A stretch of DNA of 39,599 bases from a virus: the IMG/VR virus record IMGVR_UViG_3300043331_001576, positions 1 to 39,599 of that record; one strand, written 5' to 3'. Both the position numbers and the translations under genes were made by a program. Position 1 is the stretch's first letter; every line of letters begins with the position of its first letter. This document shows, one piece after another, positions 1 through 39,599 of this stretch. The notes beneath the pieces were generated by a model. That model was not told where the DNA came from. It saw only the letters and a list, made by a program, of their open reading frames with translations, and ran no database searches.

Positions 1-97
1 GGCTCCATCGGCCAGCCCCGCGCCAGCAGCTCCTCCGGCGTCACGCCGGCCATCACCCAGGGCCGCGTCCCCACCGACGCGCAGGCGCCCGCCGCCT
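1..97. repeat. Left copy of the 97-bp terminal direct repeat
   Basis: Bases 1-97 are identical to 39503-39599. The window therefore closes into a circle of 39,502 bases. The repeat lies inside a gene whose reading frame is intact across the join, which supports true circularity or circular permutation. A length of 97 could equally be an assembler k-mer overlap, so it need not be a physical terminal repeat of the virion DNA. Confidence 0.97.
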
Positions 98-500
98 CTG
101 GCGGCAGCTCCGGCCACCACCACTGTCGGCGCCAGGCGCCCGCCGGGCTGAAGTTCGTCGCGTACTCCGGCGGGTGCAGCTGCAGGACATAGTAGACGTG
201 GCTGAGCGACTTCGGCTTGACCGCTGCCCGATCCTCGAACTCAGCGAGCGCCTGCCTCATCAGCTCCGTACCCCGCTTTCTCTGGCGATCCGGTGCCCCC
301 GCCCGCGTTGCCGCCTCCTCGACCGTGTAGCGGGAGACGAGCCGCTTCGGGTAGGCGAGTTTGAACGTCTTGCCCGTCCAGGCGGCGAGGAAGTCCTGGG
401 CGTAGGCGAAAACGCCGTGAATGCGCTCGGTCGCCCTCGGCGGCAGTCGCGTGCCGCCCGCGAACGAGCGGATCAGCGGCTGCACGGTTATGGGCTTCAC
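1..500 (-). CDS. Metzincin-like zinc protease, N-terminal part (gene crosses the circular join)
   Basis: Residues 1-166 of a predicted 248-residue protein whose C-terminal part lies at 39256-39502. I chose the GTG start at 498-500 because it overlaps the stop of the upstream 81-aa gene (GTGA), and the frame is open from there through position 1 into the right end. This half carries a basic, aromatic-rich region (for example HVYYVLQLHPPEY near residues 93-105, and a WWWP run) and no clear signal peptide. The catalytic motif HEILHTLGLHH is in the other half, from about residue 195. The gene heads a coupled cassette: protease, 45-aa protein, amidase. A role in cell-wall or virion-associated proteolysis is inference. 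On the unjoined sequence the gene looks like two unrelated fragments. Confidence 0.85.
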   Translation of the reverse strand, partial: MKPITVQPLIRSFAGGTRLPPRATERIHGVFAYAQDFLAAWTGKTFKLAYPKRLVSRYTVEEAATRAGAPDRQRKRGTELMRQALAEFEDRAAVKPKSLSHVYYVLQLHPPEYATNFSPAGAWRRQWWWPELPPEAAGACASVGTRPWVMAGVTPEELLARGWPME

Positions 501-742
501 TTATGCCCGTCCAGGAGGCGTTGGCGCTCGGCGGCGAAGGCAAGCCGGGCCTGCTCCTCAGCCTGCTTCTGAAAGATGCCGTGCGCCTCGACCAGGGATG
601 TCTCGATCGCCAGCTCGCGGACGTGCAGGTATAGCCACTCCTGCACGGTAAGTGTGGCGCCGGTGTCGGCGTTGTAGCGCGCTACCCGCTCGGCGAGCTT
701 TGCCGCGGTGGTGTCGCTGATGTCGATTGCGATGCGTGGCAT
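497..742 (-). CDS. Small protein of unknown function, 81 aa
   Basis: ATG at 742 is preceded by an excellent Shine-Dalgarno (AAGGAGG, about 7 nt upstream), so the longer open frame to 802 is not used. The protein starts MPRIAIDISDTTAAKL and is mainly helical and charged, with a Gln/Glu/Arg-rich C-terminal half. The start resembles small antitoxin-like or tail-associated phage proteins, but I do not recognise a family. It lies between the fibre-like gene and the protease, and its TGA overlaps the protease GTG, so the two are translationally coupled. Confidence 0.75.
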   Translation of the reverse strand: MPRIAIDISDTTAAKLAERVARYNADTGATLTVQEWLYLHVRELAIETSLVEAHGIFQKQAEEQARLAFAAERQRLLDGHK

Positions 743-756
743 GCGCTTGCCTCCTT

Positions 757-1968
757 CTAGGCGGGGGCGATGGTGGTGACGGTGCCGCCGGAGCCGCGCC
801 ACTTGAGGGCGCCGGCGTCGGCGTAGAGGACGCCACCGTTGGCCGGGTTGGTCGATGGGTTGGTTGTCGCGTTGCGGATGCCGATGACGCCGTCCCCCGA
901 ACCGAAGGCGCCGGTGGTGCTGCCAAACTGTGTGTTGCTTCGAAAGCGGTTGCCGTTGTTGTCGCCGTCGCGGCCGATGTCCTCCCAGAACGGGTGCACG
1001 TTCGTGAGACCGCTGGCCGGTAGGTCTTCGCAGCTGAAGCCTTTGAAGTTGGTGATGGTGGTGAAGATGAGCTGGCCGCCTTTGGCCCAGAAACCGCGAT
1101 AGATGCCGATGTTGGTGCCGACGCCCGAGCCGATGGCAGCGGTGCGGCAGCCGGTGACGGCGCCGGGAGAACGGCCGCTCGTGCCGGCGATGTAGTCGAG
1201 GCCGTAGACGTCGGTTGTCGCAGCGTCGCGGGCGGCGGCCCTGCCGGCGACGCCCATGACGACGCCGACGCCGGGTGCCGCGGTACCGAGGCCCATGTCT
1301 ACGAGACAGCCGACCTTGTTGTCGACGCTGGTGCTGGCGTGGCCGGTGTAGAGGTAGGCGAAGTTGTTCGGGTTGTTGTTGACGCCGAAGCCACCGGTGG
1401 TGAGCGCGGCGCCGCAGTTGACGTAAAGGGCGCCGGTGGTCTGGACGTGGGGGTTGGCGGTGGCCAGGCGGATGCGTTCGTTGCCGTCCGGCCCCTGGAT
1501 GACCTTGCCGGCGGTGGCCATGCGGAGGTCGGAACTGACCACATCGACGCGGGCGGTGGCGGTGGTGCCGTGGCTGGTGCCGCGCAGCGTGAGTACGGCG
1601 TTCGCCACAACGCCGCCGGAGATAGTCTGGGCAACTGCGCGGCCGTTGAGCAATGTGTAAAGCCCGAGGTTGACGTTGGCCTCGCCTGCTGGCGCGCTGG
1701 TCACGAGCGCCGCGTCTGTGTCCGTGAAGTCGAGGGTGTTGACGGCGCCGTCGATCGTGGCGTCGTCCTTCTGGACGGTGAGGGCGCCGCCGCCGCTGCC
1801 GCCTGTGCCCAGGTGGTCCTCGTTGCCGTGCATCCGCCTGTGGCCGACGGAATCGGCGCCGGAGCGCCAGAGGCCCCGTTCGACCTGGTCGATCAGGTCG
1901 TGCAAGCGGTCGAGCTTCTGCTGGATCTCGGCTGGTATGAGGCTGCTCTTGCCGTTAGCTGTATTCAA
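757..1968 (-). CDS. Tail fibre / receptor-binding-like protein, 403 aa
   Basis: The N-terminal 35 residues include a heptad-like helix (IQQKLDRLHDLIDQVER), followed by a Gly-rich linker and then a motif common at the start of phage tail-fibre beta domains (ALTVQKDDATIDGAVNTLDF near residues 83-102). The remainder is low-charge, Gly/Thr/Asn-rich beta-type sequence, and the C-terminus GALKWRGSGGTVTTIAPA is of a kind often seen at the end of phage fibre or appendage proteins. The TTG start at 1968 lies within the end of the upstream gene (14-bp overlap) with AAGG about 9 nt upstream. Its position at the end of the structural genes fits a host-binding appendage. The receptor is unknown, and no lyase or hydrolase motif is visible. 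Confidence 0.75.
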   Translation of the reverse strand: MNTANGKSSLIPAEIQQKLDRLHDLIDQVERGLWRSGADSVGHRRMHGNEDHLGTGGSGGGALTVQKDDATIDGAVNTLDFTDTDAALVTSAPAGEANVNLGLYTLLNGRAVAQTISGGVVANAVLTLRGTSHGTTATARVDVVSSDLRMATAGKVIQGPDGNERIRLATANPHVQTTGALYVNCGAALTTGGFGVNNNPNNFAYLYTGHASTSVDNKVGCLVDMGLGTAAPGVGVVMGVAGRAAARDAATTDVYGLDYIAGTSGRSPGAVTGCRTAAIGSGVGTNIGIYRGFWAKGGQLIFTTITNFKGFSCEDLPASGLTNVHPFWEDIGRDGDNNGNRFRSNTQFGSTTGAFGSGDGVIGIRNATTNPSTNPANGGVLYADAGALKWRGSGGTVTTIAPA

Positions 1969-3925
1969 CGAGCATCGCCTTGACGGTCAGCACGTCGAGA
2001 CCTTCGAGGGAGCCGGCCCTGGCGGGCGCGCCTTCTGTGGTGTCGGTGACCTTGATGTGGCCGCTCTGCCCGTTGGGGTCGGTCCAGGGCTGGCGGCTGG
2101 AGCGGTAGCCGCGCAGCTCGTCGATCACGGCCTTGCGGCTGAGGTGGCGGCGGCGGGCCGTGGCCTCGATATCGATGGTGAACTGGACCGGGTCGGAGAC
2201 ATCGGGAAGGTAGGAGCCGCGCACGGTCATCGAGCGCAGATAGGGCGGGAGCGCGTTCACCGGGTTCCAGCCTGCGGTCGCCGTCCAGCGGACGCCGAAG
2301 TAGGCGCGGCGGCAGGTGTCGTTTGTGCCGGGCGTCCAGAAGACGGCGCCGGTTGAGGAGAGCTGGCCCAGCGTCTCGGCGGCGCCGCCGTCCCGCGATA
2401 CGAGCGGTCGCCAGCCGATCTCGTCGGGGGTGTTGATCGGGCGCCCGATCTCCATCAGCACTTCGCGCAGGAGTGCGGTCGAGCCAAACACCTGCTCGCC
2501 GAACCAGTAGTCGCCACTCTGGCTCGCCTGGCCCCAGCTGCCGCTGTAAACATGCGGGTCGCGGTTGGGGCTGAGGGCGCGAAAGAAGACCTCCCAGTCC
2601 TGGACCAGGGCCGTCCAGACGAGGCGCGGGGCCGAGACACCGTTCTGGTGCACGTAGACAAGGCGGCGCCCGCTGGCGGGGGTGTCCGGGCCTTTCAGCG
2701 TAAACCAGCTGAGCTTTCCCTGGTCTGGCCTGCCGGCGACGTTCTCCCGCGCCGCAAGGAGGGCGGTGAGGCTGTTGTTGACGCGCTCGTAGGCCGCGAA
2801 GAGCCACTTGCCCCCGTGGGCGAGCGCCGTGATGCGGCCAAAGCGGATGCTCTGGGCGTTGAAGGCGATGTCGTCTTCAGGCGTCCAGTCGACGGCGCTG
2901 GGGCTCGCGACGCCGGCGGCGACGAGGTTGTGCAGCCAGAGGTCGGAGGCTGTCGGGAGCACCATCTGGCCGTGCCAGACGATGCCGCCGCCGACGCTCT
3001 CCTGGCCGGCGGCGGCGACCTCTGCGCCCGCCGAGTCGGGCAACAGCGTACGCCAGCCCAGCGTGCCGTTTCCCTGCTCGACGGCAGCGAAGTAGCCGTT
3101 TTGCTTGCGGACGATGATCGTCTCGTCGAAGGCGATCAGGTTGAGGATGCGGAACCCTTCGGCGTCCACGGGGAAGGCGGCGCCCCAGTTGCCGGCGGTC
3201 TCGGCGTCGGCGGAGGCGGTGAGGATGCTGATCTTGGCGACGCCGGGGTTGCCGCTGTCTGCGACGGCGCGCACGGCCTTGCCGGAGGGGAGTGTCAGGA
3301 AGGCCAGCGCGCCGTCCTCGCCGGTGCCGGCCTTGTCGATCGTGGCGACCGTCCAGGTGTTGGCGGCGGCGCCGACGCCAACGGTGTCGAGGACGGCAAA
3401 GCGGGTGCCGTTATTCAGCGGCACCATCCAGCGGAAGCCGCCCATGCGGGCGCTGAACATGAAGGCGGGCTGGCCCAGGCGGTCGCTCGCGTTCCAGGGC
3501 GCCGGCGGGCCGGCCTCGCCCGGTCCTTCGGTCGTGCGGAGCACGGGCGTTGCCGAAAGCTCCAACTTGTAGACGTGCTGGTGGCTGATGATGAGCAGGT
3601 ACCAGGTGCCGTTAGCGTCCTGGGTCTCGAAAGCCCAGCGCGGTATATCGGTGGCGACGGAAGTGCCCAGGTTGACGTTCGTGACGCCTACATGGGGGTA
3701 GACGCGGCCGGGGACGAAGTTGGAGGAGTCGTCGGTGTGCGGGTTCTCCTGCGAGAAGCCGCGGCCGTCGTTCTCCAGGCGGATCTCGAAGTCGTCGGAA
3801 GGGACACCCTCGATCGCCCGTGTGCCGGAGCTAAAGACCGGCCGGCCCTGCTGGACGGCGAGCACGTAGGTTTTGCCCCCGATCTTGACGACGGGTTCGG
3901 TTGCGCCGAAGCGGCGGCGCTGCAC
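1955..3925 (-). CDS. Tail nozzle-like / tail tubular protein B-like protein, 656 aa
   Basis: A large, mostly beta-strand protein with repeated W- and G-containing strands and no membrane segment. The N-terminus (GGKTYVLAVQQGRPVFSSGT) and the many blade-like repeats suggest a beta-propeller, like the nozzle proteins of short-tailed phages (T7 gp12 type). That is inferred from layout and composition, not from a recognised signature. It follows the adaptor-like gene directly: GTG at 3925 lies two bases after the upstream TAG. It is followed by the fibre-like gene. The order adaptor, nozzle, fibre matches known podovirus modules. Confidence 0.6.
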   Translation of the reverse strand: MQRRRFGATEPVVKIGGKTYVLAVQQGRPVFSSGTRAIEGVPSDDFEIRLENDGRGFSQENPHTDDSSNFVPGRVYPHVGVTNVNLGTSVATDIPRWAFETQDANGTWYLLIISHQHVYKLELSATPVLRTTEGPGEAGPPAPWNASDRLGQPAFMFSARMGGFRWMVPLNNGTRFAVLDTVGVGAAANTWTVATIDKAGTGEDGALAFLTLPSGKAVRAVADSGNPGVAKISILTASADAETAGNWGAAFPVDAEGFRILNLIAFDETIIVRKQNGYFAAVEQGNGTLGWRTLLPDSAGAEVAAAGQESVGGGIVWHGQMVLPTASDLWLHNLVAAGVASPSAVDWTPEDDIAFNAQSIRFGRITALAHGGKWLFAAYERVNNSLTALLAARENVAGRPDQGKLSWFTLKGPDTPASGRRLVYVHQNGVSAPRLVWTALVQDWEVFFRALSPNRDPHVYSGSWGQASQSGDYWFGEQVFGSTALLREVLMEIGRPINTPDEIGWRPLVSRDGGAAETLGQLSSTGAVFWTPGTNDTCRRAYFGVRWTATAGWNPVNALPPYLRSMTVRGSYLPDVSDPVQFTIDIEATARRRHLSRKAVIDELRGYRSSRQPWTDPNGQSGHIKVTDTTEGAPARAGSLEGLDVLTVKAMLVEYS

Positions 3926-3927
3926 TT

Positions 3928-5286
3928 CTAGGCCGGGCCTCTCCAGACGCGGCGGCGCGGCGTCTGCACCTTCAGGCTCATCTCTTTGGAGCGGCCGAGG
4001 AAGGCGCGCACGCCGGCCAGCGTTTCCAGCTGCTGGCGCAGACGCGCCCAGAGCAGCGCCTGGCCCTGGTCCTTGTTGCGGACGGCGTCAAGCTCGAGGC
4101 CCTGGTAGATCTCGCGCAGCGTGCAGTCCACGAGCAGTTTCCGGTCCATCGTCGTCGTCTGCGCCTCCGTCGCCAGCTCCGAGTACTTGCGGCGGACGCG
4201 GACGAAGAGGGGCCGGATAACGGGCGTTGCCAGTTCCAGCATGTAGGCGTTGGCGCCGCCCTCGTCGGCGAAGTAAGGCTTCAGCGTGAACGGCCAGGGC
4301 GTCCATGGCGTCTCGTCCACCATGTAGGCGTTGGTTCCTGCCAGCTCGCGCCCGAGCGGCCAGTAGCCCACCTCGATCACGTCGGCAGGGTCGTCCACCC
4401 AGGTCGGGAGAATAAAGCGCGCGAGGTTGACGGGCCAGAGCACAGCGTCGTCGGCGTTGACGACGCCGCCGTTCAGCGAGCCCAGCATGTGGATGCGGAT
4501 GATCTCGTAGCCGGCGGGAATAGTGACGGCCTGGAGGAATAGCTCGTTCATCTGCCGCGAGCGGTGCCGTCCTTCGGCCAGCGTCCCTACGACATTGGCG
4601 TTGGCGACGCGGAAGACAGCCTCGTGCGCGTCATCGACGACGGACATGCAGACGGAGGCGATGAACTGGTCGCCGGGCGTCACCTTCACCGTGAGGTTCT
4701 GGGGGGCCTGTGCGCCGCCGAGGTCGGCGGTCGGCGTGATTACCATGTATTGCAGCCCGTGCCGAACCCTGGTCCTACCCTCGCCGCTTGTGGGTACCTG
4801 CTTTGCCAGCGTCGCGTTAAATGCTGTGTACTCGCCGGTGCCTGCATCCTCCATGTCGCCGTCGGGACAGAGCGAGACGGGCACCAGTACCTCGCGGTCG
4901 TGGAGGCGCAGCACGCGGTTGAGCGCGCGCCGGGCGTCGTCCGGGTGGACGAGGCGCCAGAGCGAGTAGTCGGTGCCGGCCTGGACGGGGTTTGAGAGGT
5001 TCGGGCTGAAGGCGACGGCGCCGGAGGCGGGGGTCAGGCCGCCGTCGCTCACCGTCGCGTACTCGCCCGCCGCCGGACCGCCGCCGACGGTCTCGTCGAT
5101 GCGGACAAGCGGGTTGCCCAGGGCGTCGGCGTCGGCGCCGGCGTAGGCGAGGCGAACGCCGTCCACGAGCGTCGACATTGAGCCGAGCGCCGTCGTCGTG
5201 CCGGTGGCGGGGATGCCCATCGCATCGCCGAGGCGCTCCGCAATATCGCGCAGGAGCTGGGTGAGCGTGGTCGTGGGCGCGGCCAA
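3928..5286 (-). CDS. Head-tail adaptor-like protein with central carbohydrate-binding-like beta domain, 452 aa
   Basis: The N-terminal helix (TTLTQLLRDIAERLGDAMG) and a helical C-terminal third (YSELATEAQTTTMDRKLLVD onward) frame a central region of about 200 residues that reads like a jelly-roll (residues about 140-300, with strand-rich VTPGDQFIASVCMSV). Helical ends with an inserted beta sandwich would fit a portal-adjacent adaptor (tail tubular protein A-like), but the assignment rests on position and pattern. The TTG start at 5286 directly abuts the preceding TAG and has GGAGG five bases upstream. An alternative is a baseplate or neck protein with a glycan-binding insert. Confidence 0.5.
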   Translation of the reverse strand: MAAPTTTLTQLLRDIAERLGDAMGIPATGTTTALGSMSTLVDGVRLAYAGADADALGNPLVRIDETVGGGPAAGEYATVSDGGLTPASGAVAFSPNLSNPVQAGTDYSLWRLVHPDDARRALNRVLRLHDREVLVPVSLCPDGDMEDAGTGEYTAFNATLAKQVPTSGEGRTRVRHGLQYMVITPTADLGGAQAPQNLTVKVTPGDQFIASVCMSVVDDAHEAVFRVANANVVGTLAEGRHRSRQMNELFLQAVTIPAGYEIIRIHMLGSLNGGVVNADDAVLWPVNLARFILPTWVDDPADVIEVGYWPLGRELAGTNAYMVDETPWTPWPFTLKPYFADEGGANAYMLELATPVIRPLFVRVRRKYSELATEAQTTTMDRKLLVDCTLREIYQGLELDAVRNKDQGQALLWARLRQQLETLAGVRAFLGRSKEMSLKVQTPRRRVWRGPA

Positions 5287-5532
5287 CTAGGCCTCCAGCG
5301 GGTGCGGCGTGGGGCCGCAGCCCAGGCAGAGGTCGCGGGCGCTGCCGATCAAGACGTTGGCTCCGCCGGGCATGGCGCCGCCGCCGCCCTCCGGGTAGCG
5401 CTCGGCGTACTCCTCGCCGGAGACCGGCATCGTGCCGACGAGCTGGCCGCCCTCGACGCGTGCAGGCAGCGCCTTCCAGCCGAGCGCCTGGACCGGCTGG
5501 CCGCAGTTATCGCAGAGGGGTTGGGTTGCCAT
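5287..5532 (-). CDS. Zinc-ribbon-like small virion-region protein, 81 aa
   Basis: Starts at ATG 5532. Two CxxC pairs, CDNC near residue 7 and CLGC near residue 69, flank a Gly/Pro-rich middle (PEGGGGAMPGGAN), as in a single zinc ribbon split by a loop. It sits between the 51-aa lysine-rich protein and the adaptor-like gene. The function is unknown; it may be a small structural or assembly protein. Confidence 0.75.
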   Translation of the reverse strand: MATQPLCDNCGQPVQALGWKALPARVEGGQLVGTMPVSGEEYAERYPEGGGGAMPGGANVLIGSARDLCLGCGPTPHPLEA

Positions 5533-5535
5533 GAT

Positions 5536-5691
5536 CTACTTCTTTCTGGGCTTCCAGCCGTGCATCGCGGCGTTGCGGGCGCGCGCCGACGCCTCGGCCT
5601 TTGCCTTCGTGTCGCTCGTGCCCTTGACGCGGCCTGTGGCGTCCTCGACGATGACGTACTTCGAGCCGCGCTTTTCGACGTGGACGGGCAC
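5536..5691 (-). CDS. Small basic phage protein, 51 aa
   Basis: Begins MPVHVEKRGSKYVIVE from GTG 5691 and ends HGWKPRKK. The compact beta-hairpin followed by a helix rich in Ala, Arg and Lys (AKAEASARARNAAMHGW) matches a pattern I recall from many short conserved phage ORFs of unknown function. It lies 2 nt after the stop of the preceding 53-aa gene and 3 nt before the next start, which supports translation. It may bind nucleic acid or be a minor capsid component; this is unproven. Confidence 0.7.
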   Translation of the reverse strand: MPVHVEKRGSKYVIVEDATGRVKGTSDTKAKAEASARARNAAMHGWKPRKK

Positions 5692-5693
5692 GG

Positions 5694-5855
5694 CTAGCGT
5701 TTCTTGCCGGCACTACGGCCCGCCACGGCGGGCTTGCGCCCCATGGGCGGCATCGGCACGCAGCCCGGCATCTTGTGGGCCTTCGCTCCCGCCTTCTTGA
5801 GGCCGCTCCTGGGGTCGCCGTAGCGCTTGTAGCCGCCGGGGTTTCCCTTCGGCAT
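5694..5855 (-). CDS. Small Lys/Gly/Pro-rich protein, 53 aa
   Basis: ATG at 5855 has a strong Shine-Dalgarno (AAAGGAG, spacing about 8). The product is extremely basic and low-complexity (MPKGNPGGYKRYGDPR at the start, RSAGKKR at the end), with a central Met/Pro-rich stretch. It is probably disordered and may bind DNA or RNA. It is tightly packed between the 141-aa and 51-aa genes. Confidence 0.65.
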   Translation of the reverse strand: MPKGNPGGYKRYGDPRSGLKKAGAKAHKMPGCVPMPPMGRKPAVAGRSAGKKR

Positions 5856-5879
5856 CGGAATGGCTCCTTTCCTGGCTGG

Positions 5880-6305
5880 TTAGGGCAGGCTTACGTCGGG
5901 GTCGCCCTGGAGGACGAGGATGTAGAAGCGGACCTTGCCCAGCGTGGCGCCGGGCGTGGCCCCCGCCACGTAAACCACGTCAACGGTGTCGTCGGCGGTG
6001 TAGAGCTTCCCCTGGTTGGGTGTGGCGACGAAAGCGCCGGTGCCGTCGTAGGTGCCTGCGGCTTCCTCGTTAGCGTTGGCGTCTGTGATGTAGCCGTCGG
6101 GGTCGGCGCCGTCGCCGAGGGTGAAGGTCGGCGTCGTGGCGCCGGCCCAGGCCGTCAGCACGCGCGCCCAGGCGGCGAGCACGCGGGCGCCGGCGCGCAG
6201 GCTGAAGAGCGGGGTGGTCTCGTCTACGCCGACGGCGGCGGGGCTCCAGTCAACCATCTTGACGACGGGCTTGACCGCCGCCTCTCCGGTTCCGAGAACA
6301 GGCAT
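5880..6305 (-). CDS. Head- or tail-region structural protein, 141 aa
   Basis: ATG at 6305 is preceded by AAAGGGAC. The sequence is acidic and rich in Ala, Gly, Thr and Val, with predicted beta strands (FTLGDGADPDGYITDANANE, then VRFYILVLQGDPDVSLP at the C-terminus) and no membrane segment. Length, composition and its place after the putative decoration protein suggest a capsid-surface or head-completion protein. I do not recognise the family. Confidence 0.65.
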   Translation of the reverse strand: MPVLGTGEAAVKPVVKMVDWSPAAVGVDETTPLFSLRAGARVLAAWARVLTAWAGATTPTFTLGDGADPDGYITDANANEEAAGTYDGTGAFVATPNQGKLYTADDTVDVVYVAGATPGATLGKVRFYILVLQGDPDVSLP

Positions 6306-6347
6306 TGTCTTGTCCCTTTCAGCGGGGTGTCTTGTGGGCGGGGAAGG

Positions 6348-6722
6348 CTAGGGCAGCCAGTGGGCTACCAGGTCGTAGGTGATGCTGTCGCCGTTGGCGT
6401 GCACCATTTGTAAGTCGAACTCAGCGGGGAGAGGGATCGCGTCCACCTCCGTAAAGTTGCCGCCGGAGGCGCCGGGGTAAAGCAGGTACTCGTTGGCACT
6501 CACGGCGGCAATGGCGGCAGTTATGTTCCAGTAGGTGTGCGCGGTGAAGGCGCCTGCCGCGTTAGGCAGACGCATAAACAGCTGGATCGAGGGCGCCGCG
6601 CCGATAGCCGTTGTGTGTACGGTGAAGATCACGCCCCGGAAGCCCCGGTTCTTGACGCGGATGGTTGGCGGGCTGGCGGTCCTCGCCGCCGACGGGAGCA
6701 GGGTCTCGATTTCAGGGAGCAA
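6348..6722 (-). CDS. Putative capsid decoration / beta-sandwich protein, 124 aa
   Basis: The TTG start at 6722 has AAGGAC upstream at good spacing. After a short N-terminal arm, the protein shows alternating strands (IRVKNRGFRGVIFTVHTTAI, then PSIQLFMRLPN) and ends with a strand (DSITYDLVAHWLP). The pattern 'xVxNRGxRGVIxTxxxT' is one I associate with small phage beta-sandwich proteins found downstream of coat genes. The decoration role is inferred. Confidence 0.6.
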   Translation of the reverse strand: MLPEIETLLPSAARTASPPTIRVKNRGFRGVIFTVHTTAIGAAPSIQLFMRLPNAAGAFTAHTYWNITAAIAAVSANEYLLYPGASGGNFTEVDAIPLPAEFDLQMVHANGDSITYDLVAHWLP

Positions 6723-6744
6723 TGTTCTGTCCTTCTGAGCGGGG

Positions 6745-7062
6745 TTAGCCGTGTGTGATGCTCATGTGGTAGGGGGCGCTGCACTTGGCGCAGGCGGCGT
6801 CGTACTCGCTGTCGAGCGCGCCCTGGACCTGGACTTCGCCCGCGCAGACCCCGGGCTGCGGGTCCTCCTCGTCCTTCGGCAGCGGTCGCATGCACTTGAA
6901 GTAGACGCTGACGGTCGATACCAGTACCGAAGTGTCTTCTTGCTGCGGTGCGGACGCGCTCTCCTCGGTGGGGATGTTGATCACGTCACCGGTGTTCAGG
7001 CCTTCTACGGGCGCCGTCAGTTCGGAGAACTTGGTCGCCTCGGCCTTCTTCTTCGTTGCCAT
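6745..7062 (-). CDS. Small protein with C-terminal Cys pairs, 105 aa
   Basis: ATG 7062 overlaps the stop of the upstream gene (TGATG) and has GAAAGGAG upstream, inside that gene. The Lys-rich N-terminus (MATKKKAEATKFSEL) is followed by an acidic linker and a C-terminal half with four cysteines (C57, C73, C91, and C94 within CAKC). A zinc-binding fold is possible. The function is unknown; it belongs to the head-proximal gene group. Confidence 0.65.
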   Translation of the reverse strand: MATKKKAEATKFSELTAPVEGLNTGDVINIPTEESASAPQQEDTSVLVSTVSVYFKCMRPLPKDEEDPQPGVCAGEVQVQGALDSEYDAACAKCSAPYHMSITHG

Positions 7063-7724
7063 CAACGGCTCCTTTCTCGGGTGATCCGGACGCCGTCGCG
7101 CTGGGGCGGCGGCTCCTCTTCCTCTACTTCGTAGACCGGCGCGCCTCGCGCCCGTCTCTTCGCCGCTATCCGCTGGGCGAGCGCCTTTTGCCTCGGCACG
7201 CGCTTCTGCGCCTCGGCGTTGGCGCGGGCCTGGGCCTCTATCTGCTCCGGCGTCAGGTTGTCCCAGATGTGGCGGACGCCGGGCCGGTCGCCGTCCTCGT
7301 CGGGCTGGTTCTGCATCAGCTCCTCGCCCTTCTCCAGCGGCAGGTCGAGCGGCTTCTCGCGCTTGACCCGCGCCGAGATGACGTAGGTGTCCATGTCCAG
7401 CTCGGCGAGGTCGAGCGACGGGTACGGCCCGTGCGGGATGACGGTCGAGAGCACGACCACCATCCCCTGGCGGTAGAGCCAGTCGATCCAGCGTTTGCCG
7501 CGTTCGCGGATCTCGCCATCGACGATCGCGCAGACGCGGCACTCGCCGCACCTCTGGCCGCGCCGCTCCTGCGCCGGACAGCGCAGGCGGGGGAGCGTGA
7601 ACAGGTACTCGCGGAGGTCGCCCTCCTCGCGGGCGTGCCAGACGTGGATGCGGCCACTGAAGCGGTCGACTTCGACGACGCGGTTCAGGCCCTGCTTGGT
7701 GAGGGGCCGCGCGAGGCCGCTAAT
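7062..7724 (-). CDS. Cys-containing phage structural-region protein, about 220 aa, no canonical start codon
   Basis: The frame is open from 7724 to the TGA at 7062, but the first ATG, GTG or TTG is the ATG at 7463, 88 codons in. The skipped part reads as genuine protein (RVVEVDRFSGRIHVWHAREE, then a CGECRVC cluster). Likely starts are ATT at 7724, which overlaps the upstream TAG as ATTAG and has GAGGA 6 nt upstream, or CTG at 7688. The C-terminal half (from MVVVLSTVIPHGPYP) has a Gln/Ala/Arg-rich helix and a charged tail. A conservative annotation would start at 7463 and lose the Cys cluster. The function is unknown. Confidence 0.7.
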   Translation of the reverse strand: MSGLARPLTKQGLNRVVEVDRFSGRIHVWHAREEGDLREYLFTLPRLRCPAQERRGQRCGECRVCAIVDGEIRERGKRWIDWLYRQGMVVVLSTVIPHGPYPSLDLAELDMDTYVISARVKREKPLDLPLEKGEELMQNQPDEDGDRPGVRHIWDNLTPEQIEAQARANAEAQKRVPRQKALAQRIAAKRRARGAPVYEVEEEEPPPQRDGVRITRERSR

Positions 7725-8364
7725 CGGCGTCCTCGTCGGGGTCTACTGGCCGCGCCGCCTTTTTCGCCGGCGCGTCCTTCCGGGGAAGGACCGCCGGCGT
7801 GGGCTCGCCGTCGTCGCTGATCCCTTCCAGGTCGCGCCGCGCCGACTCCGCCCACTGCTGGTTGGCGATGATCGCGTTGACAACGTCCTGCAAGTTGGTG
7901 TCGACGCTCGCCTTCAGGTGCGCCTCGTGCACGCGGATGAAGAACGTCTTGAGCGACTTGAAGGTCGGCACGTCGCGTTCGAGCGTCGCCAGCCGGTCCT
8001 TCAGCTGCTCCAGGCGCTCTTCCTGCTGGTTGAGGATGTCCTCCTTGCGGGTGCGGCGGATCGCCAGCTCGGCGCGCTTGATCTCGGCTTTCAGCGCCTC
8101 GGCCGCCGCGTCCAGGCGGCTGCGCAAGGTCTCGACGGCCCAGCCGATGGTCTGGTCGCTGGGCGGGCTGATGCGGAGGTTCTTGCGGTCAAGCGCGCCC
8201 TCCACCTGGTTGAGGAGCGTAAACCCCTTCTTCTCGTACAGCTCGCGGATCTCCGCGTTGAACGCCGGCAGGTAGCAGAGCGCTTCAGCGCCGACGGCGT
8301 CCCTCGGGTGCAGCCACATGCTGTAGTTGCGGTTAACGGTCAGGGTCTCGGGAAAGCGTGCCAG
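7720..8364 (-). CDS. Coiled-coil phage protein downstream of coat gene, about 214 aa, probable CTG start
   Basis: The frame has no ATG, GTG or TTG at a suitable place. CTG 8364 sits 6 nt after a perfect AGGAGG (8371-8376) and yields a sensible N-terminus (LARFPETLTVNRNYSMWLHP). The next ATG (the Met of MWLHP) has no ribosome site, and the open frame upstream runs into the coat gene. Residues about 70-130 form a long heptad helix (LDAAAEALKAEIKRAELAIR and following). The acidic tail contains one copy of the dispersed palindrome, encoding LPRKDA. The role is unknown; a head-completion or connector-associated protein is plausible. Confidence 0.75.
   Translation of the reverse strand: MARFPETLTVNRNYSMWLHPRDAVGAEALCYLPAFNAEIRELYEKKGFTLLNQVEGALDRKNLRISPPSDQTIGWAVETLRSRLDAAAEALKAEIKRAELAIRRTRKEDILNQQEERLEQLKDRLATLERDVPTFKSLKTFFIRVHEAHLKASVDTNLQDVVNAIIANQQWAESARRDLEGISDDGEPTPAVLPRKDAPAKKAARPVDPDEDAD
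7774..7791. repeat. Dispersed palindrome, copy 1
   Basis: GTCCTTCC-GG-GGAAGGAC, perfect 8-bp arms. It lies in the last 30 codons of the coiled-coil gene, where the protein is a disordered acidic tail. Confidence 0.9.
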
Positions 8365-8386
8365 AAAGCACCTCCTGCGGGTTGGC

Positions 8387-8421
8387 GGCAGGGGGCGGGT
8401 CGATGAGCCCCGCCCCCTGCC
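8387..8421 (-). terminator. Strong hairpin after the coat gene
   Basis: A perfect 13-bp stem (8387-8399 with 8409-8421), almost entirely G-C, closes a 9-nt loop, and no T-tract follows on the minus strand. It lies between the coat gene and the AGGAGG of the CTG-started gene. It probably acts as an attenuator or mRNA 3'-end stabiliser that raises coat message over downstream genes. Its closeness to the ribosome site could also gate translation of the next gene. Confidence 0.7.
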
Positions 8422-8438
8422 TGGGTTTGGCTGGGTTG

Positions 8439-8522
8439 CTATGCGTTCAGTTGGTTGAGTTGGGCTTGTCCTTCGCGGGCTTCCGCTCGGCGCTCGGGGT
8501 CCCAGCGGCGGTTGCGCCTCAA
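8439..8522 (-). CDS. Possible 27-aa peptide coupled to the coat gene
   Basis: TTG at 8520-8522 overlaps the coat stop as TTGA, the same coupling seen elsewhere in this genome. The frame runs 27 codons to TAG and encodes a very charged peptide (MRRNRRWDPERRAEAREG at the start). It ends before the hairpin. Another frame here is also open for a similar distance, so this is only a candidate. Confidence 0.3.
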   Translation of the reverse strand: MRRNRRWDPERRAEAREGQAQLNQLNA

Positions 8523-9391
8523 AGCCCGCGCATGCGAACCCCGAAGGCGTCCCTCGTCTCATTCACGCCCCAGACGCCGAAGACGATGAAGCCGTCGGAG
8601 AGGTTGGCGCCGCGGTCGACGGCCTTGACCATCGGGCGCCGGCGGATCGTGCCGCCGATGGCGTCGCGGTGGAACATAAGGCCGTTGTGCTGCGTCGCCG
8701 CAGCCTCGTTGACGTTCGTGGTGAAGTGCCACGACATGCCGTAGAGGTCGCCGACGTCGCCCTCGGTGAGCGGCTTGGTGTCGGGCCGGTAGAGCGTGTT
8801 CGTGTACTTCTCCAGCGCCAGCAGGTTCGCCTCCTCCTCCTCGGAGTGGACGAAGGCGCGGTTGGCCCGGCCCCTGGGCGCGTCCTGTCGGTTCAGGAAG
8901 CGGAAGCCGTTGCGGATGTTCTGGTCGGTCAGGCCCACGCCCAGCACGCCCTCGTCGTTGGTGGTGAAGCCGGTGGCGAGAGCGGCAACTGTGGTGTCGA
9001 TCCTGACCGCCAGCGCGTCCATGCCGGCCTGGCGGAAGAGGCCCTTCAGGTCGCCCTGGGCGACGGCGTCGGCGTACCAGGAAAGCTCGAAGCCGAGGTG
9101 CCAGAAGTTCTGCACGAACACGGTTACCGAGCTGACCGTCTGGTCGCTGAAGGTGGCCGCGCTCGGGTCGGGCTCGGCGCCCTGGCCGTCCAGGCCGGTG
9201 GTGATCTGGATGTCCGTGGGGCGGGTGTTGTACGTCGGGATCTGAACGCGGTCGCCGACCTCGATCCCGGCCGTCCATTCGTGGTTGATCAGCTTCCAGA
9301 ACACGAGGTTCGGCATCGTGTACTTCTGAAAGCGCTTGCTGACGATCGTCGGTACGGTACCGGCAACGTCAGCGCGTCCGATTGTGGCCAT
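8519..9391 (-). CDS. Major capsid (coat) protein, 290 aa
   Basis: Located directly after a scaffold-like gene and followed by a strong hairpin, the usual setting of a coat gene. The ATG at 9391 has GAAGGAG 10 nt upstream. The protein has a flexible N-arm, a region like the extended strands of HK97-type coats (VGDRVQIPTYNTRPTDIQIT, residues about 47-66), a helical middle (GMDALAVRIDTTVAALATGF), and a C-terminal segment typical of coat proteins (DGFIVFGVWGVNETRDAFGV). The length suits an HK97-fold coat without a delta domain. The specific subfamily is not assigned. Confidence 0.85.
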   Translation of the reverse strand: MATIGRADVAGTVPTIVSKRFQKYTMPNLVFWKLINHEWTAGIEVGDRVQIPTYNTRPTDIQITTGLDGQGAEPDPSAATFSDQTVSSVTVFVQNFWHLGFELSWYADAVAQGDLKGLFRQAGMDALAVRIDTTVAALATGFTTNDEGVLGVGLTDQNIRNGFRFLNRQDAPRGRANRAFVHSEEEEANLLALEKYTNTLYRPDTKPLTEGDVGDLYGMSWHFTTNVNEAAATQHNGLMFHRDAIGGTIRRRPMVKAVDRGANLSDGFIVFGVWGVNETRDAFGVRMRGL

Positions 9392-9430
9392 CTCTGGCGT
9401 ACTCCTTCGCGGGGTACTAGCGGGGTGTTG

Positions 9431-10387
9431 TTAGCGGGAGATGCCGAGACGCTTGCGCTCGGCGGCGAGCACGCGGGCCTCGTTGGCGTCGTCGTCCCAG
9501 AACTCGTCGTCTAAGGCGTCGAGGTCGTCGAGGTTGATGCGAAGCCCGGGGCTGCCGTCGGCGGGGCGCTCCGGGCCTTCGCCCAAACCGACGATATCGC
9601 CGGTGCGGGCCGCTTCCAGCGCCTCCACCTGGTCCTCCAGCTCCTTGATGCGCGCGTCCTTCTCGCCCAGCGTACCGAGCGCCTTCTGCACGCGCGCCTC
9701 TCCGAGCCAGGCGTAGACCTCGCCCGGCAGGGCGCGGCGGCCCTGGTCGCGCTGCGCCAGCTCGCTTGCGTTCCCGAGCGCCCAGTTGATGTCCTCCTGG
9801 GTGAGATCGGGGAACAGCTTGTCGGCGTGGGTGAGCGCCATGCGCACCATCTCGGCGTCGCGCTCGCTGTAAGCCTCGGCGCGGACGGTGTCGCTCGTCT
9901 GGGCCTGGCGCCGCTGCTCGCGGATCTGGGCGATCAGGGCGTCGGGGTCTTCCTCGGCCAGCCGGTCGAACTCCTCGTCTTCGAGGCGGCGGCTGGCCTC
10001 GGCCTCGCGGCGCTCGAAGTCGGCGAGCCGCGCCTCGGCCTGCCGCAGCCGGCGGTCAAGCTCGGCCGCTCTCTTATCGGCGGCCTGCTGGGCAAGCCTC
10101 GCCTCCTTGACGGCCTGCGGGGCCTGGCCGTCGGGTTCCGGCGCCGTTTCCGGTCCGGGCTGCGAACTCGCGTCCGAGCCTTCCGGTTCCTCGCCACCCT
10201 CCCCCTCCTCGGGTTCAGCGGATGCCGCTTCGCCGGCTGGCTGCGAACTCGCGTCCTGAGCCTCGCCCGTGGCGCCGAGCGCGTCCATCAGCTCCTGCGG
10301 AAAGTCCTGGCCGTCGAGGTCGTTCTCTTCCTCGCTGGCCGCTGCCGCTGGAACCTCTTTCGGCGCCGCCTGTCTCGGTCGTGCCAT
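9431..10387 (-). CDS. Capsid scaffolding protein, 318 aa
   Basis: I chose ATG 10387 because a strong AAGGAGGAG lies 4 nt upstream; the frame continues further, but through a hairpin region. The protein is highly acidic and Gln/Glu/Ala-rich. A disordered N-third contains a repeated DASSQP segment, followed by a long coiled coil (residues about 95-160, QAADKRAAELDRRLRQAEAR) and a short basic C-terminus (ARVLAAERKRLGISR). Acidic coiled coil plus basic C-terminal helix, immediately before the coat gene, is the classic scaffold layout. No protease domain is fused. Confidence 0.85.
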   Translation of the reverse strand: MARPRQAAPKEVPAAAASEEENDLDGQDFPQELMDALGATGEAQDASSQPAGEAASAEPEEGEGGEEPEGSDASSQPGPETAPEPDGQAPQAVKEARLAQQAADKRAAELDRRLRQAEARLADFERREAEASRRLEDEEFDRLAEEDPDALIAQIREQRRQAQTSDTVRAEAYSERDAEMVRMALTHADKLFPDLTQEDINWALGNASELAQRDQGRRALPGEVYAWLGEARVQKALGTLGEKDARIKELEDQVEALEAARTGDIVGLGEGPERPADGSPGLRINLDDLDALDDEFWDDDANEARVLAAERKRLGISR

Positions 10388-10397
10388 GTCTCCTCCT

Positions 10398-10417
10398 TTT
10401 CGGGTATCTGCCCGAAA
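10398..10417. promoter_or_regulatory. Small hairpin upstream of the scaffold ribosome site
   Basis: TTTCGGG (10398-10404) pairs with CCCGAAA (10411-10417) around a 6-nt loop. On the minus strand it ends directly at the AAGGAGG that serves the scaffold ATG. It may stabilise a processed 5' end or modulate access to the ribosome site. Confidence 0.5.
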
Positions 10418-10419
10418 GT

Positions 10420-10470
10420 GAGAGCCCCCGACTTCACCGGCCCCGCATTCCGGCGTCATCGGGGGCTCTC
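10420..10470 (-). terminator. Long-loop hairpin between giant gene and scaffold gene
   Basis: A perfect 12-bp stem (10420-10431 with 10459-10470) encloses 27 nt that contain a further short CCGG-based stem. It begins 29 nt beyond the stop of the giant gene. There is no T-tract, and I see no convincing promoter between it and the scaffold gene. Partial termination or an mRNA processing boundary separating low-dose from high-dose structural genes is the likely role. Confidence 0.65.
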
Positions 10471-10498
10471 AGCCTCGGGCGACTGTCGTTATCTCGCC

Positions 10499-13400
10499 CT
10501 AGCGCACTCCCACCGGCACGAGCTCCTCTACGGGCCTGAGCCCGCCCGTGCCCGGCTCATCAAGCGGCGTCAGCCCGCTGTCCTCGTCCTCCTCCGCCGG
10601 AATCAGGCCGGTGCGCCGGTAGAAGGCCGGGCTGTAAAGGTCGGGGAACCAGCGTTCCAGCTCCTCCTGGTGCTCGAGGAGGTACTCGTCGTAGGCCGGG
10701 TTGAGCGCCGCCTCGCGCTTCTTCGCCGAGCGCAGGGTGTCGTACCAGTTGTAGAGCGCCGGGCGCCCGCGCCGCTGTGCCAGCATCTGCGCGACCTCGC
10801 GTTCGGTGTAGTCGCGGCGCTCGGCCTTTTCCAGGCGGGCCGTCTCGTCCGGCACCTCGCCGAAGACGAAGCGGTCGATCTCACGTGCCTGCTCGACGGA
10901 GACGCCTTTGTACTTCGGCACCGTGCGCCTGAGCCTGCCGTAGAGGTCGGAGGCCTCGCGGAACTCCAGCTGGAGCGGCGTCAGGTTCTTCGTGATCACC
11001 GCCTGCGCCTCGCGCTGCTGCCCGGGCGTGAGCCCGCGGAGAGCCGCCTCGCGGGCGTCGAAGAAGCGGTCCCATTCGATCTCCCGCGTGGCCTCGTCCA
11101 TGTAGCTGTCGGGGCTCACCGCGAAGTAGCGGTCGAGCGCCGCCTGCACCGGCTGGCTCTCGGCGTCGGTGTCGCGGTCGAACGCAGGAGCGTCTGCGAA
11201 GACGCTCCTGCGTATGGCGGAGATCTCCCCGGCCCGCTCGCGGTTGTTCTCCTTCCACGTCTCGACGTCCATGCGACCGGCGGCGAAGGCCCTGTCGTCG
11301 AGCGCCTGCTCTTCACGCAGGGCCTGCGTGTCGTCGGCGAACTTGTCCTGCAGCCCCTGCAGCTCGTCGCCGCGTTCGCGCTGCCTGCGGTCGATCTCCT
11401 CCGAGAGCGCAGCGATGGCCGGGTCCAGCTTCGCCCGCTCCCTCTCGCCCGCGTCCAGATCGAAGTAGTCCTTGCCGAAGTGGTCCCGCGACCACTGGTT
11501 TCGCCGCTCCGAGGGGCTGGACTCGTAGAGCGAGTGTCCGAAGAACTGGCTGACGCCTGTAAGCGCCAGGTCTTTCACGTCGCTGGGCTTCTTCTCCCCC
11601 GTGCGGACGGCGCCGGAGACGGAGCCCAGGGAGAGCGGCACGAACGTCTCCGCCGCGTACCAGGCCGAGCGCGCGAACTGCTCGGCAGCGCTGCCCTTGC
11701 GGATGCGCCGGCCCAGGTAATCCTCGTTGCGGTAGAGGTCGTATGGCGTGCGCACGATCGGTGCCAGCTTGCCCTGGGTCCAGCGCGGGACGCCGGCGAA
11801 CGGCACCGGCACCGGCGAGCCGAACGCCCGGCGCGGCAGTATTGCCCGGATGAACGAGCGGAAGGGTCCGCCAATCGGGACGTAGCGGTTGCGGCCCAGC
11901 GCTACCGAGAGGAAGCGCGGCGAGTTGATGTTCAGAGTCCGCTTCACGGCTTCTTCGGGCGAGTAGCCGGAGGCGATGTACGACACCATGCCTGCCATTG
12001 CGAGCATGGAGGCAGCGGAGAGGCCCCGGTAGACCGCCAGCTGCTCGCGGCCGGAGAGCGAGTGCCAGCGGCGGGCCGGGTTCGGACTCCGGTGCGCGAT
12101 GAGCTTTGCCGTCCCTGCCGCGAAGTCTTTGGCCAGGCCCGCGGGCGCCGCGTAGAACGACGGCGAGATGATCGGCCCGCGCTCGATCTTGGCCCGCAGC
12201 GTCGAGACGCCGCGCTCGGCGGGGTTCAGTGCGGGCATGAACTTCGAGGAGAAATTAGCGGCCTCGGCGTCGGCGACGTTGTCGCTCATCTTCGGGTTGA
12301 GCCACTTGAGGAGCGCCCGGTCCTGCTTCCAGAGGTTGTAGCGCAGCACTTCGACGCCGCCGATGATCCGCCTGTTGAGCGGACGCGCCGGCGGCAGACG
12401 TTCGATGCCCTGGCGGGAGCGCCGGAACTCCTGGCCGATCTCACCAAAGGCGCGGCCCGTCGCCTCCGTGTAGCGTTGCACGAGATCGGCCTCGGCCTGG
12501 GCGATCCGCGCCACCTCGCTGCCGTCGAGCAGCTCCTTAACGACGCCCCGGAGGCTGCGTGCCGTGCCCAGGGGGTTGAAGAGCGCGGCGAAGAAGCCCT
12601 GCTGCGCCGTCAGCGGCCCGAAGTCGGCGGCGAAGGTGAAGAGGCGCGCCTCGTCGGCGGCGTCGAGTGCCCAGTTGACGGCGCTGATGTTGGACTTCGA
12701 TAGGAGCACCTGGTCGATGTCCGCGGCAACGTCCGCCAGGTGGTAGCGGTAAGTGTGCTTTGAAAGCACGTAAGGTTCGAGGTTCGCGGCCTCGTAGGCG
12801 CGCAGCAGCCGTGCGAGCCGGGGCGCCAGCTTATCGGCCTCCGTGCGCAGCAATTGCAGCGTGATGCCGAGGTCCGCCGTGCGCGCCTTCGTCCGCAGTA
12901 GCTGCGACTCCAGGACGCGCGCCCGCCGCTCGATCTCGCGCGCCTGGCCGGAGAGGAAGGAAAGCTCCGGCCCCCATTCCTCGCCAAGCGCATCGATGCG
13001 GGCGTAGACCGGGGCCGTCCGGCGCTCCTCGCGCGCCCGCAGCCGCTCCAGCCTCTCTCGCACTCTCGCGCCAGAAGCCAGGCGCGTCTCTGCCCGTTCG
13101 ATCTTCTGCCTCAGCTCGGCCATCCGCCGGCGGGCATCGTCGCGGGCTTCGCGAAGCCCAGGGTGAACGATATCGATGGCCTCGACGCGCGTCAGGCCCT
13201 CGGTGCCGCGCTTGAACACCTCGCCGCCCGCCATATGCGCGAGCGCCCGGTCGTGGATCGCCGTCAGCTCGCGCAGGTCTGTCTCCGCGCGCCAGCCCGG
13301 GTGGCGGCGAAAGCGCTGGTAGGCGCCCTCGTAGTAGCGCGTCTTGGCGCGGGCGCCGGAGCCGGAGACGCCGGCCGCGTGGTAGCCGTCGGCGATGCGC

Positions 13401-16400
13401 TGGATCGCGTCGTCGACGTTGTCTTTGGCCTGCACCGTCGCCAGGTAGACCCAGCCTTCCTTGTCGACGTCAAAGGGCAGGATGTCGACGCCGAAACGCT
13501 CCCGGACGTGGTTCAGGATGCGCATCGAGATCGCGTCGTAGACCCGCTTCGCCCGGTCCATCTCGGCGGTGACGCCGGCGTAGTGCTCGGGGTTATCGAA
13601 GAAGTCCTTAAGCGTGTTCTTGAACGGGTTGTCAGCGGGGCCGCTGTACCGGGGCCGAAAGTTCTTCCAGGCGTCCTCCAGGGCCGTAAGCGATGCCTCG
13701 CGCATCGCGGCGAAGCGCGTCTCCAGACTCGCGATCGCAGCCTGCCGGGCCGTGTAAGAGGGGACGATCACGTCCGCCTGCCGCACGTTCGGGAAGATCG
13801 TCGAGAGCAGGTGGCTCAGGCCTGGGACCTGCGTGAGCTTGCCGGGCCTGCGGATGACCTCCCGCTTCGACTCCAATAACCTGTCCGCTTCGTCGTAGCC
13901 GAGCTCGGCGATATCGTCGCGCGGGGGCCGCCTGGGCGGCTCGGAGCTGGCAGAGGGCGGCGCTGGGGGGTCTCGCGGCGGCGGCGCCGGTCCTTCCCCG
14001 GAAGGACCGGCGCCTGCGCGGGCGGTGGACCGCGGTGGCTCAACTATTTCTGTTCGGCGGACCCGGAAGCCCAATCCCGAAAGGTCGGGACCGGCCTCCC
14101 TGAGCTCCGCCTTGAGGGCGTTTACCTCAGTGATTAACCGCTGGATGTCGGGGTCGTTTGGGTCGTACCCGGGCCGTGATGTAGCGGCAGCCAGTTCAGC
14201 GTCGAGCCGCTTTATCCTCTGAACCAGCGTCTCGTCCTCGAAGCCCGGCATCGCTGCGCCCGCGGTCGGACCATCCGGCGGCGGCGGGGGTCCTTCCAGG
14301 GAAGGACCGGGCGGCTCCGTAATGCCCTGCTGTGCCCGGAAGGCCCGGAGTACGTCCTCGTCGGCGGCCGCCAGCTCCGCCTCGATGCGGGCCTGCTCCC
14401 GCCGGGCCAGGTCCGCCGTCTGTTCCGCTGCAGAAGCGTCCGCAGCCGTCGCGGCGGGCGATTTCGCGAGCCGCCGGGCGTGGCGCTGGGCGCTGATGGC
14501 TGCGTTTCGCTGTTTCTCCAGCTTCGTGCGCGCCTTCGTCGCGGCGGCCAGCACTTCGAGGATGCCGCCGCGCTGGCCGCCCAGGTCCTCGAAGCCGGCG
14601 AACGCCCGTGTAGCCTGCGCCATCTCCCACTGTGCGCCAAACTTCTCGATGGTCTCGCGGAGGGCCGACTGCGTCGGGCGCTGGCCCTTCGGCCCGTCTG
14701 CGATGCGCTTGAACCAGGCCGCTGCCTCTTCCTCAGAGACGCCGTAGAGGCGGCGGGCCCGGCCCAGCTCACGGGCGAACGGTTCGAGGGTTGGCTCGGC
14801 TGTCACCCTGTCGATCACCTGGCGGCCCATGCGGGCGGCGTCGGCGTAGCCGTCGACTTCGCCGGGCGTCATGCGCAGACGGAGGGCGACCTCGTCCGTG
14901 TCGGCGCCCATCTCGAAGGCGCGCTGGACGGCGCGCACCTTCTCGCGGTAGTTGGGGAGTGCCGTCTTGAAGTTGGAAGCGTCGGCCTCGGCCACGATGC
15001 GCGCCAGCTGGTCCGGGTCGCGCAGGTCGGCGTTGACGACGTAGACCGGCATCTCGGCGCCAGCGCCTTTGACGCGCCGGAACGCCTCCGTCCGGTGGTG
15101 GCCGCGGTAGACGATGTATTTGCCGCTCTCGGGGTCACGGACGACGTGCGGGGGCTCGAACTCGGCGTCGTCCCAGGCGCGCACCAGCTCATCGACGCGG
15201 CGCTCGCCGAAGGCAGAGCCTGCGTCGGCGTCGCGGGCCTGGAAGAGCTCCGGCCGCATCTCGACCTCGCGCACGGGCACCGTCGTCAGCTCGCGGCTGA
15301 ACGAGCCGCCGTCGATGTCTGGCGGTGGCGGTGCGCCACGCTGGCCCAGGCGTCCGAGGTCAGATGCGCCGAGGTCCGGCGGCCCGCCTTCTAGCGGCAT
15401 GCCGTCGGGGCGCGTGAAGCCGCCAAAGGGCTCGTCCGTGATAGCGGTAACTTCTTCTTGCGTCGGAAGGCGCCCCTCCGGTTCCGGCTCGGGCGCTGCC
15501 TGCGCTGTCGGCGGCCGGCTGGGCGGCTGGCCGGCACCGCCTGCGCCCTCTGCGGCTGGACGTGGTGCACCCGCGCGGCTTTCCAGCTCGGCAAGATACC
15601 GCTTCTCGTTAGCGTTCAGCCTTGCGGTTTGCTGGTTGGTGCGAAGGTCGCGCAAAATCGTCTGCTCGGCAGGCGTCAAGGGTGGCCCTGCCGCCTCACC
15701 TTGCCGGAAGAGCGGGCCTGCCGTTTCGGGTGCAAGTCCACCGCCGCCCTGGCCCTCGAACATGGCCCCCTGCTGCTCACGGATGCCGCCGATCTCACGC
15801 TCCGTGGCGAACGTGTCCTCCTCGACCACCTCGCCCTGCTCCGTCATGCGGGCGCGCCGGACGGTGGCGTCGGCTGGTGTGTTAGGTGCGCGCGAGAGGT
15901 TGCGGATGCTGTCCCTGCGAAGCGCCATCGGGTTTCCTGTCTTGATCTCGTAGACAGACACCCACTCCGGCGTAAAGTGGTAGGCGAAGCCCTCCTTCTC
16001 TGAGCCATTGCGGGCAATCCCGCGGACATGATCGCCCTCCTGGACAGGATCGCCGCCGTATCCCCCCCGCTCCTCGCGCAGCACCCGCTGTGCCATCGCC
16101 CCGATGCCCCCTTCGCGCTCGCCGTCGATGCCCTCGGTTCCGGATTCAGTAAAGCCGCCCAGTTCCTGCTCCTGCTCGTCAGGGATCGTGCGCGGCGCTC
16201 GGTCTGCGTCGTTCTCTTTGAACAGACGCTCGACGGCGTCGTCGTCGAGACCCATCCTCCTCAGGTCCGCCGTAATCTCGGCATCAGTCTTGCCGGCGGC
16301 GCCGACGCCGAAGTCGATCGCCGCCTCGTAATCGCCGGCCGCCATCGTCTCGTTGTAAAGCCGCGTAAACGTCGCCTGGACATCCATCGGGTCGTACTCC

Positions 16401-18643
16401 CCGGACGGTTCGGCCGCAGACGCCGGCCCTCTGCTCGGGCGGGGGCCGCTCAGCCTTCCGCCGCGCTGACCACGGACAAGCACCGTCTCGCCGGCCTCAC
16501 GGAGCCAGGCCACGAGATCGCCCGTCATGTGCAGGTAGGGCACGAACTCTTCTTCCATCCGGCCCCCGATATTCCACTCCCCGAGAGGGTGGTCGAGGTG
16601 TTGGCCGGCCTCCCTGAAAACCTGGGCGGCGCGGCGCGCGTCGTCGCCGACGAGGGCGAGGTCGCCCTGGGTCATTTCGATGACGATCAAGGCGTCTGGG
16701 TTCCGTCGCTTGGCTGCCTGCCAGACGACATAGGCGTCCTTGACGCTCCCCGGCGCCGGCAGGGGGGCCGTCCTCGCCTCCGTCACCCCAGGCGTCTGTT
16801 GCGCGACCCCTGAACGGGCCGCCCAGTGGCGGTAGACCTCGGCCATTTGCTCCTGAAGGGCGCGGTATGCCGGGGAGTCCGGCGGCAGCCTGTCAATGCG
16901 CCGTTCGAGGGCAGCAAAGCGGTCGGACAGCTCCTGTCTGTTCATCAGGCGCAAGGCATCGGCAGGATCAACCCGGAGCTCGCCGGCAAGAGCTCGCTCC
17001 AGGATGTCGCTGTCGAAGATGAAGCGCACTGGCGTGTACCCGCTAATTCTATTTGGTTCGCTGGGCGATCGCGGCACTCCGAGCCGGTCGAGGACGCGGG
17101 TGAGCTGCGTGTTTACTACTGTTGGTTCGAACACCGCGTCCGGGTTGGCGCGGGCGATGTCGCGTACGACGCGGACCACTTCGGCCAGGTTGCTGACGGG
17201 GCGCGGACCTCCCTCGGGCGCAAAGCCGCCGCCGAGGGAGAGGCGGTCGTTTATGTCGCCCAGGTCGATAGCGTACCGTCCTGTCGGGTTCCGGTAGACG
17301 AGGATGTCCGTCCCGGCGACTGCGGCTTCGAACCCATCCCTTCCTAGCGGCTTGAACTGAGTGGGCAGGCGAAGGCCGATGGTGTTGGGCTCGCCCATGG
17401 CCAGGTTCGCCCGCCCGCTCACGCGGAGAGGCTCCGGCTGGGCAGGCCTTAATCTCGGCGGGATGCCGTAGAGCGTGTCGAGCATGACCGGCGCCCGCCC
17501 TATAGCTTCGATATCGACGCCGCGCGGGATCAGCGCCCGGCCCGGGCCCGTCTCGGGGATGGCGCGGATGGCGCGGCCGCCCGCCCCGAGCGCGGTCGCC
17601 GCCGACGGCGCTACCGCGTATCCGCCCGCACCACCGCCTAAGCCCGCAGCCACCGCCCCTGCTAGTTGCACTTCGGAGGGCAAGTCGGTCTCGGCCAGCC
17701 CCGCGCTCGTCAGCCGAGCGGCCGCTTCGCCGCCGGCAAGAGCACCACCGCCCCGCAGCAATACGTTCCCCACGGACGGGCCTTGCGTCGCGGCCAGCAC
17801 TCCACTCTGCTCCAGTGCCTCGACAGGCAAGCCTCGCTCCACCGCTCGCGCAACCGCGCTCTTAAGTCCCTGTCGCTTCAGCGCCGCCGCGAGGCCCGTT
17901 GTAAGGCCCACCGGCAAGGCGGCAGCTTCGGCCAACGACACGCCGCCGATTGGCTTCGTGCCCGGCAGCGGCTCGTCCACCGTCGTCAGGTCGCGCAGCA
18001 CGGGCGCGTCGACGAGCGAGAAGGCGTGCGGACGGCCGATGTCCCAGCCGGGCAGCTCACCCAGGTTCTTCGTCGCCGTTGAGCGCGCCAGGTCTTCGGG
18101 CTGCGCCAGCGCGATCGCCCGCCGCTGGTAGTCGCGGAGGCCGCCCTGGCCCGCTTCCACCTCGCGGATGGTGGCGCCCAGCACCGGCTCCAGGCGCGCG
18201 CGGTTGATCGCGAACAGCTCGTCCACGTAGCCCGGCGGCTCCGACTCCGGCGCCATGTCCGGCGGGAAGCTGTAGAACTCGCCCGGACGTCGGCTCGGGA
18301 TAACCGTCGGCGCGGGCGCCGGACCGAGCGGCGGCAGGGCTCTTAGCGCTGCCTGCTGCCTCGCCTGCGCCTGCTGGAACGTCTCGCTTGGCAGTTGCAC
18401 GCCGAGCAGGGGTTGCGGCACCGGTGTGAGGCGCGGCGCCCCCGTGAGCGGCCCGAAGCGTTCCTCGCGCGTCCGGCTCCTGAGCGGCGGGACGGACGTG
18501 CTGGCGCCGAGGGGCCCGAGGCGTTCCTCCGCCGTCCGGCTGCGCAGCGGCAGCGGCCGCAACTGGCGCCGCTCCTGGCGGTTGCGGGCAACGGTGGCCC
18601 CGCTGCCGAGACGGTAGCGGAAGATGCGCCTGGGTGCTGGCAT
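10499..18643 (-). CDS. Giant polyvalent / ejection protein, about 2,714 aa, with MutS-I-like and ParB-like domains
   Basis: ATG 18643 is the best start (MPAPRRIFRYRLG); a TTG at 18682 would add 13 residues over the previous stop. Residues 1-130 are Pro/Arg-rich, with two copies of LRSRTxEERxGPL. A Gly/Ala-rich hydrophobic patch lies near 330. Residues about 633-723 resemble MutS domain I (DAYVVWQAAKRRNPDALIVI). An SH3-like stretch follows near 900. Residues about 1118-1280 form a ParB/Srx-type domain with YRGHHRTEAFRR. Coiled coils lie near 1380-1530. The last 1,100 residues are helical, with a membrane-like GLSAASMLAMAGMVSYIASG near 2210 and a segment recalling large-polyvalent-protein-associated domains (KWLNPKMSDNVADAEAANF near 2115). 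Lying between portal-region and scaffold genes, it is probably packaged and delivered with the DNA. Confidence 0.85.
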   Translation of the reverse strand: MPAPRRIFRYRLGSGATVARNRQERRQLRPLPLRSRTAEERLGPLGASTSVPPLRSRTREERFGPLTGAPRLTPVPQPLLGVQLPSETFQQAQARQQAALRALPPLGPAPAPTVIPSRRPGEFYSFPPDMAPESEPPGYVDELFAINRARLEPVLGATIREVEAGQGGLRDYQRRAIALAQPEDLARSTATKNLGELPGWDIGRPHAFSLVDAPVLRDLTTVDEPLPGTKPIGGVSLAEAAALPVGLTTGLAAALKRQGLKSAVARAVERGLPVEALEQSGVLAATQGPSVGNVLLRGGGALAGGEAAARLTSAGLAETDLPSEVQLAGAVAAGLGGGAGGYAVAPSAATALGAGGRAIRAIPETGPGRALIPRGVDIEAIGRAPVMLDTLYGIPPRLRPAQPEPLRVSGRANLAMGEPNTIGLRLPTQFKPLGRDGFEAAVAGTDILVYRNPTGRYAIDLGDINDRLSLGGGFAPEGGPRPVSNLAEVVRVVRDIARANPDAVFEPTVVNTQLTRVLDRLGVPRSPSEPNRISGYTPVRFIFDSDILERALAGELRVDPADALRLMNRQELSDRFAALERRIDRLPPDSPAYRALQEQMAEVYRHWAARSGVAQQTPGVTEARTAPLPAPGSVKDAYVVWQAAKRRNPDALIVIEMTQGDLALVGDDARRAAQVFREAGQHLDHPLGEWNIGGRMEEEFVPYLHMTGDLVAWLREAGETVLVRGQRGGRLSGPRPSRGPASAAEPSGEYDPMDVQATFTRLYNETMAAGDYEAAIDFGVGAAGKTDAEITADLRRMGLDDDAVERLFKENDADRAPRTIPDEQEQELGGFTESGTEGIDGEREGGIGAMAQRVLREERGGYGGDPVQEGDHVRGIARNGSEKEGFAYHFTPEWVSVYEIKTGNPMALRRDSIRNLSRAPNTPADATVRRARMTEQGEVVEEDTFATEREIGGIREQQGAMFEGQGGGGLAPETAGPLFRQGEAAGPPLTPAEQTILRDLRTNQQTARLNANEKRYLAELESRAGAPRPAAEGAGGAGQPPSRPPTAQAAPEPEPEGRLPTQEEVTAITDEPFGGFTRPDGMPLEGGPPDLGASDLGRLGQRGAPPPPDIDGGSFSRELTTVPVREVEMRPELFQARDADAGSAFGERRVDELVRAWDDAEFEPPHVVRDPESGKYIVYRGHHRTEAFRRVKGAGAEMPVYVVNADLRDPDQLARIVAEADASNFKTALPNYREKVRAVQRAFEMGADTDEVALRLRMTPGEVDGYADAARMGRQVIDRVTAEPTLEPFARELGRARRLYGVSEEEAAAWFKRIADGPKGQRPTQSALRETIEKFGAQWEMAQATRAFAGFEDLGGQRGGILEVLAAATKARTKLEKQRNAAISAQRHARRLAKSPAATAADASAAEQTADLARREQARIEAELAAADEDVLRAFRAQQGITEPPGPSLEGPPPPPDGPTAGAAMPGFEDETLVQRIKRLDAELAAATSRPGYDPNDPDIQRLITEVNALKAELREAGPDLSGLGFRVRRTEIVEPPRSTARAGAGPSGEGPAPPPRDPPAPPSASSEPPRRPPRDDIAELGYDEADRLLESKREVIRRPGKLTQVPGLSHLLSTIFPNVRQADVIVPSYTARQAAIASLETRFAAMREASLTALEDAWKNFRPRYSGPADNPFKNTLKDFFDNPEHYAGVTAEMDRAKRVYDAISMRILNHVRERFGVDILPFDVDKEGWVYLATVQAKDNVDDAIQRIADGYHAAGVSGSGARAKTRYYEGAYQRFRRHPGWRAETDLRELTAIHDRALAHMAGGEVFKRGTEGLTRVEAIDIVHPGLREARDDARRRMAELRQKIERAETRLASGARVRERLERLRAREERRTAPVYARIDALGEEWGPELSFLSGQAREIERRARVLESQLLRTKARTADLGITLQLLRTEADKLAPRLARLLRAYEAANLEPYVLSKHTYRYHLADVAADIDQVLLSKSNISAVNWALDAADEARLFTFAADFGPLTAQQGFFAALFNPLGTARSLRGVVKELLDGSEVARIAQAEADLVQRYTEATGRAFGEIGQEFRRSRQGIERLPPARPLNRRIIGGVEVLRYNLWKQDRALLKWLNPKMSDNVADAEAANFSSKFMPALNPAERGVSTLRAKIERGPIISPSFYAAPAGLAKDFAAGTAKLIAHRSPNPARRWHSLSGREQLAVYRGLSAASMLAMAGMVSYIASGYSPEEAVKRTLNINSPRFLSVALGRNRYVPIGGPFRSFIRAILPRRAFGSPVPVPFAGVPRWTQGKLAPIVRTPYDLYRNEDYLGRRIRKGSAAEQFARSAWYAAETFVPLSLGSVSGAVRTGEKKPSDVKDLALTGVSQFFGHSLYESSPSERRNQWSRDHFGKDYFDLDAGERERAKLDPAIAALSEEIDRRQRERGDELQGLQDKFADDTQALREEQALDDRAFAAGRMDVETWKENNRERAGEISAIRRSVFADAPAFDRDTDAESQPVQAALDRYFAVSPDSYMDEATREIEWDRFFDAREAALRGLTPGQQREAQAVITKNLTPLQLEFREASDLYGRLRRTVPKYKGVSVEQAREIDRFVFGEVPDETARLEKAERRDYTEREVAQMLAQRRGRPALYNWYDTLRSAKKREAALNPAYDEYLLEHQEELERWFPDLYSPAFYRRTGLIPAEEDEDSGLTPLDEPGTGGLRPVEELVPVGVR
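13983..14014. repeat. Dispersed palindrome, copy 2 (extended)
   Basis: The core GTCCTTCC-CC-GGAAGGAC extends to perfect 15-bp arms (13983-13997 and 14000-14014). It is in the giant gene and encodes GPSGEGP within a disordered Pro-rich linker. Confidence 0.92.
14290..14307. repeat. Dispersed palindrome, copy 3
   Basis: GTCCTTCC-AG-GGAAGGAC, perfect arms. In the giant gene, encoding GPSLEGP in a Pro-rich linker about 300 bp from copy 2. Confidence 0.9.
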
Positions 18644-18647
18644 TCGC

Positions 18648-20201
18648 TTAGCCCCGGTAACCGAACCTCGTGCCGGCGGCAAGGCCGACTGGCGTCACGT
18701 CGCGGATCTTGCGCAGGAACTCGTTGGCGCTCATGGCGCCGCCCCCGGCGTAGTGGGAGAGGATCAGGTCCTGGATATCCGGGGGCAGGGTGCCGAAGCG
18801 GTAGGCGAGCTGGTCCGGGTCCTGGAGGGTGACGCCGAAGACACGCGGCCGGTCGCTCAGAAGGTCGTAGGCGGCGGCATCGCCCGCGAGCGGCGCCTGG
18901 CCGTAGATCGACTGAAACAGCAGGTCGCCGGTCGTGTCGTAAGCCTGGGCCTCCAGCGTGCCGGCGCCGCGACCGAGCGCCAGCTCGGCCTCCGCTTCGA
19001 ACTGTTCGGCGAGCGCTGTCTCGCCGCGGGCGCGGGCGGCGCTGGCCTTGCGCTGAAGACGGAGGGCGTCGATGCCGCCGCTGTAGCGGCGTGCGCGCCG
19101 GGGGTCAGGCTGGCGCTCGGGGACCGGGTATTGTCCAGTCGCTGCGGGGCGAGGTTGTCCCTTTAACGGGCCAGGCTGACGGCCCCGGTTGCGGACCTCT
19201 GCCGGGGTCGAGCCCGGGGCGAAGCTGCGGGCAGGCCCGCCAGGGCGGGCAGGCGTGACGCCCTGAAAGCGGCCGCCTCTCACGCTCACGATCTCGGGGC
19301 GTCCCTCCTCGCCGACGAGGATGTTCTCGTTGGTGACGGGGCCTATGCCCTTTGCGGCCGTGGCCGTGATGGGCAGCGGTTGGACGGCGGGGACGGCGCG
19401 GATCTCGGGCAGGATGCTCTCGCGGAAGGTGCGGAGCGCGCCTTCGACGGGCGTGACGCCGCCGCGCACGCCGAGGATGTAAGCGGCCTGCCGGTAGGGG
19501 TCGGTGATGCTCGTCGCTGTGTCCAGGTAGCTCTTCGCGAGCTGGCGCAGGCCGAGTTCGCGGTCGATGTCCTGACCGCGGACGCCGGCGTTGTAGTCGA
19601 GGTTGGTCGCACGGCGGCTCTCGGCCAGCGTCTCGTTGTACTGGCGGACGCTCTCGGGATTGGTGTAGGACGGGTCGGCGGTCGTCTGGAAGATGCGGCC
19701 GTTCTGGTCGACGAGGCCGTAGAGGCCGGGGGCGATCTGGCGCACCTCGCTGATGTAGCTGGCGCCCTGGTCGGCCATCACCTCGCTCGACCCGTCGGAG
19801 TAACGCACCTCGATGTAGCCGTGGCCGATCGGTTGCACGCCGGCGACGGAGACCGGCGGCGAGGGCGCCGACGCGGCCGCGCCGGTCCGGCGGCCGGAGC
19901 TGCCGCCGCTGCCGCCTCCGCTCCTGCCCCCCGGGCCGGCGGACGGTCCTTCCGGGGAGGGGCCGGGGGCGTCCACGAAGGAGCCGGAGCCGTCGGCGAA
20001 CACCTCGATGTAGTTGCCGTCTTCGTCCACGTAGATACCGGGTTCCTCGGCGTAGGTTCCTGCCGGGAAGTCGCTGCCCTGGCTGGGCGGGCCGGGCAGC
20101 GTTCCCGGCGCCTGGCCGCTCTGTCGCGGCACGTAGCCGCGCCTGTCGGCGTCGTAGATCAGGTTCGGGTTCGTCGGGTGGGGCTCGCCGTCAGCTGGCA
20201 T
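18648..20201 (-). CDS. Structural / ejection-associated protein, 517 aa
   Basis: ATG 20201 with GGAG upstream gives MPADGEPHPTNPNLIYDADR, overlapping the previous gene by 11 nt; the frame upstream of it is not protein-like. Residues 1-120 are Gly/Pro/Ser-rich with an acidic beta motif (GIYVDEDGNYIEVFADGSGS). A second beta motif follows (GYIEVRYSDGSSEVMADQGA, near 130-150), then a helical middle (residues about 170-280) and a helical C-terminus. The mix of disorder and short beta repeats, and its place between portal and giant genes, suggest a virion or ejection protein. I do not recognise the family. Confidence 0.65.
   Translation of the reverse strand: MPADGEPHPTNPNLIYDADRRGYVPRQSGQAPGTLPGPPSQGSDFPAGTYAEEPGIYVDEDGNYIEVFADGSGSFVDAPGPSPEGPSAGPGGRSGGGSGGSSGRRTGAAASAPSPPVSVAGVQPIGHGYIEVRYSDGSSEVMADQGASYISEVRQIAPGLYGLVDQNGRIFQTTADPSYTNPESVRQYNETLAESRRATNLDYNAGVRGQDIDRELGLRQLAKSYLDTATSITDPYRQAAYILGVRGGVTPVEGALRTFRESILPEIRAVPAVQPLPITATAAKGIGPVTNENILVGEEGRPEIVSVRGGRFQGVTPARPGGPARSFAPGSTPAEVRNRGRQPGPLKGQPRPAATGQYPVPERQPDPRRARRYSGGIDALRLQRKASAARARGETALAEQFEAEAELALGRGAGTLEAQAYDTTGDLLFQSIYGQAPLAGDAAAYDLLSDRPRVFGVTLQDPDQLAYRFGTLPPDIQDLILSHYAGGGAMSANEFLRKIRDVTPVGLAAGTRFGYRG
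19945..19964. repeat. Dispersed palindrome, copy 4 (degenerate)
   Basis: GGTCCTTCC-GG-GGAGGGGCC: the left arm is intact and the right arm has diverged. It encodes GPSPEGP in the disordered N-terminal part of the 517-aa protein. Confidence 0.7.
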
Positions 20202-20535
20202 CTCGGTTCTCCAACACGGGGCCGGGCCGGACGGGGCCGCCGGCCTCAAGGTACTTCTGGTACATCTGTTGCTCTTCGAGGAAGAGCCGGCGCGGGATGC
20301 GCCCCGGCTCAAGCCGCCAGAGCCGGCGCTCGTTCTCGATCAGCTCGAGCTGCGCCTGGTCGTCGTCCACGATCGCGCTGAAGGCCGCGAGCGCTTCCTC
20401 GGGGTCCAGCTCGCCGCCGTCGTGCCAGGGGTGGACGTTCAATGCGTTTCGCATCGCTTCAATGCGTTCAATCGTGCGCTCGGCGGCGGCGCGCGCCAGG
20501 CGCTTCTTGCGCTCGACTATGCCGTCGCGCGTCAC
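20191..20535 (-). CDS. Helical portal-adjacent protein, 114 aa
   Basis: The GTG start at 20535 overlaps the portal stop (GTGA), so it is translationally coupled to portal. The protein is charged and helical (IVERKKRLARAAAERTIERI, then a C-terminal helix with LFLEEQQMYQKYLEA). No enzyme motif is visible. Small helical proteins after portal genes often act in head assembly or packaging; that role is inferred. Confidence 0.7.
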   Translation of the reverse strand: MTRDGIVERKKRLARAAAERTIERIEAMRNALNVHPWHDGGELDPEEALAAFSAIVDDDQAQLELIENERRLWRLEPGRIPRRLFLEEQQMYQKYLEAGGPVRPGPVLENRDAS

Positions 20536-22487
20536 GCCCGGCCCCTCACGCCAGGCGGCGCCGCCTTCCGGCGCGTGCCCTTGTTCTGGGTCTTCGTGCC
20601 GGCGCGGGGACTGGTGCGGCTGACGTTCCGGCCGGCGACCTTCGGCGGCGCCGCCGGCGGCGCCGTGGCCACCGGCGGCGGGTAGGGTTCGACGGACGGC
20701 TCAGGGACGACCATTGCCTCGGGCGGCAGCATCGGTGCTCCGGGCAAGCCGGCCTCCGGGCCGATCAGGCCGAGCGCCCGCGCCAGCGCTGGCGGTATCG
20801 GGCCGTTCGCGTCGATCGACTGCTGGGCGTCGGCAAGGCTGATGCTCTCGCGCTCGTTGATGATGGCGTCCATCTCGGCGAACACGTCGGCGCGGGTGCG
20901 TTCGGTGACCTGCGGGTCGCGCTCGATATCCTCGAGGTCCCGGGCCTCCTCCAGCTCCTCGGGGTTGTCGGCGCCGTAAATCTCGGCGATCACGTGGTCC
21001 CAGGGCAGCCGCAGCTCTTTCCAGGCCTTGATCGCCGCGTCGATCTTGGAGTGGACATCGACCGGCAGGTCGGCGTCGCGTTTGGCCCTGATCAGCGGCC
21101 CCAGTTCCTTCACCTGGTCGTAGCTCACGCCTATCGCCTTGACGCCCTCGTCCGTCGCCTCGCGCACGTAGACCGTGAGCCGCTTCTGGCGCGTGATCCG
21201 CTGCATGGCGCCGACGGCCTGGAAGATGAGGCGCGCGACCTCGGCGTCGCCCTTCGCGAGGTTGTTGGCAATCGGCTTCACGAGGATCAGGGCGCTGTCC
21301 CGCACCAGGTTGTAGAGGTAGCCGCTCGACGAGCCGTCGATCAGGCCCTGCAGGGCGTCGGGGAAGGCCCGCTTGATGCGCTCCTCGGTGCGCACGTAGA
21401 GCGCCTCGGCGTCGGGCAGCTGGCCGGGCAGGCCCAGCACTTCCAGCTCCTCCTGGGGCAGCACGAAGTTGGTACCGCCGAGCACGAAGCGGCGGGTGTT
21501 CTTCAGGTCTTCGAGGCTGGCGCCGCCCTCCTTGATGCGGTGGATGACGGTCAGCCAGTAGAAGACCTGGACGACCGTGGCCGTGCGCGAGAGCGCGAAG
21601 TCCTGCGCCTGGAGGGTGGGCATGATGTCGTCGATCAGGCCCTTCCAGCGGTACTCCGGCTTGGGGTCGACCTCGGTGATCCCCTCGTAGAGGACGACCG
21701 GCGCCCGGCCTTTGCCCAGGTCCATGCGGTGCGGCCAGGTCCGGAGCTCCTTCGCGAAGTCTGAGCCCTCGGGTCCGTAGATGTAGTAGCCGCAGATCGT
21801 GTCGTCGACGTACTCGACGAACTCGATCTCGGCGGCCAGGCCCCGGAGCTCCTCGTGCTCGCCCTGGTCCAGGCTGTCGCCGTAGCGGGCCTCGATCCAG
21901 CTCCGTGTCACCTTCTTGCACTCTAGCGAGCGGATGACTTTGCGACCGTTGAGGAGCGGGTACCAGGTGTTTACCGGTATGTGCCAGACGCTGAACGGCA
22001 GGGGCGCCGTCTGCCCGTACTCCTTGACCGCCTTCGTGTAGGCTTTGGCGTCGGTGATCGTCTGCTCGCGCGGGTAGCCCTGCCACTTGCGCGGGTTGGG
22101 CAGCACCTTCACGGCGCTGTAGCCCTTCGTGATCACCTCTTTGGTGACGGCGCTGTTTGTGTCCTCGCCGTCCTCCCACTCCGCCTGTGGCCGCGCCAGG
22201 TTGATCCACTTCTCCGCTTCCTCGGCGCGCCGGCCCGGCACCTCGGCGGAGACGTGCGAATGAACGTTGAGGATGCCCTGGGCGCGGTTGTAGATCTCGG
22301 AGCCGCGGTTCTGGCGGAAGACGTAGGGCTCGGCGATCAGGTCCGCGGACGGCATCGGCGCCTCGACCGCGTACTCGTTGCGGACGAAGTCGTCGGCCTT
22401 CTCGTTACGCTTCTGGCGGGCGTCGTAGTGGCTCCGCAGCTCGCCCAGCCAGCGCCGGATATCTTCCTTCGAGGGTGTCGTTGTCAT
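20532..22487 (-). CDS. Portal protein, 651 aa
   Basis: It follows the large terminase with an overlap at 22484-22487. Length and character fit portals of the tailed-phage family: a helical N-terminus (IRRWLGELRSHYDARQKRNE), a wing/clip-type alternating region with many Trp and Tyr, a long helical stem region (residues about 290-450), and a Pro/Ala-rich basic C-terminal tail from about 590. It forms the dodecameric DNA channel at one capsid vertex and docks terminase. The assignment comes from gene order and overall pattern rather than one motif. Confidence 0.85.
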   Translation of the reverse strand: MTTTPSKEDIRRWLGELRSHYDARQKRNEKADDFVRNEYAVEAPMPSADLIAEPYVFRQNRGSEIYNRAQGILNVHSHVSAEVPGRRAEEAEKWINLARPQAEWEDGEDTNSAVTKEVITKGYSAVKVLPNPRKWQGYPREQTITDAKAYTKAVKEYGQTAPLPFSVWHIPVNTWYPLLNGRKVIRSLECKKVTRSWIEARYGDSLDQGEHEELRGLAAEIEFVEYVDDTICGYYIYGPEGSDFAKELRTWPHRMDLGKGRAPVVLYEGITEVDPKPEYRWKGLIDDIMPTLQAQDFALSRTATVVQVFYWLTVIHRIKEGGASLEDLKNTRRFVLGGTNFVLPQEELEVLGLPGQLPDAEALYVRTEERIKRAFPDALQGLIDGSSSGYLYNLVRDSALILVKPIANNLAKGDAEVARLIFQAVGAMQRITRQKRLTVYVREATDEGVKAIGVSYDQVKELGPLIRAKRDADLPVDVHSKIDAAIKAWKELRLPWDHVIAEIYGADNPEELEEARDLEDIERDPQVTERTRADVFAEMDAIINERESISLADAQQSIDANGPIPPALARALGLIGPEAGLPGAPMLPPEAMVVPEPSVEPYPPPVATAPPAAPPKVAGRNVSRTSPRAGTKTQNKGTRRKAAPPGVRGRA

Positions 22488-23848
22488 GCTCTCCTTGCTG
22501 TCTGCCAGCGCCAGGCGGGCAGCTCCGGCGGCGGGTCGTCGATGTCAGAGAGCGCGTTGGTGAAGGCGTCGACGGCATGGTCCGGCGCTCCCCGTTCAAA
22601 CTCGTCCGACATGATCTCCAGTCCCCGGCCCGGAATCTTGATACGTTTCCAGGCCAGCGTCTCCGTCTCCGTGATCAGGTTGGGCACTGCCGTCGTGAAG
22701 TAGCAGCCGGGCAGCCCGTCGTGGCCGACGTTCAGCCGGCGCCCCATCAGGTGCACCCGCAGCTTGATGTCGTTCCCGTGCCGCGCCGGTTCGACCTCGA
22801 ACCCGTGGTGGACCAGGAACTTGATCTCCTCCTTGCCCGAAGGGTCGGCGATCCAGCGGGTGACGCCGTGCCGCGTCTTCCAGGCGTTCATCTCGGTTAC
22901 GAGCTCGTCCATCGTCGCCTGGTGCTTGTACCACTCGGCGTAGGCCCAGACGCGGCCCGTGTGGGCGACGCCGGCGGCGGCCAGCGCCGTCGGCGAGACG
23001 CCGCCGAAGTCGATGCCGCCGACGCGCTTTCGAAAGTCCTTCCAGGTGTGCTCCTTGCGCAGCTCCCGGCAGTGCGTCTGCCGCGAGAACTGCGGGAACA
23101 CCGGCCCGACCAGCTGCAGCCATTGACCGCCCAGCTCCTGGCGGGCGAGCGGGTTGTCCCAGCCGCCGTAGAACTCCAGGAGCCGGGCCATATAGTCCGG
23201 CGGCAGATGCGGGTTGTCCTCGGAGGAGGCCTGGTAGGCCGGGCGCTCCGGCTTCGGGTGCTCGATCATGAACGCCCAGACCCAGTTGCGCCCCTTCGGC
23301 GTCCCCGCCATCTTCACCTGCTGCGGGTAGCCGCCGTAGACGTTCCGGCAGCGCTGGGCGAGGATCTGCACCGGCTCCTCCTGGTTGCCCAGGGTCACCT
23401 CGTCGGGCAGCGCCCGGTGGATGTTCGGCCCGTACTGCCGCTGCCCCGTGCCGGTGGAGCGGCACCAGATTTCGGAGCGCCGGTGCACACGCGTTGGCCC
23501 GCCAGGGGCGGACAGGCTCGGCGCCTGCGTGAACGTTATGTTGATCGGCGGCGCCCTCGTCATGCGGAAGGCGCGGCCCTCCACGTCGCCATACTCCTCG
23601 TTGATCGTCGGGATCAGCACGTCCCTGATCATCTGGAACGACGGCTCCGTCATGATCTGGCGGCTGCCGTGGTACTCCAACGCGTAGCTGAAGGCGTCGT
23701 GCACGAGCGTCAGCGTCTTGCCGATGCCGACGCCGCCGAAGTAGCCGCAGTAGAAGTGCTCGCGGTCGAAGAGGAAGTCGGCCTGGGGCCAACCCTTCTC
23801 CGGCGAGCCGACGTCCGCGACGAAACGGCGCTCGACGGCTGCCGTCAA
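22484..23848 (-). CDS. terL: Terminase large subunit, 454 aa
   Basis: DNA-packaging ATPase and nuclease. The Walker A is GGVGIGKT (residues 38-45). A probable Walker B acidic pair is at D149-E150 (RALPDE), and the coupling-type GTP lies at about 182-184. The RNase H-like nuclease has GGIDFGG with D280, an ADPSGKEE acidic site near 337, and PDHAVDAFTNAL near 428. The TTG start at 23848 overlaps the TGA of the sigma-like gene (TTGA) and lacks its own ribosome site, so expression should depend on translation of that gene. The length is typical. Confidence 0.95.
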   Translation of the reverse strand: MTAAVERRFVADVGSPEKGWPQADFLFDREHFYCGYFGGVGIGKTLTLVHDAFSYALEYHGSRQIMTEPSFQMIRDVLIPTINEEYGDVEGRAFRMTRAPPINITFTQAPSLSAPGGPTRVHRRSEIWCRSTGTGQRQYGPNIHRALPDEVTLGNQEEPVQILAQRCRNVYGGYPQQVKMAGTPKGRNWVWAFMIEHPKPERPAYQASSEDNPHLPPDYMARLLEFYGGWDNPLARQELGGQWLQLVGPVFPQFSRQTHCRELRKEHTWKDFRKRVGGIDFGGVSPTALAAAGVAHTGRVWAYAEWYKHQATMDELVTEMNAWKTRHGVTRWIADPSGKEEIKFLVHHGFEVEPARHGNDIKLRVHLMGRRLNVGHDGLPGCYFTTAVPNLITETETLAWKRIKIPGRGLEIMSDEFERGAPDHAVDAFTNALSDIDDPPPELPAWRWQTARRA

Positions 23849-24309
23849 GGCGGGGCCAGCGCCAGGAGCTTCTTACGGGCGTAGTGCAGCCGCACCTTGC
23901 CGGCGCTGCCCACCGTCAGCCCCGCCGCCACGCGCGCGACTGCCTCCCTCTCCTTCGGCGTGAGCGCCGACAGTGCGGCGCGCACCGCGGCCAGGCGTTC
24001 GCTTGTGGCCGCGCTCTCGGCGGGGTCTGGCGCCGGCTCCCGCATCCGGGCGCCGTAGGCTAGCTCCCGCCGCCCGTGCCGGTAGCGCTCGCGCATGGCG
24101 TTGACCGCCTGGTTGCGGACCGCCCGCATGATGTAGGACAGGGCGCTGCCTTTCCCGACGGGGCGGTCGGGATGGCCCGCCAGCCGCGCGATCACCGTGG
24201 CGGCGATCTCCTCGGCGTCGCCCGCGCGGTAGCTCGCGGCCACCCTTACCAGACGGGGCCAGTGCTCCTGCGCGAGCAGCGCCATATCGCCGGCGGTCGT
24301 TACCGTCAT
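23845..24309 (-). CDS. Sigma-70-family-like protein (ECF type), 154 aa
   Basis: ATG 24309 overlaps the stop of the small terminase gene (ATGA). Residues about 10-85 match sigma region 2 (AEEIAATVIARL, then ALSYIMRAVRNQAVNAMRER). Residues about 105-150 match a shortened region 4 (ALTPKEREAVARVAAGL, then KVRLHYARKKLLAL), in which the usual 'iA..lgis.gTV' helix is compressed. It could direct host polymerase to late promoters, or be a sigma-derived packaging-site DNA-binding protein. Its position between the two terminase genes is unusual. The frame upstream of 24309 is not protein-like. Confidence 0.75.
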   Translation of the reverse strand: MTVTTAGDMALLAQEHWPRLVRVAASYRAGDAEEIAATVIARLAGHPDRPVGKGSALSYIMRAVRNQAVNAMRERYRHGRRELAYGARMREPAPDPAESAATSERLAAVRAALSALTPKEREAVARVAAGLTVGSAGKVRLHYARKKLLALAPP

Positions 24310-24713
24310 GCCCTTGCTGCCGGGTGCACCATCTCGATGCGAAGCGGCGGCGCGTCCTCCTCGACGCCGCCGATGCGGATCGCGGCCTTGCCGTGCACGC
24401 GGTCGAGGATGTCCTGGGCCGCCCTCATGCGGACGTTGTCGTCTTTGTCGCCGCGCTCCATCAGCTCGACAACGCACTCAGCCGCCTGGACCGCCTTCGC
24501 CCGCAGGATGCGGAGTGACGCCTTAACAAAATCGTCCTGCGCCGTCCTGAGCGCCTGGCCGAAGAGGTCGTCCTCGGCGAGCCAGCGCTGCACCGTGCGT
24601 TGCGAGACGCCGGCGGCGGGCGCCGCCTGCTGCGTCGTCAGGCCGTCGGCGAGGAGCGCAAGCGCCTTCCCCTGGCGCGCGGTGAGGCGGCGAGAGACGA
24701 CAGGAGACGACAT
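24306..24713 (-). CDS. terS: Terminase small subunit, 135 aa
   Basis: An N-terminal helix-turn-helix (GKALALLADGLTTQQAAPAA followed by GVSQRTVQRWL) leads to a helical oligomerisation region (VKASLRILRAKAVQAAECVV). This is the layout of small terminase subunits that recognise the packaging site, and the gene lies upstream of the large subunit. I use ATG 24713; a TTG at 24767 would add 18 residues read through a palindrome copy. Neither has a good ribosome site. Confidence 0.8.
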   Translation of the reverse strand: MSSPVVSRRLTARQGKALALLADGLTTQQAAPAAGVSQRTVQRWLAEDDLFGQALRTAQDDFVKASLRILRAKAVQAAECVVELMERGDKDDNVRMRAAQDILDRVHGKAAIRIGGVEEDAPPLRIEMVHPAARA

Positions 24714-24736
24714 CAGGAGGCGGCGGAAAAGCGAGC

Positions 24737-24762
24737 GGCCCTTCCCCGGGGAGGGAAGGACC
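24737..24762. repeat. Dispersed palindrome, copy 5 (expanded centre)
   Basis: GGCCCTTCCCC and GGGGAGGGAAGGACC face each other; it is the same family with a lengthened right arm. It sits just upstream of the preferred ATG of the small terminase gene, or in its first codons if TTG 24767 is used. Confidence 0.65.
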
Positions 24763-24782
24763 GTCAAGGGAGGTCATGCGGC

Positions 24783-24798
24783 CCCACGGGGACGTGGG
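24783..24798. terminator. Short hairpin upstream of the small terminase gene
   Basis: CCCACG (24783-24788) pairs with CGTGGG (24793-24798) around a GGGA loop, in the 120-bp gap between the 96-aa gene and the terminase gene. There is no T-tract. It may mark the boundary between early and late segments. Confidence 0.35.
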
Positions 24799-24832
24799 AC
24801 GCCATAACGCAGCCTAAGCGTGCAGCGAGGGT

Positions 24833-25123
24833 CTACGAGCCGTCAACGTCACTGGCGTCAGTAGCGACAGTGGCGACAGGCAGCAGGGCGGCAAGCCTCA
24901 CAGACAGGCCAGTATCCTGTTTAATGCAGCCGTGGCAATTATCGACGCGCTCGCGCACTTCCCTAAGCATCTCCGTTAGCGTATCCGCGTAGGCAAGGAC
25001 AGCGGCGATGTCGGTACAGACCTCAGCCCATCGCGGCGCAAGCGCGGCCCTGTGTTCCGCGACCTCCACACAGGTCACGCGCAGCCGCCGAAGTGCTATC
25101 TCTGCCTCTGGGCGCTCAGGCAC
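24833..25123 (-). CDS. Unknown early-region protein, 96 aa
   Basis: GTG 25123 with GAGGA upstream. The protein is helical (ALRRLRVTCVEVAEHRAALA, then LTEMLREVRERVDN), with two close cysteines (CHGC near 63-66) and an Ala/Val/Thr-rich tail. I do not recognise a family. It is the last gene before the packaging module. Confidence 0.55.
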   Translation of the reverse strand: MPERPEAEIALRRLRVTCVEVAEHRAALAPRWAEVCTDIAAVLAYADTLTEMLREVRERVDNCHGCIKQDTGLSVRLAALLPVATVATDASDVDGS

Positions 25124-25188
25124 GGCTCACGTCCTCGGCCCATTGGTGACTGAGGCTCGTAGAGATTGCCAATGCGGGTCACAGAACC

Positions 25189-25353
25189 TCATTCGCTCGG
25201 CTCCTTCGTGCGGCTACTTCGACAGCCGCGCCAATCTTGCCCAGCGCCTCCCGCAGGTGTAGCGCGGGAGACATTCGGCTCGCCGCTGATGTAGCGGAGC
25301 GTCACGCCTGTCACCTGGTTCTTCGCGCCTTCGACGAAATCCGGAGCCGTCAT
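25189..25353 (-). CDS. Small HTH-like ORF, 54 aa, possibly frameshifted
   Basis: ATG 25353 has an excellent GGAGG upstream. It begins MTAPDFVEGAKNQVTGVTLR and continues YISGEPNVS, a pattern like a DNA-binding helix-turn-helix. In this frame the tail is atypical (CRSSRTKEPSE). The +1 frame from about 25270 gives a much more protein-like end (SPALHLREALGKIGAAVEVA and on). One base gained or lost near 25270 would restore a 60-aa regulator, so this may be a frameshift in the phage or the assembly. Confidence 0.5.
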   Translation of the reverse strand: MTAPDFVEGAKNQVTGVTLRYISGEPNVSRATPAGGAGQDWRGCRSSRTKEPSE

Positions 25354-25366
25354 ACCCGTTCCTCCT

Positions 25367-25786
25367 TCAGCGATACACGGACGCGCTTCTCCGGCACCTC
25401 CGGCAACGGACCAGCCAGCGCGTCCCCCGCTGGTCCCGGAAGGCGGCCGCCTGGCCGCCGCTCTCGACGACCCGCTCGCCTGGCTGCGGCGCGTACGTCC
25501 AGACGTAGCCCGCGTCGTGGCACTCCGGACACTCGCTCAGCTCCATCGCCTCCCGCCGCCGGCGCGCGTTCTCGTCCTTCAGCACCGGCCCCAGCGGCTG
25601 GTAGCTCCCGCACGTATGGCCGGGCATCGGATCCCTCACGAGCTTCGTGCGGTCGAGCTGGCAGCGCACGCAGCCCTTGCGCTGCTCCACCTCCGCCCCC
25701 CAGACCCAGACCGACCCCGGCGGGATGCGCTCCTCGAGCTGCTCCTCGGCGCGCGAGCCGGATAGATGGTCGCCGATCCGCTTCAC
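25367..25786 (-). CDS. Zinc-ribbon-type early protein, 139 aa
   Basis: GTG 25786 starts 4 nt after the upstream stop. It contains several Cys pairs: CVRC (near 39-42), CPEC (near 86-89) and CRRC (near 128-131), with further Cys/His between. A gap-rich double zinc ribbon is likely. A Lys/Arg-rich helix (DENARRRREAMEL) separates the two. It may bind nucleic acid or RNA polymerase; the function is not identified. Confidence 0.65.
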   Translation of the reverse strand: MKRIGDHLSGSRAEEQLEERIPPGSVWVWGAEVEQRKGCVRCQLDRTKLVRDPMPGHTCGSYQPLGPVLKDENARRRREAMELSECPECHDAGYVWTYAPQPGERVVESGGQAAAFRDQRGTRWLVRCRRCRRSASVYR

Positions 25787-25789
25787 GCC

Positions 25790-26170
25790 TCAGTCTCCAA
25801 AGTGCGGCTGGTCCAGGTGCTCGCGGTACTCAGCATCGGTCCAGACGAGCCCCTTGATCAGCGTCGCCATAAACCAGCCCGCCGGTCGCCGGAGCTTGCG
25901 CAGGCCGTGGGCGCTCTTCGTCTGCACGTAGGAGCGCTCGCAGGCGGCCAGGCCGAACCGCCGGAAGGCGCGCCGAGCGTCCGGCGCTGGCAGCCGGAAC
26001 TCGCGCCAGAGGCGCTCGACCAGCTCGCCCTCGTCGCGGCAAACGCGCAGGACGTTATCTTCGTCGTCTATCGTCTCTCTAGAACCGCCCCTCCCCTCTA
26101 GATAGATAGACGACGACGAAGAGGGGAAAGCGATGAGGTTTTGAGCTTCTCGGGAAGCGGAAGCGGACAT
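25790..26170 (-). CDS. Unknown early protein, 126 aa
   Basis: I use ATG 26170 (MSASASREAQNL), after a G-rich ribosome site. The first 40 residues are Ser-rich and encoded by a GAT/GAC microsatellite forming part of an inverted repeat. Residues 45-126 look folded (ELVERLWREFRLPAPDARRA, then CERSYVQTKSAHGLRKL and WFMATLIKGLVW). The pattern recalls the C-terminal part of phage replisome-organiser proteins, but no domain can be named with confidence. Confidence 0.55.
   Translation of the reverse strand: MSASASREAQNLIAFPSSSSSIYLEGRGGSRETIDDEDNVLRVCRDEGELVERLWREFRLPAPDARRAFRRFGLAACERSYVQTKSAHGLRKLRRPAGWFMATLIKGLVWTDAEYREHLDQPHFGD
26059..26121. repeat. Imperfect inverted repeat with microsatellite arms
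   Basis: The left arm 26059-26083 (CTTCGTCGTCTATCG..., ending TCTAGA) and right arm 26097-26121 (TCTAGATAGATAGACGAC...) are near-complementary around a 13-nt pyrimidine-rich loop. It lies within the N-terminal coding part of the 126-aa gene and accounts for its Ser run. Confidence 0.6.
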
Positions 26171-26307
26171 AGAAAACCCCCATTGCGGGCACAGAGGCAC
26201 CGCCCGTATTCAAATGGCTCGTTACGCAATTAGCAGAGAGATTGGGGCGAACGGCCCGGCCGGACCCGCTCGCTGTTGAGGGTGCGCCCGCCTGGGGCGC
26301 GGGGTGT

Positions 26308-27468
26308 CTAGTGTATCGCGGCCTCCTCCCGGTCAAGCGGCTTTTGAGCGGTTAATTGTTGGCGTCTGTGATCGGGCATCTCGTCCCACGTCCGCCCGTC
26401 CAGGAGCCGTCCGCCGGACGTAGGCCGAGGACCGCCCCACTGCTTGAAGAAGAAGGGGACGCCTGCGGCCTGGCACTGGTCGCGCAGCGAGCGCACCCAG
26501 GCGAGCGCTTCCGGCTTCGGGCGGTAACCCGTCCCCTGACAGGCGTAGCACGGGATCGCGTTGTTGATGTTGCCGTCGCTGTCCATGACGACAGCGATGC
26601 AGTAGACGCCATCCTCAAGGCGCCGGCAGTCGTGGGCGACGCAGCGCTCCACCAACGCTCGCCCAGCCGGTCCCGCCGACTCGCCGCCGGCGATCACCCA
26701 GTCGATCAGCGCCGGCTTTAACTGCTCCATCTCATAGACCCCGCGCAAACCGAGCCATCTCCGCAGATCCAGCGGCCCTAGCAGTGGCTCGCAGGACAGG
26801 AAGCGCAGCGCCGCCGGCGTTTCCAGCAGCAGCGGTATCCGCTCGTCAGCGAAACGCTGGTTCTCGACCGTGACGCCGAGCCAGACGTTCGGGAGCGGCC
26901 ATGTGGGATACCAGCGCCATCCCTCCATCCAATCAAACGTCGGCCACGCCGCTCCCGGCGGCGGCGCACCATCAACACCCGATGCCTTTGCCAGTTCTTC
27001 GAGGTAGGCAGCGAAGAGCTGGCCCCGCCCGCTTGGGTGCGCCTTACGTGTCGCCTCCGGCCCCCGTACAAGCTGCGGCTCTCTAGGCTCACCGCTGAGA
27101 TCAGACCAGCGGCGGACAAAGTCCAGCATCCGCTCAGGACGCTTCGTCAGCACCTGGTATGTATGCTCAGGGGTGCGCGCCATAGTCATCCAAAGCCACG
27201 CGATCAAACCGTCCGGCACGTCCTCGTGGAAGGTGTCGGAGAGGGAGTTCACGAACACCAGGCGGGGCTTCTTCCAGCGGAGAGGCAGTGTCAGGCGCTC
27301 AGGGAGCAACTGAACAGGGATACGCCCTCTCTCGAACCGCAGGCCCTTCATCCGGTAGGGCGGAGTTCTGGAAATGTAACAGTTGGCGCAGCCGGGGCTA
27401 ACCTTCGTGCAGCCGTAGACGGTGTTCCAGGTCGCATCCGTCCACTCGATAGCGCTCCTGTCACTCAC
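26308..27468 (-). CDS. Phage Gp37/Gp68 family (DUF5131) protein, 386 aa
   Basis: The N-terminus SDRSAIEWTDATWNTVYGCT with following CxxxxxGCANCY cysteines (residues about 20-31) is the signature of the Gp37/Gp68 family, radical-SAM-like TIM-barrel proteins of unknown reaction that in some genomes pair with a three-Cys-motif partner. Other matching elements are FVNSLSDTFHEDVP, VLTKRPERM, WLGVTVENQ, FLSCEPLLGPLDL and FFFKQWGG. An insert near 310-325 carries CYACQGTG. The GTG start at 27468 overlaps the ancestral methyltransferase stop as GTGA. The longer in-frame reading to 27591 is a deletion scar, not part of this protein. No partner gene is seen nearby. Confidence 0.88.
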   Translation of the reverse strand: MSDRSAIEWTDATWNTVYGCTKVSPGCANCYISRTPPYRMKGLRFERGRIPVQLLPERLTLPLRWKKPRLVFVNSLSDTFHEDVPDGLIAWLWMTMARTPEHTYQVLTKRPERMLDFVRRWSDLSGEPREPQLVRGPEATRKAHPSGRGQLFAAYLEELAKASGVDGAPPPGAAWPTFDWMEGWRWYPTWPLPNVWLGVTVENQRFADERIPLLLETPAALRFLSCEPLLGPLDLRRWLGLRGVYEMEQLKPALIDWVIAGGESAGPAGRALVERCVAHDCRRLEDGVYCIAVVMDSDGNINNAIPCYACQGTGYRPKPEALAWVRSLRDQCQAAGVPFFFKQWGGPRPTSGGRLLDGRTWDEMPDHRRQQLTAQKPLDREEAAIH

Positions 27469-27591
27469 GCGAACCGCCCCCTCAACTCCCGCCACGCAAA
27501 CGCTGCCTGGGCGGGAACGACCGCATTTCCCGAGGTCGAGTCCGCCCGCGCCGGTGCAGACGCTAAACACCCGGAAGGCACGATTAGCCAC
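27465..27591 (-). pseudogene. Deletion remnant of a DNA cytosine-5 methyltransferase
   Basis: From GTG 27591 the frame reads MANRAFRVFSVCTGAGGLDL, which contains motif I (the S-adenosylmethionine site) of C5 DNA methyltransferases. From about 27530 another frame reads GNAVVPAQAAFAWRELRG, which is the C-terminal motif X, ending at the TGA 27465-27467 that overlaps the DUF5131 start. All intervening motifs, including the catalytic PC and ENV motifs, are missing. The two ends are joined near CTCGGG. The simplest reading is an internal deletion of several hundred bases. A collapsed assembly is the alternative. Confidence 0.75.
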
Positions 27592-27597
27592 ACGCCT

Positions 27598-28236
27598 TCA
27601 CCAACATGACCACGGCCTGAACGAGTGCCCGGCCCGCTGGTAGATCACCCACGCCATCTCGATGTTTACCGCCGCGATCATCCACGTCTCCCAGAATCGC
27701 GGAAAGAACCCGGCCCATACTGACGCCTGTATCTGTAGTAAGCCGTACGATCCCGCTCCCACGGCGTCAGGCCGGAAGTTGGACTCGCAGCGGGCGATCC
27801 TGACGATCGCGGCGCAGTCCCAGGGCTTTGAGCATAGTAGCCGCTCGATCTCTGTCTGCGGCTGATAGACCGCAGGCGCCGGTTCCGGTGCTGGCGCCGG
27901 AGCTGGCGCAGGCGCCGGTTGCGCTGGCAGATGGTCCAGCGGCGGCTCAGCCACGGTTCCAGCGACAGCGTCGTAGCGGAGAGCGTTGCCAACGTCAGCG
28001 ACAAGCCCAGGGGCCACAGAAGGCCGTCCGTGCCCGTCTGGAGCGCCAGCACGATCAGCGCCACGCTCAGCGCCGTAGCCGCCGTCCAGAGCGACAGTAG
28101 AGCGCCCCTCATAGCCGCCCTGCCCGTCCGGCAGGCGGGCCTCCGCCGCCCACCAGGCCACCTCGGCCGCAGCGATCAGGAGCGGCAGCGCGAACGCAGC
28201 GATCAGGAGCGGCAGCGCGAACGCCGCCGCGAGCAT
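27598..28236 (-). CDS. Lytic transglycosylase / lysozyme-like (SLT) protein, up to 212 aa
   Basis: The C-terminal 80 residues form a compact SLT-type lysozyme domain: IVRIARCESNFRPDAVG with catalytic Glu in CES, then GSYGLLQIQ, and AAVNIEMAWVIYQRAG. Before it is a Pro/Ala linker (QPAPAPAPAPAPEPAP). The open frame reaches ATG 28236, giving a hydrophobic N-terminus that contains a 27-bp tandem duplication. However, between about 28110 and 27955 another frame looks more protein-like, so translation may instead begin at GTG 27954 (118 aa). It may cleave peptidoglycan during entry or release. It lies in the early region, not the lysis cassette. Confidence 0.72.
   Translation of the reverse strand: MLAAAFALPLLIAAFALPLLIAAAEVAWWAAEARLPDGQGGYEGRSTVALDGGYGAERGADRAGAPDGHGRPSVAPGLVADVGNALRYDAVAGTVAEPPLDHLPAQPAPAPAPAPAPEPAPAVYQPQTEIERLLCSKPWDCAAIVRIARCESNFRPDAVGAGSYGLLQIQASVWAGFFPRFWETWMIAAVNIEMAWVIYQRAGHSFRPWSCW
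27678..28112 (-). CDS. Overlapping two-TM membrane protein candidate, up to 144 aa
   Basis: ATG 28112 is coupled by ATGA to an upstream open frame. Residues 1-55 hold two strong hydrophobic helices (LWTAATALSVALIVLALQTG and LLWPLGLSLTLATLSATTL) with high GC at codon position three, better than the competing frame. Past residue about 60 it becomes Arg-rich and overlaps the lysozyme frame entirely. Either a genuine overlapping gene, or an N-terminal membrane anchor that joins the lysozyme frame by frameshift. Confidence 0.45.
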   Translation of the reverse strand: MRGALLSLWTAATALSVALIVLALQTGTDGLLWPLGLSLTLATLSATTLSLEPWLSRRWTICQRNRRLRQLRRQHRNRRLRSISRRQRSSGYYAQSPGTAPRSSGSPAASPTSGLTPWERDRTAYYRYRRQYGPGSFRDSGRRG

Positions 28237-28363
28237 TAACGGTTGTGTTTTGGCCCAGAGGACGTGTCTCCATCGAATAACCCTTGCCTCCGCTAGTCAT
28301 GGCCCCCGCGTCTGTCTCCCCCGTTCCTGAGTTCGCTTTTGGCACATTTTGCGAAGCGGTCAT
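28109..28363 (-). CDS. Possible 84-aa ORF linking two coupled genes
   Basis: ATG 28363 overlaps the DnaA-like stop (ATGA), and its own TGA overlaps ATG 28112. The first 45 residues (MTASQNVPKANSGTGETDAG at the start) are plausible; the last 40 are Gly/Arg/Ala-rich with a duplicated RAAAPDRC from the 27-bp repeat and look non-coding. It may simply be a translated leader. Confidence 0.3.
   Translation of the reverse strand: MTASQNVPKANSGTGETDAGAMTSGGKGYSMETRPLGQNTTVNARGGVRAAAPDRCVRAAAPDRCGRGGLVGGGGPPAGRAGRL
28170..28223. repeat. 27-bp perfect tandem duplication
   Basis: 28170-28196 and 28197-28223 are identical. In the lysozyme frame the unit duplicates nine hydrophobic residues (FALPLLIAA), lengthening the predicted membrane segment. 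Being a multiple of three, it keeps all frames open. Confidence 0.9.
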
Positions 28364-28686
28364 CGCCGTCCCGCCGGCGCCGAGAGGAGCGTGCTGACCG
28401 TGCTGTGGTCGCGGCCGCCCAGGAGCGCCCCGATCTCTTTCAGGTACATCCCAGCCCCGCGCAGCCGTAGCGCCGCCTGACGCCGCGCCTCGACCATCTG
28501 GCGCACGTTGGAGCGGGCGATCAGCGTGCCGGCGCTGACGCCGAACGCCTCCGCCGTCTCTTCGAGGACGATCAGCGCCGCCTCATACCGCGCCACGGCG
28601 ACGAGATCGTCGGCGGCGAGCACCTCGTAGGGCGTCGGGCGCCCGCACGTCGGGCAGCGCCCCGCGCCCTTAGCCCTGCTCGCCAC
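28360..28686 (-). CDS. DnaA domain IV-like DNA-binding protein, 108 aa
   Basis: GTG 28686 overlaps the RecT stop by 17 nt. The N-terminus has a CPTC zinc-binding pair (near 12-15). The C-terminal half matches the DnaA-box-binding domain IV: VRQMVEARRQAALRLRGAGM, then YLKEIGALLGGRDHSTVSTL, with the signature GRDHSTV. The AAA+ part of DnaA is absent. It may mark the phage origin, recruit host replication proteins or repress. Its TGA overlaps the next ATG (ATGA). Confidence 0.82.
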   Translation of the reverse strand: MASRAKGAGRCPTCGRPTPYEVLAADDLVAVARYEAALIVLEETAEAFGVSAGTLIARSNVRQMVEARRQAALRLRGAGMYLKEIGALLGGRDHSTVSTLLSAPAGRR

Positions 28687-29602
28687 CGTTCGCCCCGATG
28701 CCCTCGTTTGCCAGTTCTTGTTCCGTGAGCTGGGCGGGGTCTCCGCGTCCTTCCGTGGAAGGATCAAGGAGCGCCGCCTGCACCTCTTGCGGCGACGGCT
28801 CCGGCAGCTCGGTCGCCGTCGCCTCGATTACGTCGCCCATGTCCCCGACATCGATGCTCGGGATAGCGTTGATGAGGTCGGCGGCGCCGAGGCGGCAGGC
28901 CCGCTTGACGGCCGACCAGGCGAGCATATCGCGGGTGTATTGCTGCCACGGCCCCTCCTTCGCCAGCTGGCCGCTCTGCCTGGCGTCGGCCTTCGTGTAT
29001 TCGACGACGACGGGCGCCCGCCCCGACCGGCGCAGCTCCACCTTGCAGGCGTCGTGCGTGTACGTGTGAAAGACGAACTGAGCGCCGGGGTCCTTCGCCT
29101 GGACCAGGCCCATCATCACCTGCGCGTCCGGCGCCGTCCGCCCGTTGACGACGAAGATGTGGCGGAAGGCGGTCATGGGCCGGAGCCCAAGCTCCCAGCC
29201 GGCGAGCATCACCGCCGCCGCCTTCGAGGGTGAGTCGATGGCCGTCGGGATAGCGTGACCGCGGGCGTTGACGAGCGAGGTGGCAATCTTGCCCATGATG
29301 CCCAGCTCCTCGATTGTCGGCAGCACCCGCGCCGGCGGGCTCACCGCGACCGCTTCAGGCGGCCGCCCATCGTGCTGGACGAGCGCCCGGTCGTCGGTCC
29401 TTCCGGGGAAGGACGCGTTCTCCTCTGTGGCCTTCGTCGTCATCGCGTTGCTCTCCTTTTCCTCAGCTAGTGCGCGGTCAACGTGCTTACAGTGCCCCCA
29501 GGAGCGATAGCCCCGGCAGTCGCAGACGCCTTCGCCGGCCTGGATCTCGACGCGGTACAGGCGCCCGGCGACCGTGTCCGACGGCGCGTACTTCGTCGTC
29601 AT
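28670..29602 (-). CDS. RecT-like single-strand annealing protein with N-terminal SWIM zinc finger, 310 aa
   Basis: ATG 29602 overlaps the previous stop (ATGA). Residues 27-40 contain a SWIM-type pattern (CDC...CKH). From about 95 the protein follows the RecT pattern: KAAAVMLAGWELGLRPMTAF, IFVVNGRTAPDAQVMMGLV, VVVEYTKADARQSG, and WQQYTRDMLAWSAVKRACRL. It would anneal single strands in phage recombination or replication. An internal ATG at 29443 (MTTKATEEN), preceded by GGAG at 9 nt, could yield a form without the SWIM finger. Two palindrome copies lie in linkers. No obvious exonuclease partner is present. Confidence 0.82.
   Translation of the reverse strand: MTTKYAPSDTVAGRLYRVEIQAGEGVCDCRGYRSWGHCKHVDRALAEEKESNAMTTKATEENASFPGRTDDRALVQHDGRPPEAVAVSPPARVLPTIEELGIMGKIATSLVNARGHAIPTAIDSPSKAAAVMLAGWELGLRPMTAFRHIFVVNGRTAPDAQVMMGLVQAKDPGAQFVFHTYTHDACKVELRRSGRAPVVVEYTKADARQSGQLAKEGPWQQYTRDMLAWSAVKRACRLGAADLINAIPSIDVGDMGDVIEATATELPEPSPQEVQAALLDPSTEGRGDPAQLTEQELANEGIGANGGEQG
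28748..28765. repeat. Dispersed palindrome, copy 6
   Basis: GTCCTTCC-GT-GGAAGGAT, one mismatch at the outer end. In the disordered C-terminal tail of the RecT-like gene, encoding DPSTEG. Confidence 0.85.
29397..29414. repeat. Dispersed palindrome, copy 7
   Basis: GTCCTTCC-GG-GGAAGGAC, perfect arms. Just after the internal start of the RecT-like gene, encoding ASFPGR in the linker between SWIM and RecT parts. Confidence 0.9.
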
Positions 29603-29943
29603 GCCGTCACCTCCGCCAGCTCCCGCGCCTGGTCAAGCAGGGCGGCGCCGTCCCCGCAGATGCCGTCGCGGTAGCAGGTATGGCAGGCGTGGATGTGGTT
29701 GACGGCGGCTGCGTCCAGTAGAGCGGCCTCTCCTTCCCCGGAAGGACCGCAGCACACACGGCCGAGCGCGGCCAGCGCCGCCAGGCGGGCGCGCGCGGCG
29801 ACGGCTACCGCCCGGTCCACGTCCTCCTGCGTCGCCTCGTCATTCACTGAGACGCGGTAGCCCTCGCCCTTGCCCGTCGTGGACTGGTTGAAGGAGACGC
29901 TGACCTTCGCCTGCGGGAACTCCCCTTCGTGTTCGCCGCTCAT
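29599..29943 (-). CDS. Unknown Cys-containing early protein, 114 aa
   Basis: ATG 29943 overlaps the previous stop (ATGA). The N-half is beta-like (AKVSVSFNQSTTGKGEGYRV), and the middle is a helix (EDVDRAVAVAARARLAAL). The C-half has Cys clusters (CC, then CHTCYRDGIC), and a palindrome copy encodes GPSGEG before them. A small zinc-binding or single-strand DNA-associated protein is possible next to RecT; the family is not recognised. Confidence 0.65.
   Translation of the reverse strand: MSGEHEGEFPQAKVSVSFNQSTTGKGEGYRVSVNDEATQEDVDRAVAVAARARLAALAALGRVCCGPSGEGEAALLDAAAVNHIHACHTCYRDGICGDGAALLDQARELAEVTA
29741..29756. repeat. Dispersed palindrome, copy 8
   Basis: TCCTTCC-CC-GGAAGGA, perfect 7-bp arms. 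In the 114-aa gene, encoding GPSGEG. Confidence 0.85.
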
Positions 29944-30152
29944 GACGGCTCGAAGTCCGGGTGCAGCGGCGCCGGTGTGAACGCGACCTGCATCACCCGC
30001 TCTTGCAGCGTCGCCAGGTGCGGCAGGTCCGCCTTGTCGAACCAGGCGGTCAGGCGCGCCGTATACTCCGTGCCGGCGCCCTTTACTCGCTTCTGCTTGA
30101 CCTCTTCCAGTTGTGCGAAGACGAGGACAGGTTCCGTGCGTTCGGTTGTCAT
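29940..30152 (-). CDS. Small early protein, 70 aa
   Basis: ATG 30152 is coupled to the previous stop (ATGA) and has AAAGGA upstream. It starts MTTERTEPVLVFAQLEEVKQ, has a beta-type centre (GTEYTARLTAWFDK), and ends in a Pro-rich tail. There are no cysteines. The function is unknown; it is part of the recombination/replication block. Confidence 0.65.
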   Translation of the reverse strand: MTTERTEPVLVFAQLEEVKQKRVKGAGTEYTARLTAWFDKADLPHLATLQERVMQVAFTPAPLHPDFEPS

Positions 30153-30625
30153 CGTCGAAATCCTTTCGGTATCTCTTGCTTCTGGAAGGACTCGCGCAAC
30201 CCCCGCAGCAGCCAGAGGAAGGCGTAGCGAATCCGGTAGCAGCGGTCGTGCTCTCCCGTCTCCGAGGGGCCGCACCAGCACTCCTTCCGGGATGGATCCG
30301 GCTCGGGGTCACAGCCTGCGTGCCACCACTGTCCCTGCCGCTTGACGACGGCATACGTCACGTTCAGCCGCCCGTCGCCCGCCGGGCACTCGCCCATGTA
30401 GGTAACCGCCGTGTAGACGATGCCCTCGGGCGCGTCGCGCAGCGCCCTGTAGTAGGCGCGTTTGCGCTCCGCTGACATCCTCTTGCGGCGCCTGATCTCG
30501 TCGTTCCAGGCACCGATGTCGGCAAGGCAGCGGGCGCAGTAGGCGCGCCCGAACAGGCCGCCGGCCAGCGGGCCATAGCAGGAGACACAGCGCTTGGGGT
30601 AGACGGGGGCGCTCACTGCCGTCAT
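30149..30625 (-). CDS. Zinc-ribbon early protein, 158 aa
   Basis: ATG 30625 overlaps the stop of the 63-aa gene (ATGA). An N-terminal treble of Cys pairs (CVSC near 13-16, CARC near 30-33) precedes an Arg/Lys-rich helix (EIRRRKRMSAERKRAYYRAL). A second cluster lies near residues 86-129 (GECPAG, AGCDP, ECWC, DRC). A degenerate palindrome-like sequence occurs at 30281-30298. Probably a nucleic-acid-binding zinc protein; the family is not recognised. Confidence 0.65.
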   Translation of the reverse strand: MTAVSAPVYPKRCVSCYGPLAGGLFGRAYCARCLADIGAWNDEIRRRKRMSAERKRAYYRALRDAPEGIVYTAVTYMGECPAGDGRLNVTYAVVKRQGQWWHAGCDPEPDPSRKECWCGPSETGEHDRCYRIRYAFLWLLRGLRESFQKQEIPKGFRR

Positions 30626-30813
30626 ACCTCGCACTCCGTTCCGCACTCGGGGCAGCGCCATGAGCCGCTTTCCGGGTTGATCCGCGTCTGCGGCCAGTAC
30701 TCAATCGTCAGCATCTTCGCGCCGCACTCGGGACAGAAGGCGGTGTCCGGCCCGACGCGGTCCTCCCACGCCTCCCGTTTGGCGTCCTCGTAGCGCGATT
30801 CCCAATCGCTCAC
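30622..30813 (-). CDS. Zinc ribbon protein, 63 aa
   Basis: The GTG start is at 30813. A clean two-knuckle zinc ribbon: CPECG near 27-31 and CPECG near 54-58, with a beta-hairpin between. The N-terminal helix is SDWESRYEDAKREAWEDR. Such ribbons bind RNA polymerase, DNA or partners; the target is unknown. It is coupled to the next gene by ATGA. Confidence 0.75.
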   Translation of the reverse strand: MSDWESRYEDAKREAWEDRVGPDTAFCPECGAKMLTIEYWPQTRINPESGSWRCPECGTECEV

Positions 30814-30843
30814 GACGCCGCCTCTTCCCTCTCGGGCCGGCGG

Positions 30844-31071
30844 TCACCCATAGCGGCGCTCCAGTTCAGCGCGGCACTTCCGGCAAAGGTTGTGCTCGTG
30901 AACCCGGCGGCTGGCCAGGCGCTGCGTGTCGACGCGGCCGCAGAGGGTATACGGCAGCTCCTCCCGCTGAAGGTGCACCTTGCCCCAGCGGTGCACGTCG
31001 GAAAGGCCGATGCCGTCGGGCAAGTGGATCTCATCACGGCGGACGATGCTCTCGACGGTGACACGGCTCAT
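30844..31071 (-). CDS. Small putative zinc-binding protein, 75 aa
   Basis: ATG 31071 overlaps the previous stop (ATGA). The N-half contains IHLPDGIGLSDVHRWGKVHL. The C-half has TLCG, then HEHNLCRKC, giving one plausible Cys2-His-Cys site. It ends in a helix (RAELERRYG). The function is unknown. Confidence 0.65.
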   Translation of the reverse strand: MSRVTVESIVRRDEIHLPDGIGLSDVHRWGKVHLQREELPYTLCGRVDTQRLASRRVHEHNLCRKCRAELERRYG

Positions 31072-31376
31072 GACGCCGCCTCTTCCCTGGCCCCGTCCGT
31101 GAGCCGTGCGTTGAACGGCGCTGCCGAACACTCCGGCTGATGGTCGGCCCACGTCTCATACGGAACGAAACACCAGCTGCAGATGCGGGTGATGACCCGT
31201 CCGGCCACGATCTCCGCGCGGTCGGCGTTCACCAGCCGCGCATCTAGCTCGATGGCCGTTAGCGAGGGGAGCAGCCGCTTGAGCCGGCGCAGCTGCAGCT
31301 CGAGCGCGTTGATGTGCTCAGCGAGAGCACGGCTTTTCGGTGGCAGGTTGCGTAGCGTGCGCTTTGTGTAGCTCAT
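31068..31376 (-). CDS. Coiled-coil plus zinc-site early protein, 102 aa
   Basis: ATG 31376 overlaps the previous stop (ATGA), so the three-codon longer reading is rejected. An amphipathic N-terminal coil (LAEHINALELQLRRLKRLLP) is followed by a compact site (CSWCFVPYETWADHQPEC, near 68-85) that resembles a CCHC finger. Possibly a dimeric DNA-binding regulator; unproven. Confidence 0.65.
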   Translation of the reverse strand: MSYTKRTLRNLPPKSRALAEHINALELQLRRLKRLLPSLTAIELDARLVNADRAEIVAGRVITRICSWCFVPYETWADHQPECSAAPFNARLTDGAREEAAS

Positions 31377-31702
31377 GCCGCGCACTCCTTGCAGTCGTCC
31401 TCGAAGGGCGTGCCGTGGACGCAGATGTCGCAGCGGCCCGAGGGCTGTAGGTGCCGGGGGCTGACGCGCAGCATCCTGAGCGCCCCTTCGCGGTCGACCT
31501 CGCCCGACCCGCCGCCCTTCGTCCGGAAGACGTAAGCGGGCTGTAGCCGGACGACCAGCTCGTCCGACCAGTGCGGGTCGAAGCGGTAGGCCGCCTGTCC
31601 GTAGCGACGGGCCTCGGCTTCCAGTGCCAACAAAGTCCGCTCGGCCTCCACTTCCGCCTGCGTCTTGATTGGGCTAACCTCCTGATGGGAATGGGTGGTC
31701 AC
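31373..31702 (-). CDS. Early protein with C-terminal Cys cluster, 109 aa
   Basis: GTG 31702, with AAAGG upstream, gives MTTHSHQEVSPIKTQ; the frame upstream of it is hairpin DNA, not protein. It has a helical N-half (AEVEAERTLLALEAEARRYG), a beta-like centre (DELVVRLQPAYVFRT) and a C-terminal CDIC...CKEC pair (near 91-107). It is the first gene after the excisionase and a 250-bp structured gap. Confidence 0.6.
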   Translation of the reverse strand: MTTHSHQEVSPIKTQAEVEAERTLLALEAEARRYGQAAYRFDPHWSDELVVRLQPAYVFRTKGGGSGEVDREGALRMLRVSPRHLQPSGRCDICVHGTPFEDDCKECAA

Positions 31703-31952
31703 TTCACCTTTTCCTTTCCGCCCCCGTCGCACCGGGGGCGGTTCTTTTTGTTCGATGCCCCTGAGGCTCCGAGGGGGTGACATTCCCGGCGAGCCCCAGG
31801 GGAGGGGCGGGAGAGGGTGCGACCTCCCCCGAGGGAAGGCCCGAACGCCTCGCCGTGCGCCAGGGGAGGCTACGAACGCAGCGTTCCGGTCTTCGCTCGG
31901 GGGGCCGACAGAGAACGATCCGCAACTGGTTTCCGTCGGCACCCCTCGGACT
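31703..31952. other. Structured 250-bp non-coding gap
   Basis: No convincing gene. It contains the plus-strand terminator, a hairpin whose arms are 31758-31769 and 31791-31802 (11 of 12 paired), and further G/C-rich runs. It separates the regulator/excisionase pair from the early operon and may be a leader or antitermination region, or encode a small RNA. Confidence 0.55.
31718..31749 (+). terminator. Rho-independent terminator on the plus strand
   Basis: A 9-bp G-C stem (31718-31726 with 31733-31741), 6-nt loop, then TTCTTTTT. This is a classical intrinsic terminator reading rightward. All annotated genes on both sides here are on the minus strand, so it would end antisense or unseen plus-strand transcription. 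On the minus strand the same hairpin lies just upstream of the ribosome site of the 109-aa gene. Confidence 0.75.
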
Positions 31953-32297
31953 TCACATTGACGAGACTGGCAGACCTCCCTTCCCGGCCCTTGACCTACC
32001 GTTTTCAGAGCCGGAGGCCGCACCCGAGTCTGGTCGCCCCTTCGGGTGCGGGGAGGAGGTTTCGCCCCGCGCGGAGAGGAATTCCGGCGCGGCCTCCGGA
32101 CCTGAAACTGTCGTCTGTGTCCTGACCCACTCTTCGAGCGCCGACACCGGCACCCGCACCGAGCGCCCGATGCGCACGCTCGGCAGCTCGCCCGAGCCGA
32201 CCAGCGCCCAGACCTTGTTCCGGTTGACCTGCAGCGCCTGCGCCACCTGCGGCACCGTCAGCAGGACGGGGCCAACGCTGATGTCCTCGCTAGCCAA
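31953..32297 (-). CDS. xis: Excisionase-family HTH protein, 114 aa
   Basis: The TTG start at 32297 has AGGAGG about 7 nt upstream. Residues 12-60 are a winged helix-turn-helix typical of phage excisionases (LLTVPQVAQALQVNRNKVWA, then VRIGRSVRVPVSALEEWV). It should bind next to attP arm sites and steer the integrase toward excision. The last 50 residues are low complexity and encoded by a nested inverted repeat (31999-32110); typical family members end near residue 62. It lies just after the Cro-like gene under the leftward promoter. Confidence 0.82.
   Translation of the reverse strand: MASEDISVGPVLLTVPQVAQALQVNRNKVWALVGSGELPSVRIGRSVRVPVSALEEWVRTQTTVSGPEAAPEFLSARGETSSPHPKGRPDSGAASGSENGRSRAGKGGLPVSSM
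31999..32110. repeat. Nested inverted repeat in the excisionase tail
   Basis: Outer arms about 32000-32021 and 32089-32110 pair over most of 22 bp (core CCGGAGGCCGC / GCGGCCTCCGG). Inside, CACCCGA (32021-32027) pairs with TCGGGTG (32042-32048). It would form a large folded RNA or cruciform. Confidence 0.65.
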
Positions 32298-32526
32298 CAG
32301 GGGCCTCCTGCGGCGCGTCGGCGATCAGCTCGTCGATCGTGACGGGCTGCCTGCCGCGACGCAGTCTGTCCGTGTAAAGCTCGACCAGCTCCCGCATCTT
32401 GGCGATCCTCATCTCATCCTCGCCCCGTTCAAAGCGGCTCAGGTGACCGAGGGTCAAGCTGGTCGCGCGGCAGACATCCATCAGCGACATTCCGGCCTGT
32501 TCTCGGAGCGCTCGTGCTTTCCTCAA
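32290..32526 (-). CDS. Cro-like XRE-family regulator, 78 aa
   Basis: I use TTG 32526, which has GGGAGGG 4 nt upstream. The first ATG at 32553 would lie upstream of the transcription start predicted from the leftward promoter. The HTH is LREQAGMSLMDVCRATSLTL, then GHLSRFERGE, followed by a helical region. As first gene of the leftward lytic operon, opposite the repressor, it fills the Cro position. It overlaps the excisionase start by 8 nt. Confidence 0.8.
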   Translation of the reverse strand: MRKARALREQAGMSLMDVCRATSLTLGHLSRFERGEDEMRIAKMRELVELYTDRLRRGRQPVTIDELIADAPQEAPVG

Positions 32527-32553
32527 GTAGCCCTCCCTCAACTGATGAAGCAT

Positions 32554-32583
32554 AGCCTATGCCGCAAGCGCATTGTGTGTCAA
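32554..32583 (-). promoter_or_regulatory. Leftward (lytic) promoter
   Basis: On the minus strand, TTGACA (32583-32578), an 18-bp spacer and TAGGCT (32559-32554). The start would fall near 32547, about 20 nt upstream of the TTG of the Cro-like gene. The -10 region overlaps a TTGCGGCATAG operator-like sequence. Confidence 0.7.
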
Positions 32584-32674
32584 GCCCCTGCGGCAATGAC
32601 TTTTCCACAAAAGCTGTGCCTCATCGGCAATTTCATTGACTGCGAGGCTATTGCGGAATACGCTATGCGGCACA
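32556..32674. promoter_or_regulatory. Operator cluster, TGCGGCA-type sites
   Basis: Four related sites lie in the divergent gap: TTGCGGCATAG on the minus strand (about 32557-32567), CTGCGGCAATG (from 32588), ATTGCGGAATAC (about 32650-32661) and TATGCGGCACAG (from 32664). They overlap the -10 or spacer of both promoters. They are probable binding sites for the repressor and Cro-like protein. Confidence 0.6.
32636..32664 (+). promoter_or_regulatory. Rightward (lysogeny) promoter
   Basis: TTGACT (32636-32641), a 17-bp spacer and TACGCT (32659-32664). Transcription would start near 32671, giving a leader of about 15 nt to ATG 32686 of the repressor. Confidence 0.7.
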
Positions 32675-32685
32675 GGGCACCAAAA

Positions 32686-33204
32686 ATGAGTGAATTAGGT
32701 AAGTATCTTCGGCGTTGCAGAGAATCGGCTGGACTGACACAATCCCAGGTCGCACAGCGCCTGCGTCCCCTGACCAACGAAGAGATCGCCACCTGGTACG
32801 TGAACAAGGTGGAAACCGGCAGGATACGGCAACCAGACATCGCGCGGCTGAGACCGATGGCCGATGTCGTAGGCGCCGACTTCAGCGAGGCTTTGAGGCT
32901 GGGTGGCTATCCCGGCTATCAGATGGAAGCGCCGGGCGATGGCCTGCCACCACTGATTCGAGGCCGTCTGACTACCCTTTCAACAGAAGAACTAGAAGCC
33001 CTCGATGAACTGTGGCCGGCGATTGAGGATCTGCTGAAACGGGCCGTTGACCTCAACAAGAAGAGACATTTGGGTATTGCGTCAGCCGCTAATAACTCGG
33101 AAACTGAAGACGCGCTCGCAGGGCGGGCGCCCTGGGTGAGGAAGGCAGCGCGGGAGCAGGGTAGTGGTGGAAGAAAGCTCGCCGGAAAAGGGACCAGCTC
33201 GTGA
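32686..33204 (+). CDS. XRE-family phage repressor, 172 aa
   Basis: The first plus-strand gene of the lysogeny operon. Residues 5-68 form a helix-turn-helix (LGKYLRRCRESAGLTQSQVA, then WYVNKVETGRIRQPDIARL). The C-terminal part has no S24 peptidase motif (no Ser/Lys pair like the LexA family), so SOS-type self-cleavage is not expected. A helical segment (TEELEALDELWPAIEDLLKR) may mediate oligomerisation. ATG 32686 has AGGG upstream and fits the predicted promoter. The coding region is less GC-rich than its neighbours. Confidence 0.82.
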   Translation: MSELGKYLRRCRESAGLTQSQVAQRLRPLTNEEIATWYVNKVETGRIRQPDIARLRPMADVVGADFSEALRLGGYPGYQMEAPGDGLPPLIRGRLTTLSTEELEALDELWPAIEDLLKRAVDLNKKRHLGIASAANNSETEDALAGRAPWVRKAAREQGSGGRKLAGKGTSS

Positions 33205-33382
33205 CCCCTATATCCGCTTCTATGAGGCGGCGCTCGCCGTCCTCGATAACCCGCCGCCGCCGCCGGCGATGTGGATCCTGACCGAGCTTCTGCTCAGCAC
33301 CCGGGAGGCAATGGATTGGGCGAAGCAACTGCAGAACGCAGAACACTCCCCCGGCGCTGGTACTTCATCTTCGCCGCCCTGA
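33164..33382 (+). CDS. Small ORF overlapping repressor and cargo gene, 72 aa
   Basis: GTG 33164 lies in the last codons of the repressor with GGGAGCAGGG upstream. It begins MVEESSPEKGPARDPYIRFY, then has a helix, a PPPPP turn and another helix (MWILTELLLSTREAMDW). Its end overlaps the next gene by 67 nt. Likely translated as a link between the two; the function is unknown. Confidence 0.55.
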   Translation: MVEESSPEKGPARDPYIRFYEAALAVLDNPPPPPAMWILTELLLSTREAMDWAKQLQNAEHSPGAGTSSSPP

Positions 33383-33972
33383 TCGCCCTATTCGTCTTAG
33401 CTGTCACCGCTCAGGCCTCGGGTTCCCAGCCGGTCGGAGATACGGACTGCAACGGACAGATCAATGCGGTCGACGCGCTGCGTATTCTCCGCCACAGTGC
33501 CGGCCTCTCCAACATGACCGTGGACGAGTGCGGCGCCATCGGCAACCGGCCCGCCTCTCTCTACTGGTTCAGCCGTAGCCACGGCGGCGCCGTCTTCATC
33601 TACGCGCCCGGCCTCTCGTGCCACCAAACGGGCTTCTTCGACTACCAGGCGTTCTGCACGCACGCGGCGGGCGGCTGGGGGTTGGACTGCGCCACTTCGG
33701 GGGACAGGACCGATTGCACGCACACCCGGGACGGGGCTTTCACCTGCGATCGCACCTTCTGTAACGGCTCGGTCTGGAGCGGAAGCTGCACCGGCAACTT
33801 CCCTGATGACTGCGAGCGAACCGATGGTTTCGGGGTTCGCACCGCGAGCTGCGCCTGGTCGATCAATAAGACCGACACCGGAGAGGTCGCACAGTGCACC
33901 CACGGCGCGGCCAGCTTCGAATGCATGCTCACTTCTACCAACAACGTCCTTCTTTGGGAGTGCGGCGGATGA
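33316..33972 (+). CDS. Secreted Cys-rich protein with dockerin-like module, 218 aa (lysogenic cargo)
   Basis: TTG 33316 has GGGAGG 7 nt upstream; a longer reading from 33271 lacks this. Residues 15-32 are a signal peptide or TM (WYFIFAALIALFVLAV, with AQA as a possible cleavage site). Residues 41-64 are a single dockerin-type calcium loop (GDTDCNGQINAVDALRILRH). From 85 on there are about 18 cysteines in short Gly/Thr/Asp-rich repeats (CATSGDRTDC, CDRTFCNGSV), suggesting an extracellular disulfide-rich domain. It sits inside the repressor-integrase operon, so it should be made by lysogens and presented outside the cell. The integrase ATG overlaps its TGA. The function is unknown. Confidence 0.75.
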   Translation: MGEATAERRTLPRRWYFIFAALIALFVLAVTAQASGSQPVGDTDCNGQINAVDALRILRHSAGLSNMTVDECGAIGNRPASLYWFSRSHGGAVFIYAPGLSCHQTGFFDYQAFCTHAAGGWGLDCATSGDRTDCTHTRDGAFTCDRTFCNGSVWSGSCTGNFPDDCERTDGFGVRTASCAWSINKTDTGEVAQCTHGAASFECMLTSTNNVLLWECGG

Positions 33973-35081
33973 CGAAACGCCGGCGCGGCCACGGCGAAGG
34001 GTCAGTCTTTCAGCGAGCGGACGGCCGCTGGGTGGCCCGCGTCAGCGTCGGCTACGCCAAAGGTAAGCGCCAGCGGCGCGACTACTACGCCGGCACGCAG
34101 CAGGAGGCGCTCCGGAAGCTCGCCCAGGCCAGGCGTACGCTTGATGATGGCCTGCCACTTCCCGACGAGCGCCAGCGGGTCCGGCAGTTCCTGGAGAGCT
34201 GGCTTGAGGACGTGGCCAGGCGGACGGTCCGCCCGAGCACCTACGTACGTTACCGGCAACTCCTCGTCATTCACGTCATGCCGGAGATCGGGCGGCACCC
34301 ATTAAAGGCTGTCACGCCCCAGCTCCTGCAATCGCTGTACGCGCGGAAGGAGGAGGAGGTATCGCCCAGGACGGTGGGCCACGTACACCGCCTCCTCCAC
34401 CGGGCCTTCGCCGATGCCGTCGCCTGGGGGCTCATGGTGCGGAATCCCTGCGGGTTGGTGAAGCCGCCGCGGGTGCCGGCAACGGAAATGCAATCACTCA
34501 CCGCTGACCAGGCCCAGGCACTCATGGAAGCCGCTCGTGGCGACCCGCTGGAAGCGTTCTATCTGCTCGCCGTAACGGCTGGCCTGCGGCTCGGCGAGCT
34601 GACCGGCCTGCACTGGGACGATATCGACCTGGGCGACGGCACGCTCCAGGTCCGGCGCACGGCGCGGCGAATTGGAGGGAAATGGAGTGAATGGGAGCCA
34701 AAGAGCAAGGCCAGCCGCCGGCGCGTGCAGCTGAGCGGCGTCGCTATCGCTGCTCTTGGTGCGCATCGGGAAGGCCAGGTCGTGAGATCGCTGCAAAACC
34801 TGGTGTTCACGAGCCCGGGCGGCGGCCACGTGGACCCGTCATGGCTGATGAAACGCTCGTTCCGGCCGCTCCTCGCCCGTGCCGGCCTTCCTCGCATTCG
34901 CTTTCACGATCTGCGGCACACGGCGGCCTCGCTGCTGCTTGTGAAGGGGGTGCACCCGAAGGTTGTCCAGGAGATCCTCGGCCATAGCGGGTTCGCGATC
35001 ACGATGGACACCTATAGCCATGTAGCGCCCCACTTGCAGCAAGAGGCGGCGGACATCATGGACGCACTCTTCAGACGCTAA
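33969..35081 (+). CDS. int: Tyrosine integrase, 370 aa
   Basis: A full-length phage integrase. It has an N-terminal arm-binding domain (RRGHGEGSVFQRADGRWVAR), a SAM-like core-binding domain (about 65-165), and a catalytic domain with R207 (TAGLRLGEL), a Lys near 245-247, H313 and R316 (FHDLRHTA), H339 (GHS) and nucleophile Y349 (MDTYSH). ATG 33969 overlaps the cargo gene stop (ATGA). attP lies directly downstream. It should insert the circular genome into the host tRNA-Trp gene. Confidence 0.96.
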   Translation: MTKRRRGHGEGSVFQRADGRWVARVSVGYAKGKRQRRDYYAGTQQEALRKLAQARRTLDDGLPLPDERQRVRQFLESWLEDVARRTVRPSTYVRYRQLLVIHVMPEIGRHPLKAVTPQLLQSLYARKEEEVSPRTVGHVHRLLHRAFADAVAWGLMVRNPCGLVKPPRVPATEMQSLTADQAQALMEAARGDPLEAFYLLAVTAGLRLGELTGLHWDDIDLGDGTLQVRRTARRIGGKWSEWEPKSKASRRRVQLSGVAIAALGAHREGQVVRSLQNLVFTSPGGGHVDPSWLMKRSFRPLLARAGLPRIRFHDLRHTAASLLLVKGVHPKVVQEILGHSGFAITMDTYSHVAPHLQQEAADIMDALFRR

Positions 35082-35084
35082 AGC

Positions 35085-35107
35085 TGACCACCAAGTTGAC
35101 CACCAAG
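35085..35107. promoter_or_regulatory. Left arm-type integrase sites (tandem)
   Basis: TGACCACCAAG occurs at 35085-35095 and 35097-35107, a 12-bp period, directly after the integrase stop. The motif resembles the CTGACACCC pair on the other side of the core. Probable binding sites for the integrase N-terminal domain. Confidence 0.7.
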
Positions 35108-35190
35108 ACGGCTGGCGGCAAAGGGCTCCCTCTGTACAAAACGGGATGCAAAAAGCGGCGTCGCGGCAATCTGCGTGCCTGAAACCACTC

Positions 35191-35237
35191 CTCTCCAAAA
35201 CCGCAGGTCGGGGGTTCGAATCCCTCCGCCCCTGCCA
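35191..35237 (+). other. attP: attP core: 3' half of a tRNA-Trp gene
   Basis: The sequence follows a bacterial tRNA-Trp from the anticodon loop (CTCCAAA, anticodon CCA at 35195-35197) through the variable loop, the T arm (GGGGG-TTCGAAT-CCCTC) and acceptor strand CGCCCCT, to G and CCA at 35235-35237. The 5' half is absent: bases before 35191 do not pair with the anticodon stem. This is the usual form of a tRNA-targeting attP, in which integration restores an intact host tRNA. Confidence 0.92.
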
Positions 35238-35290
35238 TTCCTTTCCGCTATCTGCATGGCGGCGCCCTCGTCGGCCTTCGTTTCCCCCGC

Positions 35291-35311
35291 CTGACACCCA
35301 AACTGACACCC
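35291..35311. promoter_or_regulatory. Right arm-type integrase sites (tandem)
   Basis: CTGACACCC occurs at 35291-35299 and 35303-35311, again with a 12-bp period. It is the counterpart of the left pair across the attP core. Confidence 0.65.
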
Positions 35312-35320
35312 CTGAGCGTT

Positions 35321-35326
35321 TACAAT
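35321..35326 (+). promoter_or_regulatory. Possible -10 element for the YezD-like gene
   Basis: TACAAT lies 13 nt before ATG 35339. No convincing -35 is present at 16-18 bp, although arm-site DNA overlaps that space. If active, the mRNA would have a leader of only a few bases, and integrase bound at the arm sites could block it. Confidence 0.35.
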
Positions 35327-35338
35327 TGCATAAGCAGG

Positions 35339-35536
35339 ATGAAAGGCCAGGGGGGCACGCTGACGTTGGACGACCAGATCGTCCCCTTCCTTGCCGCCCT
35401 CTCTGACGACCACTTCTACGGCGTCGTCACCCTCACCTACCACAACGGCATCATCAAAGAGGTCGATGTCCACGAGAAGTACCGCCTCGCCGAGCAGGTC
35501 CGGCGCGCCGTGAAACGCTTGCTCCTCGGCTCCTGA
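35339..35536 (+). CDS. YezD / DUF2292-like small protein, 65 aa
   Basis: The core FYGVVTLTYHNGIIKEVDVH followed by EKYRL fits the short beta-beta-helix pattern of the YezD family (xxGxVxLxxxxGxIxxVxxxExxR). The family function is unknown; members in hosts often sit near sulfur or oxygen-responsive genes, which need not apply here. It lies just beyond attP on the integrase strand, the usual site for lysogenic cargo. Confidence 0.6.
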   Translation: MKGQGGTLTLDDQIVPFLAALSDDHFYGVVTLTYHNGIIKEVDVHEKYRLAEQVRRAVKRLLLGS

Positions 35537-35607
35537 CCGCCTACCGGACCACCGGAGGCCAACCCCCAGACCTGCCGCTCTCAACCTGGAATTGGGGGAA
35601 TTACCTT

Positions 35608-36168
35608 TTGAGTGGGTCAGACCGCTTCGACTTGCTCCTCTCAGACCGCCGGCTCAGCCTCGGCCGGCTCGTCCACTGTGAAGTCCACGAGGCGATGGGC
35701 TCCTACCGCGGGCGCGTCCGCGTCCCCTGGCGCAGCGCCTCCATCGTCGGCGGCGGCGCCCGTTTCTCCGAAGAGCAGCCCACCGACGAGCTGGCAGACG
35801 CTATCGACCGGCACATGGGCAGGGGGGACTACTGGCTGATGGAGGTGCAGCGCCTCGAACCGGCGCTGGAAAAATATCGCGCTTACGATCCGCTGCTTGC
35901 TGATGTCGTATGGCATCTCTGTATTGCAGCTCGGACCTCCGTCATACCTGGCTGGCGTATCAAGCACCAATCTGCTGGCTCCTACGTTGAGAGGGCACCA
36001 TTTCACGGTGACTGGCGAAAGCTCCAGCGCTACATGAAGACAGCCTGGGAGGGGCTAGGGATTCTGCTCACGCGCCCGGCGGCGCTCAAGAAGGCGATCA
36101 GCGCTGGCGTCGTCGATCAGCGAATCCTTGACGATTTTCAGAGGAGGGGATTCATCGGGTTTGAGTGA
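35608..36168 (+). CDS. Unknown protein, 186 aa
   Basis: TTG 35608 with a weak G-rich ribosome site; the first residues are MSGSDRFDLLLSDRRLSLGR. The centre (DELADAIDRHMGRGDYWLME) and C-half (ADVVWHLCIAARTSVIPGWR, then WRKLQRYMKTAWEGLGILLT) look folded and helical. Base composition after about 35850 is less GC-rich than the late genes, suggesting separate acquisition. Its 3' end overlaps the convergent HNH gene by 17 bp. No family is recognised. Confidence 0.6.
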   Translation: MSGSDRFDLLLSDRRLSLGRLVHCEVHEAMGSYRGRVRVPWRSASIVGGGARFSEEQPTDELADAIDRHMGRGDYWLMEVQRLEPALEKYRAYDPLLADVVWHLCIAARTSVIPGWRIKHQSAGSYVERAPFHGDWRKLQRYMKTAWEGLGILLTRPAALKKAISAGVVDQRILDDFQRRGFIGFE

Positions 36169-36727
36169 CTCGGGGCCGGCCTGTAAAACGACCCTTTCTG
36201 ATAGCGTCCTGAATGTTCTCGCTTGCAGTGCCGAGAAATAGGTGATCTGGGCGGACGCAGGGCGGATTATCACAGTGGTGGCACACGTCGAGTCCGTCGG
36301 GAATGGAGCCGTGGGCAAGCATATAGGACAGGCGGTGAGCCAACGGTCTCCGGCCCTTAAGCGGGAAGCGGCCGTAGCCTTGCGAATTGAGCGCTCCCAG
36401 CCACAGCCAGCAACCCTCGGTTTGTCCTACGCTTAACGAGAAACGGTCGAGTATCGGCATACTCAGCTCCGGCCTTCGATTCACGGTGGTCCCGTGATGT
36501 TTCCAGTAGCTGTAGTGCCGCTGGCAGAGCTGCCTACCATGTGAAGGCGCGTCGCACGCTTCAACAGTGCAATAGGTACGAGGTGGTGCTCTCCACGCGA
36601 GAGGATCACCGTGCCTTTTCCAGCGCATGTAGTGGCCCTGGCACCAGCCTCGCGCGTGCCGAACTGCCTTGCAACCGGGGGATGTTACACTGCCGCTGCA
36701 TCGGAAGCTCACTCCTTTCGGTGCCAT
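36152..36727 (-). CDS. HNH homing-type endonuclease with two N-terminal zinc fingers, 191 aa
   Basis: Residues 9-40 and 53-80 are two copies of a Cys3-His finger (ending GWCQGHYMRWKRHG and QLCQRHYSYWKHHG), probably for DNA binding. Residues about 105-180 form an HNH_3-type nuclease: CWLWLGALNSQGYGRFPL, then AHRLSYMLAHG, DVCHHCDNPPCVRPDHLFLG and ENIQDAIRKGR. Local GC is lower than in flanking genes, consistent with a mobile free-standing nuclease. It is the last gene of the leftward unit and overlaps the convergent 186-aa gene. Confidence 0.88.
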   Translation of the reverse strand: MAPKGVSFRCSGSVTSPGCKAVRHARGWCQGHYMRWKRHGDPLAWRAPPRTYCTVEACDAPSHGRQLCQRHYSYWKHHGTTVNRRPELSMPILDRFSLSVGQTEGCWLWLGALNSQGYGRFPLKGRRPLAHRLSYMLAHGSIPDGLDVCHHCDNPPCVRPDHLFLGTASENIQDAIRKGRFTGRPRVTQTR

Positions 36728-36762
36728 GCCGCCGGACGTTCACTCGTCGCGGCGGCGCTCCA

Positions 36763-36768
36763 ATTATA
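36763..36768 (-). promoter_or_regulatory. Possible -10 (TATAAT) of the HNH gene
   Basis: On the minus strand TATAAT ends at 36763, within an AT-rich patch rare in this genome, about 36 nt upstream of ATG 36727. No clear -35 at standard spacing. It suggests the HNH gene brings its own promoter. Confidence 0.45.
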
Positions 36769-36788
36769 TATCGACGAGCGGGGATGGG

Positions 36789-36998
36789 TTACGTGAGGGG
36801 AGTGGCGAGGCTGCCGCGCCGGATGTGGATGCGCTCGGTGCGCGGCAGGTCGCAGGTGCGGTTGTGGGCTGCGATCCAGGCGTCGATGTCGCCGTCCTCG
36901 TAGAGCGTGCAGAACGTCTTGCAGGACCAGCAAACGGCGCTCGGCCGGCTGTGGCTGGTCCCTGGGCCGGGGGTGTAGTCGGGGCGTTCTTCGCTCAC
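36789..36998 (-). CDS. Small Cys-containing protein, 69 aa
   Basis: GTG 36998 overlaps the recombinase stop (GTGA). It contains CWSCKTFC near 23-30 and a later C near 49 with a His before it (AAHNRTCDLPRTERI), a possible zinc site. The function is unknown; coupled to the recombinase. Confidence 0.6.
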   Translation of the reverse strand: MSEERPDYTPGPGTSHSRPSAVCWSCKTFCTLYEDGDIDAWIAAHNRTCDLPRTERIHIRRGSLATPLT

Positions 36999-37585
36999 TG
37001 CCCCTCTACTATACGCCGGAGCTGGCCGGGGACGGCGTGCAGGTAGACGCTCGTTGTGGAGATGTTGGCATGGCCCATCTGCTGACTGACGACGTGCAGC
37101 GGCGCCCCGCGGTTTAGCATCTCCGTCGCCCAGCCGTGGCGCAGCTTGTGCGGCGTGCAGCGGCTCTTCGGGATGCCCAGCCGCTCGCGCAGCTTCTGCA
37201 TTACGAGCTGGACGGCCCGCGTCGAGAGCGGATAGCCGGAGGGGCCGGGGAAGACGTAAGGGGAGCTGGAAGTGGAGCCGCTTATCAAAGGTTCGGGCGG
37301 TTTCCTTAAATAACGGCGCTCCAGCACGGCCTCGACCGGCGCGAGGATGTCAACGTAGCGCTCGACGTTGCCCTTGCCGGTGATCTGCAGCTGCAGCGCC
37401 TCCAGGTCCACCTGCTCCCAGCGCAGGGAGACGGCCTCGGAGACGCGAAGGCCAGCGTAGCGCATGGTGACGAAGAGGTCGCGGTAGAGCTCGGAGGGGG
37501 CGGCGTCTAAGAGGCGCTGGTACTCGTCGTCGCGGGTCGGGTGGACGGTCTTCCTTCCGCGTCCTTCCCGCGAAGGACGGGCCAT
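36995..37585 (-). CDS. Minimal tyrosine recombinase (catalytic domain only), 196 aa
   Basis: XerC/D-like catalytic domain: R47 (YAGLRVSEA), K71 (GKGN), H146 and R149 (HKLRHGWAT), H172 (GHANIS) and Y181 (SVYLHA). The N-terminal arm and SAM-like domains of ordinary integrases are missing. It lies at the end of the late operon, right after the holin-like gene, and is separate from the lysogeny integrase. It could resolve genome multimers or invert or excise a segment. A palindrome copy forms part of its first ten codons. Confidence 0.9.
   Translation of the reverse strand: MARPSREGRGRKTVHPTRDDEYQRLLDAAPSELYRDLFVTMRYAGLRVSEAVSLRWEQVDLEALQLQITGKGNVERYVDILAPVEAVLERRYLRKPPEPLISGSTSSSPYVFPGPSGYPLSTRAVQLVMQKLRERLGIPKSRCTPHKLRHGWATEMLNRGAPLHVVSQQMGHANISTTSVYLHAVPGQLRRIVEGQ
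37561..37578. repeat. Dispersed palindrome, copy 9
   Basis: GTCCTTC-CCGC-GAAGGAC, 7-bp arms. It encodes RPSREGR at the N-terminus of the minimal recombinase. Confidence 0.8.
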
Positions 37586-37789
37586 CTACTTGATGACGTG
37601 CTTTGCGCCCAGGACGACAATTGCCGTGCAGAGCGAACGCAGGCCGGTAACCGCCAGGCCTACGAGATAGGCGTTCGTGAAGCTGATAGCGTCGGCCGCG
37701 ACGACTGCCGCCGCCACCGCGACGGCCACCGTCACAGCGAGGGCGAACGCCGTGTGCAACGCTTCCTTGATGATGTAGTCCTTGTTCAT
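37586..37789 (-). CDS. Holin-like two-TM protein, 67 aa
   Basis: ATG 37789 with a strong AGGAGGAGAC upstream. Residues about 12-36 (TAFALAVTVAVAVAAAVVAA) and 40-62 (AYLVGLAVTGLRSLCTAIVV) are hydrophobic helices, and the ends are basic (AKHVIK). Size and topology suit a small holin that opens the membrane for the endolysin encoded just upstream. Its start overlaps the stop of the 23-aa gene. Confidence 0.7.
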   Translation of the reverse strand: MNKDYIIKEALHTAFALAVTVAVAVAAAVVAADAISFTNAYLVGLAVTGLRSLCTAIVVLGAKHVIK

Positions 37790-37857
37790 CGTCTCCTCCT
37801 TCGTTTTGGCCGTAGCCGGTAGTTCACGTACAGGAAGGCGAGCCAGCGCCAGATCAT
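37786..37857 (-). CDS. 23-aa membrane-type micropeptide in the lysis cassette
   Basis: ATG 37857 overlaps the stop of the coiled-coil gene (ATGA), and its own TGA overlaps the ATG of the holin-like gene (ATGA). It begins MIWRWLAFLYV and ends RPKRRRR: a short hydrophobic aromatic segment and a strongly basic tail. The holin ribosome site lies within it. It could be a translated leader that times holin synthesis, or an active membrane peptide. Confidence 0.6.
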   Translation of the reverse strand: MIWRWLAFLYVNYRLRPKRRRRR

Positions 37858-38360
37858 GCCGTTTGTGGCCTTTGCTTGCGCGCCTTGGGTTCATGCGGGG
37901 CGTCGTGCATGATCTCCGAGACCTTCTTACGCGCGGGTGCCCGGCGTGACGCTGCGCGTTTCGGCGGGGCCTCCCTGGGGGCGATGTAGTCCAGCATCTT
38001 GTCCAACCGCTGGCCCTGCTCTTCGAGCGTCTTGTGCAGCGTGGCGGTGTAGTCCTTCGAGACCGTCTGCGTCTGTTGCAGGGCGCCGGCGAGGCCAACC
38101 CTGAGCCCTTCGTGCTCGTCGTGCGAGCGCTCGCCCTGCCATTCCAGCCGGGCCACGAGGACGGCGACCCCCTTGCTCACCTCCTCCATCGAGACGGCGA
38201 TGCGCTCGAAGCGTTCCAGGTACTCGTTGGCGGGCCGGTCGTTGCCCCGCAGCTTCAGCCATTGCCAGGCGAGGAAGCAGAGCCCGAGGACGAGCACAAC
38301 GGCGACGCCGTTATCGGTAAGGGCGACGAGATCGCCCCAGCCGGACCCGTTCTCGGCCAC
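37854..38360 (-). CDS. One-TM coiled-coil protein in the lysis cassette, 168 aa
   Basis: GTG 38360 start (AENGSGWGDLVALTDNG). A single TM near residues 18-36 (VAVVLVLGLCFLAWQWL), then a long charged coil (ERFERIAVSMEEVSKGVAVL, then KDYTATLHKTLEEQGQRLDK) and a Lys/Arg/Pro-rich tail. This topology resembles phage one-TM lysis accessory proteins (holin/antiholin or inner-membrane spanin-like), but no outer-membrane partner or lipobox is seen. Confidence 0.65.
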   Translation of the reverse strand: MAENGSGWGDLVALTDNGVAVVLVLGLCFLAWQWLKLRGNDRPANEYLERFERIAVSMEEVSKGVAVLVARLEWQGERSHDEHEGLRVGLAGALQQTQTVSKDYTATLHKTLEEQGQRLDKMLDYIAPREAPPKRAASRRAPARKKVSEIMHDAPHEPKARKQRPQTA

Positions 38361-38381
38361 CTGCTCAACCGCGCCGCAGAC

Positions 38382-38600
38382 TCACAGCCGCTTCTTCAGC
38401 TCGTCGAGGAGCGCTGCTGGCGAGACCCCGGACGCCGCTGCCTGCTGCATCAGCGTCTGCCAGTAAAGCCAGCGCGGCTCCTTCTGCGGCCCGCCCGCAT
38501 CGTAGTCGTCAGTCAGGATGCGGTAGAGCGTATCGACGCGCTTATCGAGCGCCTCGATAACCTCCATCAGCCTTGCGGCCTCCTTCTCAGTCAGTGCCAT
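38382..38600 (-). CDS. Internal in-frame product of the endolysin gene, 72 aa
   Basis: ATG 38600 (Met176 of the amidase) is preceded by GGAGGACGAC, an optimal Shine-Dalgarno at 4-5 nt, better than most starts in this genome. Translation here would give the C-terminal domain alone (MALTEKEAARLMEVIEALDK onward). Several phage endolysins are known to make such an extra subunit that assembles with the full-length enzyme. Predicted, not shown. Confidence 0.6.
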   Translation of the reverse strand: MALTEKEAARLMEVIEALDKRVDTLYRILTDDYDAGGPQKEPRWLYWQTLMQQAAASGVSPAALLDELKKRL

Positions 38601-39125
38601 GTCGTCCTCCAGCAGTCCGTCCAGAATGTAAAGCCAGGGCACGCGCCCGCTCGGACAGGCCGTCCCCGACAACCAGCGGTGCTCCCAGTGCGAAGACCGC
38701 AGCGCCGGCGCTTTCAGCCCCGGCACCACCGAGTAGCACCACCTCTGCAATTCGAGGCTGGCGGCCGCCTGCGCGTCCGTGAACGGCTCGCCCGCCCGCC
38801 CTTCGTGTTCGATGCCGATCAACGCCACGTTGCCGACCGCCGCCGTCCACGGCAGCGGGTCACCAGGGACGCCGCAGTGCCAGCAGACGGCGCCCGTGTC
38901 GTAGTGCTGGACCACGGCGCCGTCCTTGAGGACGGAGAAGTGCCAGCTCGCCCAGGTGTAAGGGTCCTCCGGGTCGTAGGCCGTGAAAAGCCGCCCCCGC
39001 GCCGCGCTAAAGCTCCCCTCCATCGAGTGCAGGACGAAGCCTTCCTTCGGCTGCGGCGAGGGGTAGGCCGTGTAGCCCTGCTTGGCGAACGGCCCCGGGT
39101 CCCAGACGGCCTTCGGGTAGATCAT
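38382..39125 (-). CDS. Endolysin, N-acetylmuramoyl-L-alanine amidase (Amidase_2), 247 aa
   Basis: Residues 25-165 form a zinc amidase: H33 (FVLHSMEG), H62 (ASWHFSVLKDGAVVQ), E106 (IGIEHEG), H146 or H149 and C157 (TACPSGRVP). It cleaves the amide linking peptide to N-acetylmuramic acid. Residues 176-247 form a helical C-terminal domain (KEAARLMEVIEALDKRVDTL) with an internal start. ATG 39125 overlaps the stop of the 45-aa gene. It has no signal peptide, so release should depend on the holin. Confidence 0.92.
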   Translation of the reverse strand: MIYPKAVWDPGPFAKQGYTAYPSPQPKEGFVLHSMEGSFSAARGRLFTAYDPEDPYTWASWHFSVLKDGAVVQHYDTGAVCWHCGVPGDPLPWTAAVGNVALIGIEHEGRAGEPFTDAQAAASLELQRWCYSVVPGLKAPALRSSHWEHRWLSGTACPSGRVPWLYILDGLLEDDMALTEKEAARLMEVIEALDKRVDTLYRILTDDYDAGGPQKEPRWLYWQTLMQQAAASGVSPAALLDELKKRL

Positions 39126-39259
39126 TCCAGGTACCCACTCGCTTTCAGCCTCTCGATAGCGGCCGGCTCGATGTCCACGTTCGGGTAGTTGCGGAAGCCG
39201 AAGGCCAGCCCGGCACGCGGCGAGCCCGGCGGCATCGGGAATACCGTTACGTCGCTCAC
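39122..39259 (-). CDS. 45-aa protein between protease and amidase
   Basis: GTG 39259 overlaps the protease stop (GTGA), and TGA 39122-39124 overlaps the amidase ATG (ATGA). It starts MSDVTVFPMPPGSPRAGL and ends AAIERLKASGYLE. The ending closely matches the protease C-terminus (SEIEALLASGYLA), suggesting a shared terminal module or duplication. The function is unknown. Confidence 0.7.
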   Translation of the reverse strand: MSDVTVFPMPPGSPRAGLAFGFRNYPNVDIEPAAIERLKASGYLE

Positions 39260-39599
39260 GCCAGATACCCCGACGCCAGTAGTGCCTCGATCTCCGACGG
39301 CAACAGCCCCGCGTAGGCCAGCCGGTAGCCGTTGCCCGTCACCGACTCGTACCCTTCGTTAAGAGGCGTCGCCGGGTCGTCTTGCGGGTGGTGCAGCCCC
39401 AGCGTGTGCAGTATCTCGTGCAGCGGCGCCGTCCTCGCCGTCACGTTCCAGACGGTGCGCGGGCGAGGCTCCCCTGGCGGGTGTATCCGCCCCTGCATAT
39501 CGGGCTCCATCGGCCAGCCCCGCGCCAGCAGCTCCTCCGGCGTCACGCCGGCCATCACCCAGGGCCGCGTCCCCACCGACGCGCAGGCGCCCGCCGCCT
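39256..39599 (-). CDS. Metzincin-like zinc protease, C-terminal part (continues at 500-1)
   Basis: The active-site motif HEILHTLGLHH fits HExxHxxGxxH, the three-His zinc site and catalytic Glu of metzincins (residues about 195-205 of 248). The preceding strand (TVWNVTARTAPL) is typical, but no clear Met-turn follows; the next residues are PQDDPATPL. It ends SEIEALLASGYLA. The apparent start at 39576 is only an internal GTG: across the join the frame extends to GTG 500. Possible roles are cleavage of host surface protein or virion maturation. Confidence 0.85.
   Translation of the reverse strand, partial: AAGACASVGTRPWVMAGVTPEELLARGWPMEPDMQGRIHPPGEPRPRTVWNVTARTAPLHEILHTLGLHHPQDDPATPLNEGYESVTGNGYRLAYAGLLPSEIEALLASGYLA
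39503..39599. repeat. Right copy of the 97-bp terminal direct repeat
   Basis: Identical to bases 1-97; the protease frame continues through it. Confidence 0.97.

Follow-up and report, generated by a model that had tools for sequence, protein, structure and literature searches.

Two described systems come close to the locus reported here. Streptococcus thermophilus phage TP-J34 has its ltp gene flanked by int and the CI-repressor genes, and this gene is transcribed in the prophage; its product, the lipoprotein Ltp, blocks DNA injection, and superinfection exclusion by it has been proven by experiment (PMC3952083). In Thermus phages IN93, Tsatsa and Riverbug, the region between LexA and the integrase is variable, exported proteins have been noted there, and defence and superinfection exclusion have been proposed as the role of this slot (PMC11437467). 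In our own comparison, Thermus phages with integrases 33–37% identical share a gene order of divergent regulator, repressor, cargo, integrase and tRNA site. In this slot, Lalka8 and Lalka27a carry a protein of 217 aa with a signal peptide, Riverbug a membrane-anchored protein together with a restriction gene, and Tsatsa a lipoprotein with WD40-like repeats together with a HEPN gene. The slot is empty in Cumys and phiMa and is therefore marked as accessory, its content being variable or absent among comparison phages whose relatedness extends only to integrase and gene order. We herein describe a 218-aa protein encoded in the corresponding slot of another phage.

The DNA analysed is a stretch of 39,599 nt, hereafter called the window. 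Its ends form an exact direct 97-nt overlap (1–97 and 39503–39599), and because these nucleotides are identical, we regard the phage genome as complete and circular, with a length of 39,502 bp (~39.5 kb). The phage is temperate, that is, capable of dormancy, with a predicted lysogeny operon on the + strand, while the structural and lysis genes are carried on the − strand, opposite to the gene of interest. The operon contains a 172-aa repressor recognized by its HTH family match (HTH_31/HTH_3; 32686–33204), a 72-aa ORF (33164–33382), the 218-aa gene (33316–33972) and a 370-aa tyrosine integrase, likewise recognized by family match (33969–35081). These four + strand genes overlap in turn, by 41 nt between the repressor and the 72-aa ORF, 67 nt between the latter and the 218-aa gene, and 4 nt between the 218-aa gene and the integrase. 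From the repressor start to the integrase end, neither a promoter-like site nor a + strand terminator-like site was detected, and no RNA was found in the region with Rfam. Facing the repressor on the − strand are a divergent Cro-like HTH regulator (32290–32553; HTH_31, 1.8e-7) and an HTH_17 excisionase-like protein (31953–32297; 3.5e-14), an arrangement also present in Thermus phages Riverbug and Cumys. Downstream of the integrase, a 45-nt stretch (35193–35237, +) matches the 3′ end of annotated tRNA-Trp genes and represents attP; the window contains no whole tRNA gene, and this stretch has no exact match in prokaryote genome contigs or IMG/VR. Just past attP, a small DUF2292 protein (35339–35536, +) shows the strongest codon bias among the ORFs scored.

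The gene at 33316–33972 is real. The ORF proposed for it in an earlier, sequence-only reading is intact, with both ends as given there. Its TTG start at 33316 follows a Shine-Dalgarno sequence, GGGAGG, at 33303–33308 with 7-nt spacing; an alternative GTG start at 33271 has no such site upstream. Codon usage prefers this frame (+32.6 bits, versus −65 and −123 for the other + frames and −17 and −6 for antisense ORFs), weakly so over the C-terminal portion (0.09 bits per codon). The gene had also been placed between repressor and integrase with overlapping codons. It does lie on the same strand between the two and shares an ATGA overlap with the integrase, but its direct upstream neighbour is the 72-aa ORF, the repressor ending 112 nt before the TTG start. 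The 72-aa ORF has its own Shine-Dalgarno site (GGGAG) and good codon usage outside the overlaps (+0.49 bits per codon), finds no match in protein family searches, and is a possible partner of the 218-aa cargo protein. A frameshift fusing the two was set aside, because the 218-aa gene has a well-spaced Shine-Dalgarno site of its own.

The locus resembles the Thermus variable region (IN93, Tsatsa, Riverbug, Lalka8; PMC11437467) in its gene order, related integrase, tRNA attachment site and exported slot cargo, whereas several of the Thermus cargos are lipoproteins or are accompanied by nucleases. The Thermus slot proteins have no detectable sequence similarity to the 218-aa protein. We fetched 80 related-integrase loci from IMG/VR; in the whole set, comprising these, the fetched phage loci and the window, a same-strand repressor-like HTH gene stands upstream of the integrase at 42 loci. 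An N-terminal hydrophobic stretch occurs in 14 of 51 slot ORFs versus 44 of 668 ORFs elsewhere (odds ratio 5.4, p = 1.4e-5, the window itself omitted), an enrichment to be read as support rather than proof, because ORF calling was crude, some of the loci are related to one another and the repressor may have been misassigned in places. The survey suggests that, where an integrase of this type is present, the slot is enriched in exported proteins, so that new genes for superinfection exclusion or surface conversion can be sought by position even if they resemble no known ones. The 218-aa protein, itself an orphan, gains a testable function from its slot. Among the IMG/VR phages, uncharacterised slot lipoproteins or membrane proteins in L059, L060, L083, L092, L018 and L057 are superinfection-exclusion candidates in their own right.

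The N-terminal export signal, read from the translation as MGEATAERRTLPRRWYFIFAALIALFVLAVTAQA-SG, occupies residues 1–34 (33316–33417, +) and bears out the earlier claim of a signal peptide or transmembrane segment. It consists of an Arg-rich n-region and a hydrophobic segment, WYFIFAALIALFVLAVTA (18 mostly hydrophobic residues), and ends in VTAQA-SG, of which AQA-SG is a possible signal-peptidase I site; no lipobox Cys is present in the signal. The AlphaFold model of the whole protein (pLDDT 41) is confident only in the signal helix at residues 13–34 and was used for that helix only. Behind the signal, residues 41–61 (33436–33498, +), GDTDCNGQINAVDALRILRHS, form an F-hand calcium loop and the helix that follows it, as supported by motif, profile and model comparisons. 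The one calcium loop claimed previously, GDTDCNGQINAVDALRILRH, was found and is the sole such motif in the six frames of the window. Within the loop, DTDCNGQINAVD, D/N ligands stand at positions 1, 3, 5, 9 and 12, as in type I dockerin (PF00404) loops, and position 4 is a Cys. A loop lacking the calcium-binding geometry was to have told against the idea; since the ligands (D1, D3, N5, backbone 7, N9, D12) are spaced as in F-hands that bind calcium, this objection does not arise.

Residues 77–218 (33544–33969, +) form a Cys-rich domain with 12 Cys, a net charge of −6 and a weak two-fold internal repeat, which scores 50 versus 30 ± 5.6 in shuffles (4 of 500 shuffles reach 50). The whole protein contains 14 Cys, at 45, 72, 102, 114, 125, 134, 144, 149, 158, 166, 179, 194, 203 and 216, of which 13 follow the loop's own Cys; by this count, the figure of about 18 downstream cysteines given earlier was too high. 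Even so, Cys makes up 6.4% of the 218 residues versus 0.66% in the other genes of the phage, a tenfold difference (binomial p = 3e-10), and 14 Cys is more than in any of 520 stop-free stretches of 218 aa. The mature product is acidic (net −9, pI 4.8).

Searches with the whole protein gave no homologue in IMG/VR, in phages or plasmids (these two by tblastn) or in 84,980 prokaryote genomes, and distant relatives may have been missed, because the IMG/VR and prokaryote genome searches rest on exact short peptides. Nothing exceeded the cut-off in Pfam, NCBIfam, PHROGs or PADLOC, known Sie proteins included; Fer4_11 and DUF5671 in Pfam fell below the cut-off and were judged compositional. Searched against plasmids, the loop region gave weak unrelated matches only. 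As single queries in IMG/VR, the integrase and the terminase retrieved no close relative, the terminase having distant relatives only. The 218-aa protein is a sequence orphan but of a known kind, an exported cargo in a lysogeny operon.

That the protein acts as exported lysogeny cargo in general is likely. As to its specific job, superinfection exclusion comes first, because the same slot elsewhere holds exported proteins, some of which are known or suspected to bar rival viruses; by analogy with these, we assign this function tentatively, with a little less than even confidence. The sequence-only reading had already entertained a block to superinfection, which we judge reasonable in light of the exported proteins in the slot of related phages (PMC11437467) and the experiments on Ltp (PMC3952083). 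Proteins of the superinfection-exclusion class (Ltp-like, HK97 gp15-like) are exported or membrane-anchored, and the 218-aa protein has a predicted signal sequence. Its gene is probably expressed together with the repressor, as its position in the sequence suggests, and lysogens should produce the protein, judging by the gene order, the overlaps and the parallels. A transcript from the repressor promoter would run through the repressor, the 72-aa ORF, the 218-aa gene and the integrase; the protein would be exported via its N-terminal signal, would fold outside the cytoplasm, where its F-hand would hold calcium and as many as seven disulfides could form, and would remain at or near the membrane. 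There it would most likely hinder related phages in entering the cell, in the manner of TP-J34 Ltp.

The likeness to Ltp lies in the position among repressor genes and integrase, the exported product, the repeat domain outside the membrane and the accessory (moron) character. On the other hand, the activity of the lipoprotein Ltp has been demonstrated experimentally, whereas the 218-aa protein, known from sequence alone, has no lipobox and carries an F-hand and many Cys. Against exclusion, the searches gave no homologue of known function. Slot proteins of other phages are for the most part lipoproteins or cross the membrane once, and the 218-aa protein may be released after cleavage; furthermore, a cargo carried in this kind of slot can also benefit the host. 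A more specific proposal, in which the protein represents a new superinfection-exclusion family, held at the surface by a calcium-stabilised half-dockerin while its disulfide-rich repeat domain blocks phage receptors or DNA entry, appears doubtful.

Superinfection exclusion is most likely, with lysogenic conversion for the benefit of the host ranking next. In the latter case, the product would be exported and serve as a surface or adhesion factor, perhaps of host origin, that alters attachment or the envelope without blocking phages. An exported, acidic, Cys-rich product of an accessory gene within the lysogeny operon would suit such a factor, and F-hand modules are frequent in secreted cellular proteins. 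However, the slot proteins of other phages occur alongside defence genes (HEPN, restriction), and the sampled host genomes contain no homologue, so that we consider host benefit somewhat unlikely. DC-type loops make a member of the Chloroflexota one conceivable host.

The loop could also belong to a dockerin that tethers the protein to the host surface through cohesin-like proteins there, as had been suggested. As a single sequence, the 41-aa loop region matches solved dockerins at E values of 8e-4 to 0.08, and a profile built with 13 viral loop sequences does so at 1e-10, true dockerins dominating that profile. The model of loop plus helix reaches a pLDDT of ~86, and its top Foldseek matches are dockerins, none of them significant; this structural match is partly circular, because the model alignment was selected on the motif. 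In common with type I dockerins (PF00404), the protein has an F-hand loop in which every calcium ligand position is present, and a helix comes after it. Unlike them, it has no second F-hand, which was also absent from an alignment with two-hand dockerins, and its F-hand is attached to a domain rich in Cys rather than to an enzyme. Pfam Dockerin_1 scores 11.9–15.8 bits versus a cut-off of 22.9 and spans positions 2–23 of 57, that is, one F-hand of two. Having one F-hand instead of two and scoring below the Pfam cut-off, the protein falls outside the usual definition of a dockerin. With the Cys at loop position 4 as a further departure, attachment to cohesin-like proteins is unsupported, and we regard dockerin tethering as improbable.

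Exact DNA patterns for the Cys-4 loop have no other match in IMG/VR, which holds for those exact patterns only, and a general dockerin-loop pattern occurs there in at least 119 stretches; none of the fetched loci bearing general dockerin loops has a related integrase. Among the fetched viral loci, a small set, the best match of the loop region is a standalone secreted protein of viral contig L124 (12337–12714; E = 6e-8), likewise small and exported, with GDVDKNGVVNIIDAL...VGL...C; in contrast to the 218-aa protein, it has two F-hands, passes the Pfam cut-off and lacks the Cys-rich tail, and no related integrase was found in its record. A dockerin-type loop (GDIDNNGTVNAVDAL) is also present in a 136-aa protein adjoining phage tail genes (L159 10289–10696, and also in L134, L166 and L212).

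The remaining explanations fare less well. A secreted toxin or inhibitor directed against competing bacteria and retained by lysogens would agree with a small, exported, disulfide-rich product, but there is no toxin family match and no recognised immunity gene apart from the unexplained 72-aa ORF, which makes a toxin quite improbable. Phage structural proteins can hold dockerin-type motifs, as beside the tail genes in L159, yet a virion or lysis protein placed here by chance is very improbable for a product with an export signal, encoded within the repressor-integrase run on the strand opposite to the structural and lysis genes. Hardly any weight is given to a degenerate or unexpressed ORF, for which the missing homologues, the TTG start and the weak C-terminal codon bias would speak, against a strong, well-spaced Shine-Dalgarno site, a long intact frame, a signal peptide, an even number of Cys, an intact F-hand and tight overlaps.

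Several other features of the genome deserve mention. Besides the integrase, the phage encodes a second, short tyrosine recombinase of 196 aa with the catalytic domain only (36995–37585, −); the Thermus Lalka phages have a second XerD-like recombinase too (PMC11437467). A DUF5131 protein is located at 26308–27591 (−; Pfam 2e-79, phrog_2045), and a single ORF of 2727 aa, very long for a 39.5-kb phage, extends over 10499–18682 (−).
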